Below, piece by piece: positions 1-41,032 of a stretch of 41,032 nucleotides of DNA. Positions within the stretch are counted from its first letter, which is position 1. Each line of letters opens with the position of its first letter. The DNA lies in the IMG/VR virus record IMGVR_UViG_3300035670_000515, positions 1 to 41,032 of that record; one strand, 5' to 3'. Position numbers and translations under genes: made by a program. The stretch comes from a virus. The notes beneath the pieces were generated by a model that did no database searches, was not told where the DNA came from, and was given only the letters and a program-made list of their open reading frames with translations.

Positions 1-394
1 AAAATATTTCAATTCTTATCCAAAATGCAACGACCTCAAAAAAGATTTCAAAGACGCTTGCAAAGAAATTCGCCATGAAAATTGGGACGAATTATTCCTG
101 GTTTTAGATTGGATAAAAGACAATTGGGGATGGAAGGGTAGCGAACATTATTTTAAGTATTTTGTGAAGTTTAGTGAAAATGAGCCGACAATGGTTCATG
201 AGTTTGGTTTTGAAGATTATGCACGAGACCTTGGCGAAAATTGCTATTTAGACGATATTCGCAGGGACAATGGACACAACCCTATTCTTGACTTTATTGA
301 CTGGGAAGCCTGGGTGGATTTTGTCAAAAATGACTATACCGAAGTAAGCAACCCACTTAATGAAAGCCGTTGTGTTTATTATATAAGTCATTAA
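1..394 (+). CDS. Candidate ArdA-like antirestriction protein, 3' part (cut by window start)
   Basis: This is the C-terminal portion of the gene seen whole at 39065-39673; the reading frame is open from base 2 and ends with TAA at 392-394. The visible part carries an acidic stretch with FGFEDYARDLGEN followed by FIDWEAWVDFVKNDYTEV, a layout resembling the C-terminal end of ArdA-type DNA-mimic antirestriction proteins. No function is proven. It is incomplete only because the linear window opens inside the gene; on the circular map it is intact. Confidence 0.8.
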   Translation, partial: KYFNSYPKCNDLKKDFKDACKEIRHENWDELFLVLDWIKDNWGWKGSEHYFKYFVKFSENEPTMVHEFGFEDYARDLGENCYLDDIRRDNGHNPILDFIDWEAWVDFVKNDYTEVSNPLNESRCVYYISH

Positions 395-399
395 TATTT

Positions 400-465
400 A
401 TGTATATGAAAAAAGTTCATAATGTTACAAGAAGGGTTTTAGTTTATAGTTTTATAGTTTTATAG
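400..465 (+). CDS. Mini-ORF, 21 residues
   Basis: A very short frame starts ATG-TAT-ATG-AAA-AAA five bases after the previous stop and ends at TAG 463-465, encoding MYMKKVHNVTRRVLVYSFIVL. It uses the TATGTATATGAAAAAA start context also seen at the genes beginning at 805 and 2431, which is the only support. The peptide is basic then hydrophobic. It may be a real micropeptide, or a translated leader whose ribosomes reach the next gene at 470, since its stop lies four bases before that start. The same frame recurs at 39679-39744. Confidence 0.3.
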   Translation: MYMKKVHNVTRRVLVYSFIVL

Positions 466-469
466 TTTT
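443..469 (+). repeat. TTTATAGT tandem repeat leading into a start codon
   Basis: Three perfect copies of the 8-mer TTTATAGT (443-450, 451-458, 459-466) are followed by a variant, TTTATGGG, whose ATG is the start codon at 470. There is no Shine-Dalgarno sequence. The T-rich repeat may be an unstructured ribosome landing site or a slippage-prone leader. Confidence 0.7.
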
Positions 470-781
470 ATGGGTTCAATATCAAAAGGTTTAAAAACAA
501 AACAGAATGGGAAAGTCTGCGTTTTTGAATGTAATGCGGAACACGAAAATAGCAAATATGTTGCTATAAGTACAGCAGAAGTAAGAACGGGAATCAATAA
601 CAACTACAAAGAGTTTAAGAAGCACGCAATGGAAACAAGAGAGCTTTATGATTTTGTAAAAAATTTAGATGAAAAGAACGCTTATATTAGAAACTTTATA
701 AGATTATATGAAGAAGGTAAAACTTACGAAGCTTCGGAATATTTAGACTATGAAGGGATGAAAAAGCGATATAAATTTTAG
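470..781 (+). CDS. Hypothetical early protein, 103 aa
   Basis: I do not recognise this protein. It is a small, charged, soluble-looking protein without membrane segments; the C-terminal half is rich in Lys/Glu/Tyr and predicted-helical in appearance (residues about 45-100). The start at 470 is the first ATG after the TTTATAGT repeats. It sits among a row of similar-sized unknown genes on the same strand that look like early takeover or anti-defence genes by position. The locus recurs at 39749-40060. Confidence 0.7.
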   Translation: MGSISKGLKTKQNGKVCVFECNAEHENSKYVAISTAEVRTGINNNYKEFKKHAMETRELYDFVKNLDEKNAYIRNFIRLYEEGKTYEASEYLDYEGMKKRYKF

Positions 782-804
782 TTATTATTATTATTTTATT
801 TGTT

Positions 805-1167
805 ATGTATATGAAAAAAAAAGGTTACAATAAACAAAGAATAAAATTCGCGTTTATTTTTGATGATAGGTTCAAATACGATAAAAATGGCAAAAAACTT
901 GGATTTGCTGATGAAGCAGAGAAGCACTCAATCAATGAATTAAAACATTTTGCAGAAAATGCTAAACAAAGATTAGAAAATGATGTGTATTTTATAGATA
1001 ATATTTCAGATGATATGCAAATATATGATTTAAGACATATTGATTTTGGTGCAACTCACCAATATAGAGCACAAGTAATTATAAGACCGTATAGTAAAAA
1101 AGCTGCAGAAGTTTATCACCATATAAACAAATACTATCAAAGGTGTAGTTATATTTTAATTAATTAA
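805..1167 (+). CDS. Hypothetical early protein, 120 aa
   Basis: Unrecognised soluble protein. The N-terminus is very basic (MYMKKKGYNKQRIK), followed by a hydrophobic strand FAFIF and a mixed alpha/beta-looking body ending in a Tyr/His-rich segment. Two starts are possible, 805 and 811 (ATG-TAT-ATG); the TATGTATATGAAAAAA context is shared with 400 and 2431. Upstream is only a TTATTATTATT simple repeat, with no Shine-Dalgarno site. The gene recurs at 40084-40446. Confidence 0.7.
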   Translation: MYMKKKGYNKQRIKFAFIFDDRFKYDKNGKKLGFADEAEKHSINELKHFAENAKQRLENDVYFIDNISDDMQIYDLRHIDFGATHQYRAQVIIRPYSKKAAEVYHHINKYYQRCSYILIN

Positions 1168-1191
1168 TTAGTTTGTTTGTTTGTTTAGTTT

Positions 1192-1281
1192 ATGATTGAA
1201 GTTTTGAAATTTGTAGGTGTGTTTTTAGCGCTTGGGTTTGTGGTGCATATAATATGCAAATATGATGCACGCGATAAATAG
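1192..1281 (+). CDS. Small single-pass membrane peptide, 29 aa
   Basis: A 29-codon frame encodes one hydrophobic helix (about residues 4-22, VLKFVGVFLALGFVVHIIC) followed by a charged tail KYDARDK, the layout of a phage membrane micropeptide. It begins 24 bases after the previous stop, right after a GTTT tetranucleotide repeat (1171-1190) of the kind that precedes other starts here, and ends 16 bases before the next likely start at 1298. Function unknown; such peptides can affect the host membrane or superinfection. The copy at 40471-40560 is identical. Confidence 0.5.
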   Translation: MIEVLKFVGVFLALGFVVHIICKYDARDK

Positions 1282-1297
1282 TTTTTTAGTTAAATAT

Positions 1298-1771
1298 ATG
1301 AAAAAAGATTATAGTTTTTTAAATAAAGTGGTTGTGTTTGATAATCAAGGCAAGACTTTAGATAGGTATACAATTGTTTTTCAAGACGGAAGTAATGCAA
1401 GCAGTAGTACACACCCCACAAGCCCTAATGGATTTTATCAACGCGGCGAGGGTATAAATTACACGCCCCTTGATTTTTATGATGGGGAGCGTTGCCATTT
1501 AACTGACAAAGAGGATATAAAAGCTTATAATAAAGTTAATAAGCACCTTGGAAAATACAAGACTTTTAATGCAATGAAGCGGTTACCAAAGCAAGTATTA
1601 GATTGTATAAAAGAAGATGTTGAGGTTGTTGATGTTTGTGAGGCAATAGAAAATGAATATTATTGCAGTCCACGACCAAAAATAACAGAGGCTTTTTTAA
1701 GAGAAGAGCTTGCGTTCGGTGATAAGCAAATCGAGATTGCGAAAAATTATTGTGGTTTAATTGAATTTTAG
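1298..1771 (+). CDS. Conserved phage hypothetical protein, 157 aa
   Basis: The N-terminal segment VVFDNQGKTLDRYTIVFQDGS, then SPNGFYQRGEG, resembles a small phage/plasmid protein family of unknown function with a 'DNGGKTxDRYTVxF...PxGF' pattern; that is recall of a pattern, not a search. A C-terminal segment of about 60 residues is charged and predicted-helical. I prefer the ATG at 1298 (context AAATATATGAAAAAAG) over 1262, because 1262 would overlap the 29-residue peptide gene ending at 1281. The second copy, cut by the window end (40577-41032), differs by Glu to Ala at 40929. Confidence 0.7.
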   Translation: MKKDYSFLNKVVVFDNQGKTLDRYTIVFQDGSNASSSTHPTSPNGFYQRGEGINYTPLDFYDGERCHLTDKEDIKAYNKVNKHLGKYKTFNAMKRLPKQVLDCIKEDVEVVDVCEAIENEYYCSPRPKITEAFLREELAFGDKQIEIAKNYCGLIEF

Positions 1772-1775
1772 TTTT

Positions 1776-2081
1776 ATGAAAAAAAGAGAGTTATTAATAA
1801 AAAAGCGTTTTGATACGCAAACAGGTATATGGAAGTTAAAAGAAGAATACTTAAATTCAATATATGTTGATAGAATCATTGATTTATTACAAAAGAATGA
1901 TTGTATTATAGGCGGTTTTTCAAATATTGCAGGTGGGGGTATTACATTTTTTACAAAAGACGATAGAAAAAACTGCGTTTGGATATGTGTTGAAGCTACA
2001 CGCAAACAAAGCTGGGCGGAAGTTAGTTATCCAGATTGGAAGCGTGTTTTTGTAAAATTGGAAGAGTTTTTTAAAATTTAA
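1776..2081 (+). CDS. Hypothetical early protein, 101 aa
   Basis: Unrecognised basic protein, MKKRELLIKKRFDTQTG at the N-terminus, with a Gly-rich middle (IIGGFSNIAGGGITFF) and a C-terminal amphipathic end. I chose ATG 1776 over an in-frame ATG at 1761, because 1776 follows the preceding stop (1769-1771) and has the local TTTTATGAAAAAA start context. It lies 3 bases upstream of the next gene, so it is probably co-transcribed with it. Confidence 0.65.
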   Translation: MKKRELLIKKRFDTQTGIWKLKEEYLNSIYVDRIIDLLQKNDCIIGGFSNIAGGGITFFTKDDRKNCVWICVEATRKQSWAEVSYPDWKRVFVKLEEFFKI

Positions 2082-2084
2082 TTT

Positions 2085-2429
2085 ATGTCTATTGAAAAAA
2101 AAGTTGCCGAGGCTACAACTCAAAAAAAGCCTTACAAATTTGGCTACCTTAACGAGCTTATAACTGACGAAGTTGAGTATAAAAAAGCCCACGAGTTGCT
2201 TAATAAAATGGACTGGGCTTTTAGTCCACTTCAAAATGTTAATGACACGGACGGTTGCTATATACAAAGCATTTTATGGTTATGCGACCTTGCGGATGTC
2301 TGGGAACATATGGAAGAGTGCGGGCGTGCGGATTATGAAGGCGGACACGAAGCAAAAGAAATTCAAGCGACTGTAAATTTGATTAATGTTCTTATGGTTG
2401 AAAATGATTTAGAGTTTATTTTTATTTAA
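2085..2429 (+). CDS. Hypothetical early protein, 114 aa
   Basis: Unrecognised acidic protein with several Trp/Cys residues in the middle (LLNKMDWAF, ILWLCDLADVWEHMEECG) and a C-terminal helix rich in Ile/Val/Leu. No signal peptide or membrane segment is evident. The start ATGTCTATTGAA follows AAAATTTAATTT with no Shine-Dalgarno sequence. It is tightly packed between neighbours: 3 bases from the upstream stop and 1 base from the downstream start, which supports one polycistronic early transcript. Confidence 0.7.
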   Translation: MSIEKKVAEATTQKKPYKFGYLNELITDEVEYKKAHELLNKMDWAFSPLQNVNDTDGCYIQSILWLCDLADVWEHMEECGRADYEGGHEAKEIQATVNLINVLMVENDLEFIFI

Positions 2430-2430
2430 T

Positions 2431-2853
2431 ATGTATATGAAAAAATTTATAATAAAAAAAGTAGTGCCAAAAGCAGTTGACACTTGGGAAGTTGAAGCAG
2501 AAAATCAAGGGGATGCAGATTTTGCTATCTATAAACGCTATGACAATGCTATTTTAAAAAAACACGAGACATTTGACGCAGATTATGGAGACGCAGATTT
2601 TACCATTTTTGAAGATGATTTGTCGGGGTATACAAGCGAAGAGTTGCTTTACGAAGTCCACAAACGCCGTAATATTTATATTGAGGGATGGTATAACGCA
2701 TACTACATAAACAAATATACTGGTTTGCCTATGCAATACTGTGATGTTTTTATAAAATGGGATTATGATACTGCCTGCGATGGGGATTTGGAAGTTGCGG
2801 TTGAGCAGTGGCTAGATAAAATGAAAATAAATCTTGACAAATATAATTCTTGA
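2431..2853 (+). CDS. Hypothetical early protein, 140 aa
   Basis: Unrecognised acidic protein. It starts ATG-TAT-ATG-AAA-AAA, so translation could begin at 2431 or 2437. It contains two similar short segments, GDADFAIYKRYD (about residues 27-38) and GDADFTIFEDDL (about 52-63), which look like an internal duplication. The C-terminal half is rich in Tyr and Asp. A promoter for the next gene overlaps its last codons. Confidence 0.7.
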   Translation: MYMKKFIIKKVVPKAVDTWEVEAENQGDADFAIYKRYDNAILKKHETFDADYGDADFTIFEDDLSGYTSEELLYEVHKRRNIYIEGWYNAYYINKYTGLPMQYCDVFIKWDYDTACDGDLEVAVEQWLDKMKINLDKYNS

Positions 2854-2861
2854 TGTATATA
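2834..2861 (+). promoter_or_regulatory. Sigma70-like promoter before the RHH/HU genes
   Basis: TTGACA (2834-2839), a 16-base spacer, then TATATA (2856-2861) preceded by TG, an extended -10. The first spacer bases (AATATAATTC) nearly match those of the minus-strand promoter at 34405-34432. It overlaps the end of the upstream gene and would start transcription about 30 bases before the gene at 2897. Confidence 0.6.
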
Positions 2862-2896
2862 TGTATTGAAGTATTTTATAATTATATTTTTGTTTT

Positions 2897-3115
2897 ATGA
2901 CTAAAGAAAGAAATGATGGAAAAACTGGAGTTAGCTTTAGGATTCCCACGGAGCTTGAAAAAGCTTTTCATAAACACTGTGCTTGGAGGGAAGACCGAAT
3001 AACGAAGTCGGAACTGGTAGCAAAGTTAATCTTAGACTTCTTGCAATCGCAAGGGGTGGAGGTGAGCATGTCATCGGAGGAGAAACCCGAAGCCGAAGGT
3101 GACATGTATAGTTAA
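2897..3115 (+). CDS. Ribbon-helix-helix-like small DNA-binding protein, 72 aa
   Basis: The segment TGVSFRIPTELEKAFHKHC followed by ITKSELVAKLILDFLQSQ fits a ribbon-helix-helix fold: a short beta strand (GVSFRIP), a helix, a turn, and a second helix. Proteins of this type are dimeric repressors or accessory DNA binders. The C-terminal tail is acidic (SSEEKPEAEGD). It is the first gene after a promoter and is followed at once by an HU-like gene, so it may autoregulate this promoter; that is inference. Fold assignment is by eye. Confidence 0.6.
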   Translation: MTKERNDGKTGVSFRIPTELEKAFHKHCAWREDRITKSELVAKLILDFLQSQGVEVSMSSEEKPEAEGDMYS

Positions 3116-3142
3116 GTGAGGGTAAATTTTATTATGTTTAGT

Positions 3143-3412
3143 ATGTCTAAAAGTAGAAACGACTTAATCAAGGCAGTCGCAAAAGACCTTGGTAAAACGC
3201 AAGTTGAAGTGTCAGCAATCGTTCAGCATTTCTTTGGTAAAATCAAAGATTCATTGAGCGAAGGTGAAGCAGTTCAAATGATTGGCTTGATGAGTTTTAA
3301 AGTTGTTGATAAAAAAGCAACAGTAAAACGCAACCCGAAAACCGGTGCAACAGTTAATGTTCCTGCAAAAAAGGTTGTAAAAATCAAAGGCGGTTTATTT
3401 TTTAAATTATAA
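3143..3412 (+). CDS. HU/IHF-family DNA-bending protein
   Basis: An 89-residue protein with the HU layout: N-terminal helices (SKSRNDLIKAVAKDLGKTQVEV), a dimerisation helix, then beta strands and the DNA-binding arm with RNPKTGATVNVPAKK, the arm signature including the intercalating Pro after Asn. Members bind and bend DNA non-specifically as dimers and aid replication initiation, packaging or transcription. The frame is open from GTG 3116, but ATGTCTAAA at 3143 gives the standard HU N-terminus and the local TATGTCT start context. It could compact phage DNA or work at the iteron region. Confidence 0.9.
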   Translation: MSKSRNDLIKAVAKDLGKTQVEVSAIVQHFFGKIKDSLSEGEAVQMIGLMSFKVVDKKATVKRNPKTGATVNVPAKKVVKIKGGLFFKL

Positions 3413-3416
3413 TTTT

Positions 3417-3884
3417 ATGAAAAAAACTTGTGGAGCTTTGGTAATCGGCTTTATGATTACCACCAATGTTTATGCTAGTGATAATTTCTTTACAGATATA
3501 AATACTTTTGAAAAAGATATGGGTAAAAAACCCTGTGCTTATTTGAAAGGAGTTATTAAGAGTCATACCACTAAATATTTTACTGCAAAAATGCAGGATA
3601 AGGAATGCCTACAAGTTGTTGAGATGATGTTTAATGTGGTTGAGGCTAACGAGACTAAAGTAAATCCAGACAATGAAAAAGCAGCATATAAGGCAGGATA
3701 CCGTGATGGGAGTGCTAATTGTTCTCACACCTCATCAGTCTTTCAAACAGAAAGCAAACAGTATTGCCCTTCAGTAAGTTGTAGCCAAGTAGAAAGTGAG
3801 TTGCGTAATTGCAAACAACAACTACAAGGTGCAGAGTTCGAAGGTGAGCGTAGAGGCTTTTATCGAGGTCAAATGCAACGCTAA
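3417..3884 (+). CDS. Secreted cysteine-rich protein, 155 aa
   Basis: A signal peptide is clear: MKKTCGALVIGFMITTNVYA with a probable signal peptidase I site before SDN. The mature protein (about 135 residues) has six Cys, arranged to form disulfides in the periplasm, and a charged, predicted-helical C-terminus. I do not recognise a family. It starts four bases after the HU stop. A phage periplasmic protein in the early/middle operon is unusual and could act in superinfection exclusion or envelope modification; this is inference. It ends the operon, followed by a hairpin. Confidence 0.75.
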   Translation: MKKTCGALVIGFMITTNVYASDNFFTDINTFEKDMGKKPCAYLKGVIKSHTTKYFTAKMQDKECLQVVEMMFNVVEANETKVNPDNEKAAYKAGYRDGSANCSHTSSVFQTESKQYCPSVSCSQVESELRNCKQQLQGAEFEGERRGFYRGQMQR

Positions 3885-3909
3885 TATTCTTTAGTGATTG
3901 CTTTGAGCA

Positions 3910-3943
3910 GTGGCTACGGGAGGAGAGATTTTTTCGTAGCCAC
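3910..3943 (+). other. Strong hairpin between operons (possible terminator or RNA element)
   Basis: A perfect 9-bp inverted repeat GTGGCTACG (3910-3918) / CGTAGCCAC (3935-3943) encloses a 16-base loop starting GGAGGAGAG and ending in six T. It lies just after the secreted-protein gene. There is no U-run after the stem on either strand, so it is not a classic intrinsic terminator; the purine/T-rich loop can also extend the stem by G-U pairs. It may be an attenuating or protective RNA structure. Confidence 0.5.
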
Positions 3944-4032
3944 AAAAACAGCTTTTAAAGGGATATACTATATTATAGCCATCCACAAAATCCCAAAGTC
4001 AATATAAAAGTAAAAATTTAATAAGAAAGTTC

Positions 4033-4064
4033 TTGACTTTTATTTTTATATTGTTTTTTATTAT
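4033..4064 (+). promoter_or_regulatory. Possible promoter of the replication operon
   Basis: TTGACT (4033-4038), in the local context TTCTTGAC shared with the clear promoters, is followed by AT-rich DNA with TATTAT at 4059-4064 (20-base spacing) or TTTTAT at 17. The -35 resembles other promoters here but the -10 spacing is poor. It lies 31 bases before the first gene of the replication block. Confidence 0.4.
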
Positions 4065-4094
4065 GTAAGAACATTTAACATTATTGTTTATTGT

Positions 4095-4292
4095 ATGAAT
4101 AACGAAAATTTAATAACCTGCGATGAGCTGGCCGAGATAATACAAATCGATAGGCAGGTCATACAAAAGTGGGCAAGAGAAAATAAAATACCGAATTACA
4201 AAGTAGGAGTAGGAAAAAGAATTACATACCGATTTGATAAGAATGAAATTTTAGAGTTCTTTAAAAGCCATGATGTAAAAAGCATTTTATAA
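4095..4292 (+). CDS. Excisionase-like (MerR-type) HTH protein, 65 aa
   Basis: Residues 7-62 read as a helix-turn-helix of the excisionase/HTH_17 type: LITCDELAEIIQIDRQVIQKWARENKIPNYKVGVGKRITYRFDKNEILEFF, with the recognition helix around VIQKWARENKIP and the typical 'R-F' wing and EI(L) helix. Such proteins bind DNA as small architectural or regulatory factors. There is no integrase here, so excision is unlikely; a transcriptional or origin-binding role beside the primase gene is more plausible. It opens the replication operon, six bases before the primase. Confidence 0.75.
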   Translation: MNNENLITCDELAEIIQIDRQVIQKWARENKIPNYKVGVGKRITYRFDKNEILEFFKSHDVKSIL

Positions 4293-4298
4293 TTTTGT

Positions 4299-6428
4299 AT
4301 GTCTATGGTGGGAAATGAATTACAAAAAACTATCAAGGCTTTCAAGGAGTTAAAGCTACCGATAGTTAGAACAAAAAACAAAGCTCCAATTGTGAACGCT
4401 TGGCAAAAATTAGCAAGCAACCCCGATGGTTGGTCTGGCAATCTACAAACTGCGACCGAGGCTGGGTTTGTGATCACAGCTGATATTGTTGTGGTTGATG
4501 TAGACCCTAGAAATTTTAATGAAGGCGTAGACAGTTTGGCAGAATTAAGCAAAGCTATTGATTTTGATTTAGAAGCAAACGCAAAATTTTCTACAAGAAC
4601 AGCAAGCGGTGGATTACATTTATACTACAAGAAAAAATCCGACATAAAATTTCCAAATGAATCCGACAAATTCAAAGGCGTTGAATTTAAGCAGATGGGA
4701 CAGCAAGTGCTTATTCCAAATTCTATATTGCCAGACGGTAGAAATTATCAATTAATCAACGCCAATCTTGAGCAACTGCTTGATATTCCGCAAAAGTTCT
4801 ATGAAGTAATCGGGACAAAGTCAGCAAGCAAAGCTATTAACACTGGCTCTGGTTTCAAAAACCATACAACAGATATATTAAGATTAAGACAATTGCTTGA
4901 AAAAACACCACCCGCAAATGAGGGTGAGAATGGAGACAAAGCGACCTACAATGTTTGTTGCCTTGGTAAAGATTACGGCTTGAGTCCAGATGTATTTTTT
5001 GAATTGCTTTGTGAGTGGAACGAAAGATGCAGTCCACCTTGGCAATTAGAAGACTTGAGAACAAAAATGTTAAATGCTTATAGCTACAGCCATAACAAAG
5101 CTGGCTCACATTCCGTAGAAGCGATGTTTGATAATATAGAGCAAAGCTTCCTATCTCCAGAAGACGCAAAGACGCAAGAAGAAGCATTGATTGATTGGCA
5201 GAATGAATTGCAAGTAAATAAAAATGGAGGTTATAAAACCACACTTAAAAACGCCGTCCTGTTTATGAAGCATGACGAACACTTAAAAGGTAAAATTGCT
5301 TTCAATGAATTTTCTGGTGATAAGGTTTGGTTAGAGCCTGCGTATTGGCACAATACTAAAATGAATAGCTACCTCCCGAATGGCAGAATATGGACTGACA
5401 CTGATGCAATCAAGACAAGATATATATTCAACAACTACAATTTTGATGTTGGCACAAATCTCATTTACGAAGCAGTAACAGAATTATCAACATCAAATAA
5501 CTACCATCCAGTTAAAGAATGGCTTGAAAAAAATTCTAAATGGGATGGCACCAAAAGACTTGATACATTTTTCACAAAATATTGTGGAGCGGATGACAAT
5601 GTATATAGCAAAGAAGTGGCAAGAAAAATGTTTTGTGCAATTGTTGCAAGAGTATTTGACCCGGGCTGTAAGTTTGATTACTTGCCTATTTTTGTTGGTA
5701 AGCAAGGCATCGGTAAATCCACCCTATTAAAAATTTTATCAATACATCCCTCTTGGTTTTGCGATAACATAGGCGACATCACGAACGCAAAAGAAGTAAT
5801 ACCACAAACAAGAGGTAAGCTTATTGTTGAATGGCAAGAGCTAGCTTTGTTTAGCAAGATTGATATTAACCATAGCAAAAGCTTTTTATCTACTTCTGTT
5901 GACCGTGTGCGTGAAGCATATCATAGAGAAGCAAAAGATTATCCAAGACAGTTTATAGTAATAGCAACAACCAATCAAGATAAGTTCTTGCTTGACGAAA
6001 CTGGTAATAGGCGTATGCTACCGATTGAATTAAGAGATATTGATACAACGGCAGTTGCGGAAATATTAACGCAGCTATACGCCGAGGCTTTAGAGCTATA
6101 TAGAAAAGGTGAGAAACTTTATATTACGGATAGATACGCATTAGAAATTGCAGAGCAAATCCAATCAGACAGATTCAAGAATGACGAAATCGAAGAAACA
6201 ATTATTGAATGGTTAGATAATATTTCAGACGACCTCAAGCATATTTGCACCAAAGAAAAATTGCAGGTCAATGATGTTATCATCCATGGTTTAAAAGAAT
6301 CACCTACAAAGACAAGAGGATTAGCAAACCGGGTGTCAAATATATTGCGTAGATTAGGTTATCAAAGACAATCTTATCGTATGGATGGCAAGATAAAACA
6401 AGGGTTTGTGAAAAAGTTTAGTTTATGA
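4299..6428 (+). CDS. Bifunctional primase-polymerase / VirE-type helicase
   Basis: A 709-residue replication protein. The N-terminal third looks like a PrimPol (bifunctional DNA primase/polymerase) domain: VVVDVDPRN around residues 64-72 supplies catalytic acidic residues, followed by SGGLHLYY and VEFK...QQVLIPNS. The C-terminal half matches the VirE/D5-type P-loop helicase family: Walker A GKQGIGKST around 467-475, then VEWQELALF, and an ATTNQDKFLLDETGNRRMLPIEL sensor/arginine-finger stretch. It should prime and unwind DNA at the fork, serving the family A polymerase at 11705. Its last four bases (ATGA) overlap the start of the transporter gene, showing translational coupling. Confidence 0.9.
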   Translation: MSMVGNELQKTIKAFKELKLPIVRTKNKAPIVNAWQKLASNPDGWSGNLQTATEAGFVITADIVVVDVDPRNFNEGVDSLAELSKAIDFDLEANAKFSTRTASGGLHLYYKKKSDIKFPNESDKFKGVEFKQMGQQVLIPNSILPDGRNYQLINANLEQLLDIPQKFYEVIGTKSASKAINTGSGFKNHTTDILRLRQLLEKTPPANEGENGDKATYNVCCLGKDYGLSPDVFFELLCEWNERCSPPWQLEDLRTKMLNAYSYSHNKAGSHSVEAMFDNIEQSFLSPEDAKTQEEALIDWQNELQVNKNGGYKTTLKNAVLFMKHDEHLKGKIAFNEFSGDKVWLEPAYWHNTKMNSYLPNGRIWTDTDAIKTRYIFNNYNFDVGTNLIYEAVTELSTSNNYHPVKEWLEKNSKWDGTKRLDTFFTKYCGADDNVYSKEVARKMFCAIVARVFDPGCKFDYLPIFVGKQGIGKSTLLKILSIHPSWFCDNIGDITNAKEVIPQTRGKLIVEWQELALFSKIDINHSKSFLSTSVDRVREAYHREAKDYPRQFIVIATTNQDKFLLDETGNRRMLPIELRDIDTTAVAEILTQLYAEALELYRKGEKLYITDRYALEIAEQIQSDRFKNDEIEETIIEWLDNISDDLKHICTKEKLQVNDVIIHGLKESPTKTRGLANRVSNILRRLGYQRQSYRMDGKIKQGFVKKFSL

Positions 6429-7363
6429 TTTTATATCTCATTCAATATTTATCCGATTTATGTGCTTCTTTTTCTTATGTCGTAGCAAAAAAATTCTATC
6501 AAAATGTTTTTTATTCAACAACAGAAATGTTTGCTTACTGCAATATCTATTTGTTAATTTTGATGTTATGTATAAACCCGATTTTAAAGAATAGATATAA
6601 CTTTAATCTTTTAAATCTTAAAGACTATCTTAAAAACAAAACAATTATTTATGTAACATTATTAAGTGTTTTGACTTCATATATAAAAACCATTTTACTC
6701 AGCAATCTGTTTAATGTATCACAACTTACTTTGCGTAGTTATTCAATCATGTGTCCTTTCATAACACTTGGATTATGCCATATCTTTTTAAAAGACCAAA
6801 AACTAAATAAATCATTTTTATTTGCCTTCCTAATCTGTTTTGCAGGGTTTTTTCTTTTCAATTCCAATAGCCCGCTTGCGTTCGGATTCAGCATCACACT
6901 CATTGCCTATGTTATCTTTAATGGATATTCTGATTACAAACTCAAGGCTATATCACACAAAAGAGGCTTGGAAATGATGCTATTCGATAATGTAATGTTC
7001 TTGTTTGTGTCAAGCACTGTTTTTATTCTGGCATCATTTAATCAAGACTTCACAAAATCCGTTTTTGGAGTTGAGCAATTTGCTATATCAAAACTATTTA
7101 ATACCCAAAACATTATTCCTGTTTTTGCTCTTGCAGTTCTATCTTTCTTTGCTCATAATTTTAAAATGCTTTCCTATAAGGCAAAACATATAGCAGGCAT
7201 AATTATTATAGGAATATTTTTTAAATCATTCAATAGTATTCTTATGACTTACATTGAACATGATATAATACCAACAATGACACAGTCAATAGGAATAGTC
7301 ATTATGTGTATAGGATTAAGTTTTTTTATGTATAAAAATTATGCAAAAAACAAAAAATTTTAA
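6425..7363 (+). CDS. DMT/EamA-like membrane transporter (cargo gene)
   Basis: A 312-residue protein almost entirely made of hydrophobic helices (about nine or ten), the size and layout of drug/metabolite transporter superfamily (EamA-type) permeases. The stretch SYSIMCPFITLGLCHIFLKDQKLNKSFLFAFLICFAGFFLF resembles the EamA pattern at the end of the first half ('P-(F/I)..LL..LFL.E......G..LI..GV.L'). The substrate cannot be told. The gene sits between the primase and SNF2 helicase genes, overlaps the primase stop by ATGA, and its base composition looks even more AT-rich than its neighbours, suggesting acquisition from a host. It could move a nutrient, or alter the membrane to block other phages. 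Fold confidence is moderate; function is inference. Confidence 0.7.
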   Translation: MILYLIQYLSDLCASFSYVVAKKFYQNVFYSTTEMFAYCNIYLLILMLCINPILKNRYNFNLLNLKDYLKNKTIIYVTLLSVLTSYIKTILLSNLFNVSQLTLRSYSIMCPFITLGLCHIFLKDQKLNKSFLFAFLICFAGFFLFNSNSPLAFGFSITLIAYVIFNGYSDYKLKAISHKRGLEMMLFDNVMFLFVSSTVFILASFNQDFTKSVFGVEQFAISKLFNTQNIIPVFALAVLSFFAHNFKMLSYKAKHIAGIIIIGIFFKSFNSILMTYIEHDIIPTMTQSIGIVIMCIGLSFFMYKNYAKNKKF

Positions 7364-7367
7364 ATAT

Positions 7368-7562
7368 ATGAAAATAATGCTTGACAATAAAAAACAATAT
7401 ATGTATATAATAAATAAGTTAGAGATGGAAAGCCACTTGACCGAACGCAAAGTAATAGAAAACCTAGCGTTTGCGAATGTGCAAGTATATAAAACGCAAG
7501 TAGGTTTCAATGCCGAAGTCTCTAACGATAAAAATAATTTGTGGGAATTATGGGTAAGTTAA
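7368..7562 (+). CDS. Small hypothetical protein, 64 aa (start uncertain)
   Basis: Unrecognised small protein between the transporter and helicase genes. Starts at 7341, 7368, 7374, 7398 and 7425 are in frame. I list 7368 (context AAATATATGAAAATAATG, five bases after the transporter stop). However, a promoter at 7381-7409 lies inside this version, so transcripts from it would use ATG 7425 and give a 45-residue product beginning MESHLTERKVIENLAF. The C-terminus overlaps the helicase start by 13 bases, consistent with coupling. Confidence 0.5.
   Translation: MKIMLDNKKQYMYIINKLEMESHLTERKVIENLAFANVQVYKTQVGFNAEVSNDKNNLWELWVS
7381..7409 (+). promoter_or_regulatory. Sigma70-like promoter for the helicase-polymerase genes
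   Basis: TTGACA (7381-7386), 17 bases, then TATATA (7404-7409) preceded by ATG, a TG-extended -10; TATAAT at 7406-7411 is an alternative. The block AATAATGCTTGACAATAA is repeated exactly around 38551 upstream of the early genes, which argues for a conserved signal rather than chance. Confidence 0.6.
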
Positions 7563-9118
7563 AAAAAATAAGAGATAGGTTTTATTTCCTAGCAGAACAT
7601 GAACACGAGCGTTCGCTTGTGAAATTCAAATGGGATGCTGATAATAAAGCGTTCTATCTTGATGACTATGTTAAAGCTAATAAGATTAAAGAATATGCAA
7701 CTGACGAAGCTACTAAAAAATATTTTGAATATTTATCTAGCAACAATATAGGCTCTTACGGACAAGAACCAATAGAAAAAATGAGGCAGGTTGATGGGGT
7801 GTTTCCATACCAAGCAAGAGGTGTCCAAGAAATAACAATGAGATTGCACCAATATAAATGTGCGTTGCTTGCAGATGAGCAAGGTCTCGGTAAGACAATT
7901 CAAATGGCTAAACTAATCGGAGATGTATTTACCAGTTCAGTATTAAGCGGCGAAGGCGGTATAAAGATTTTAATTGTATGCCCAGCATCGTTGAAATTAA
8001 ACTGGAAAAAAGAACTGTTAGAATGGTGCGAAGCTGTAGAAAGAACTTTAGACATCCAAGTTATAACCTCATCTAAAGATTGGATTAATCCAGATGCAAG
8101 AATAGTGATTGTGAATTACGACCTATTAACAAAAGAGCATGTTCAAAGTGAAATAAAGAAAGCAAGATTTTATATGTGTATATGCGACGAAGCCCACTAT
8201 CTTAAGAATGCTAGAGCATCAAGAACTAAAGCGGCTGCTAAGATTATGAAAGACATACAATACAATATCGCATTGACCGGAACACCTATATTGAATAAAC
8301 CTATCGAGTTGTATTCGCTGTTGAAATGTTTGAAAGCGACTGACATCTTGAAACCTTATGATACATTTAGACCATTTGCCTTTAGATACTGCAATGCTTT
8401 TGATGGCACTTGGGGATTTGATGCTAGCGGGCATAGCAATCTTGACGAACTTAATTTTAGACTACGCTCAACAGTTATGGTTCGTAGAGAAAAGAAAGAA
8501 GTGTTATCACAACTACCCGATAAGAGTTATCAGATTATACCTTTGGAAGCGGATAAAAAATCGAAAGAGATTTGCGAAAGCTTGAGCAAGTTAAACCTAA
8601 AACAACTGGAAGAGAAACCAGAATTGGGGTCTGTTGGAGAGATTGCGAAATTAAGACATGAACTTGCATTGACAAAGCTTGATGATTGTATCATACATAT
8701 TAAGGATGTGTTGGAAGATAAACAAAAGTTAGTTGTGTTCGCACATCATAAAGCCGTGATAGAAAAAATTGCGGAAGCATTAAAAGAATTTTGCCCTGTT
8801 GTATTTGATGGTAGCACATCAATGACCAACAAGAATAAGGCGGTTGAGTCGTTTCAAAACGATGAGGCTTGTCGTGTTTTCATTGGGCAGATACAATCCG
8901 CCGGAGTTGGTATCACATTAACGGCGGCGGATACAGTGGTGTTTGTTGAGTCTTCTTGGGTTCCTGGTGAAGTCGAGCAGGCGGTAGATAGATGCCATCG
9001 TATTGGGCAAAAGAATAATGTTCTAGCCCAATTCCTAACAGTAAGTGGCAGCATAGACGAAGTCATGTTGCATTCTATTGTGAAGAAAAAAAGTGTGATA
9101 AACCGTGTTATGAAATGA
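7550..9118 (+). CDS. SNF2-type DEAH-box helicase/translocase
   Basis: A 522-residue superfamily 2 ATPase. Motif I ADEQGLGKT lies around residues 108-116, motif II DEAH around 213-216, motif III is LTGTPILNKP, and motif VI VDRCHRIGQ is around 478-487, the SNF2/Rad54-like signature set. Phage members remodel or translocate on DNA and probably assist replication restart or recombination with the nearby DUF2800 and ssDNA-binding proteins. I use ATG 7550 (MGKLKKIRDRF); a GTG at 7541 is also in frame. It overlaps the preceding small gene by 13 bases, and 16 bases separate it from the next gene. Confidence 0.9.
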   Translation: MGKLKKIRDRFYFLAEHEHERSLVKFKWDADNKAFYLDDYVKANKIKEYATDEATKKYFEYLSSNNIGSYGQEPIEKMRQVDGVFPYQARGVQEITMRLHQYKCALLADEQGLGKTIQMAKLIGDVFTSSVLSGEGGIKILIVCPASLKLNWKKELLEWCEAVERTLDIQVITSSKDWINPDARIVIVNYDLLTKEHVQSEIKKARFYMCICDEAHYLKNARASRTKAAAKIMKDIQYNIALTGTPILNKPIELYSLLKCLKATDILKPYDTFRPFAFRYCNAFDGTWGFDASGHSNLDELNFRLRSTVMVRREKKEVLSQLPDKSYQIIPLEADKKSKEICESLSKLNLKQLEEKPELGSVGEIAKLRHELALTKLDDCIIHIKDVLEDKQKLVVFAHHKAVIEKIAEALKEFCPVVFDGSTSMTNKNKAVESFQNDEACRVFIGQIQSAGVGITLTAADTVVFVESSWVPGEVEQAVDRCHRIGQKNNVLAQFLTVSGSIDEVMLHSIVKKKSVINRVMK

Positions 9119-9134
9119 TTTTATTTTTTGTCTT

Positions 9135-9650
9135 ATGTCTAGTATTTTAATTTTACAAACAAACCTTGAGGGTTTGAACCAAACTCTTTACTCCCTACAA
9201 GGTGTAGAGAAATCTCGTGAACTATCTTTGGCTATTACCAAAGTGGAAGAGGCTATTATGTGGCTTGAGAAAGCTGAATATTTAGCACATCCTACGCTGT
9301 TTGATAATGTTCCAACGCAGGAAAATCCAAACCAAGGTATGCTTAATTTTGACGCACCAGCGGAAGAAGCAAAACCAAAAGCAACTCGCAAGAAAGCAGA
9401 ACCGAGAGTAGAGAAAGTAATCCTAACAGGTAATCCAAATGTTGTTGGTCTTGTCGTTGAAGATACACAACCAGTTGAAATGAAATGCCCACCAGTTGAT
9501 GATGTCCGTATGGCGTTCAAGAAGTATGTTGAAACAAACGGAACTGAAAATGGAAATGCTGCTTTAATCAAACATGGTGCTGAAAAGATTTCAGAGCTAT
9601 ATGCTAAAGGTGATAATGTTGTTATTAATTTTTATAATTCAATTGTATGA
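9135..9650 (+). CDS. Protein with Acb2/Tad1-like helical signature; possible anti-defence sponge
   Basis: The N-terminal 50 residues contain SRELSLAITKVEEAIMWLEKAE (about 27-48). This resembles the 'R-x-x-(S/A)LAxTxLEEAxMW' helix seen in phage proteins of the Acb2/Tad1 helical-hairpin group, whose studied members bind cyclic oligonucleotide or cyclic ADP-ribose signals of CBASS and Thoeris defence. Next come a Pro/Lys/Ala-rich linker (about 60-100) and a C-terminal module (VDDVRMAFKKYVETNG...LIKHGAEKISEL) of a type I associate with phage replication accessory proteins. The gene is co-transcribed with recombination genes and overlaps the next start by ATGA. The sponge role is inference from one motif. 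Confidence 0.65.
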   Translation: MSSILILQTNLEGLNQTLYSLQGVEKSRELSLAITKVEEAIMWLEKAEYLAHPTLFDNVPTQENPNQGMLNFDAPAEEAKPKATRKKAEPRVEKVILTGNPNVVGLVVEDTQPVEMKCPPVDDVRMAFKKYVETNGTENGNAALIKHGAEKISELYAKGDNVVINFYNSIV

Positions 9651-9955
9651 AAAATTATTTATCTGCCCAAGAGGTATTTGGAACTGGGGCTGTTGGGTTG
9701 TCAATAGCTATAGATAAACTTAACAATGCAGAAGTTAAAGATGTAAATCATTTTTTATTATACGATGAGAATGATTTCTATCTCGGTGCTAATTTATCTA
9801 CATTGAATATTTTGGCAAAAATAAAACCAAAATTTGAGTTTGTCCGTTTAGATAGCTGCCACTACGCAGGAAATAATTTTATCATAAATAATTTGGAAAT
9901 ATTTTTTATACCAAAAAAATTAGATAGTAGTATTATAAAATTTTATTTATATTAA
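9647..9955 (+). CDS. Hypothetical protein, 102 aa
   Basis: Unrecognised. It begins MKNYLSAQEVFGTGAVGLSIAIDKLNN, then becomes a beta-rich and very hydrophobic C-terminal half (NNFIINNLEIFFIPKKLDSSIIKFYLY) with no clear membrane helix. The ATGA overlap with the preceding stop implies translational coupling. More AT-rich than the flanking helicase and DUF2800 genes, it may be a recent insertion. Only three bases separate it from the next gene. Confidence 0.6.
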   Translation: MKNYLSAQEVFGTGAVGLSIAIDKLNNAEVKDVNHFLLYDENDFYLGANLSTLNILAKIKPKFEFVRLDSCHYAGNNFIINNLEIFFIPKKLDSSIIKFYLY

Positions 9956-9958
9956 TAT

Positions 9959-11113
9959 ATGAACGAAGTTAAAGCACACTCACATTTATCAGCGTCATCT
10001 GCTCATAGATGGTTTAACTGCCCTGGCTCCGTAGGCTTATCAAAGCTTATGCCACCGCAGGAATCATCTAAGTATGCAGAAGAAGGCACACTTGCCCACG
10101 CATGGTTAGAGTATAAACTACATAAAGCTTTGTTTGGGAAAGAGATTGAAAAGCCAGCAGGTGAATTAACAGAAGAGATGGAAGAAGCTGTTGATGTTGC
10201 ACTAAACTATATTGGTGATAAGTTTATGTATGCTAAAGAGAAAGACATCTTAATCGAAGGTCGTTTTGATTTAAGCTACATACACGAAGGTATGTTTGGA
10301 ACTGCTGACTTCTCAGGTATCACACCGGACGGAGAATTATTTGTGATAGACTACAAGCACGGCAAAGGTGTTGTGGTATCTATAGAAGATAATAAGCAAT
10401 TGTTATTCTATTCTGTCGGGGCAGTAAATCACTTTGATGTAGCAGCAGACACTAAAGTAACCATGGTTATTATACAGCCAAGAGCGATGGGAAACCCAAT
10501 CAAAGAACAGACATTAACTGCTGGAGAAATACACGACTGGACAAATATATTGATAGAGAAAGCAAGAGAAGCAGACCAAGAGAATGCCCCGCTTAAAGCA
10601 GGTCAGCATTGTAAATGGTGCCCGGCACAAAGCAGATGCCCAGCAATGGCGAAGGAAATGTTTGGTGATGTGGTAAAGATACCAGTATCAGAAATTAAAA
10701 GGAGAGAGCTACCGAAACCGGAGCTATTACCAAAGGAACAGTTGATTAATATAATCAGTCATAAAGATATAATAGAATCTTGGTTAGAAGCATGCTTTGG
10801 TTTCCTGCAAGGGGCTGCCATAGCCGGTGAAACTATACCGGGATACAAGCTTGTTCGTCGCACAGGTCATCGTAGATGGTCTAACGAGGAAGAAGTTATA
10901 AAGAAATTTGAGTCCTTAGGGGATGACATTTATGTCATTAAACCGAAGGAACTTAAATCGCCCGCCCAATTGGAGAAGCTGAAAGGCATCGACAAGAAAG
11001 GCGTAGCTTCAATGGCGTTCACACCGGAGATAGGGATTACCCTTGTCCCCGAGTCGGACAAAAGAGAGGCGGTCGCAGGCGTTAGTGCCGACCAAATGTT
11101 TTCAAAATGTTAA
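9959..11113 (+). CDS. DUF2800 PD-(D/E)XK nuclease-like protein with four-cysteine cluster
   Basis: This 384-residue protein matches the DUF2800 family: HSHLSASSAHRWFNCPGS at the N-terminus, then GTADF (Asp117) and LFVIDYKHGKG (Asp131, Lys133), the nuclease-fold motifs. Four cysteines (21, 218, 221, 227, the last three in HCKWCPAQSRC) are placed as in Cas4/AddB-type iron-sulfur nucleases. It probably resects or processes DNA ends during phage recombination, working with the DUF2815 protein encoded right after it. That pairing is a recurring phage arrangement. Start ATG 9959 gives the usual N-terminus. Confidence 0.88.
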   Translation: MNEVKAHSHLSASSAHRWFNCPGSVGLSKLMPPQESSKYAEEGTLAHAWLEYKLHKALFGKEIEKPAGELTEEMEEAVDVALNYIGDKFMYAKEKDILIEGRFDLSYIHEGMFGTADFSGITPDGELFVIDYKHGKGVVVSIEDNKQLLFYSVGAVNHFDVAADTKVTMVIIQPRAMGNPIKEQTLTAGEIHDWTNILIEKAREADQENAPLKAGQHCKWCPAQSRCPAMAKEMFGDVVKIPVSEIKRRELPKPELLPKEQLINIISHKDIIESWLEACFGFLQGAAIAGETIPGYKLVRRTGHRRWSNEEEVIKKFESLGDDIYVIKPKELKSPAQLEKLKGIDKKGVASMAFTPEIGITLVPESDKREAVAGVSADQMFSKC

Positions 11114-11128
11114 TTATGTTTTTATTTT

Positions 11129-11686
11129 ATGTCTAATCAATCTACAAAAGTTCAAGGTGTTGTTTCTTACCCAAACCTCTTTAAAGCTAAAAGAAACAAT
11201 CTCAATGGAAAGGAAGAGTATTCTGTCGATGTTCTCATCGATAAGAAAGCCGACCTAAAAGTTGTTCACGCTGCTATCAATGCCGCTATCGAAAAGAAAT
11301 TCGGTAACGACCCAAAGAAGCATCCGAAGAACTTAAAGTCTCCTTTGAAAGATGGTGATGAGAAAGGAACTCCAGAGTATGCTGGTAAGTTCTATATCAC
11401 ATGTAAAGCAAACGCTGCTGAAGCTAAGCTTATCTTGTGTGATAATACTCTACAACCATTGCAACATCCGTCTGACATCCAAGGTGGAGATTTTGTCAAT
11501 GTAAATGTCAACTTCTATGCTTACGATGCAAATGGAAACAGGGGTGTATCCGCTGGATTACAAGGTGTTCAATTAGTTCGCAAGACTGATAAGCCTTTCT
11601 CCGGAAGACCATCTCGTGCAGAGGATATGTTCGAATCCTTTGCTGATGATTCTTATGCAGAACAAAATTCAGAAATGTTTGCGTAA
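11129..11686 (+). CDS. DUF2815-type single-stranded DNA-binding protein
   Basis: A 185-residue protein of the DUF2815 type: residues 1-20 SNQSTKVQGVVSYPNLFKAK, a middle GDEKGTPEYAGKFYITCKAN, then GGDFVNVNVNFYAYDANGNRGVSAGLQGVQLVRKTD, an OB-fold-like beta region, and an acidic C-terminal tail rich in Glu/Asp ending EMFA. Such tails recruit partners in ssDNA-binding proteins. It lies between the DUF2800 nuclease and the DNA polymerase and should coat single strands in replication and strand annealing. Confidence 0.85.
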   Translation: MSNQSTKVQGVVSYPNLFKAKRNNLNGKEEYSVDVLIDKKADLKVVHAAINAAIEKKFGNDPKKHPKNLKSPLKDGDEKGTPEYAGKFYITCKANAAEAKLILCDNTLQPLQHPSDIQGGDFVNVNVNFYAYDANGNRGVSAGLQGVQLVRKTDKPFSGRPSRAEDMFESFADDSYAEQNSEMFA

Positions 11687-11704
11687 TAATTATTTTGTGG
11701 GGTT

Positions 11705-13669
11705 ATGATTTATATAGACTTTGAAACTTATTCAGAATCAAACATCAAGAAGTCCGGTGCGTGGGGGTATTCTATACACCCATCAACCGAGATTCTTTGT
11801 ATGGCTTTTGCTATTGACGACGAACCTGTAGATATTTGGACACCGGATAACGGTTGCAATTTAGATAGAGTGTTCGCTCTCATTAGCGAAGGCAGTCTTG
11901 TAGAAGCTCATAACGCTTTCTTCGAAAGAAGTATATGGCAGAATGTCGCTGTAAAAAAACTTGGTTTCCCACAAGTCCAAGCGAACCAATGGCGATGTTC
12001 TGCCGCCAGAGTTGCGGCTTTGGCATTACCTCGTTCACTCGAGGATGCCGCAGAGAAATTAGAATGTATCAATCAAAAGGATACAACAGGTAAAAGAATA
12101 ATGATGCAGTTATGCACACCAAAGACTTCAACAAAGAAGGATGAGAATACAAGATTTTTAAAAGAACTATATCCGGAAAAATACGAAACGCTTTACGAAT
12201 ACTGTAAGCAGGATGTGGAGACTGAAAGAGAAATCTCCCACCGCACAAGACCATTGCGTGATGCAGAGCAAGACCTATGGTTATTAGACCAAGAGATAAA
12301 CAGCCGAGGTATATTAATAGATAAGGTTGCAGTAGAGGCTGCCATTGAGATTGCATCCAACGCAACAGCAAAGGCTCTTGACAATATACAGGCAATAACA
12401 AATGGAGTGATTACATCATTCACCCAAACAGTAGCGTGTGCTAAATGGGCAACCGACCAAGGCTACCCAATGGAAAAATTTAACAAAGCTTATTTGGCAG
12501 AGAAGATGGAGACAGATGATATGCCAGAGAAAGTTAAGAAGGTTATAGAATTACGCCAGAACTTCGGGAAGACAAGCGTTGCGAAGTATCAAGCAATGTT
12601 AGATTGTATGGGAGAAGACAACCGCATAAGAGATAACTATATGTATCATGGTGCGTCCACTGGTAGATGGTCTGGAAAAAATGTTCAGTTCCAAAACCTA
12701 CCAAGAGGGAAAATAAAAGACATGAACACAGCAATAGAAATATTAAAGATGAGAAGCGAACCAATGATTGATATGTGTTATGGTACGGGAACAATGGATT
12801 TCCTATCGTCCGCAATCCGTGGTATGATTATCGCACCGGAAGGGAAGCAGTTATATGTAGCCGATTACGCTGCGATAGAAGCCCGTGGCGTAGCATGGAT
12901 TTCTGGTCAAGAGGATTTACTCAATGACTTTAGAAATGATGGTAAAATATATGAGAAACAAGCTGCATTCACTTATGGAAAGGACATCAGCGAAATAGGC
13001 AAAGATAGTGTAGAAAGATTTGTAGGTAAAACTCTAGTGCTTGCGTGTGGTTATGGTATGGGTGCAAAGAAATTCCAGCTGACATGTGCAGGACAAAAGG
13101 TAGAACTTGATCTAGATTTCTGCGAACGAGCTGTGAAATCGTATCGTGAAAAGAACTCTAGCATCGTAAGCCAATGGTATGCGCAAGAGCGGGCGGCTAT
13201 GTTGGCAGTTAGAACAGGTCGTATGATTACGGAAGGGGTTGTAACTTGGGGAGTTAATGGAGACTTCCTATACTGCAAGCTACCAAGCGGAAGATGTCTT
13301 GCGTATTTTAAACCATCAATCAAAGATGCAAAGACCAGTTGGGGTGATACCAAAGAACAGCTTCACATCTGGGGAGAAAAAATTGTAGAGACAAGAAAGA
13401 TATGGTGTGAGTTCACAATCTATGGTGGACTTATAGTAGAGAATATAGTGCAGGCAATCTGTAGGGACTTAGTTGCGGAAGGAATGTTTGCCGTAACGAA
13501 AGCGGGGTATGATGTTATCATGCACTCCCATGACGAATTAATCTCTGAGGCTCCCATCAACTTTGGCACAGTTGAAGAGTATGAGAGGTTGATGTGTAGC
13601 ACACCAACTTGGGCTGCTGGCTTCCCTGTGAAGGCAGAAGGCTGGGCAGGTATGCGTTATAAAAAGTAA
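11705..13669 (+). CDS. Family A DNA polymerase with 3'-5' exonuclease
   Basis: A 654-residue phage replicative polymerase. The proofreading domain opens with IYIDFETYSE (Asp5, Glu7). Polymerase motif A is VADYAAIEARGVAWISG around residues 383-399; motif B corresponds to FVGKTLVLACGYGMGAKKF; motif C is MHSHDE around 605-610. The catalytic acidic residues of motifs A and C are present. There is no 5'-3' exonuclease domain, as usual for phage enzymes. It copies the genome with the primase-helicase at 4299. The start codon follows GGGGTT. Confidence 0.95.
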   Translation: MIYIDFETYSESNIKKSGAWGYSIHPSTEILCMAFAIDDEPVDIWTPDNGCNLDRVFALISEGSLVEAHNAFFERSIWQNVAVKKLGFPQVQANQWRCSAARVAALALPRSLEDAAEKLECINQKDTTGKRIMMQLCTPKTSTKKDENTRFLKELYPEKYETLYEYCKQDVETEREISHRTRPLRDAEQDLWLLDQEINSRGILIDKVAVEAAIEIASNATAKALDNIQAITNGVITSFTQTVACAKWATDQGYPMEKFNKAYLAEKMETDDMPEKVKKVIELRQNFGKTSVAKYQAMLDCMGEDNRIRDNYMYHGASTGRWSGKNVQFQNLPRGKIKDMNTAIEILKMRSEPMIDMCYGTGTMDFLSSAIRGMIIAPEGKQLYVADYAAIEARGVAWISGQEDLLNDFRNDGKIYEKQAAFTYGKDISEIGKDSVERFVGKTLVLACGYGMGAKKFQLTCAGQKVELDLDFCERAVKSYREKNSSIVSQWYAQERAAMLAVRTGRMITEGVVTWGVNGDFLYCKLPSGRCLAYFKPSIKDAKTSWGDTKEQLHIWGEKIVETRKIWCEFTIYGGLIVENIVQAICRDLVAEGMFAVTKAGYDVIMHSHDELISEAPINFGTVEEYERLMCSTPTWAAGFPVKAEGWAGMRYKK

Positions 13670-13688
13670 TTTATTTAGTTGTTAGTAT

Positions 13689-14018
13689 ATGAGTATAGAA
13701 AAAGAAAGTAGAACCTATAATGAGATAGGAAAAATCCGAAATGGTCGTCAGCAGATGCACGGTGCCGCTAAAGTTAATTTCGAAATGATAGCGAAGCTGT
13801 GGTCAGCATATACTGGAGCTGTAATATCTGCGGAGGATGTAGGATTTATGATGTCGATGTTAAAAGCTTCCCGGTATAAAGGCGGTGATAAACATAACTT
13901 TGATAATTTTGTGGATGCAGCTAATTATATTGCTCTTGCTGGAGATATGTCTAATCCATATATAGATAAGCCTATAACGCAAGAAGAAGATAGACTAAAT
14001 GAAGACATGTTTAAATAA
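13689..14018 (+). CDS. DUF6378-like conserved phage protein, 109 aa
   Basis: The sequence NFEMIAKLWSAYTGAVISAEDVGFMMSMLKASRY followed by DNFVDAANYIALAGDM fits the small phage family I know as DUF6378 (NF..IA.LWS.Y.G..I...DV..MM.LLK.AR...DN.VDAAGYAAL). Function is unknown; members usually sit in replication modules, as here between polymerase and resolvase genes. It may relate to nucleotide metabolism or DNA modification, but nothing in the sequence decides that. Confidence 0.8.
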   Translation: MSIEKESRTYNEIGKIRNGRQQMHGAAKVNFEMIAKLWSAYTGAVISAEDVGFMMSMLKASRYKGGDKHNFDNFVDAANYIALAGDMSNPYIDKPITQEEDRLNEDMFK

Positions 14019-14023
14019 TTTTT

Positions 14024-14494
14024 ATGAGTATGTATTTTATAGCACTAGACCTAGGCACTACCACTGGATGGGCTATCGGCAAAACTTTGCCGAAGCAGCA
14101 CTGCCAAAGTGGAACGGAGAATTTTAAACCAACAAGGTATCAATCCCATGGACAAAGATATATTGAGTTTAAAAATTTCTTGGTAAAAATCCACAGCAAG
14201 TATAACTTAAGCTACTGCTATTATGAAGAAGTTCGTAAGCATATTGGAACAGATGCAGCTCATATATATGGAGGTTATGTTGCTACCCTCCAAGCATGGT
14301 GCATTGAGAATAATATTGAGTATGCTGGAACTCCTGTTGGGACCATAAAGAAACATATCACCGGCAAAGGCAACGCTGGAAAAGATGATGTAATCATGGC
14401 AGTAAAAAAGAACTTAAACTTGTTCCCTAAAGACCACAATGAAGCCGATGCTATTGCGTTGTGTGATTATCATTTAGCGAACCCTAATGAGTGA
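14024..14494 (+). CDS. RuvC-like Holliday junction resolvase
   Basis: A 156-residue RNase H-fold nuclease. Acidic residues fit RuvC: Asp9 in FIALDLGTTTGWAIG, Glu68/Glu69 in YYEEVRK, Asp121/Asp122 after GKGNAGKDD, and the terminal motif NEADAIALCDYH (Glu140, Asp142). GTIKKHITGKGNAGKDDV is a typical RuvC stretch. It would resolve branched DNA before packaging. Starts at 14024 and 14030 are both possible. It is the last gene of the rightward block; its stop TGA (14492-14494) directly abuts the last base of the leftward late block. Confidence 0.9.
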   Translation: MSMYFIALDLGTTTGWAIGKTLPKQHCQSGTENFKPTRYQSHGQRYIEFKNFLVKIHSKYNLSYCYYEEVRKHIGTDAAHIYGGYVATLQAWCIENNIEYAGTPVGTIKKHITGKGNAGKDDVIMAVKKNLNLFPKDHNEADAIALCDYHLANPNE

Positions 14495-14806
14495 TTATTT
14501 CTCAGGACATTCATTTTCAGAATCTTCTATTCCTAATTTGTTCTTTATGATATCTTTCTCTTGTTTCCGCCCCATAAGATAGCTCAATAAACTAAATACA
14601 ATATTCATGGACCACCGTGCAACTTCTTTTGTAAAATGTATTCTTTCGTTTTCAAAACATAAAGATAGTATTTGTGATAGCACAATATCAGCTAAGCAAA
14701 AATAAAAACATATTTGTATAAACTTCATTTTCTGAAAATCCTGGTATACCCCCTGCTTTAAATATTTGGCGAGCCTATCAATTTTTTCTGTTTCTTTTTC
14801 ATTCAT
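14495..14806 (-). CDS. Small membrane protein, holin candidate, 103 aa
   Basis: Two hydrophobic segments are visible (about FIQICFYFCLADIVLSQILSLCF and WSMNIVFSLLSYLMG), separated by a short charged loop, with charged N- and C-terminal tails. It is the last gene of the leftward transcript, next to both spanin genes and an M15 endolysin, so a holin or antiholin role is reasonable. The assignment rests on topology and position only. Two other membrane proteins (15904 and 31022) compete for the role. Confidence 0.6.
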   Translation of the reverse strand: MNEKETEKIDRLAKYLKQGVYQDFQKMKFIQICFYFCLADIVLSQILSLCFENERIHFTKEVARWSMNIVFSLLSYLMGRKQEKDIIKNKLGIEDSENECPEK

Positions 14807-14813
14807 GGTGGTA

Positions 14814-15113
14814 TTACTTAACCGAATTATAATACTTATCGCTTATCTGGTATTGCTTTAAAATATCCAGCATGATATGATAGTTCCTTGTCTCCTTGTC
14901 ATACTCTGAAGGCAGCATACAAACCACAGGTGTCTTAGGTGAGTTCATAAGATAGCATTTATCATCTGTTATTATTGATGGTTTCTCTAATTTTTCCCTA
15001 GAAAATTCTAGTGCAGGTTTCTCTATCTTGGCTTGTGCCACATCTATCTTGTGGTTGTAAGCACATGATGTTAAAGTAGCCGATGCTGCCAAGGCGATTA
15101 AGGTTTTATACAT
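14814..15113 (-). CDS. Outer-membrane spanin lipoprotein (o-spanin, Rz1-like)
   Basis: A short signal peptide MYKTLIALAASATLTSC ends in a lipobox (L-T-S-C17), so the mature 83-residue protein should be lipidated at Cys17 and anchored to the outer membrane. It overlaps the end of the membrane-anchored coiled-coil gene at 15098, the standard Rz/Rz1 arrangement. Together the two would bridge the periplasm and disrupt the outer membrane at lysis. It has two further Cys. It implies a diderm host. Confidence 0.8.
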   Translation of the reverse strand: MYKTLIALAASATLTSCAYNHKIDVAQAKIEKPALEFSREKLEKPSIITDDKCYLMNSPKTPVVCMLPSEYDKETRNYHIMLDILKQYQISDKYYNSVK

Positions 15114-15460
15114 ATAGTGTCATCATTAAAATTTGTAATACGGCAATTAATTTCTTCGATTATATAATACTTAACTTTTACCTTCTCTGGCACTGTGGTA
15201 GCTGATGCAATTTCTTTTTCTACCCTAGCAGATTCCTTGATTATTTGTTGTGACTTCTTAAAAACGACAGCGGATTGCTTTATAACATTATCTTGTTGTC
15301 CGATAGTAATATCCTTCTGTTGTGTCTTAACCTCTTCCAAAATGGCTTTAACTGCGTCATCTTTCCAGTTGAGTAATGCGTTTCGCACAAAAAGACCAGG
15401 ACCGATAGCAGTTGTGAGTGCAAGGGTATAGAAAATATATTTTGCGTAATTAGGTATCAC
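15098..15460 (-). CDS. Inner-membrane spanin (i-spanin, Rz-like)
   Basis: An N-terminal membrane anchor (about residues 6-27, AKYIFYTLALTTAIGPGLFV) is followed by a long charged, predicted coiled-coil region (about 33-95, LEEVKTQQKDITIGQQDNVIKQ) and a C-terminal tail with two Cys. This N-in anchor plus periplasmic coiled coil is the i-spanin layout. Its 3' end overlaps the o-spanin gene by 16 bases, and its start overlaps the endolysin stop by four. Confidence 0.75.
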   Translation of the reverse strand: MIPNYAKYIFYTLALTTAIGPGLFVRNALLNWKDDAVKAILEEVKTQQKDITIGQQDNVIKQSAVVFKKSQQIIKESARVEKEIASATTVPEKVKVKYYIIEEINCRITNFNDDTICIKP

Positions 15461-15900
15461 ACTTTTAAATCAATAAACAATTCGTCTAACTTTTCTTTGA
15501 TTGGTTCTTGTGCAGAAGGGATAAATATTCTTTTGCCGGATAATGGTTTCACTGTCTGTAAATGACACCAATTGTTTGTCCACTTCGGATGCTCAAGATA
15601 CAACCCACACTCTTCTAATACATCTTGATTGGCTACGCAGTAGCTGTCAAGTTTGCTTTCCGTGTCTGCAAAATCACAAGCAAGACATATTATGTGGTTA
15701 GATTTCTTTGCACCACCTATGGCGGTATTCTTTTTTGGATTTCTATAGCCAGAGGTTACCATCATTGGCTTGCCATATATAGCTCTGAATTTATTTAACG
15801 CTTCCATTAATTTTTTTAAATTAGCTTCTAGAGTTGACGGAATTGTTTCAACAATACCCGTGCGATAATCTTTCAAAATTTCTTCTCTAGTTATAAGCAT
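15457..15900 (-). CDS. M15-family peptidase endolysin
   Basis: A 147-residue zinc peptidase of the M15 (VanY/L-alanoyl-D-Glu type) group. MMVTSGYRNPKKNTAIGGA followed by SNHIICLACDFAD gives zinc ligands His69 and Asp76; EHPKWTNNWCHLQ gives catalytic Glu103 and ligand His113. It should cut peptide stems of peptidoglycan at the end of infection. There is no signal peptide, so it needs a holin. Its position beside spanins supports an endolysin rather than a virion enzyme. Confidence 0.9.
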   Translation of the reverse strand: MLITREEILKDYRTGIVETIPSTLEANLKKLMEALNKFRAIYGKPMMVTSGYRNPKKNTAIGGAKKSNHIICLACDFADTESKLDSYCVANQDVLEECGLYLEHPKWTNNWCHLQTVKPLSGKRIFIPSAQEPIKEKLDELFIDLKV

Positions 15901-15903
15901 AAA

Positions 15904-16257
15904 TTATTCTCTAAATTTTAATTGTTTTAGTTTTCTTTTTGGAGGATTCTCCATATTCTGTTCATACATAATACCGACTGTTGCTTCTAATCTCACAACG
16001 CTTTCGGTTAATTCTTGTGTGGTGGATTGTAATTTATTTATTGTGTGGTTAAAATGCCCGAAGATAAATGACAGCATAAATGCTATGATGGTTACAAAAC
16101 CACCAGACATTGCCGCTATTGGTTTCCAATATCCTGCCATAACTTCTTTACAAGTCTTCTGCGTCCAAGTCTTAAATTTATATTCAAACTCCTTGCTATC
16201 AATGTACTTGCCGATAACTCGCATCAATTTTAATTCTTCGTCATCATCCATAGTCAT
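15904..16257 (-). CDS. One-pass membrane protein with coiled coil, lysis region
   Basis: Starting at MTMDDDEELKLM (ATG 16257; ATG 16251 also possible) the product is about 117 residues: an acidic/basic N-terminal half, one membrane helix (about ISGGFVTIIAFMLSFIFGHF), and a coiled-coil stretch (INKLQSTTQELTESVVRLEATVGIMYEQ), then a basic tail. An open upstream extension to 16308 overlaps the preceding gene and is less likely. Its place between endolysin and an amidase-like membrane protein suggests a holin or lysis accessory. Confidence 0.65.
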   Translation of the reverse strand: MTMDDDEELKLMRVIGKYIDSKEFEYKFKTWTQKTCKEVMAGYWKPIAAMSGGFVTIIAFMLSFIFGHFNHTINKLQSTTQELTESVVRLEATVGIMYEQNMENPPKRKLKQLKFRE

Positions 16258-16267
16258 AGTAAAACAC

Positions 16268-16969
16268 CTATATACTCTCGTTACCTTTGAAACAACTGAA
16301 AGTAGCAAAACAATTATTTTTCAATGACCATTTGATACCAACAAGTTTTCTTGCCTCTTCAATATTTACTATATCAATCTTCCTAAAAGTCAACTTATTT
16401 GTGAGTTCAGCATCTCTTTCTACCACCACACCCCTCTTGTAAAGGAATTCCCGGTCGCCTATGATTAGGGAGCAGTGTCCGTAGGGTGCTGTAAGCAAAG
16501 CACAGAGTGAGCCTGTGATAGAGTGTGGTCGCTTGTATGCTAAGTAGCAATCACCTGCTGAATATAAATCAGATATAGGATGTAAGCTTTCTACCACATA
16601 GCGATATAGGTATGGTATTAAGAACATCACAAAGAAAATCAATGTGATAAAATAATATTCTGGATGTAGAAATACAATGAGATATTGTAGGAATGAGCAA
16701 GTGTTAAATATAACCACAGCTAATAATATTGCTCGTAGGTTATGTCGTTTCCTATCGCAGAGAATAAACGATATTGTTGGGAGTAGCACGCCTTCTAGCA
16801 TTTGCACAATGTTGTATGCAAACCATGCAGAGTCCTCAGTAAGTAATCTAAAACTAACTAGGGTATTTCCAAACTTGGAAAGAATTATTAGGGTCAGTAA
16901 TGCCGTCCCGAAGTTGAATAAGACTTGCCCTTTTCTTAGGAGTTTGTGTTGGATTTTTTGCGGCTTCAT
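16268..16969 (-). CDS. Membrane-anchored permuted papain-like (YiiX/LRAT-type) protein
   Basis: A 233-residue protein with four hydrophobic helices in residues 15-121, then a soluble domain. The domain reads SAGDCYLAYKRPHSITGSL, then PYGHCSLIIGDREFLY (His165), and ends with KNNCFATFS (Cys220). The order His-first, Cys-last matches the circularly permuted NlpC/P60 (YiiX/LRAT) fold, whose members are peptidases, amidases or acyltransferases. Here it could trim peptidoglycan or modify membrane lipids at lysis. The active-site reading is by eye. Its first 116 bases overlap the gene ending at 16854 in another frame. Confidence 0.7.
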   Translation of the reverse strand: MKPQKIQHKLLRKGQVLFNFGTALLTLIILSKFGNTLVSFRLLTEDSAWFAYNIVQMLEGVLLPTISFILCDRKRHNLRAILLAVVIFNTCSFLQYLIVFLHPEYYFITLIFFVMFLIPYLYRYVVESLHPISDLYSAGDCYLAYKRPHSITGSLCALLTAPYGHCSLIIGDREFLYKRGVVVERDAELTNKLTFRKIDIVNIEEARKLVGIKWSLKNNCFATFSCFKGNESI

Positions 16970-17069
16970 AACCTTTCTTTAAAGTAGATACAAGTGATTC
17001 CCGCATAACTGCGTTCTTACCATCCTTAGAGTCTTGTGGTTCTCTTTGTGGAACTGAAGGTGTAGCCAT
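16854..17069 (-). CDS. Small hypothetical protein, 71 aa, overlapping the amidase-like gene
   Basis: A Lys/Pro/Gln-rich 71-residue protein (MATPSVPQREPQDSKDGKNA, then VMRESLVSTLKKGYEAAKNPTQTP). The last 116 bases are shared with the start of the membrane protein gene in a different frame. It starts directly after the preceding gene (15 bases). Codon pattern and context look plausible but no family is recognised. The C-terminal half alone, or the overlap, may be an artefact if the membrane gene starts later (for example Met57). Confidence 0.5.
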   Translation of the reverse strand: MATPSVPQREPQDSKDGKNAVMRESLVSTLKKGYEAAKNPTQTPKKRASLIQLRDGITDPNNSFQVWKYPS

Positions 17070-17084
17070 ACGGGTATCAAATAA

Positions 17085-17852
17085 TTAATTAGACCAAAGT
17101 TTATTATCAGTAATATCAAACAAAATAACAGAATCAACATTACTCTTTTCATTTATTGTTTGTTCTATCTCGTCTGATTTAGTTCTTATAAGAGTTATGA
17201 ACTCATTGCAAGATTGAGCTTTTGTTAGCATTGATTTATCAGTATCTGTTAATGTATATGGCGTGCCTTCGTTTGGTTCGTTAGATGAAACTAATTCTTT
17301 TAAAGCTGTCAACTCCCTGTTTTGTATTTGTAATACTTCTGCTGCGATATTATTTTGTTTATATTGCGGATATAAATCACCAATGCGTTTTGCGGCTTCC
17401 TGTTTTACTTCAGCAATTTTAGCTAATTTAACGGATATGAGTTGTGATTTAGTTGTTGAAGTATAAACCCATGCTCCGTCAATAAATGAAATTGTGCTTA
17501 CTTGGGTAATATTGTTATTTTCATCTTTATCTTCGTATAATTCTAAGTTTGGATGTATATTTGTATATAACTCTAGCTCCTTCTTTAGTATAGATTTTGT
17601 TATAGAACCATCGCTCTTTAAATAGTAATCACCAATTAATTTAATATCCTCGATTAACCAAAGATTATCCGTGACAGAAAACTTTAAAATTTCTAATTCA
17701 GAATTATATTCTATTGGTTCTATAAATGTTGCATTTTTTGGTAATATATACATATCCTTCCCTTGTCTTTCACTTTCCATTGGGTCTATTTTTGCTATGG
17801 ATTCATTTATTAAATACCCATTACTATCAAAGTTATAAATCTTCATACTCAT
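17085..17852 (-). CDS. Tail fibre assembly/chaperone-like protein, 255 aa
   Basis: MKIYNFDSNGYLINESIAKIDPMES with ILPKNATFIEPI at the N-terminus looks like phage tail-fibre assembly (Tfa-like) proteins, which open with a 'F-D-xNG-Y-x-G...A..DP...LP..AT..P' segment; the middle is a helical region (about residues 130-185). It follows directly the tail-collar fibre gene (four-base gap), the usual place of a chaperone needed for trimerising fibre tips. ATG 17852 and 17846 are both possible. Confidence 0.65.
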   Translation of the reverse strand: MSMKIYNFDSNGYLINESIAKIDPMESERQGKDMYILPKNATFIEPIEYNSELEILKFSVTDNLWLIEDIKLIGDYYLKSDGSITKSILKKELELYTNIHPNLELYEDKDENNNITQVSTISFIDGAWVYTSTTKSQLISVKLAKIAEVKQEAAKRIGDLYPQYKQNNIAAEVLQIQNRELTALKELVSSNEPNEGTPYTLTDTDKSMLTKAQSCNEFITLIRTKSDEIEQTINEKSNVDSVILFDITDNKLWSN

Positions 17853-17856
17853 AAAA

Positions 17857-18501
17857 CTAATATTTAATACAATACATTAAGGCTATATTTCTTGGTCTTG
17901 TTTCGTTACCCCCTTCTGCAAGAATACCAATTTGAGTATTAGCATCGTAAGTTCCTGTTGCAGGATTACTATTACTAAATGCTATACCTTTCGCATTTCC
18001 TCCATATAAGCCATTTGCTAATCCATGTTTATGACTTTTAAATATATCTAATTGAGAAGAACCAAAACTTCTTCCACTATCAACTCCTCTACTATTATCC
18101 CAACCTCTAATAAACTCACCTCTTAAATCTGGTATATTAAAAGTTGTAGAACCATCACCAACACCAAACACATCTCCTATTAAAGTAAATAAACCAGAAT
18201 ATGTTGTTCTAGAAATTTCAGAACCATTGCATTCTAAAAACCCCTCTGGAGGTGTATTAGCAGCGAATGGTAAAATTATCCCCCGTGGTATTACTGTCAA
18301 CGGTTTGTCACTCAAATCATTATATGAACCAGAAGTAGCAACTGTCGATAGCGTTGGCTTTCCGGACAAATCATTATATGAACCAGAAGTAGCAACTGTC
18401 GATAGCGTTGGCTTTCCGGACAAATCATTATATGAACCAGAAGTAGCAACTGTCGATAGCGTTGCGATAAAATCTTTTAAGAATTTTGATATATTTGCCA
18501 T
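17857..18501 (-). CDS. Tail fibre protein with tail-collar domain and tandem repeats
   Basis: The 214-residue product has an N-terminal shaft of nearly three identical 18-residue repeats (LSTVATSGSYNDLSGKPT, about residues 15-65) encoded by 54-bp DNA repeats, then a phage tail-collar domain: PRGIILPFAANTPPEGFLECNG, FNIPDLRGEFIRGWDN, KSHKHG, ending ETRPRNIALMYCIKY. Such fibres bind host surface sugars. A promoter and a hairpin lie immediately upstream. The repeats can expand or shrink by recombination and so change fibre length. Confidence 0.85.
   Translation of the reverse strand: MANISKFLKDFIATLSTVATSGSYNDLSGKPTLSTVATSGSYNDLSGKPTLSTVATSGSYNDLSDKPLTVIPRGIILPFAANTPPEGFLECNGSEISRTTYSGLFTLIGDVFGVGDGSTTFNIPDLRGEFIRGWDNSRGVDSGRSFGSSQLDIFKSHKHGLANGLYGGNAKGIAFSNSNPATGTYDANTQIGILAEGGNETRPRNIALMYCIKY
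18313..18464. repeat. 54-bp coding tandem repeat (about 2.8 copies)
   Basis: Copies at 18313-18366 and 18367-18420 look identical, followed by about 44 bases of a third (18421-18464). They encode the LSTVATSGSYNDLSGKPT repeat of the tail fibre shaft. Exact DNA identity indicates recent expansion or active gene conversion. Confidence 0.95.
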
Positions 18502-18529
18502 AATTATATAATATTTCTATAAGCTTTTC

Positions 18530-18559
18530 GAAGCTCTGTATAGAAATATATAGAGCTTC
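18530..18559. other. Hairpin overlapping the tail-fibre promoter
   Basis: Outer arms GAAGCTCT (18530-18537) and AGAGCTTC (18552-18559) form an 8-bp stem; after one mismatch, inner TATA/TATA pairs give a longer stem around a 4-base loop. The hairpin covers the -10 of the minus-strand promoter at 18545-18572. It may be an operator, a bidirectional attenuator, or a processing site between tail genes. Confidence 0.6.
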
Positions 18560-18572
18560 TTTTAAAAGTCAA
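18545..18572 (-). promoter_or_regulatory. Sigma70-like promoter for the tail-collar fibre gene
   Basis: On the minus strand TTGACT (18572-18567), 16 bases, then TATATT (18550-18545). It follows the stop of the upstream tail gene (18575) by two bases and lies 44 bases before the fibre start. Sixteen-base spacing matches the other late promoters. Confidence 0.55.
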
Positions 18573-18574
18573 GA

Positions 18575-19357
18575 TTATTGTTTTACAAACCAATCTGTAG
18601 CAGAGTGTTCGTAGATAAATTCTACATATTCACCTGGTAACAAAGTTAAATTTGCACCACCATCAACTGTATCAGAGTCAGAAGCAGCAACAATAACATT
18701 TTTTGTGCTTGAAGATTTATTCATCACTAAGTGTGATCGTCCATCTTCAGAAGAACCAACAGAAGGTAAAGTTAAAGTAATATTATCAGATGTAATATTA
18801 GAATAAATTTTTTCTTCAGTTGCAGCGATTGCACCGGTTGCAGATTTTTTTACAAATTTTCTGCTAATAGCCGCAATTTGGTCAGCAACATATTGCTTTA
18901 CATCAGCAACAGAACCAGCTTTATCGTCTTCAGAACCAGACATGTCTTCAGCAACTACAGCATCTTTAGCTCTTTGTTCGGTAAAGTATAGGTTTGAAGA
19001 ACCTTCAGCAACATCATCAGAGTTAGATAATTGAATTTTTATCCACCCATCAGCATTGTCAATTTCAGCCTCATTAACCAATTGGAAAGTATCACCTTCA
19101 GCAGTAACAGTAACTATATCACCTAATTGAACGGTAGCAGTAGTTAAAGCATACATAGCTGTTAAATCAGCAACTACCTCTCTTGTAATTTTACTTACAT
19201 CTGGTATTTGCGATACAGGAACCTTACCATTTGCATCAAGCTCGGCAAAACCATTAGCAACGCCTTTTGCGTCTTCAATATCCTCAATACGAGTTTGAGC
19301 TTCTTGCAGATTTGATTTTATGCTCTGCGGCATATTTTTAGTTAAATCGAACGACAT
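18575..19357 (-). CDS. Tail fibre/structural protein, 260 aa
   Basis: Features familiar from tail fibre proteins: GVANGFAELDANGKVPVSQIPD (residues about 32-53), and the repeated-family motif SNLYFTEQRAKDAV (about 121-134), then a coiled coil (VADVKQYVADQIAAI). The C-terminal about 85 residues (KIYSNITSDNITLTLPS ... LLPGEYVEFIYEHSATDWFVKQ) share a module with the T7-fibre-like protein at 20206 and, more weakly, with the protein at 19416. Probably a secondary fibre or baseplate protein; no enzymatic signature. Confidence 0.7.
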   Translation of the reverse strand: MSFDLTKNMPQSIKSNLQEAQTRIEDIEDAKGVANGFAELDANGKVPVSQIPDVSKITREVVADLTAMYALTTATVQLGDIVTVTAEGDTFQLVNEAEIDNADGWIKIQLSNSDDVAEGSSNLYFTEQRAKDAVVAEDMSGSEDDKAGSVADVKQYVADQIAAISRKFVKKSATGAIAATEEKIYSNITSDNITLTLPSVGSSEDGRSHLVMNKSSSTKNVIVAASDSDTVDGGANLTLLPGEYVEFIYEHSATDWFVKQ

Positions 19358-19415
19358 ATATTAAACATTAAAAAGTTAAACGAGTTTAGCGTCTCCACAC
19401 ATATAATCCCACACA

Positions 19416-19775
19416 TCATATTCCATTAATAATCTTCCATATCAAATTCTCTTTATCCAACACCAAGGATATATTTCCTTGCGGACTTACTGTAAATGAA
19501 GCTTGACCTTCTATATTTGAATCTTGTGCATCCGTTATCGTGATATTGAATGTGGTATTCATGTTTATTATTTCAAACATGGAACCATTATCAAGTCCGT
19601 CCTTTGATGGTAGTGTATATTCTATATCAGATGTTGCGGCTTTAGAAGCTATGTTTTTTTCAGTCGTTAATAGCGTTGCGTCATTTTCCGTAAAAACGAT
19701 ATTTGGATTTTGTGATGAACCTCCACCTACGCTGATGCCTCCGAATCCTATATTGCTATTGTCTAAAAAACCCAT
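19416..19775 (-). CDS. Small tail protein sharing the fibre tip module, 119 aa
   Basis: Short protein with a Gly/Ser-rich start (MGFLDNSNIGFGGISVGGGSS) and a C-terminal about 80 residues (KNIASKAATSDIEYTLPSKDGLDNG...SPQGNISLVLDKENLIWKIING) that align by eye with the C-terminal module of the genes at 18575 and 20206: 'leading IEYTLPS', central 'EIINMNTT', and a 'IWKI/WF' end. Probably a fibre tip or decoration. A 58-base AT-rich gap separates it from the gene at 18575. Confidence 0.6.
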   Translation of the reverse strand: MGFLDNSNIGFGGISVGGGSSQNPNIVFTENDATLLTTEKNIASKAATSDIEYTLPSKDGLDNGSMFEIINMNTTFNITITDAQDSNIEGQASFTVSPQGNISLVLDKENLIWKIINGI

Positions 19776-19777
19776 AA

Positions 19778-20134
19778 TTATATACTTAATAATTTCACAA
19801 AACCTATTTCAAGAAAAACATCATTTACCTGTGTTTGATTTAGTTTGAATTTCACAGCTTTAGCACCCCTCCCATCCGTATATGGTGAACATGGAATTAT
19901 TTTTCCAGTTATAATATTTATAGAAGCATTTTCTCCTTTAGAAGGATTATAGAACGGCATCCAGGTATCTTTTTCTTTTTTTGATTCCATCCATAATTCT
20001 AATTTTGTATTCGCAGTAATATTATCTAATGTGGCTATATAAGCTATACCTAAATTTGCCGCCCAAGGAAATTCAATAGGCTCACTATATACCGAACCTG
20101 CGGTTATTTTAACTATTTGAGACCCTATTGACAT
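19778..20134 (-). CDS. Probable tail/virion structural protein, 118 aa
   Basis: Beta-rich small protein (MSIGSQIVKITAGSVYSEPIEFPWAANLGIAYIATLDNITANTKLELWMES) without signal or membrane segment; family not recognised. It lies between two fibre genes, two bases upstream of the fibre-module gene, and likely contributes to the tail tip or fibre attachment. The gap upstream (20135-20205) is AT-rich and has no strong promoter. Confidence 0.6.
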   Translation of the reverse strand: MSIGSQIVKITAGSVYSEPIEFPWAANLGIAYIATLDNITANTKLELWMESKKEKDTWMPFYNPSKGENASINIITGKIIPCSPYTDGRGAKAVKFKLNQTQVNDVFLEIGFVKLLSI

Positions 20135-20205
20135 ATTAATATTATAAAATATATTTTATTATGATTAATATATAAAAATTAAATATCAATTAAATTTTTT
20201 AATTT

Positions 20206-21009
20206 TTAATCTACAGTGAACCATTTAAGCAATGCGTGGTTATAAACGAATTTTTTGTATTCACCCGGAGTGAGTATAATTTCTTCTTCTCCTTCGATTG
20301 TAACTGTTTCAGAATTTACATTTATTTTTGTGTCAAAAGTATTTGTATCTAAATTCAAAATAAATATTTCTCTTCCATCATCAATTAATCCCATACTAGG
20401 AAGTTTTAATGTAGCATCCGCTGTTAATTGAGTATAAACTTTTTTTGCGGCCTTATCGATAGTATCGGACGCAGTAAAACGAATCCAATTATAAAATAAA
20501 TCAATACTACTCCCCGGCACGGCAGTTAAATTCCCATTGTTATCAAATGCTAAGTATTTACCTACCCTATCAGCTAATTTTGGCAATACTAAATTTAACG
20601 CCAAGGTATCTGCATCTGAGGGGGATAATATAACACATCTTTCGATTTGAAATTGTGCCTCTTGTATTAATGATATAAGATAATTGAAATCTATATTTAC
20701 AGCACTTGCACGAAATTCTCCGGACTCTGTATAACCGGAAACTCTTTTAGCAATTGATTGTCTGAATATAACTATCTCATCTCCTAACGCACACGGGGTT
20801 GTCAATATAATATTCCCACCTGTAGCACTCCCAACGCTCTCAACCGGAACTGTATAATCTGTCAGATATGTAAGAAGCAGGTCATTCTTATAAACCTTAA
20901 TATATTCGGCTTTAAAAACAAACCAATCGAAAACAAAAGTTGTTTCGCCAGCGGTAGCAGTATAAGAATTGAAAGGTCTTATATCATTTATTGGAACAAA
21001 AGTAGTCAT
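20206..21009 (-). CDS. T7-type tail fibre N-terminal domain protein, 267 aa
   Basis: Residues 1-110 (MTTFVPINDIRPFNSYTATAGETTFVFDWFVFKAEYIKVYKNDLLL and GGNIILTTPCALGDEIVIFRQSIAKR) match the pattern of the T7 tail fibre N-terminal domain that docks to the tail tube. It ends with the shared C-terminal module (KVYTQLTADATLKLPSM ... LTPGEYKKFVYNHALLKWFTVD). The frame is open from TTG 21015, but ATG 21009 gives a normal start. No host-binding domain of its own is apparent, so it is probably an adaptor carrying the other fibre proteins. Confidence 0.75.
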   Translation of the reverse strand: MTTFVPINDIRPFNSYTATAGETTFVFDWFVFKAEYIKVYKNDLLLTYLTDYTVPVESVGSATGGNIILTTPCALGDEIVIFRQSIAKRVSGYTESGEFRASAVNIDFNYLISLIQEAQFQIERCVILSPSDADTLALNLVLPKLADRVGKYLAFDNNGNLTAVPGSSIDLFYNWIRFTASDTIDKAAKKVYTQLTADATLKLPSMGLIDDGREIFILNLDTNTFDTKINVNSETVTIEGEEEIILTPGEYKKFVYNHALLKWFTVD

Positions 21010-21018
21010 ATACAAAAA

Positions 21019-24000
21019 TTATTTATTAACATCAACACCGAGATTCTTTAACAAACGATCGGAACCTTTAGTCGTTACAGGTTTATTAAAAGATTTTAGT
21101 TTAAATTCAAGTATTTTATTCTGGAGGTCTGGATGATTATCAACAACTTTTTTTTGTGCGGCTTTCACATTTTCTCTATATATCATACGAATCATTGATT
21201 GCTTAGTATCTGCGTTATATCCTTCGTCATCAATAGATTTTTTTGTATTTGCAGCATCTTTAAAGATGGGAGATTTCACTAATTCCCCTATTTGCCCTCT
21301 CACATCCTGCTCTTCCATATACATCATCATCTGTTCGTATTGGTCTGGATTTATCCTAACATTATTTATAACTCTCTTTGGCATACTTATAAACGCACTT
21401 GCGGCAATCATCTCAGATACAGTTTCATCTTCTCTCCAATTAGAATATGTAATAGGAACCGTTATGTCGTGTACAAATGGATTTCTGACAATTTTATTCC
21501 CAAATACATTTCTACGAGGTCTTACATCCATACCAATCCTTGTTTTTATAGTCTCTAACAAGGTATCTGGATTCTGCATGTTCGGGTTTATGACTTTCCC
21601 CACGAATGTAACTGCATTCGGAACAATCATTGACGCAGTATAATTCTGCATTAACCTCTTGAACCCTTTCTCATCTTGGTCAATAACCGCACTGATTAAA
21701 TCAGATAGCCCAGCCATGTAAGACTTTCCTAAAAAAGTATTTGCGACTCCGAGGATACCACCTGCAATATATCTATCTAAATCGTCTTTTGTATCCTCAT
21801 CATAATCATCCGCTAAATAATCGGAGATTTCCATTACATTTGCTGGGTATATCATAAATGAAGCAAGTGGGTCTGCCCACCCGATGTCAAAGAATTTTCC
21901 GTTAATACGCACTGACCTCTCTTGGACCCCTAACTCTCTCCATAAACTTTTTTCAGCCGGGTCCTTAGGACCATCACCAATTACATATCTATTTGATGCA
22001 AGATATAGGCCAACACCGAATAAAGCAGAACCTGTCATTAATTTAGACATAGCCATATCTGCTCTAGCCCCGCCAGCTTTAAAATCGGCTCGCCATGCTT
22101 CTGTTAAAGGGGCTAGTGGTCCCCTATCCGTCATAAAAAATTTCATTAAATTAGCTGGGGTTTTCAAGAAAGGAACAATTATAGAACCCCCGGGAATAAG
22201 CGGCATTGTTTTATCTAAACTATCCCTAAAATTTTGAAACGAATTAGCGACTATACCTGATTTTCGTGTAAAGTTATATTCTTTAGCGAACTTAACTGCA
22301 TCTTCTTGTAGATTTCTAATAACATCGTCATTACTATATAAATAATCTTCTTTTATTTTATTTTTTAATTCGAAAGAATTAACCCCATTTTTTACTTTAT
22401 GCTTGATATGTGAAGGAGCGATATTGGCTAACTCACCTAAAATTTCAGAATCAATTTCTGGATTGTAAGCTGCAATATTTTGTAGCCCTTGCCACACCTT
22501 ATCTAATTTATCCCCTGTGTAGCCCAATTTAACTGCCAATCGATAAGTTTGTGCTTCTAATTTTGCTTTAAAATACATACCTTCCATTGCATTACTATAT
22601 GTATTTATCAAAGTTCCTGTCGCTTTTGTATATTTACCAATCAGATTAGCGGTATGATAAAAAGCAGTTCCTAATACACCCTCCTCTTCTATCCCAAGAG
22701 ATATAGCATCAAACCCCGTCGTAGTTTCTTCTCTTTGTATTCCAGTATCAAAGCGGTTATTTTTTGCTGCGTCCGTAATGTCTTTTATTTTTGATAATGA
22801 TTCTCCTTTCTCCTTCGCTTTCAACGCAGTTTCTGTTTGTCCTTTTATAGCACGCCCCATATATTTAAACCCATCTATCATAGAATTTATTTGAGAATGA
22901 AATAATATTTGATTTTCCTTCCACCTAACTCCATCTTCGATATTAGAGAAAAATCCATTTGCAATTTTTTGACCTGCTCTCCTCTCTAATTCAGCTCCGA
23001 TTTTTCTTCTTACAACCCCAATTCCCGCAGCTACTGCGTGTTCTGATGGAGCCATTACTAAACTATTTAAAGCTGTTCCCACTGTATTTTTCCAATGGGT
23101 TACTGGTGAAGATAATATATTTGCCATATAAACGGACTTCAATACTCTTTTTATTTTATCCCCTTTAGACATTGTAACCCCATCTATAAACCCCTGCACA
23201 TCTCCTTTTGCTTCTAGTATATTCATATGAGCCTCTACCATTCTCTGCTTGTCAAGAGTATCGGCTTTAGCAAAAATACTATACATCGAATTAGCCTGCT
23301 CTACTGCAGTATTATGTCTTCTAAAAACCATAGCTTCTGCACCACCATGTTTTGCAGCTATATCTTTCGCAACAAAATCGAGTTTGTGTAGTTCTACCAT
23401 TTCGTTCCAGTAGCTGTCTACCGCTTTTGCATCTCCTGCCTCGATACGAGTTCTGTATTCTGGGATTGCATCTCTTACCATATTAAACGCCTGCTCCTGA
23501 ACTTGAGTTACTTTTATGACTAATGGTTGTGTGCTTCTTAAATCTAGGTCTTCTAGCACTTTGCCGGATAATAAATCCTCTTTTGTCATTACTAAATCCT
23601 TTGCAGATTCTGATAACTTTGCTAATGTAGTTGATTGTTTATTGCGAATCGGAATTGTCGTCAACTGATTTATGATTTCGTCATACCCTTTTGTCATCTC
23701 TTTAATTCTATACTCTGAATTATTATTTAATTTATTGATAGAATCCTTAACTTGCTTCGTATCTCTTATATATTTCACGCTTCTAAATATTGCCTCAGCC
23801 ATCGCACCAAGACCTAGACCTTCAATAGCGTTCTTAAGTCTTCCTTCAGCAAAACCGTCGTTTGGATCTGATTTTAAATATCTACTTACTGGATTGCTTA
23901 ATGCTGGATTAGATTCAATTAAATCGGACAACCTTTTTTCGTGTTCTCCAAATGCCATAAAATCCGTAACCGCACCGACAGCTGATGCTTCAGCAAATTT

Positions 24001-24615
24001 TCCAACAGTAGAGGTAGCCTTCCCAACAACACCCGCTGCTTTCCCAACTTTATTCAAAGCCCCAAACGGAGCGAGGAATTGGGATACACCTCTCACTAAT
24101 GAACCTACTGTGCTTTTAGCTTCTCCTACTTCTGGAAGTTGTAGACCTTTAACATCCTTCTTTGCTTCGTCTATATTTGCCTTGTCCATGCCTTGCGATT
24201 CAAGATATTTTCCTGCACCGTATGTTCCAATCGAAGTTCCTAAATCCATAACAGCCTGTGCCGCATCTCTAAAACCACCTACAACTTGCTTTGGTATATC
24301 TAATACTTTTGATAAAAATTTATCATCATGTTGCACTCCAGATTCAAATTTCTCAATGGCGGCTATAATATTATCATCTGATAAATTCGGATAATTTGTC
24401 TTTAAAGCCCCAGAATTATAATCATCTATCATTTTTTTTGCCCCCGAAATCCCCAGACGATTTGCGGTATCCGTATCCACATCTTGGTATTTTTCTAAGT
24501 ATGCTTGCAACTTAGGCGAAGGCTTTTCAATCAATCGGTTTGCTGCTTCTTCCGCAACAAATGATTCCGGAACATTTTGTTCTTCTTCAAGAGTATTATC
24601 GTTTTGCATAATCAT
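21019..24615 (-). CDS. Large internal virion / DNA ejectosome protein, 1198 aa
   Basis: By position and size this is the counterpart of T7 gp16, the largest ejectosome protein that forms the channel for DNA entry. It has long amphipathic and Gly-rich segments (for example GGFRDAAQAVMDLGTSIGTYGAG, residues about 115-138, and Gly/Ala-rich 160-220) but I see no lytic transglycosylase motif at the N-terminus, unlike T7 gp16. Starts at 24615 and 24609 are possible; it overlaps the upstream gene by 20 bases. Confidence 0.8.
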   Translation of the reverse strand: MIMQNDNTLEEEQNVPESFVAEEAANRLIEKPSPKLQAYLEKYQDVDTDTANRLGISGAKKMIDDYNSGALKTNYPNLSDDNIIAAIEKFESGVQHDDKFLSKVLDIPKQVVGGFRDAAQAVMDLGTSIGTYGAGKYLESQGMDKANIDEAKKDVKGLQLPEVGEAKSTVGSLVRGVSQFLAPFGALNKVGKAAGVVGKATSTVGKFAEASAVGAVTDFMAFGEHEKRLSDLIESNPALSNPVSRYLKSDPNDGFAEGRLKNAIEGLGLGAMAEAIFRSVKYIRDTKQVKDSINKLNNNSEYRIKEMTKGYDEIINQLTTIPIRNKQSTTLAKLSESAKDLVMTKEDLLSGKVLEDLDLRSTQPLVIKVTQVQEQAFNMVRDAIPEYRTRIEAGDAKAVDSYWNEMVELHKLDFVAKDIAAKHGGAEAMVFRRHNTAVEQANSMYSIFAKADTLDKQRMVEAHMNILEAKGDVQGFIDGVTMSKGDKIKRVLKSVYMANILSSPVTHWKNTVGTALNSLVMAPSEHAVAAGIGVVRRKIGAELERRAGQKIANGFFSNIEDGVRWKENQILFHSQINSMIDGFKYMGRAIKGQTETALKAKEKGESLSKIKDITDAAKNNRFDTGIQREETTTGFDAISLGIEEEGVLGTAFYHTANLIGKYTKATGTLINTYSNAMEGMYFKAKLEAQTYRLAVKLGYTGDKLDKVWQGLQNIAAYNPEIDSEILGELANIAPSHIKHKVKNGVNSFELKNKIKEDYLYSNDDVIRNLQEDAVKFAKEYNFTRKSGIVANSFQNFRDSLDKTMPLIPGGSIIVPFLKTPANLMKFFMTDRGPLAPLTEAWRADFKAGGARADMAMSKLMTGSALFGVGLYLASNRYVIGDGPKDPAEKSLWRELGVQERSVRINGKFFDIGWADPLASFMIYPANVMEISDYLADDYDEDTKDDLDRYIAGGILGVANTFLGKSYMAGLSDLISAVIDQDEKGFKRLMQNYTASMIVPNAVTFVGKVINPNMQNPDTLLETIKTRIGMDVRPRRNVFGNKIVRNPFVHDITVPITYSNWREDETVSEMIAASAFISMPKRVINNVRINPDQYEQMMMYMEEQDVRGQIGELVKSPIFKDAANTKKSIDDEGYNADTKQSMIRMIYRENVKAAQKKVVDNHPDLQNKILEFKLKSFNKPVTTKGSDRLLKNLGVDVNK

Positions 24616-26086
24616 TAAATAATTTATCTTCTTTACTCATACTACCATAAGTCGCTTGCGTCTTTTGTTGTATCTCTAATTTTTTTTGTCTAGCCAAAAT
24701 CATAATATCTTGCATCCCTTTCTGATACACATCTGCTTTCAACCCCTGTGCTGCTAAAGCAGCTTTTTGCTCTAGTATAAATTTCTTTAATTCAGCACCC
24801 TCAGGATTTGCTCGCTTATTCACAATCTCATCCACCAATGCAGCATTACGCCCCTTTGGTGGGGTAATACTAATATTAAATTCTGCTTTTACTTTCGACT
24901 CAAAATCCTTATCTGCTGCCCCGTATTCAGTCTTCCTTAATTTATCACCTGCTAAAAACGAGCTGTATTGCTGTCTTGTCATCAGTCTAGTTGATACAAG
25001 CTGATAAGCCTCCGAAGAACTCATTTCTCCGTTTATTCCTTTACGAAACATTTCATCGTTAGAACTTCTTACACCACTACTGCCCATACCCCCTCCATTA
25101 CCTTCATAGCTTTCGAGAGAACCGAAGTTTTTTAATTTACGCATATACTTTACATCATATTGTTTTGCTTCTTTTTTTGCTTGGTTGTAAAACTGTTTTC
25201 TTTTTACTGGGTCTTGTATTTCGTCATGTTTATTTTTAAACTTGATAAACAAATTTTGTGTGTAAAATTCTCCGACTTGGTCGTATATATTTTCCTTAGT
25301 ATTATATAATTTTGTTCCGTTATCTAATATCTTAAAAGCTCTCTCTCTTAAATCTGGGTCACTAAAAACCTTCTGTAGATTATCTGATTTCAGAAACGCC
25401 ATACGCTCTGATGTGCTTTTATAATTATCATTTAAAAATAATCCGTTAATAGCTTCCGCAGCCTCAAAATCCTTATCAAACTCTGCGTCATGTATCTTAT
25501 GCTGGTCTTCCGTTATATGACGCAGAGAATCTCTTCTTGCTTGTTTAACCCCTACTTTAAAATTATCTTTCTCTTCCGGGGTCCACTTAGGATTTACTTC
25601 AGACAAAAATTTCTTATTTTTATTTACCCATTCTTCTTGTCTAAATTGTCTCGATTGGGCGATTTCTTGATTAGACATATCATAGTCTATATGCGTTGCA
25701 TTGTGATACTTATGCTCTATAAGTGATTTCTTCATTATTCTACCTTCGAGAAATCCCATATCTTTGACTGCATCATCTATAACTGGGTCTGCTAATTTCC
25801 CATAAGAATGCCCATCCTTAACTTTCTCATGTCCTCTTAGTTTATCCATAGCAGACACTGCGGTTTGATATTTATCATAAGATTTCATAGCTGTTATGTC
25901 TGGTCTATGATATGTCAAACCATACACATTCGTTCTTGCTACTTCAAACATAGACTGTGATAACTGACCATACATTTGGGAAGCCGCTTGTAAGTCGTCT
26001 GGAGTTACTACTCTCAAACGATTAGCCGAAGCATCCCCTATCGAAGGTGTCGGTTGTGTCATCCATCTTGGTATATTCGTAGCCAT
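24596..26086 (-). CDS. Internal virion protein, T7 gp15-like, 496 aa
   Basis: A charged, mostly helical 496-residue protein in the gp15 position, shorter than T7 gp15 (747 aa). N-terminus MATNIPRWMTQPTPSIGDASANRLRVV; then many Lys/Glu-rich helices and a low-complexity turn rich in Gly (GNGGGMGSSG, near residue 330). No catalytic motif is seen. It should form part of the ejected core at the portal vertex, with its overlap with the gp16-like gene indicating coordinated synthesis. Confidence 0.7.
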   Translation of the reverse strand: MATNIPRWMTQPTPSIGDASANRLRVVTPDDLQAASQMYGQLSQSMFEVARTNVYGLTYHRPDITAMKSYDKYQTAVSAMDKLRGHEKVKDGHSYGKLADPVIDDAVKDMGFLEGRIMKKSLIEHKYHNATHIDYDMSNQEIAQSRQFRQEEWVNKNKKFLSEVNPKWTPEEKDNFKVGVKQARRDSLRHITEDQHKIHDAEFDKDFEAAEAINGLFLNDNYKSTSERMAFLKSDNLQKVFSDPDLRERAFKILDNGTKLYNTKENIYDQVGEFYTQNLFIKFKNKHDEIQDPVKRKQFYNQAKKEAKQYDVKYMRKLKNFGSLESYEGNGGGMGSSGVRSSNDEMFRKGINGEMSSSEAYQLVSTRLMTRQQYSSFLAGDKLRKTEYGAADKDFESKVKAEFNISITPPKGRNAALVDEIVNKRANPEGAELKKFILEQKAALAAQGLKADVYQKGMQDIMILARQKKLEIQQKTQATYGSMSKEDKLFNDYAKR

Positions 26087-26089
26087 AAA

Positions 26090-26602
26090 TTATATAATTT
26101 TATTATTCTTCAAACCCCATCCCATACCAGAAGCCGTATTTAAGATACCGCCTGTAGCATTTAATATCCCCATTTTCTGTGCGAAAGCACCTGATGCTCG
26201 TGTTGACGCAATTTGTCTTCTCATTGATTCCAATTGTAAAGAAGCGTTAGAATCTTTAGCAGAAGAATATAAACTCGACATAGCTTGTTCTCTGCTATAT
26301 GCAGATAAATCTGATGCCTGCATAGCAGAAAATGATTCACCCATTAAACCTGTAGAAGCAGCATTAACTCTTTGCTCACGAAACAATTGGTCTAATTGTC
26401 TTGCTCTTTCTAGCTGTTGGCTCGATTCGTCTACTTTCTCCCCAGAGCGTTGAGTCTTCATTGCTTCTGTTTGCAATTCCATTTCAGATGCTTGCTGTTG
26501 AGCCATAGACTTTTGAAACTGTCCTTGCTTCACTGCTGAGTATGCCCCAACACCAGCGGCGGCTACACCGACACCGATTAAAATTACGGTCTCTACACCC
26601 AT
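26090..26602 (-). CDS. Internal virion protein, T7 gp14-like, 170 aa
   Basis: An N-terminal Ala/Gly-rich hydrophobic segment (VETVILIGVGVAAAGVGAYSAV) precedes a long charged, Gln-rich helix (residues about 30-125) and a C-terminal hydrophobic Gly-rich end. This matches gp14-like proteins that insert in the outer membrane during DNA ejection. It overlaps the acetyltransferase-like gene by ten bases. Confidence 0.75.
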   Translation of the reverse strand: MGVETVILIGVGVAAAGVGAYSAVKQGQFQKSMAQQQASEMELQTEAMKTQRSGEKVDESSQQLERARQLDQLFREQRVNAASTGLMGESFSAMQASDLSAYSREQAMSSLYSSAKDSNASLQLESMRRQIASTRASGAFAQKMGILNATGGILNTASGMGWGLKNNKII

Positions 26603-27003
26603 AAATTTTTATATAAAATACTTGTATATGTAAAACATTCTTTTTTAAAATTTTTATTTTTCAATTTATTTTCAAATGATTTAGTATGAGCTAAACTCAT
26701 AATTACTTCAAAACCTAATTTTCTTGCCTGTTCGAACAATGTTTCGTATAGAAAATCCAATGCACCTACTCTTAATTCCTTTCGTGCTTTCTTATTCATA
26801 ACTACCCATTCAATCCACGCAAGCTTGCTATCCGTTTGATACAACCATCCGGAGCAAACATCTACTCCGTTCTTGCTTACTATAATTCCATTCTCCGATA
26901 ACATGCGGCGATGTAATGCAGCCATACCCCACCCGCTCATCATCTCGCATACTATCGTATAGTCTTCTTCATTAAGACACCATCTAAAACTAAATCCACT
27001 CAT
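26593..27003 (-). CDS. GNAT-type N-acetyltransferase-like virion-region protein, 136 aa
   Basis: The pattern WIEWVVMNKKARKELRVGALDFLYETLFEQARKLGFEVIMSLAHTKSFENKLKNKNFKK resembles the acetyl-CoA loop and following helix of GNAT enzymes, with an AHTKSFENKLKNKNF segment near the end (in GNATs, 'N..a...yeklGF'). Similar small genes sit between tail tube and core genes in several podoviruses. No substrate can be named. Start overlaps the tail tubular gene stop by ATGA. Confidence 0.65.
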   Translation of the reverse strand: MSGFSFRWCLNEEDYTIVCEMMSGWGMAALHRRMLSENGIIVSKNGVDVCSGWLYQTDSKLAWIEWVVMNKKARKELRVGALDFLYETLFEQARKLGFEVIMSLAHTKSFENKLKNKNFKKECFTYTSILYKNLWV

Positions 27004-29063
27004 ATCGTAACAGCTATAACAATTGCAACTAAATCAAAATCTACCGGCTCGTTCTGCACAATATCGAATGTGGCATCACGCTTTATGCCTCCGGACAAAT
27101 ATATTTTCTTCCACCCATTATATGGTGTAATTTCCGTATCGAGAAGATTAGACCCAAGACTCCTAAATACAGGTCTTACAATCGTCCGTCCGCTGTGTAA
27201 TTCAAAACTGCGAGTCTTGAAAGTTTTAACTAAAGCATATACTACCCTACGCCAATCTCCCGTAAGAGTTTTCCCCCCAAGGTCTATATCTATTGGTAAC
27301 ATACGAATAAGCACCTTGAAACCAAAACCTATCTCTATCTCTTTATAATCTAATTCAATATCTATAGACCCATCAACATTAACAGTATTATCTTCCAATA
27401 CAAAAGAACCCGCTCTCACTTTTACATCTTGCCCTGCTAATTCAGTAAAACCAGCATGATGTGTTTGTGGAGTTAATTCTGTAGATTTCATTCCAGCGTC
27501 AAGATAATAATTCTTATCAAGCTTTTCAAGAAGTCGATTCTCTATGCCATCTATAGTGCGTTTTGTTATTACATAAACATCCCTACCTGCCACAATAATG
27601 TCTTCGACAACCCCGTTTGTTTCAAATAAAGACCACGCTAATAATTGCTCACTTCGTAACATGTTTAATACTGCGATAGTTCCGTCAGCATTTACAATAT
27701 ACACATAATCCGCTGGGCTTGTATCTCTTGATTGTCTTACCGCCATAGCAACTGGAATCTGTATTAATTGAGAAGAAAGCAGAGAAATACTTTGGGCGTT
27801 ATAACTTCGTTCGACTTCATTGAAAACAAATTGTCTTACAACTCTACCGCTGCTCTCTATGAATATTGTGCCGCCATCAACGGAAATAGGTCTTACAACA
27901 CTTGACCCATGCAGAGTGCTTTTTTGCAGCATTATTGTTTCCGGTTTAATCGGGTCTGTTTCATTCTGAGGTATATAAAATTCTCCACCTGTTGTAAATA
28001 TTTGTAAATTTCTTCCAGCGAAAATATTCACTATAGCATTTACCTTATCGTCATCTATAGTAACATCAATAGCTTGGTCAGCTTTTCCACTGCCAATATT
28101 AAAATTAAAAAACAAATCTGTCGCAGAACCCCATAAAGTAGATGGTCTGCTAGTGCTACCACCAAACCATAAACGCCCTTGATAAAAAGAACATGTAGCT
28201 GGGTAGCCTCTTGTATCAGACCACGCGTCTTCATATCCTGTTTCTATTTGCCATTCTTCTGCTTTTAACGGAGCATCGGCGTTTCCACTTGGAAATTCTA
28301 CTATAATATCACCCACCACTTCTGAATCAGAAAGCTTACCTGTGATTAAAAATATACCACCTTTCTTACCAACGATATATTGTTTAAGGTTTGAAGTGTC
28401 TGCAAATATTGGGTCTGGGGTATTTACTACTACGGATTTCGTTACTAATGGAAAAAATGCACCATTGAATCGTTGCACTGTCCTAGTGGTAACGGTTGCT
28501 TGTTCCGCCTTTACAATCACATCTCTCCCGAGTAGATTCGAAAATGTAAGTATAGAATGACCATCATTAACTGTTACGCCATTAAACGCATGTGATGGTA
28601 TAAAATCAAAGTCTATATATTCTACAATCCAATTAGTGTGTGAAGTTCTTACAATCTTAATAGGCTTTATTTCCGGATGCACTATAATTAAAGTGTCCGC
28701 CGATTGAGCATATTTTAATTGGCTAAGTCGTGTTTCGGTAATATCATTCATTGGAGTGGCAGCAGTAACTTCTGCAACCATCACATCGTCCTTATATACT
28801 CTCATACGCTTATCTGTGAAGACAAGCACATATATTTGTTCAGTATTGAAAGCAAACTCAATAATTTTAGCTTTTCCTGTTCCGTAGCATTTATCAATAA
28901 AACGCATCCCTTCTCGTTTATATACCCCACCTAATGGGTCCACATAAACATTTCGTAATTTATCAGCCCCGTTAAAATAAAAATCTTTGTCAATACGACC
29001 AAAGACTTGTTGGGCTAATTCACCGGATACGAATGCTGTTTTTACTGTTCTAATTTTTCCCAT
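27000..29063 (-). CDS. Tail tubular protein B (T7 gp12-like), 687 aa
   Basis: The N-terminus GKIRTVKTAFVSGELAQQVFGRIDKDFYFNGADKLRNVYVDPLGGVYKREG is characteristic of podovirus tail nozzle proteins, with a beta-propeller-like body further on (EAWSDTRGYPATCSFYQGRLWFGGS). It builds the end of the tail tube, contacts fibres and gates DNA exit. It lies three bases after the gp11-like gene. Confidence 0.85.
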   Translation of the reverse strand: MGKIRTVKTAFVSGELAQQVFGRIDKDFYFNGADKLRNVYVDPLGGVYKREGMRFIDKCYGTGKAKIIEFAFNTEQIYVLVFTDKRMRVYKDDVMVAEVTAATPMNDITETRLSQLKYAQSADTLIIVHPEIKPIKIVRTSHTNWIVEYIDFDFIPSHAFNGVTVNDGHSILTFSNLLGRDVIVKAEQATVTTRTVQRFNGAFFPLVTKSVVVNTPDPIFADTSNLKQYIVGKKGGIFLITGKLSDSEVVGDIIVEFPSGNADAPLKAEEWQIETGYEDAWSDTRGYPATCSFYQGRLWFGGSTSRPSTLWGSATDLFFNFNIGSGKADQAIDVTIDDDKVNAIVNIFAGRNLQIFTTGGEFYIPQNETDPIKPETIMLQKSTLHGSSVVRPISVDGGTIFIESSGRVVRQFVFNEVERSYNAQSISLLSSQLIQIPVAMAVRQSRDTSPADYVYIVNADGTIAVLNMLRSEQLLAWSLFETNGVVEDIIVAGRDVYVITKRTIDGIENRLLEKLDKNYYLDAGMKSTELTPQTHHAGFTELAGQDVKVRAGSFVLEDNTVNVDGSIDIELDYKEIEIGFGFKVLIRMLPIDIDLGGKTLTGDWRRVVYALVKTFKTRSFELHSGRTIVRPVFRSLGSNLLDTEITPYNGWKKIYLSGGIKRDATFDIVQNEPVDFDLVAIVIAVTI

Positions 29064-29066
29064 ACC

Positions 29067-29627
29067 CTAATTCCTAACTACAAGCAAAGCGAAATTATGA
29101 ATAGGCATTATTGTGTTGCCATTACTTTGGCTATCAATAAGACCTGCTCTCTTTCTTGAATCCATAACCTCCTTAGCATAGTATGCAGCTTTATTCTCAT
29201 CTTCCATGAGAGATATAGCCAATTTCTGGCAAAGACGGTTAATCACATACTCCGAAAAATATGGCGGGAATTTCTCCTCTGAACTCCGAAAAATATAATT
29301 CACTTTCACTTCTGACGCATTGCAGTATAGGTAGCCTTCTTTTATTGAGTGTGGAAGACCCGGGTTATCTTTCCCTGCTAATCTTAAATAATCTGCTGGC
29401 AATTGAAATGCTGCGGAATATTGGAATAGCGGAACCTGTGTAAGTTTATTTAGTTGTATTTGGTTTTGTGCGAATGACCAATTTCTATCGGACAAACATG
29501 CACGAACAGTTAGCTCAAATATAGTGTTGCATATTTTTGCTTCTCTTGTCTCGTCTTGAAATGTAGTAATCTCATCTGCTCCCAAAAGGGTTAAAGCTTG
29601 TGAACATAACTGAATATCTGTCATCAT
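29067..29627 (-). CDS. Tail tubular protein A (T7 gp11-like), 186 aa
   Basis: MTDIQLCSQALTLLGADEITTFQDETREAKICNTIFELTVRACLSDRNWSFAQNQIQL is a clear gp11-type head-tail adaptor start (A..LLG...I..F.....A..c...yd..r...L....WSFA). It forms the ring joining portal and nozzle. Start ATG 29627 or 29624. The 75-base gap upstream has no recognisable signal. Confidence 0.85.
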   Translation of the reverse strand: MMTDIQLCSQALTLLGADEITTFQDETREAKICNTIFELTVRACLSDRNWSFAQNQIQLNKLTQVPLFQYSAAFQLPADYLRLAGKDNPGLPHSIKEGYLYCNASEVKVNYIFRSSEEKFPPYFSEYVINRLCQKLAISLMEDENKAAYYAKEVMDSRKRAGLIDSQSNGNTIMPIHNFALLVVRN

Positions 29628-29701
29628 AACGAAACAATAAATTTATATAATACAACACGGCAGGCATACCAATTGCTCGAAACACCCACCATATTATTTC
29701 C

Positions 29702-29962
29702 TTATACGAGGTCTGTTCCATCAACAACTGTTACAACCTTAGCCGCGTTAGCAGAAACTCTAACATAACTGATAACAGGTGAAGCAGTATTAGCTGCCGC
29801 TGTTACTTTGATTAAGTCATTAACCTTTAAAATATCATAAAGGTCGTTAAAGTAACCAACGTCAAGAACTGTAGCAATGGTTTCGTCAGTGACATAACCA
29901 TACTCACTTGGAGCTTTGCTCTGATTTAAAAACAGAACTGTAAAATTTTTTCTATCAAACAT
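29702..29962 (-). CDS. Small head-region protein, 86 aa
   Basis: Just after the major capsid gene (12-base gap). It is a beta-rich 86-residue protein (MFDRKNFTVLFLNQSKAPSEYGYVTDETIATVLDVGYFND, with an Ala/Val-rich end) that I do not recognise. By position and size it may be a capsid decoration protein or head completion protein, like small beta-rich proteins found after capsid genes. Confidence 0.6.
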   Translation of the reverse strand: MFDRKNFTVLFLNQSKAPSEYGYVTDETIATVLDVGYFNDLYDILKVNDLIKVTAAANTASPVISYVRVSANAAKVVTVVDGTDLV

Positions 29963-29974
29963 ATAACAACAAAA

Positions 29975-30859
29975 TTAAACTACTGCACAATCGATCCTAA
30001 TTAAACCTTTCTGGTCTATGACTTTCGCACCTAAACCTAATTTTCCATGGATTAAAGTGGAAAATCCTCGTTCAGCTACTTCGCCAACCTTGAAAGATAT
30101 GTCGGTATTTACACCAACACCAATCGGGCATTTCATTCCTTTACCTACAAACGCATAAGCGTGAGTAGTAGAAGTTCCGGTATCTATAGGAATCCCCGCA
30201 AGTATACCTTTAACAACTTCAAAATTCGCAACCTTGATAAGTTGGAAACCATAGTATTGTTGAATTGAACCACTATCTAAAGCATCAGCTTTAGTAAAGT
30301 CTTTCGATGTTACCTTAATATCATTTGTCAATGAATTATGGATTTGGTTCGGATGAACTACCAAGAATCTATCTTGTTGTGGAATGTTGTTTGCATCCAT
30401 GATAGCTGCTGCGGCTTTAATAGCTTGCACTGTTAAACCTGCATTAGCACCGGATACATTCTTTGGCACGATATTTCCTGCAATATATGTAGCATTAAAC
30501 AAAGCTTCCAAAATAACTGCGTCCTTTCTTCTACCTGCTGCAATCTTACAAGCATTAATAGCTTCCTGTTTTTCAGAATAGTTAATCAACAATTCTTCAA
30601 CACTATCAACCATGTGGTTTATATCGTAGAACTCCACATCAATTTTTTCTTTGGACTTAGCCATTGAATCCAAAACTAATGGTGCATTCGAGATGTGTTT
30701 ATGAGAATAAACAATTCCTTGTTTATTAAACTCAAAGGTCTTCGCCTTACCCATTTTCGTATAAAACATATCATACGAAAATTGACCTTCATACTGATAA
30801 TCGTTTCTCACGACAGTATCAATTTGAGTCACAAAATGTTCTAACAAATTACTAGACAT
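29975..30859 (-). CDS. Major capsid protein, 294 aa
   Basis: A 294-residue protein in the capsid position between scaffold and tail adaptor. N-terminal MSSNLLEHFVTQIDTVVRNDYQYEGQF, then a helix-rich P-domain-like part (SEKQEAINACKIAAGRRKDAVILEALFNA), LVVHPNQIH and the C-terminal VAERGFSTLIHGKLGLGAKVIDQKGLIRID resemble HK97-fold capsids of T7-like phages. A dedicated promoter lies at 30998-31025, giving a leader of about 130 bases and suggesting extra transcription for the most abundant protein. Confidence 0.88.
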   Translation of the reverse strand: MSSNLLEHFVTQIDTVVRNDYQYEGQFSYDMFYTKMGKAKTFEFNKQGIVYSHKHISNAPLVLDSMAKSKEKIDVEFYDINHMVDSVEELLINYSEKQEAINACKIAAGRRKDAVILEALFNATYIAGNIVPKNVSGANAGLTVQAIKAAAAIMDANNIPQQDRFLVVHPNQIHNSLTNDIKVTSKDFTKADALDSGSIQQYYGFQLIKVANFEVVKGILAGIPIDTGTSTTHAYAFVGKGMKCPIGVGVNTDISFKVGEVAERGFSTLIHGKLGLGAKVIDQKGLIRIDCAVV

Positions 30860-30974
30860 ACAAAATAAAATATAACTTTTTCATAAAAATTTTCTTCGGT
30901 TTATAATTGGGTATTCTAGTAAAAGAGCCAATATTCTTCATGCTTTCCTCGAAGTCCTTACGGGTGTTTCGCAT
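30852..30974 (-). CDS. Possible 40-residue leader ORF overlapping the capsid start
   Basis: Within the capsid leader, ATG at 30974 opens a 40-codon frame (MRNTRKDFEESMKNIGSFTRI, ending KKLYFILYV) whose stop TAG lies in the capsid start sequence (ATGTCTAG, 30859-30852): an 8-base overlap. It begins about 18 bases after the expected transcription start. It could couple capsid translation, or be fortuitous. Confidence 0.35.
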   Translation of the reverse strand: MRNTRKDFEESMKNIGSFTRIPNYKPKKIFMKKLYFILYV

Positions 30975-30997
30975 ACTTAGCACAAACCTTTCAATAA

Positions 30998-31025
30998 TAT
31001 TTAATAACATATTTCTAAATGTCAA
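30998..31025 (-). promoter_or_regulatory. Capsid gene promoter
   Basis: Minus strand: AAAAATATTTC then TTGACA (31025-31020), 16 bases, TAAATA (31003-30998), with a TATTAT following. The 17-mer AAAAATATTTCTTGACA is identical to that of the promoter at 34405-34432. It overlaps the end of the upstream small membrane protein gene. Confidence 0.65.
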
Positions 31026-31270
31026 GAAATATTTTTATCAGATGGCTTTATTGCAAAATTTTCTACCACTCCAATTCCTAATAAACCTGTTCCAGAATAT
31101 ATAAACAGCTTTATAATATCTATGATAGTATAAGCATTCTTTACTTCTGTTGATATACTGAAACCAAAAAGGATTAACGCAAGTAGCATCGAGAATCCTA
31201 TCATAGATATTCCCATTATCCTCTTACTTGATTTATTGCCATTGGCATCTTCTATAATTCCGTTCGACAT
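31022..31270 (-). CDS. Two-helix membrane protein, 82 aa
   Basis: Starts SNGIIEDANGNKSSKRIMG then two hydrophobic helices (about ISMIGFSMLLALILFGFSI and IIDIIKLFIYSGTGLLGIGVV) with a short tail. This 'DxxGNxSSKRxxG' plus two-helix layout is common for unclassified phage membrane proteins and is sometimes annotated as holin. It sits between scaffold and capsid genes rather than in the lysis cassette. I leave it as a holin candidate. Confidence 0.65.
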   Translation of the reverse strand: MSNGIIEDANGNKSSKRIMGISMIGFSMLLALILFGFSISTEVKNAYTIIDIIKLFIYSGTGLLGIGVVENFAIKPSDKNIS

Positions 31271-31277
31271 ATTCTAC

Positions 31278-32156
31278 CTAAAAACCTTTTTTCTTTGCTG
31301 CATTGTATTTCTCCCACATAGCTTCTTCTTGTTGTTGAAGACCTGTGTCAGTCATCAATGACCTTTCGTTTTCTTTACGGAAGTTCATTATTGTTCTGTA
31401 AATATCAGCTGAGCTTTCTAATGGGGCAGTAGCGACATTCGTTGGAATACTACGCTCGCCTTCTCCGCACATTAATCTATACATTAAATCCACTTGTGGA
31501 GTCTCTACATACGGAAATGCGAATAGAGCCGAGAAAGCTGCTTGGTCTTCCGGAGATAATTTTGAAGCAAATGTTTCTAATGCAGCAACTTTTTTCAATC
31601 CGTCCGAACCGAGTTCTTTCATTATAGCAGATTTTCTTTCTTCTATCAAAGCTACTTGTCTTTCTACAGCTCCTGCTAGAATAGTCTTTGCTTGTTTTTC
31701 AGATACTCCTGCTTTCTCAAAACCTTTGATAAGCATATTTATTTCTGGAATATTTGGGTCATAAGTCATTCCTTCTGGCAACGATTTTTCTGCTACCCAT
31801 TTTTGAACATTCTCATTCCACTTATCTTCAGCATAACTTTCCATTGGTTTGTAATCCTCCAACTGTTTTGTTATCTCATTCAATTTTGTGCCTTGTTCTC
31901 TTATCTTTGCTTCAGCACTTTTATATCCTGTCTGTGCCTCATCCATAGTTTTATATTTACCAAAGATAGGTTTATCACCTGTCTGTGTCTCATCTGGTTT
32001 CACAGCTCTATGTGGAGAATCCTCATAGTTAAAGATACCATCATTGCTTGCAACCGGTGGTATCGCCTGTGTTGTAGTAGATACTGTTGTATCTTGACCT
32101 TGTGTTTGAACGCCTTGTTGCCCTGCGCCCGCTGGCATATTACTCTCTGTTGACAT
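31278..32156 (-). CDS. Capsid scaffold protein, 292 aa
   Basis: A charged, Gln/Glu/Lys-rich protein between portal and capsid genes: low-complexity N-terminus (MSTESNMPAGAGQQGVQTQG), a central helical region (KTMDEAQTGYKSAEAKIREQGTKLNEITKQLED), and a C-terminal basic helix ending QQQEEAMWEKYNAAKKKGF, the kind of basic tail that binds capsid subunits. The start overlaps the preceding gene by 17 bases. Scaffold identity is by composition and position. Confidence 0.75.
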   Translation of the reverse strand: MSTESNMPAGAGQQGVQTQGQDTTVSTTTQAIPPVASNDGIFNYEDSPHRAVKPDETQTGDKPIFGKYKTMDEAQTGYKSAEAKIREQGTKLNEITKQLEDYKPMESYAEDKWNENVQKWVAEKSLPEGMTYDPNIPEINMLIKGFEKAGVSEKQAKTILAGAVERQVALIEERKSAIMKELGSDGLKKVAALETFASKLSPEDQAAFSALFAFPYVETPQVDLMYRLMCGEGERSIPTNVATAPLESSADIYRTIMNFRKENERSLMTDTGLQQQEEAMWEKYNAAKKKGF

Positions 32157-32403
32157 AAGAAGAAACTCTAATAATTAAACTATTTAACTCATAATATACA
32201 TCACGCCTCCCAATTTCTCTAAAAGTGAGATTTGATGTTTGTTGTCCGTCAGCTACGCCATGCCCGATTTGTTTTTCGATAGTTCTCTTACGCAACCAAC
32301 TCATTAACTCTTGCCCTTCTTTTGAAGAAAGCAACGCATATAAGCGTTTATCCTCTTCCGAAGGCTGATTATTTTTAAACATGTCCATAACTTTTTTAAT
32401 CAT
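32140..32403 (-). CDS. Bbp19-like small structural-region protein, 87 aa
   Basis: The segment LYALLSSKEGQELMSWLRKRTIEKQ ... TFREIGRRDVYYELNSLIIRV resembles small phage proteins of the Bbp19 type (helix, G-x-x, then 'F.eG.r....L...i') that follow portal genes. It is two bases after the portal stop. Function unknown, virion or assembly role likely. Confidence 0.65.
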   Translation of the reverse strand: MIKKVMDMFKNNQPSEEDKRLYALLSSKEGQELMSWLRKRTIEKQIGHGVADGQQTSNLTFREIGRRDVYYELNSLIIRVSSYVNRE

Positions 32404-32405
32404 AA

Positions 32406-34028
32406 TTACCCAATAGATTCACCATTATTCACTTGATTCTGCATGCCTTGCTCCGCCATCTGACCCATCTGTGCTATCTTTTGTTTTACAGCATCTAACT
32501 GTTCTTGTGTCAATTGTATATCCGCCGGTATGTTTAAATACTTCGCCATGTGTTGTATTAATTTGTCCGGCTGTATAAGCACCATAGCCGTTTGTGGTCC
32601 AAATGTTCCAGTTAAAAATTGTATGAACTGTTGAATAGCCATTAAACTTTCTTGGTCTTGTGCAGCAGCAAGTGGTGATTCATGTTTCACGCTTAATATT
32701 CTGCCATCAATTTTTATAGTATCCCCATCTGTCGGTAGCAATTTCCATTCGTTCAGCACAAACAAAATTCTATTAATGAGTGGTGTTATCAATTCATATT
32801 GCAAACGACCGAACGCAGAACCAATTCTCTTCGCCAGCTCCTGTTGTCTATAAGCTACTTCTGTTGCGGTTTTAACTGGAAGGTCTATTGGTCCTAACGG
32901 GTCAGCAAACATCACTTCATTAATGCTTGTTCTCAAATCATTTATTACCATCTGGCTAACATCCATTCCGCCCGGTATTGGTAGCGGTGCGATTGATGGT
33001 GAACCCATCCCGCCCGGCGTTTCCATAACTGGTATCAATGCGTGTGGTCCCATCTGAATATTCTCCAGATTCATAACACCATCTTCTTTAACCATCCACA
33101 TACCTGCGGCATCAATAGACGCACGCTTTAATATCAATTCTTTTGTTTTGTTTATACTCTTTATGTCTGGCAACGCAAACAATGCTGGTCCTCTTCCATA
33201 AATTTCTCCCGGTGCTACTGACCATCTGAATACAATCCATGGTGAACTCTCTTGTTGTCTCTCAACAATTATCTGTTTGGAAGCTTCGTGCATTACAATA
33301 TACACAAACCCATCTACTGTTTTCACAATCTTTCTCATCTTTCCTTCTTCATCAGTCTCCATTTTTTCAACTTCTACTTTCGAAGGATATGTGCATTCTA
33401 TAAAAACTTCTTGATTGCTTGGTTGCGACTCCATTCTTTTTGTTAATTCTTCCGGAACTTTCGCATCCGCCCAAGTGTTCTTAATATTTCTTATTTCCAT
33501 TTTGTGTTTTCTAAACACTGTGTCTATACGACCATAAGCTCCTTCTTCTAAGTAAAGCTCATGAAGTGGTATGCTCACGAATCTTAATGGTGTTCTTTCG
33601 TCATCACCTTTTATGCAAAGTAATGCCCCTGTTCCAATAGCTAAATCAGAAAAGGTTTCTGCGATCTGCGTATCAAAATTACTATTTTGTATTGATGAGA
33701 ACATTATATTTGATACCTCATCCAGCTTTGGTTTCACTATATCTAACACTTCTGGCGGCACCCCATCACCCGGAACCAATCTTGTCCAACGCTTCATTGG
33801 TGGCACCAAAGAAGATTGTAGATTAGATATAAATTTGCTTAACGCAATTATTGCTGTTGAATCAACCACAACAATATTTTCTCTCTTTTGAGTCCCTTCG
33901 GTTTTTTCAGTAAAAAGTTCACGCTCTGGTGCAACATATCGTAATGTCTCACGATACAATGTATCCCAATTCTGCTTTCTCTTTGCTGCTTCGTCGAAGC
34001 GTTTTTTAATGGATTCAAAAGACATCAT
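32406..34028 (-). CDS. Portal / head-tail connector protein (T7 gp8-like)
   Basis: This 540-residue protein fits the podovirus head-to-tail connector family: SFESIKKRFDEAAKRKQNWDTLYRETLRYVAPERELF, then TRLVPGDGVPPEV, IGTGALLCI, FRWSVAPGEIYGRGPALFALPDIKSIN, and ADPLGPIDLPVKTATEVAYRQQELAKRIGSAFGRLQYELITPLINR. Twelve copies form the DNA-packaging vertex. The frame extends to 34052 but this would overlap the preceding gene; ATG 34028 (or 34025) follows that gene's stop by seven bases. Confidence 0.92.
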   Translation of the reverse strand: MMSFESIKKRFDEAAKRKQNWDTLYRETLRYVAPERELFTEKTEGTQKRENIVVVDSTAIIALSKFISNLQSSLVPPMKRWTRLVPGDGVPPEVLDIVKPKLDEVSNIMFSSIQNSNFDTQIAETFSDLAIGTGALLCIKGDDERTPLRFVSIPLHELYLEEGAYGRIDTVFRKHKMEIRNIKNTWADAKVPEELTKRMESQPSNQEVFIECTYPSKVEVEKMETDEEGKMRKIVKTVDGFVYIVMHEASKQIIVERQQESSPWIVFRWSVAPGEIYGRGPALFALPDIKSINKTKELILKRASIDAAGMWMVKEDGVMNLENIQMGPHALIPVMETPGGMGSPSIAPLPIPGGMDVSQMVINDLRTSINEVMFADPLGPIDLPVKTATEVAYRQQELAKRIGSAFGRLQYELITPLINRILFVLNEWKLLPTDGDTIKIDGRILSVKHESPLAAAQDQESLMAIQQFIQFLTGTFGPQTAMVLIQPDKLIQHMAKYLNIPADIQLTQEQLDAVKQKIAQMGQMAEQGMQNQVNNGESIG

Positions 34029-34035
34029 ATATTTT

Positions 34036-34263
34036 CTAACCAAGTTTTCCATTAGAACCTAAAACTCCTTTCTCCGAGGTAGCTATCAATGACTGACGAC
34101 CTGTTTGACCTCTTCGTTTAGAGTTGTAGCTATCTGTTGCTTCTTTAGTTAAAGACTCTTTCTTAGCCTGTAACTCTCTATTCTTTTTTTCCAAATCCGC
34201 TTGTTGTGCTTGTGCAGCCGCAACTTGAGCCGAATTATCTGGAGCTGACGGACTTCCACCCAT
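34036..34263 (-). CDS. Small conserved head-region protein, 75 aa
   Basis: Ala/Gln-rich coiled-coil (AAQAQQADLEKKNRELQAKKESLTKEA) followed by RRGQTGRQSLIATSEKGVLGS, a motif found in small proteins beside portal genes of many podoviruses. Role unknown, perhaps in portal or assembly. It lies 11 bases after the papain-like gene. Confidence 0.7.
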   Translation of the reverse strand: MGGSPSAPDNSAQVAAAQAQQADLEKKNRELQAKKESLTKEATDSYNSKRRGQTGRQSLIATSEKGVLGSNGKLG

Positions 34264-34274
34264 ATACTAATAAA

Positions 34275-34763
34275 TTAAATAAACACATTTTTACCACCAT
34301 ACTTTCGCAAAGTTTTGTATAATTGCTTTGGAGTTATCGACAAAATGTCTGGCAACCCTATCGCCAATTTTACTAACGCCGTGCATAACGGTATGTTCTT
34401 ATTTATATTATGTATGAATTTATATTTGTCAAGAAATATTTTTGTCTTGACAATCTTTGGTGCTAAACCTTTGTCCCGCCTCATACAAATTTCTCTATAA
34501 GTTCTCAAATACGACCACCAATGCACTACCTCAAATGGCTCACTCTCCCTATATTCCACACTCCATTTCCCAAAATCTATAATCGGGTCTCTCACCAATA
34601 CCATGTGTTTGCCATCCTCTTCCCAAGTATAAATAATTAAGCAGTGATAAAATGGTTTCTCTAAAAATCTTTCCCACCATCTCTTACGCACAGCGTCCAT
34701 TGTAAATACCACAAAAGTTTGTTGATTCGTTAAAATACATTCCATGATTTTCCCATCACACAT
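34275..34763 (-). CDS. Permuted papain-like (YiiX-type) protein, 162 aa
   Basis: FYHCLIIYTWEEDGKHMVLVRDP (His40) and PLCTALVKLAIGLPDILSITPKQLYKTL (Cys127) match the C92/YiiX pattern in which His precedes a 'C-(S/T)-(E/A)-L-V...ITPxxL' helix. The fold is that of cysteine peptidases/acyltransferases. It is unexpected between terminase and portal genes; it could process an assembly protein or act on the envelope. A start at 34745 is also possible (less overlap with terminase). A promoter for the portal lies inside the gene. Confidence 0.7.
   Translation of the reverse strand: MCDGKIMECILTNQQTFVVFTMDAVRKRWWERFLEKPFYHCLIIYTWEEDGKHMVLVRDPIIDFGKWSVEYRESEPFEVVHWWSYLRTYREICMRRDKGLAPKIVKTKIFLDKYKFIHNINKNIPLCTALVKLAIGLPDILSITPKQLYKTLRKYGGKNVFI
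34405..34432 (-). promoter_or_regulatory. Internal promoter upstream of portal genes
   Basis: Minus strand: AAAAATATTTC, TTGACA (34432-34427), 16 bases, TAATAT (34410-34405). It is inside the papain-like gene and would drive the 75-aa and portal genes. It shares a 17-base block with the capsid promoter. Confidence 0.65.
34427..34452. other. 8-bp inverted repeat containing the -35 element
   Basis: TGTCAAGA (34427-34434) and TCTTGACA (34445-34452) are perfect inverted copies around ten bases, so a TTGACA box occurs on both strands. This may be an operator dyad or a divergent -35 pair; the plus-strand box lacks a good -10. Confidence 0.5.
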
Positions 34764-36184
34764 TTTCCACCGCTACTTCCCTTCTGCCCTGCTCGCAGCT
34801 CTCGATATTCTCCACCACCACAAAGAAGGTATTGCAACGCATCATGCGGATGGCTATATTCATTTTTGTCCGGCTCTTGTGTAAATTTAGCGTCTCCACT
34901 CACGGATAGCTTACGATACCTATACTGCCCATTAAATCCTTTACGAAGCATACGACACCTCTTGTCTAGATACAAACCCGGCTTCCCATTAATCATTCTC
35001 ATAAGTGGTTGCAACACGGCTTCCCGTCTTGGTTCAAAGAAATTCGTAGGTGCCGCTCTTACAATTAAACCTTTCGCTCGGAATAAATCATACGCAGTCA
35101 TACCTTGTTGGTCTCTAAAACCCCCTGCGGGGTCTCCATAAATCATAACTTGATGACCTTGAAAATGTGTATCAATGTATGATTTCATATTCACAGCGAA
35201 CTGCGGCAACGCCATCGTGTCCCCTTTCGGCGTAGTTATCTCTGCTATAATCTGCCATTGTCCTTCTACTGTCCTTTGTGCAAAAATACAACACGGCGTA
35301 AGCCCAAAGTCTACACCACAGTAGATTGTCGCAAATGGAATTGTCTTTAAATTCTCCTCCGGCACATGTATTGTATCATTAAAATTATCCCCATACACCG
35401 GCTGTCCGTTCGAAATAAATCCAAACTGCCCATGTAAGAACACATCAATATACTCTTTTGTCTTCCCTGCCCTTTGTGTTTCATAATACTTCGGTGGCAA
35501 GTTGCCTCGATTCTCAGCTTCCGGCGAAAATCCAGATGGCTGTTTAAAAAACTTAAAGCCTTCCGGTTTATCCTCCTCAGCTAAATTATACCACCAGTGT
35601 GTATCGTCCGGCGGGTTTGTATCTGCTATGATGCCATACCATGGTAGCCATTCTTCGTCAGACATATTCTCTGGTTTATCCTTCTTCGACGGAAATCTAC
35701 CAACACGACCTGTCGCCGCATCAAGTATTGACTTCTGAATAAATCTTGCCTCATTCAACCAGATACCGGTTGCTTCAAGCGATAGCAATTTTTTCATATC
35801 CTCATCTCTGTCAAGAGCAAGAAAAATAATCTCTAGGTCTAACCTCAAATCATCCAAGATAACCCTATGAGTTATTGGCGGCTTCCGATTCATTTTACCA
35901 AAATCTGCTTCCGGAAACCAATCAAGCCATGTCTTTATTGTTGTGGTTTCTAGTTCCGGACCAGTATTACGAACGGCAACCCATCTAGCTTTACGCCAGC
36001 CGGATACTCCTATTGGTCTTTCAGCAGATTTAATCAACATCTCTAAGCAGCATGCAACAGACTTTCCAGACCCGACCGGTCCCATAAGACCACGGAAAAA
36101 AGAATTATCTTTATGAAATGCTGCTGAAACTGGTCCAGCTACAGTATAATTAACATACGATGTCTGCTGTTTCTTCTTTTGCAT
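34730..36184 (-). CDS. Terminase large subunit, 484 aa
   Basis: The ATPase domain has Walker A GPVGSGKS (residues 35-42) and Walker B-like GIWLNE with Glu145. The nuclease domain has Asp292 (YCGVDFG), Asp351 (IYGDPAGG) and Asp448 (SHPHDALQY), the three acidic residues of the RNase H fold. It pumps DNA into the head and cuts concatemers. The genome repeat could reflect T7-like terminal repeats made by this enzyme. It follows the zinc-finger gene by 11 bases. Confidence 0.93.
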   Translation of the reverse strand: MQKKKQQTSYVNYTVAGPVSAAFHKDNSFFRGLMGPVGSGKSVACCLEMLIKSAERPIGVSGWRKARWVAVRNTGPELETTTIKTWLDWFPEADFGKMNRKPPITHRVILDDLRLDLEIIFLALDRDEDMKKLLSLEATGIWLNEARFIQKSILDAATGRVGRFPSKKDKPENMSDEEWLPWYGIIADTNPPDDTHWWYNLAEEDKPEGFKFFKQPSGFSPEAENRGNLPPKYYETQRAGKTKEYIDVFLHGQFGFISNGQPVYGDNFNDTIHVPEENLKTIPFATIYCGVDFGLTPCCIFAQRTVEGQWQIIAEITTPKGDTMALPQFAVNMKSYIDTHFQGHQVMIYGDPAGGFRDQQGMTAYDLFRAKGLIVRAAPTNFFEPRREAVLQPLMRMINGKPGLYLDKRCRMLRKGFNGQYRYRKLSVSGDAKFTQEPDKNEYSHPHDALQYLLCGGGEYRELRAGQKGSSGGKCVMGKSWNVF

Positions 36185-36195
36185 ATAGAAGAAGA

Positions 36196-36624
36196 TTAAT
36201 CAAACATCTTGTCATTTTTCTTATCATCCTTCTTTTTGTCTTTTACATCTGGTTGTAATGGCTCGACAGGTGATTCGACTTCTTTCTGTGTTACTATCTC
36301 TAACGCACCGACCTTGTCTTGTAATTCACGGATAAGCTTAATATGCTCTTCACGCTCAACATGTAATTTTTCAATATTTTCTTTTAGCTCTTTGTCATCA
36401 TACTTCTGCACGATAACCGGCGAACCATCTTCTTGCGTTGGTATAGCTTGGGCAGTGCATGGTGTCAGTTCAATCTCATCATCAAAGAACCTACCGAATG
36501 GCACTAGAACATGTCTTTTACCACAGCAATCACAAGTGCCGAACTCAACACTCACTTTAAACTCCGGACCGAACTTTAGATGTTCGTTTGCATTTACGCA
36601 GTCTATACAGACTTTACTCATCAT
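36196..36624 (-). CDS. Cys-rich (zinc-ribbon-like) protein before terminase, 142 aa
   Basis: Starting at MMSKVCIDCVNANEHL (ATG 36624), it has CIDC then CDCCGKRHVLVP, suggesting one zinc-binding site near the N-terminus; the rest is a coiled coil (KELKENIEKLHVEREEHIKLIRELQDKVGALE) and a Lys/Asp-rich tail. An upstream extension to 36648 overlaps the small terminase more and is less likely. Possibly helps the terminase recognise DNA or holds subunits together; that is inference. Confidence 0.7.
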   Translation of the reverse strand: MMSKVCIDCVNANEHLKFGPEFKVSVEFGTCDCCGKRHVLVPFGRFFDDEIELTPCTAQAIPTQEDGSPVIVQKYDDKELKENIEKLHVEREEHIKLIRELQDKVGALEIVTQKEVESPVEPLQPDVKDKKKDDKKNDKMFD

Positions 36625-37135
36625 TTTTTTTGTCATAAACAGAATCAATTAAATCAACATTTAAACTTCTATCATCAGCAACCACCTTAGTCTCACGACC
36701 ACCGAGGTTAATGTTAATAGATACTTTTGGTGTAACCTTCTCATCACCACCGCCTAATTGACCGGTAGCTTTTAAGAATGTTGCAGCCATATTTGCTAAG
36801 GCACCAGCAACTTTACTGTCGCCTTCGTCAAATCTCTTTTCTACTTTCTCGTAGACAGCGAGGAATTTCGCAGCTCCTTTCTTTGGTGTAAGCTTTAACG
36901 CTTCAACAAAATCATTCTTTGCGTCTTCCATAGCGTCCCTTATCTTTGGGTCAGCTAATGCAGCTTTCAAATCCTTTGCATCAAAACCAGCAGCCTTTGC
37001 GGCTTCTTTCTCATCTATAGTTTCCATATATATTTGAAGGAAAGTATAATGCTTCATATTCCAATATGGCTGATTTGGCAATGAAGACGGTATGTCTTCT
37101 TTGTTCTTTAATGTCAGCGTTTTCTTTTTAGTCAT
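36614..37135 (-). CDS. Terminase small subunit-like protein, 173 aa
   Basis: N-terminal HTH-like region (TFLQIYMETIDEKEAAKAAGFDAKDLKAALADPKIRDAMEDA) and a helical middle, typical of small terminases that bind the packaging site. The first gene of the late operon, 31 bases after the promoter at 37166-37193 and adjacent to the noncoding block with tandem repeats, where a packaging site might lie. Overlaps the next gene by 11 bases. Confidence 0.75.
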   Translation of the reverse strand: MTKKKTLTLKNKEDIPSSLPNQPYWNMKHYTFLQIYMETIDEKEAAKAAGFDAKDLKAALADPKIRDAMEDAKNDFVEALKLTPKKGAAKFLAVYEKVEKRFDEGDSKVAGALANMAATFLKATGQLGGGDEKVTPKVSININLGGRETKVVADDRSLNVDLIDSVYDKKNDE

Positions 37136-37165
37136 ATCTATAGAATAGAGTTAATGCTCAAATTT

Positions 37166-37193
37166 ATAATACTTCGTGTTTTCTATTTGTCAA
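37166..37193 (-). promoter_or_regulatory. Late promoter for packaging and head genes
   Basis: Minus strand: TTTC, TTGACA (37193-37188), 16 bases, TATTAT (37171-37166). The upstream AAATTATTTC block resembles the promoters at 30998 and 34405. It drives the terminase operon, the start of about 22 kb of leftward genes. Confidence 0.7.
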
Positions 37194-37225
37194 GAAATAA
37201 TTTTTAAATACAAATTTAAACTCAC

Positions 37226-37290
37226 GAAGCCTGTGCAATCGCACCTAGTAAAATGAAGCCTGTGCAATCGCACCTAGTAAAATGAAGCCT
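37226..37290. repeat. 29-bp tandem repeat with GTGC/GCAC dyad
   Basis: Two identical 29-bp units (37226-37254, 37255-37283) begin GAAGCCTGTGCAATCGCACC, followed by the first seven bases of a third. Each has a GTGC-AATC-GCAC dyad. Possible protein-binding iterons, such as a terminase or origin site. Confidence 0.85.
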
Positions 37291-37593
37291 ATACAGCTTT
37301 GGCTGCCGTGCGACCTAAAATTTATAGAGGCGAAATAGATACCCATACACCCTACTCACCGCTTCGGGGGATACCCCTCAAAAAGCATATTACGCCCCTC
37401 CCACCCCTTATAGATAAAGGTTCATAGAAGCTCATGGCGGCCCCTTACAACAGCCTCGGCAGAATACGCCTATATATCCCCGCTAGTTGCATACAATATA
37501 TATATATATATTATAATATATGTTTATGTTTGTTTTATGATATACTTACAAAACTGTATAAGTCTTACGAAGTCTTTAAAATGCGTCCGCGAA

Positions 37594-37620
37594 CGACCGA
37601 TTGAAAAAAAGCGACCGATT
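37594..37620. repeat. Twin CGACCGATT motif
   Basis: CGACCGATT at 37594-37602 and 37612-37620, start-to-start spacing 18 bases, with A-rich DNA between. In an AT-rich phage, such GC-containing pairs can be protein-binding sites. No match to a known site is claimed. Confidence 0.5.
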
Positions 37621-37800
37621 TTAAAGTGGTTTTTAAGCGTGTTTCGATATGTCTTGTTGTATTTATATCAAGAAGTATAGATTGCTTTAAAAAGTGGGTT
37701 TATGTTCGTTATAGCGTATGTAGTTAAAAAATTATGTTTTGAAAGGGTGTTTTTGGACTGCCAGAGCTCAATTTTGGCTATTTTTCACTCATTTTTGTAA

Positions 37801-37815
37801 ATTCGTTCAACGAAT
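37801..37815. other. Small perfect hairpin before the gene at 37884
   Basis: ATTCGT-TCA-ACGAAT forms a 6-bp stem with three-base loop, about 10 bases before a TATAAT at 37825. No good -35 is present, so it could be an operator or RNA hairpin. Confidence 0.4.
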
Positions 37816-37883
37816 CTTTACTATTATAATATATTGTTTTATTGTTATTTTGATATATTAAAATTACAATTATTTATTAATTT

Positions 37884-38195
37884 ATGCCAGTAGATATTAT
37901 AAAAAGATATTACATAGATGTTAGATTTGAAAACACAGGGAACGAACGCCGTAGTTTTCATATTAATGCGTGCAGTGAATGTGGTGCAATCTATCAAACA
38001 ACTCTATTATTAAAAAAGAATGGAATTAAACAAGTCTATTCAATCCTAGTTCGTGAAGAAGCATACCCAATTGAAAAACGCAAGCGACTCAAAACACTCA
38101 AAGAAAAGAAAAAGCATTTTACAATCAAAAGAGACAATGAAAAGGCTATTGACTCAATAAAAGCAAGGCTTGAATCACAGACCACGAAGTCGTAG
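37884..38195 (+). CDS. Hypothetical protein, 103 aa, possible zinc-binding
   Basis: Unrecognised basic protein, isolated between two noncoding regions. It has one CSEC pair (NACSECGAIYQTTLLLK) and a long Lys-rich C-terminal helix (EEAYPIEKRKRLKTLKEKKKHFTIKRDNEKAIDSIKARLES). The basic helix and position next to the iteron block suggest a DNA-binding protein, perhaps an origin or iteron binder; this is inference. Confidence 0.6.
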   Translation: MPVDIIKRYYIDVRFENTGNERRSFHINACSECGAIYQTTLLLKKNGIKQVYSILVREEAYPIEKRKRLKTLKEKKKHFTIKRDNEKAIDSIKARLESQTTKS

Positions 38196-38214
38196 GCTAA
38201 AATGTAGTCCCTGG

Positions 38215-38507
38215 GATTACATTTACAGATTACATAATTCAACCCAGTATTTACAAGGCGAAACTGCCCTTGTGTAATATGTAATCTCTAATTTTTAAAA
38301 CTTTTGATTAAAAAGAAAATCTAAAATAAAAATATTTACAAATACACACCTACACATAAATATTTATATACATATATACTATACTTACTTATATACTATT
38401 TTATATATATTACAGATTACAGATTACAATATATTATAATAGTAGTAATTATAAGGACAAAACGGCGTAATCTTATTTTTGCTTGTAATCACTAAAAACA
38501 GATTACA
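38215..38507. repeat. AGATTACA iteron cluster
   Basis: Eight copies or near-copies: GATTACA 38215-38221, AGATTACA 38227-38234, TGTAATCT 38280-38287, AGATTACA 38414-38421 and 38421-38428 (sharing one base), CGTAATCT 38466-38473, TGTAATCA 38484-38491, AGATTACA 38500-38507. Both orientations occur, with opposed pairs such as 38227/38280. Expected to bind a phage protein repeatedly. Confidence 0.75.
38253..38273. other. Hairpin between opposed iterons
   Basis: ACAAGG (38253-38258) pairs with CCTTGT (38268-38273) around nine bases, between the inverted AGATTACA copies at 38227 and 38280. It could help a cruciform or RNA structure; weak support. Confidence 0.35.
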
Positions 38508-38550
38508 TTGATGGTTTATAAAAATATTTTCACTTTTTTAATAATAATGC

Positions 38551-38578
38551 TTGACAATAAGAAAATAATATTTACATA
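38551..38578 (+). promoter_or_regulatory. Possible early promoter
   Basis: TTGACA (38551-38556), 16 bases, TACATA (38573-38578). Its core AATAATGCTTGACAATAA is identical to that of the promoter at 7381, though the -10 is weaker. Confidence 0.45.
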
Positions 38579-38638
38579 TATATTATATACATATTTTTTA
38601 TGTATGTTTAGAATAAATAAAAAAATATTATTTTTTTC

Positions 38639-38666
38639 TTGACATTTAAAAAAGAGTATGTATTAT
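38639..38666 (+). promoter_or_regulatory. Early promoter
   Basis: TTTTC then TTGACA (38639-38644), 16 bases, TATTAT (38661-38666) with TATG before it. It lies 31 bases before the gene at 38697 and would drive the early operon running through the repeated end. Confidence 0.65.
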
Positions 38667-38696
38667 TAATTAAGAAATGTTTTATTTTTTGTTTTT

Positions 38697-39038
38697 ATGT
38701 CTTGTAAAATGAAAGTTGCGGGTACAACTGAAAAAAAGCCAACCACTCAAGCAGTGTTTTTATGTCGTGATTGGCATAATGGCATTGTTAAGGTTCTAGT
38801 AGTGAATGGAAAGCGTAATGCTAATAAAGCCTCTAATGTTTTATCTGCAATACACAACACCTTTCATTATAATTACCATTACAAAAATGAGCAATACGCT
38901 GAATTTATGCGTGATGTTAAGTTGTCAAAACTTTTTGACTCTTTAAATAGAATTCCGCACGATTTCAGCGATGGTGAGTTCATCGATGTTTGGAATACAA
39001 ACGGGTTGAAATATCATGATGCTTATTGGGGTTTTTAA
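38697..39038 (+). CDS. Hypothetical first early protein, 113 aa
   Basis: Unrecognised. MSCKMKVAGTTEKKPTTQAVFLCRDWHNGIVKVLVVNGKRNANKASNVL, with a central HYNYHY segment and an acidic C-terminus (FSDGEFIDVWNTNGLKYHDAYWGF). It is the first gene after the early promoter, so may act on host functions early. ATGTCT start context, no Shine-Dalgarno site. It precedes the ArdA-like gene by 26 bases. Confidence 0.65.
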   Translation: MSCKMKVAGTTEKKPTTQAVFLCRDWHNGIVKVLVVNGKRNANKASNVLSAIHNTFHYNYHYKNEQYAEFMRDVKLSKLFDSLNRIPHDFSDGEFIDVWNTNGLKYHDAYWGF

Positions 39039-39064
39039 TTATTATTGTTTTATTTTTTATTTAT

Positions 39065-39673
39065 ATGTTTGATTTTAATTCAAGTTTAAAGGAATTTTTT
39101 GATCCTTACGAAGACAGTTTTGACGCAAGGGACTTGTGCAAATCATTGGTTGTTTATGCAAATCAATTTTATAATTACTACAAAAGTGGTGATTGTGAAA
39201 TTGAGCTTAAAAAAGAAATGAAAGCCAAAGCCCGTAAGTATAAATTGCGTTTTATCGCAGATTGTAAAAAAGAAATTATAAAATATTTCAATTCTTATCC
39301 AAAATGCAACGACCTCAAAAAAGATTTCAAAGACGCTTGCAAAGAAATTCGCCATGAAAATTGGGACGAATTATTCCTGGTTTTAGATTGGATAAAAGAC
39401 AATTGGGGATGGAAGGGTAGCGAACATTATTTTAAGTATTTTGTGAAGTTTAGTGAAAATGAGCCGACAATGGTTCATGAGTTTGGTTTTGAAGATTATG
39501 CACGAGACCTTGGCGAAAATTGCTATTTAGACGATATTCGCAGGGACAATGGACACAACCCTATTCTTGACTTTATTGACTGGGAAGCCTGGGTGGATTT
39601 TGTCAAAAATGACTATACCGAAGTAAGCAACCCACTTAATGAAAGCCGTTGTGTTTATTATATAAGTCATTAA
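39065..39673 (+). CDS. Candidate ArdA-like antirestriction protein, 202 aa
   Basis: The full gene starts at ATG 39065 (the frame extends to 39026 but that overlaps the upstream stop). It has an N-terminal Lys/Asp-rich helical region, a middle RHENWDELFLVLDWIKDNWGW, and an acidic end FGFEDYARDLGENCYLDDI...DFIDWEAWVDFVKNDYTEV that resembles the ArdA C-terminal layout ('Y.DWEAWARDL..DYT.V'). ArdA proteins mimic DNA and block type I restriction. Homology is by eye only and could be fortuitous. Confidence 0.6.
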   Translation: MFDFNSSLKEFFDPYEDSFDARDLCKSLVVYANQFYNYYKSGDCEIELKKEMKAKARKYKLRFIADCKKEIIKYFNSYPKCNDLKKDFKDACKEIRHENWDELFLVLDWIKDNWGWKGSEHYFKYFVKFSENEPTMVHEFGFEDYARDLGENCYLDDIRRDNGHNPILDFIDWEAWVDFVKNDYTEVSNPLNESRCVYYISH

Positions 39674-39678
39674 TATTT

Positions 39679-39744
39679 ATGTATATGAAAAAAGTTCATA
39701 ATGTTACAAGAAGGGTTTTAGTTTATAGTTTTATAGTTTTATAG
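39679..39744 (+). CDS. Mini-ORF, 21 residues (second copy)
   Basis: Second copy of the 400-465 frame with TATGTATATGAAAAAA start context; see that entry for reasons and doubts. Confidence 0.3.
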   Translation: MYMKKVHNVTRRVLVYSFIVL

Positions 39745-39748
39745 TTTT

Positions 39749-40060
39749 ATGGGTTCAATATCAAAAGGTTTAAAAACAAAACAGAATGGGAAAGTCTGCG
39801 TTTTTGAATGTAATGCGGAACACGAAAATAGCAAATATGTTGCTATAAGTACAGCAGAAGTAAGAACGGGAATCAATAACAACTACAAAGAGTTTAAGAA
39901 GCACGCAATGGAAACAAGAGAGCTTTATGATTTTGTAAAAAATTTAGATGAAAAGAACGCTTATATTAGAAACTTTATAAGATTATATGAAGAAGGTAAA
40001 ACTTACGAAGCTTCGGAATATTTAGACTATGAAGGGATGAAAAAGCGATATAAATTTTAG
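39749..40060 (+). CDS. Hypothetical early protein, 103 aa (second copy)
   Basis: Identical to the gene at 470-781, preceded by the same TTTATAGT repeats. A soluble, charged early protein of unknown function; not a separate paralogue. Confidence 0.7.
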   Translation: MGSISKGLKTKQNGKVCVFECNAEHENSKYVAISTAEVRTGINNNYKEFKKHAMETRELYDFVKNLDEKNAYIRNFIRLYEEGKTYEASEYLDYEGMKKRYKF

Positions 40061-40083
40061 TTATTATTATTATTTTATTTGTT

Positions 40084-40446
40084 ATGTATATGAAAAAAAA
40101 AGGTTACAATAAACAAAGAATAAAATTCGCGTTTATTTTTGATGATAGGTTCAAATACGATAAAAATGGCAAAAAACTTGGATTTGCTGATGAAGCAGAG
40201 AAGCACTCAATCAATGAATTAAAACATTTTGCAGAAAATGCTAAACAAAGATTAGAAAATGATGTGTATTTTATAGATAATATTTCAGATGATATGCAAA
40301 TATATGATTTAAGACATATTGATTTTGGTGCAACTCACCAATATAGAGCACAAGTAATTATAAGACCGTATAGTAAAAAAGCTGCAGAAGTTTATCACCA
40401 TATAAACAAATACTATCAAAGGTGTAGTTATATTTTAATTAATTAA
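40084..40446 (+). CDS. Hypothetical early protein, 120 aa (second copy)
   Basis: Identical to 805-1167; alternative start at 40090. Unknown function. Confidence 0.7.
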   Translation: MYMKKKGYNKQRIKFAFIFDDRFKYDKNGKKLGFADEAEKHSINELKHFAENAKQRLENDVYFIDNISDDMQIYDLRHIDFGATHQYRAQVIIRPYSKKAAEVYHHINKYYQRCSYILIN

Positions 40447-40470
40447 TTAGTTTGTTTGTTTGTTTAGTTT

Positions 40471-40560
40471 ATGATTGAAGTTTTGAAATTTGTAGGTGTG
40501 TTTTTAGCGCTTGGGTTTGTGGTGCATATAATATGCAAATATGATGCACGCGATAAATAG
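40471..40560 (+). CDS. Small membrane peptide, 29 aa (second copy)
   Basis: Identical to 1192-1281: one hydrophobic helix and a charged tail, after a GTTT repeat. Confidence 0.5.
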   Translation: MIEVLKFVGVFLALGFVVHIICKYDARDK

Positions 40561-40576
40561 TTTTTTAGTTAAATAT

Positions 40577-41032
40577 ATGAAAAAAGATTATAGTTTTTTA
40601 AATAAAGTGGTTGTGTTTGATAATCAAGGCAAGACTTTAGATAGGTATACAATTGTTTTTCAAGACGGAAGTAATGCAAGCAGTAGTACACACCCCACAA
40701 GCCCTAATGGATTTTATCAACGCGGCGAGGGTATAAATTACACGCCCCTTGATTTTTATGATGGGGAGCGTTGCCATTTAACTGACAAAGAGGATATAAA
40801 AGCTTATAATAAAGTTAATAAGCACCTTGGAAAATACAAGACTTTTAATGCAATGAAGCGGTTACCAAAGCAAGTATTAGATTGTATAAAAGAAGATGTT
40901 GAGGTTGTTGATGTTTGTGAGGCAATAGCAAATGAATATTATTGCAGTCCACGACCAAAAATAACAGAGGCTTTTTTAAGAGAAGAGCTTGCGTTCGGTG
41001 ATAAGCAAATCGAGATTGCGAAAAATTATTGT
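40577..41032 (+). CDS. Conserved phage hypothetical protein, cut by window end
   Basis: Second copy of the gene at 1298-1771, truncated by the window end after 152 codons. It carries the only mismatch seen in the redundancy: GCA (Ala) here versus GAA (Glu) in the first copy. Confidence 0.7.
   Translation, partial: MKKDYSFLNKVVVFDNQGKTLDRYTIVFQDGSNASSSTHPTSPNGFYQRGEGINYTPLDFYDGERCHLTDKEDIKAYNKVNKHLGKYKTFNAMKRLPKQVLDCIKEDVEVVDVCEAIANEYYCSPRPKITEAFLREELAFGDKQIEIAKNYC

Follow-up and report, generated by a model that had tools for sequence, protein, structure and literature searches.

The question raised by this locus is why a phage should carry, immediately behind the primase gene of its replication operon, a gene whose product resembles a metabolite transporter, and how far that resemblance holds. 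The window, that is the whole stretch of 41,032 nucleotides analysed here (IMG/VR record IMGVR_UViG_3300035670_000515), consists of a genome of 39,279 bases followed by a 1,753-base terminal direct overlap (positions 1-1753 and 39280-41032) with one mismatch (position 1650, A/C), and the size of 39 kb given in the preliminary description is therefore right once the overlap is subtracted. Such an overlap suggests that the genome in this record is complete and either circularly permuted or terminally redundant. The mismatch at 1650 probably conceals the overlap from tests that look for exact end repeats.

The description of this phage as T7-like turned out to be loose. Its large terminase is closest to that of Pelagibacter phage EXVC031P (44%), followed by those of Vibrio phage VA-RY-3, Cronobacter phage Ss1 and Burkholderia phage BcepC6B (40-44% identity overall), and its replication genes are of the Prim-Pol/VapE, SNF2 and PolA types. 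A search with PF00940 for a T7-type single-subunit RNA polymerase gave no match, though its controls were also silent, and no tyrosine integrase was found in the genome in a search whose controls did work. Two further genes of the record deserve mention in their own right. A four-helix protein encoded at 16268-16969 (minus strand), overlapping the ORF at 15904-16308, has a homologue at L006:3528-4217 (minus strand), no match in Pfam or PHROG and the most atypical codon use among the genes tested (z -4.2); its C-terminal motifs PYGHCSLI and NNCF recall, in our reading, permuted NlpC/P60 (YiiX-like) hydrolases. In the replication operon, a 109-residue protein (13689-14018, plus strand) matches PHROGs labelled 'phosphofructokinase', a label that looks misannotated given the length and setting of the protein.

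The permease gene itself (6425-7363, plus strand) is present exactly as first claimed, as an intact frame of 312 codons, and its ATG (6425-6427) shares the letters TG with the TGA stop of the primase gene (6426-6428), which confirms the ATGA overlap between the two. At 27% GC, a frame of this length would stay open by chance with a probability that we estimate from base composition at about 1e-12. The gene has a GC content of 27.3%, where the window as a whole has 35.7%, and it is not alone in this, as at least one further early gene is equally low. Its synonymous codon choice matches that of the phage core genes (z +0.6), so that codon use gives no sign of a recent foreign origin. Nothing resembling a Shine-Dalgarno stretch is evident at the ATGA overlap, and other genes of this phage are likewise without one.

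The encoded protein had been read as a transporter of the DMT/EamA type, and profile searches bear this out as remote homology but do not support formal family membership. EamA (PF00892) is the best Pfam match, with an E value of 0.0075 and 17 bits against a curated cut-off of 28.2 bits; the alignment joins residues 8-146 to positions 8-134 of the 135 in the model and covers the first repeat, and six locally shuffled versions of the protein matched no Pfam family at all. The permease was not picked up by a six-frame family search either, and it had no match in PHROGs, NCBIfam or the PDB. A comparison by hhalign with 14 aligned bacterial DMTs gave a score of 41.5 (P 1.8e-5) over residues 104-306, with TM4 to TM10 in register (TM4-5 and the second repeat). 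Among 300 shuffle controls (150 class shuffles and 150 local shuffles, the latter keeping hydropathy) the maxima were 22.3 and 29.8, respectively, and nine non-DMT membrane ORFs did not exceed 19.1, whereas six DMTs held out of the alignment scored 63-138, above the permease. Between them, the Pfam match in the first repeat and the hhalign match from TM4 to TM10 extend the profile similarity over both five-helix repeats.

The predicted topology agrees with this. Hydropathy yields the ten hydrophobic helical segments that had been claimed, and since lysine and arginine residues number 15 on the predicted inside against 4 on the predicted outside, both ends of the protein are predicted to be cytoplasmic. 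Ten TM helices and cytoplasmic ends are what is expected of a DMT carrier, here as a prediction from hydropathy and charges. An AF2 run on the single sequence, without an alignment, gave no usable model (pLDDT 45.8), and a Foldseek search of the PDB with this low-confidence model returned nothing below E 0.001. We conclude from these sequence comparisons that the permease is a remote homologue of the DMT carriers, without filing it as a formal member of PF00892.

The surroundings of the gene place it inside the phage genome and exclude a stretch of host DNA at the margin, as a phage primase and an SNF2 gene lie on its two sides. The upstream gene (4299-6428, plus strand), whose stop overlaps the permease start, was correctly called a primase, since it encodes a Prim-Pol and VapE-like primase-helicase (PF05272, E 6e-70; PF09250, E 6e-16). 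Behind the permease come a short ORF (7368-7562, plus strand; about 64 codons from the ATG at 7368, with a longer reading from 7341), the SNF2-type helicase (7550-9118, plus strand), which forms the right border of the permease slot, and then genes for a DUF2800-like protein, a DUF2815-like protein, a PolA-type polymerase and a RuvC-like nuclease, the names DUF2800, DUF2815 and PolA being our own reading of the sequences. A promoter-like TTGACA-N19-TATAAT (7381-7411, plus strand) is the sole exact pair of these hexamers in the window, where 0.24 would be expected by chance. A spacer of 19 is longer than usual for promoter hexamers.

Relatives with the same slot behind the primase were sought through the SNF2, TerL and Pol proteins, and the only close one found was IMGVR_UViG_3300027193_000001, a sister phage referred to here as G001. 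Its operon is collinear with that of the window on both sides of the slot (primase 57%, SNF2 70%, DUF2800 66% and DUF2815 58% identical), as is its polymerase, which is 82% identical over its C-terminal part, and its SNF2 start agrees with the one at 7550. However, the gap between primase and SNF2 measures 295 bp in G001 against 1,121 in the window; the permease is absent from that gap and from G001, nor was a counterpart of the short ORF at 7368-7562 found there. The G001 slot holds instead a 46-codon ORF which likewise begins at the primase stop with an ATGA. Thus, the permease is present in one of two close genomes, with a single relative for comparison, and because the collinear relative has a 295-bp gap without it, the gene represents either an accessory gain in the window or a loss in G001, two histories that cannot be told apart with two genomes. 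A promoter-like site precedes SNF2 in both slots (TTGACA-19-TATAAT at 7381 in the window, TTGACA-16-TATACT in G001), so the permease sits at the distal end of the primase unit, where DNA can be inserted without necessarily affecting the genes that follow. Among 113 scanned loci, no comparable ten-helix ORF was seen except the window's own.

The search for a source was extended to cellular genomes. No close homologue of the permease was found in viral contigs, genome contigs, phages or plasmids, and neither the scan of genome contigs nor 946 sampled genomes (385 from the class of a Novosphingobium MAG, 369 from the class of a gammaproteobacterial MAG and 192 from the phylum of a Halobacteriovorax MAG) contained a credible homologue that could be recognised as a donor. 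The protein search of the 946 genomes returned four marginal pieces and nothing else; we treat these as chance because the two inspected lie in an ORF that we read as apolipoprotein N-acyltransferase-like and in an interrupted frame. Bacterial DMT baits run against the phage collection mostly hit records resembling pieces of bacterial chromosome (RarD in Salmonella and Listeria), and for this reason we have no clear phage DMT for comparison. AGRM01000003.1, AFYI01000004.1 and OR845793.1, for example, are filed as phage, carry RarD-like genes and resemble such chromosome pieces.

Taking these data together, the gene was probably acquired as an accessory one, behind the primase, and probably codes for a DMT/EamA-type permease of the inner membrane that moves a small metabolite during the copying of phage DNA. 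It would be translated off the primase message through ATGA stop-start coupling, in the replication phase, and the product, a ten-helix carrier, would be inserted into the inner membrane of the host, taking its substrate in or out while the DNA is copied. No metabolic partner gene that might hint at this substrate was recognised among the genes examined. A role as O-antigen flippase was set aside because no glycosyltransferase neighbours were recognised.

It is also conceivable, if unlikely, that the protein serves superinfection exclusion, stopping the entry of competing phage DNA, with the carrier fold as a mere scaffold. An accessory, membrane-bound product of a single gene without recognised metabolic partners would suit such a role, and exclusion proteins are often membrane proteins. 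However, those known are mostly small, unlike ten-helix carriers, the remote homology points to transporters, and as no integrase was found there is no sign of a lysogen needing protection. Similarly improbable is that the gene is neutral or decaying cargo of host origin that brings the phage no gain: its presence in one of the two close relatives, its lack of a conserved partner, its very diverged sequence and its GC content of 27% in a genome of 36% would fit, but the frame is intact, codon use is like that of the phage core and the junction with the primase stop is neat. We regard as rather doubtful a more specific version of the transport hypothesis, in which a phage-specific DMT branch, whose co-translation with the primase would fix the ratio of transport to replication proteins, would supply or clear a small molecule limiting phage DNA synthesis. 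Finally, the resemblance to DMTs might be one of composition in a polytopic membrane protein unrelated to them. This would accord with the Pfam score below cut-off, the failure to find a close homologue and the lack of a confident structure, but is unlikely given that the hhalign score exceeds all composition- and hydropathy-preserving shuffles and the other membrane ORFs, that two methods match complementary repeats and that the predicted topology agrees. If the favoured reading of a carrier acting during replication is true, some metabolite would seem to be limiting for this phage; as things stand, the permease is one uncharacterised accessory gene.

Compared with the bacterial ten-TM permeases of the EamA family (RarD and YddG types), the window permease is alike in length, in its ten predicted TM helices, in its N-in/C-in charges and in profile similarity over both repeats, but it falls below the Pfam cut-off and sits in a phage replication operon. 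None of the sampled DMTs is a close relative, the best giving marginal local matches. The podoviruses EXVC031P, VA-RY-3, Ss1 and BcepC6B share a similar terminase, whereas no record in the phage collection matches the permease. Our literature searches found one precedent, a DMT permease named on a viral contig (VC-20) of chromium-stressed soil and described together with lysogenic phages that carry metal-resistance genes (PMC8240259); in contrast to that case, no integrase was found in the window phage and no detoxification gene was recognised. Moreover, two PHROG families resemble bacterial DMTs, phrog_17492 matching 11 of the 14 (best E 2e-48) and phrog_18638 six of them (best E 2e-20), but the window permease matches neither. 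Both are still listed under 'unknown function', an annotation that could be updated once their members have been checked not to be host DNA. The preliminary description was thus justified in calling such a gene unusual as phage cargo, though it is of a known kind. DMT-like phage proteins already existed, and to these the permease adds, as judged by profile comparison, a new and very diverged one; it is rare for a metabolite carrier to be recognised in a small phage, and this protein shows a reason, namely divergence beyond the curated cut-offs.
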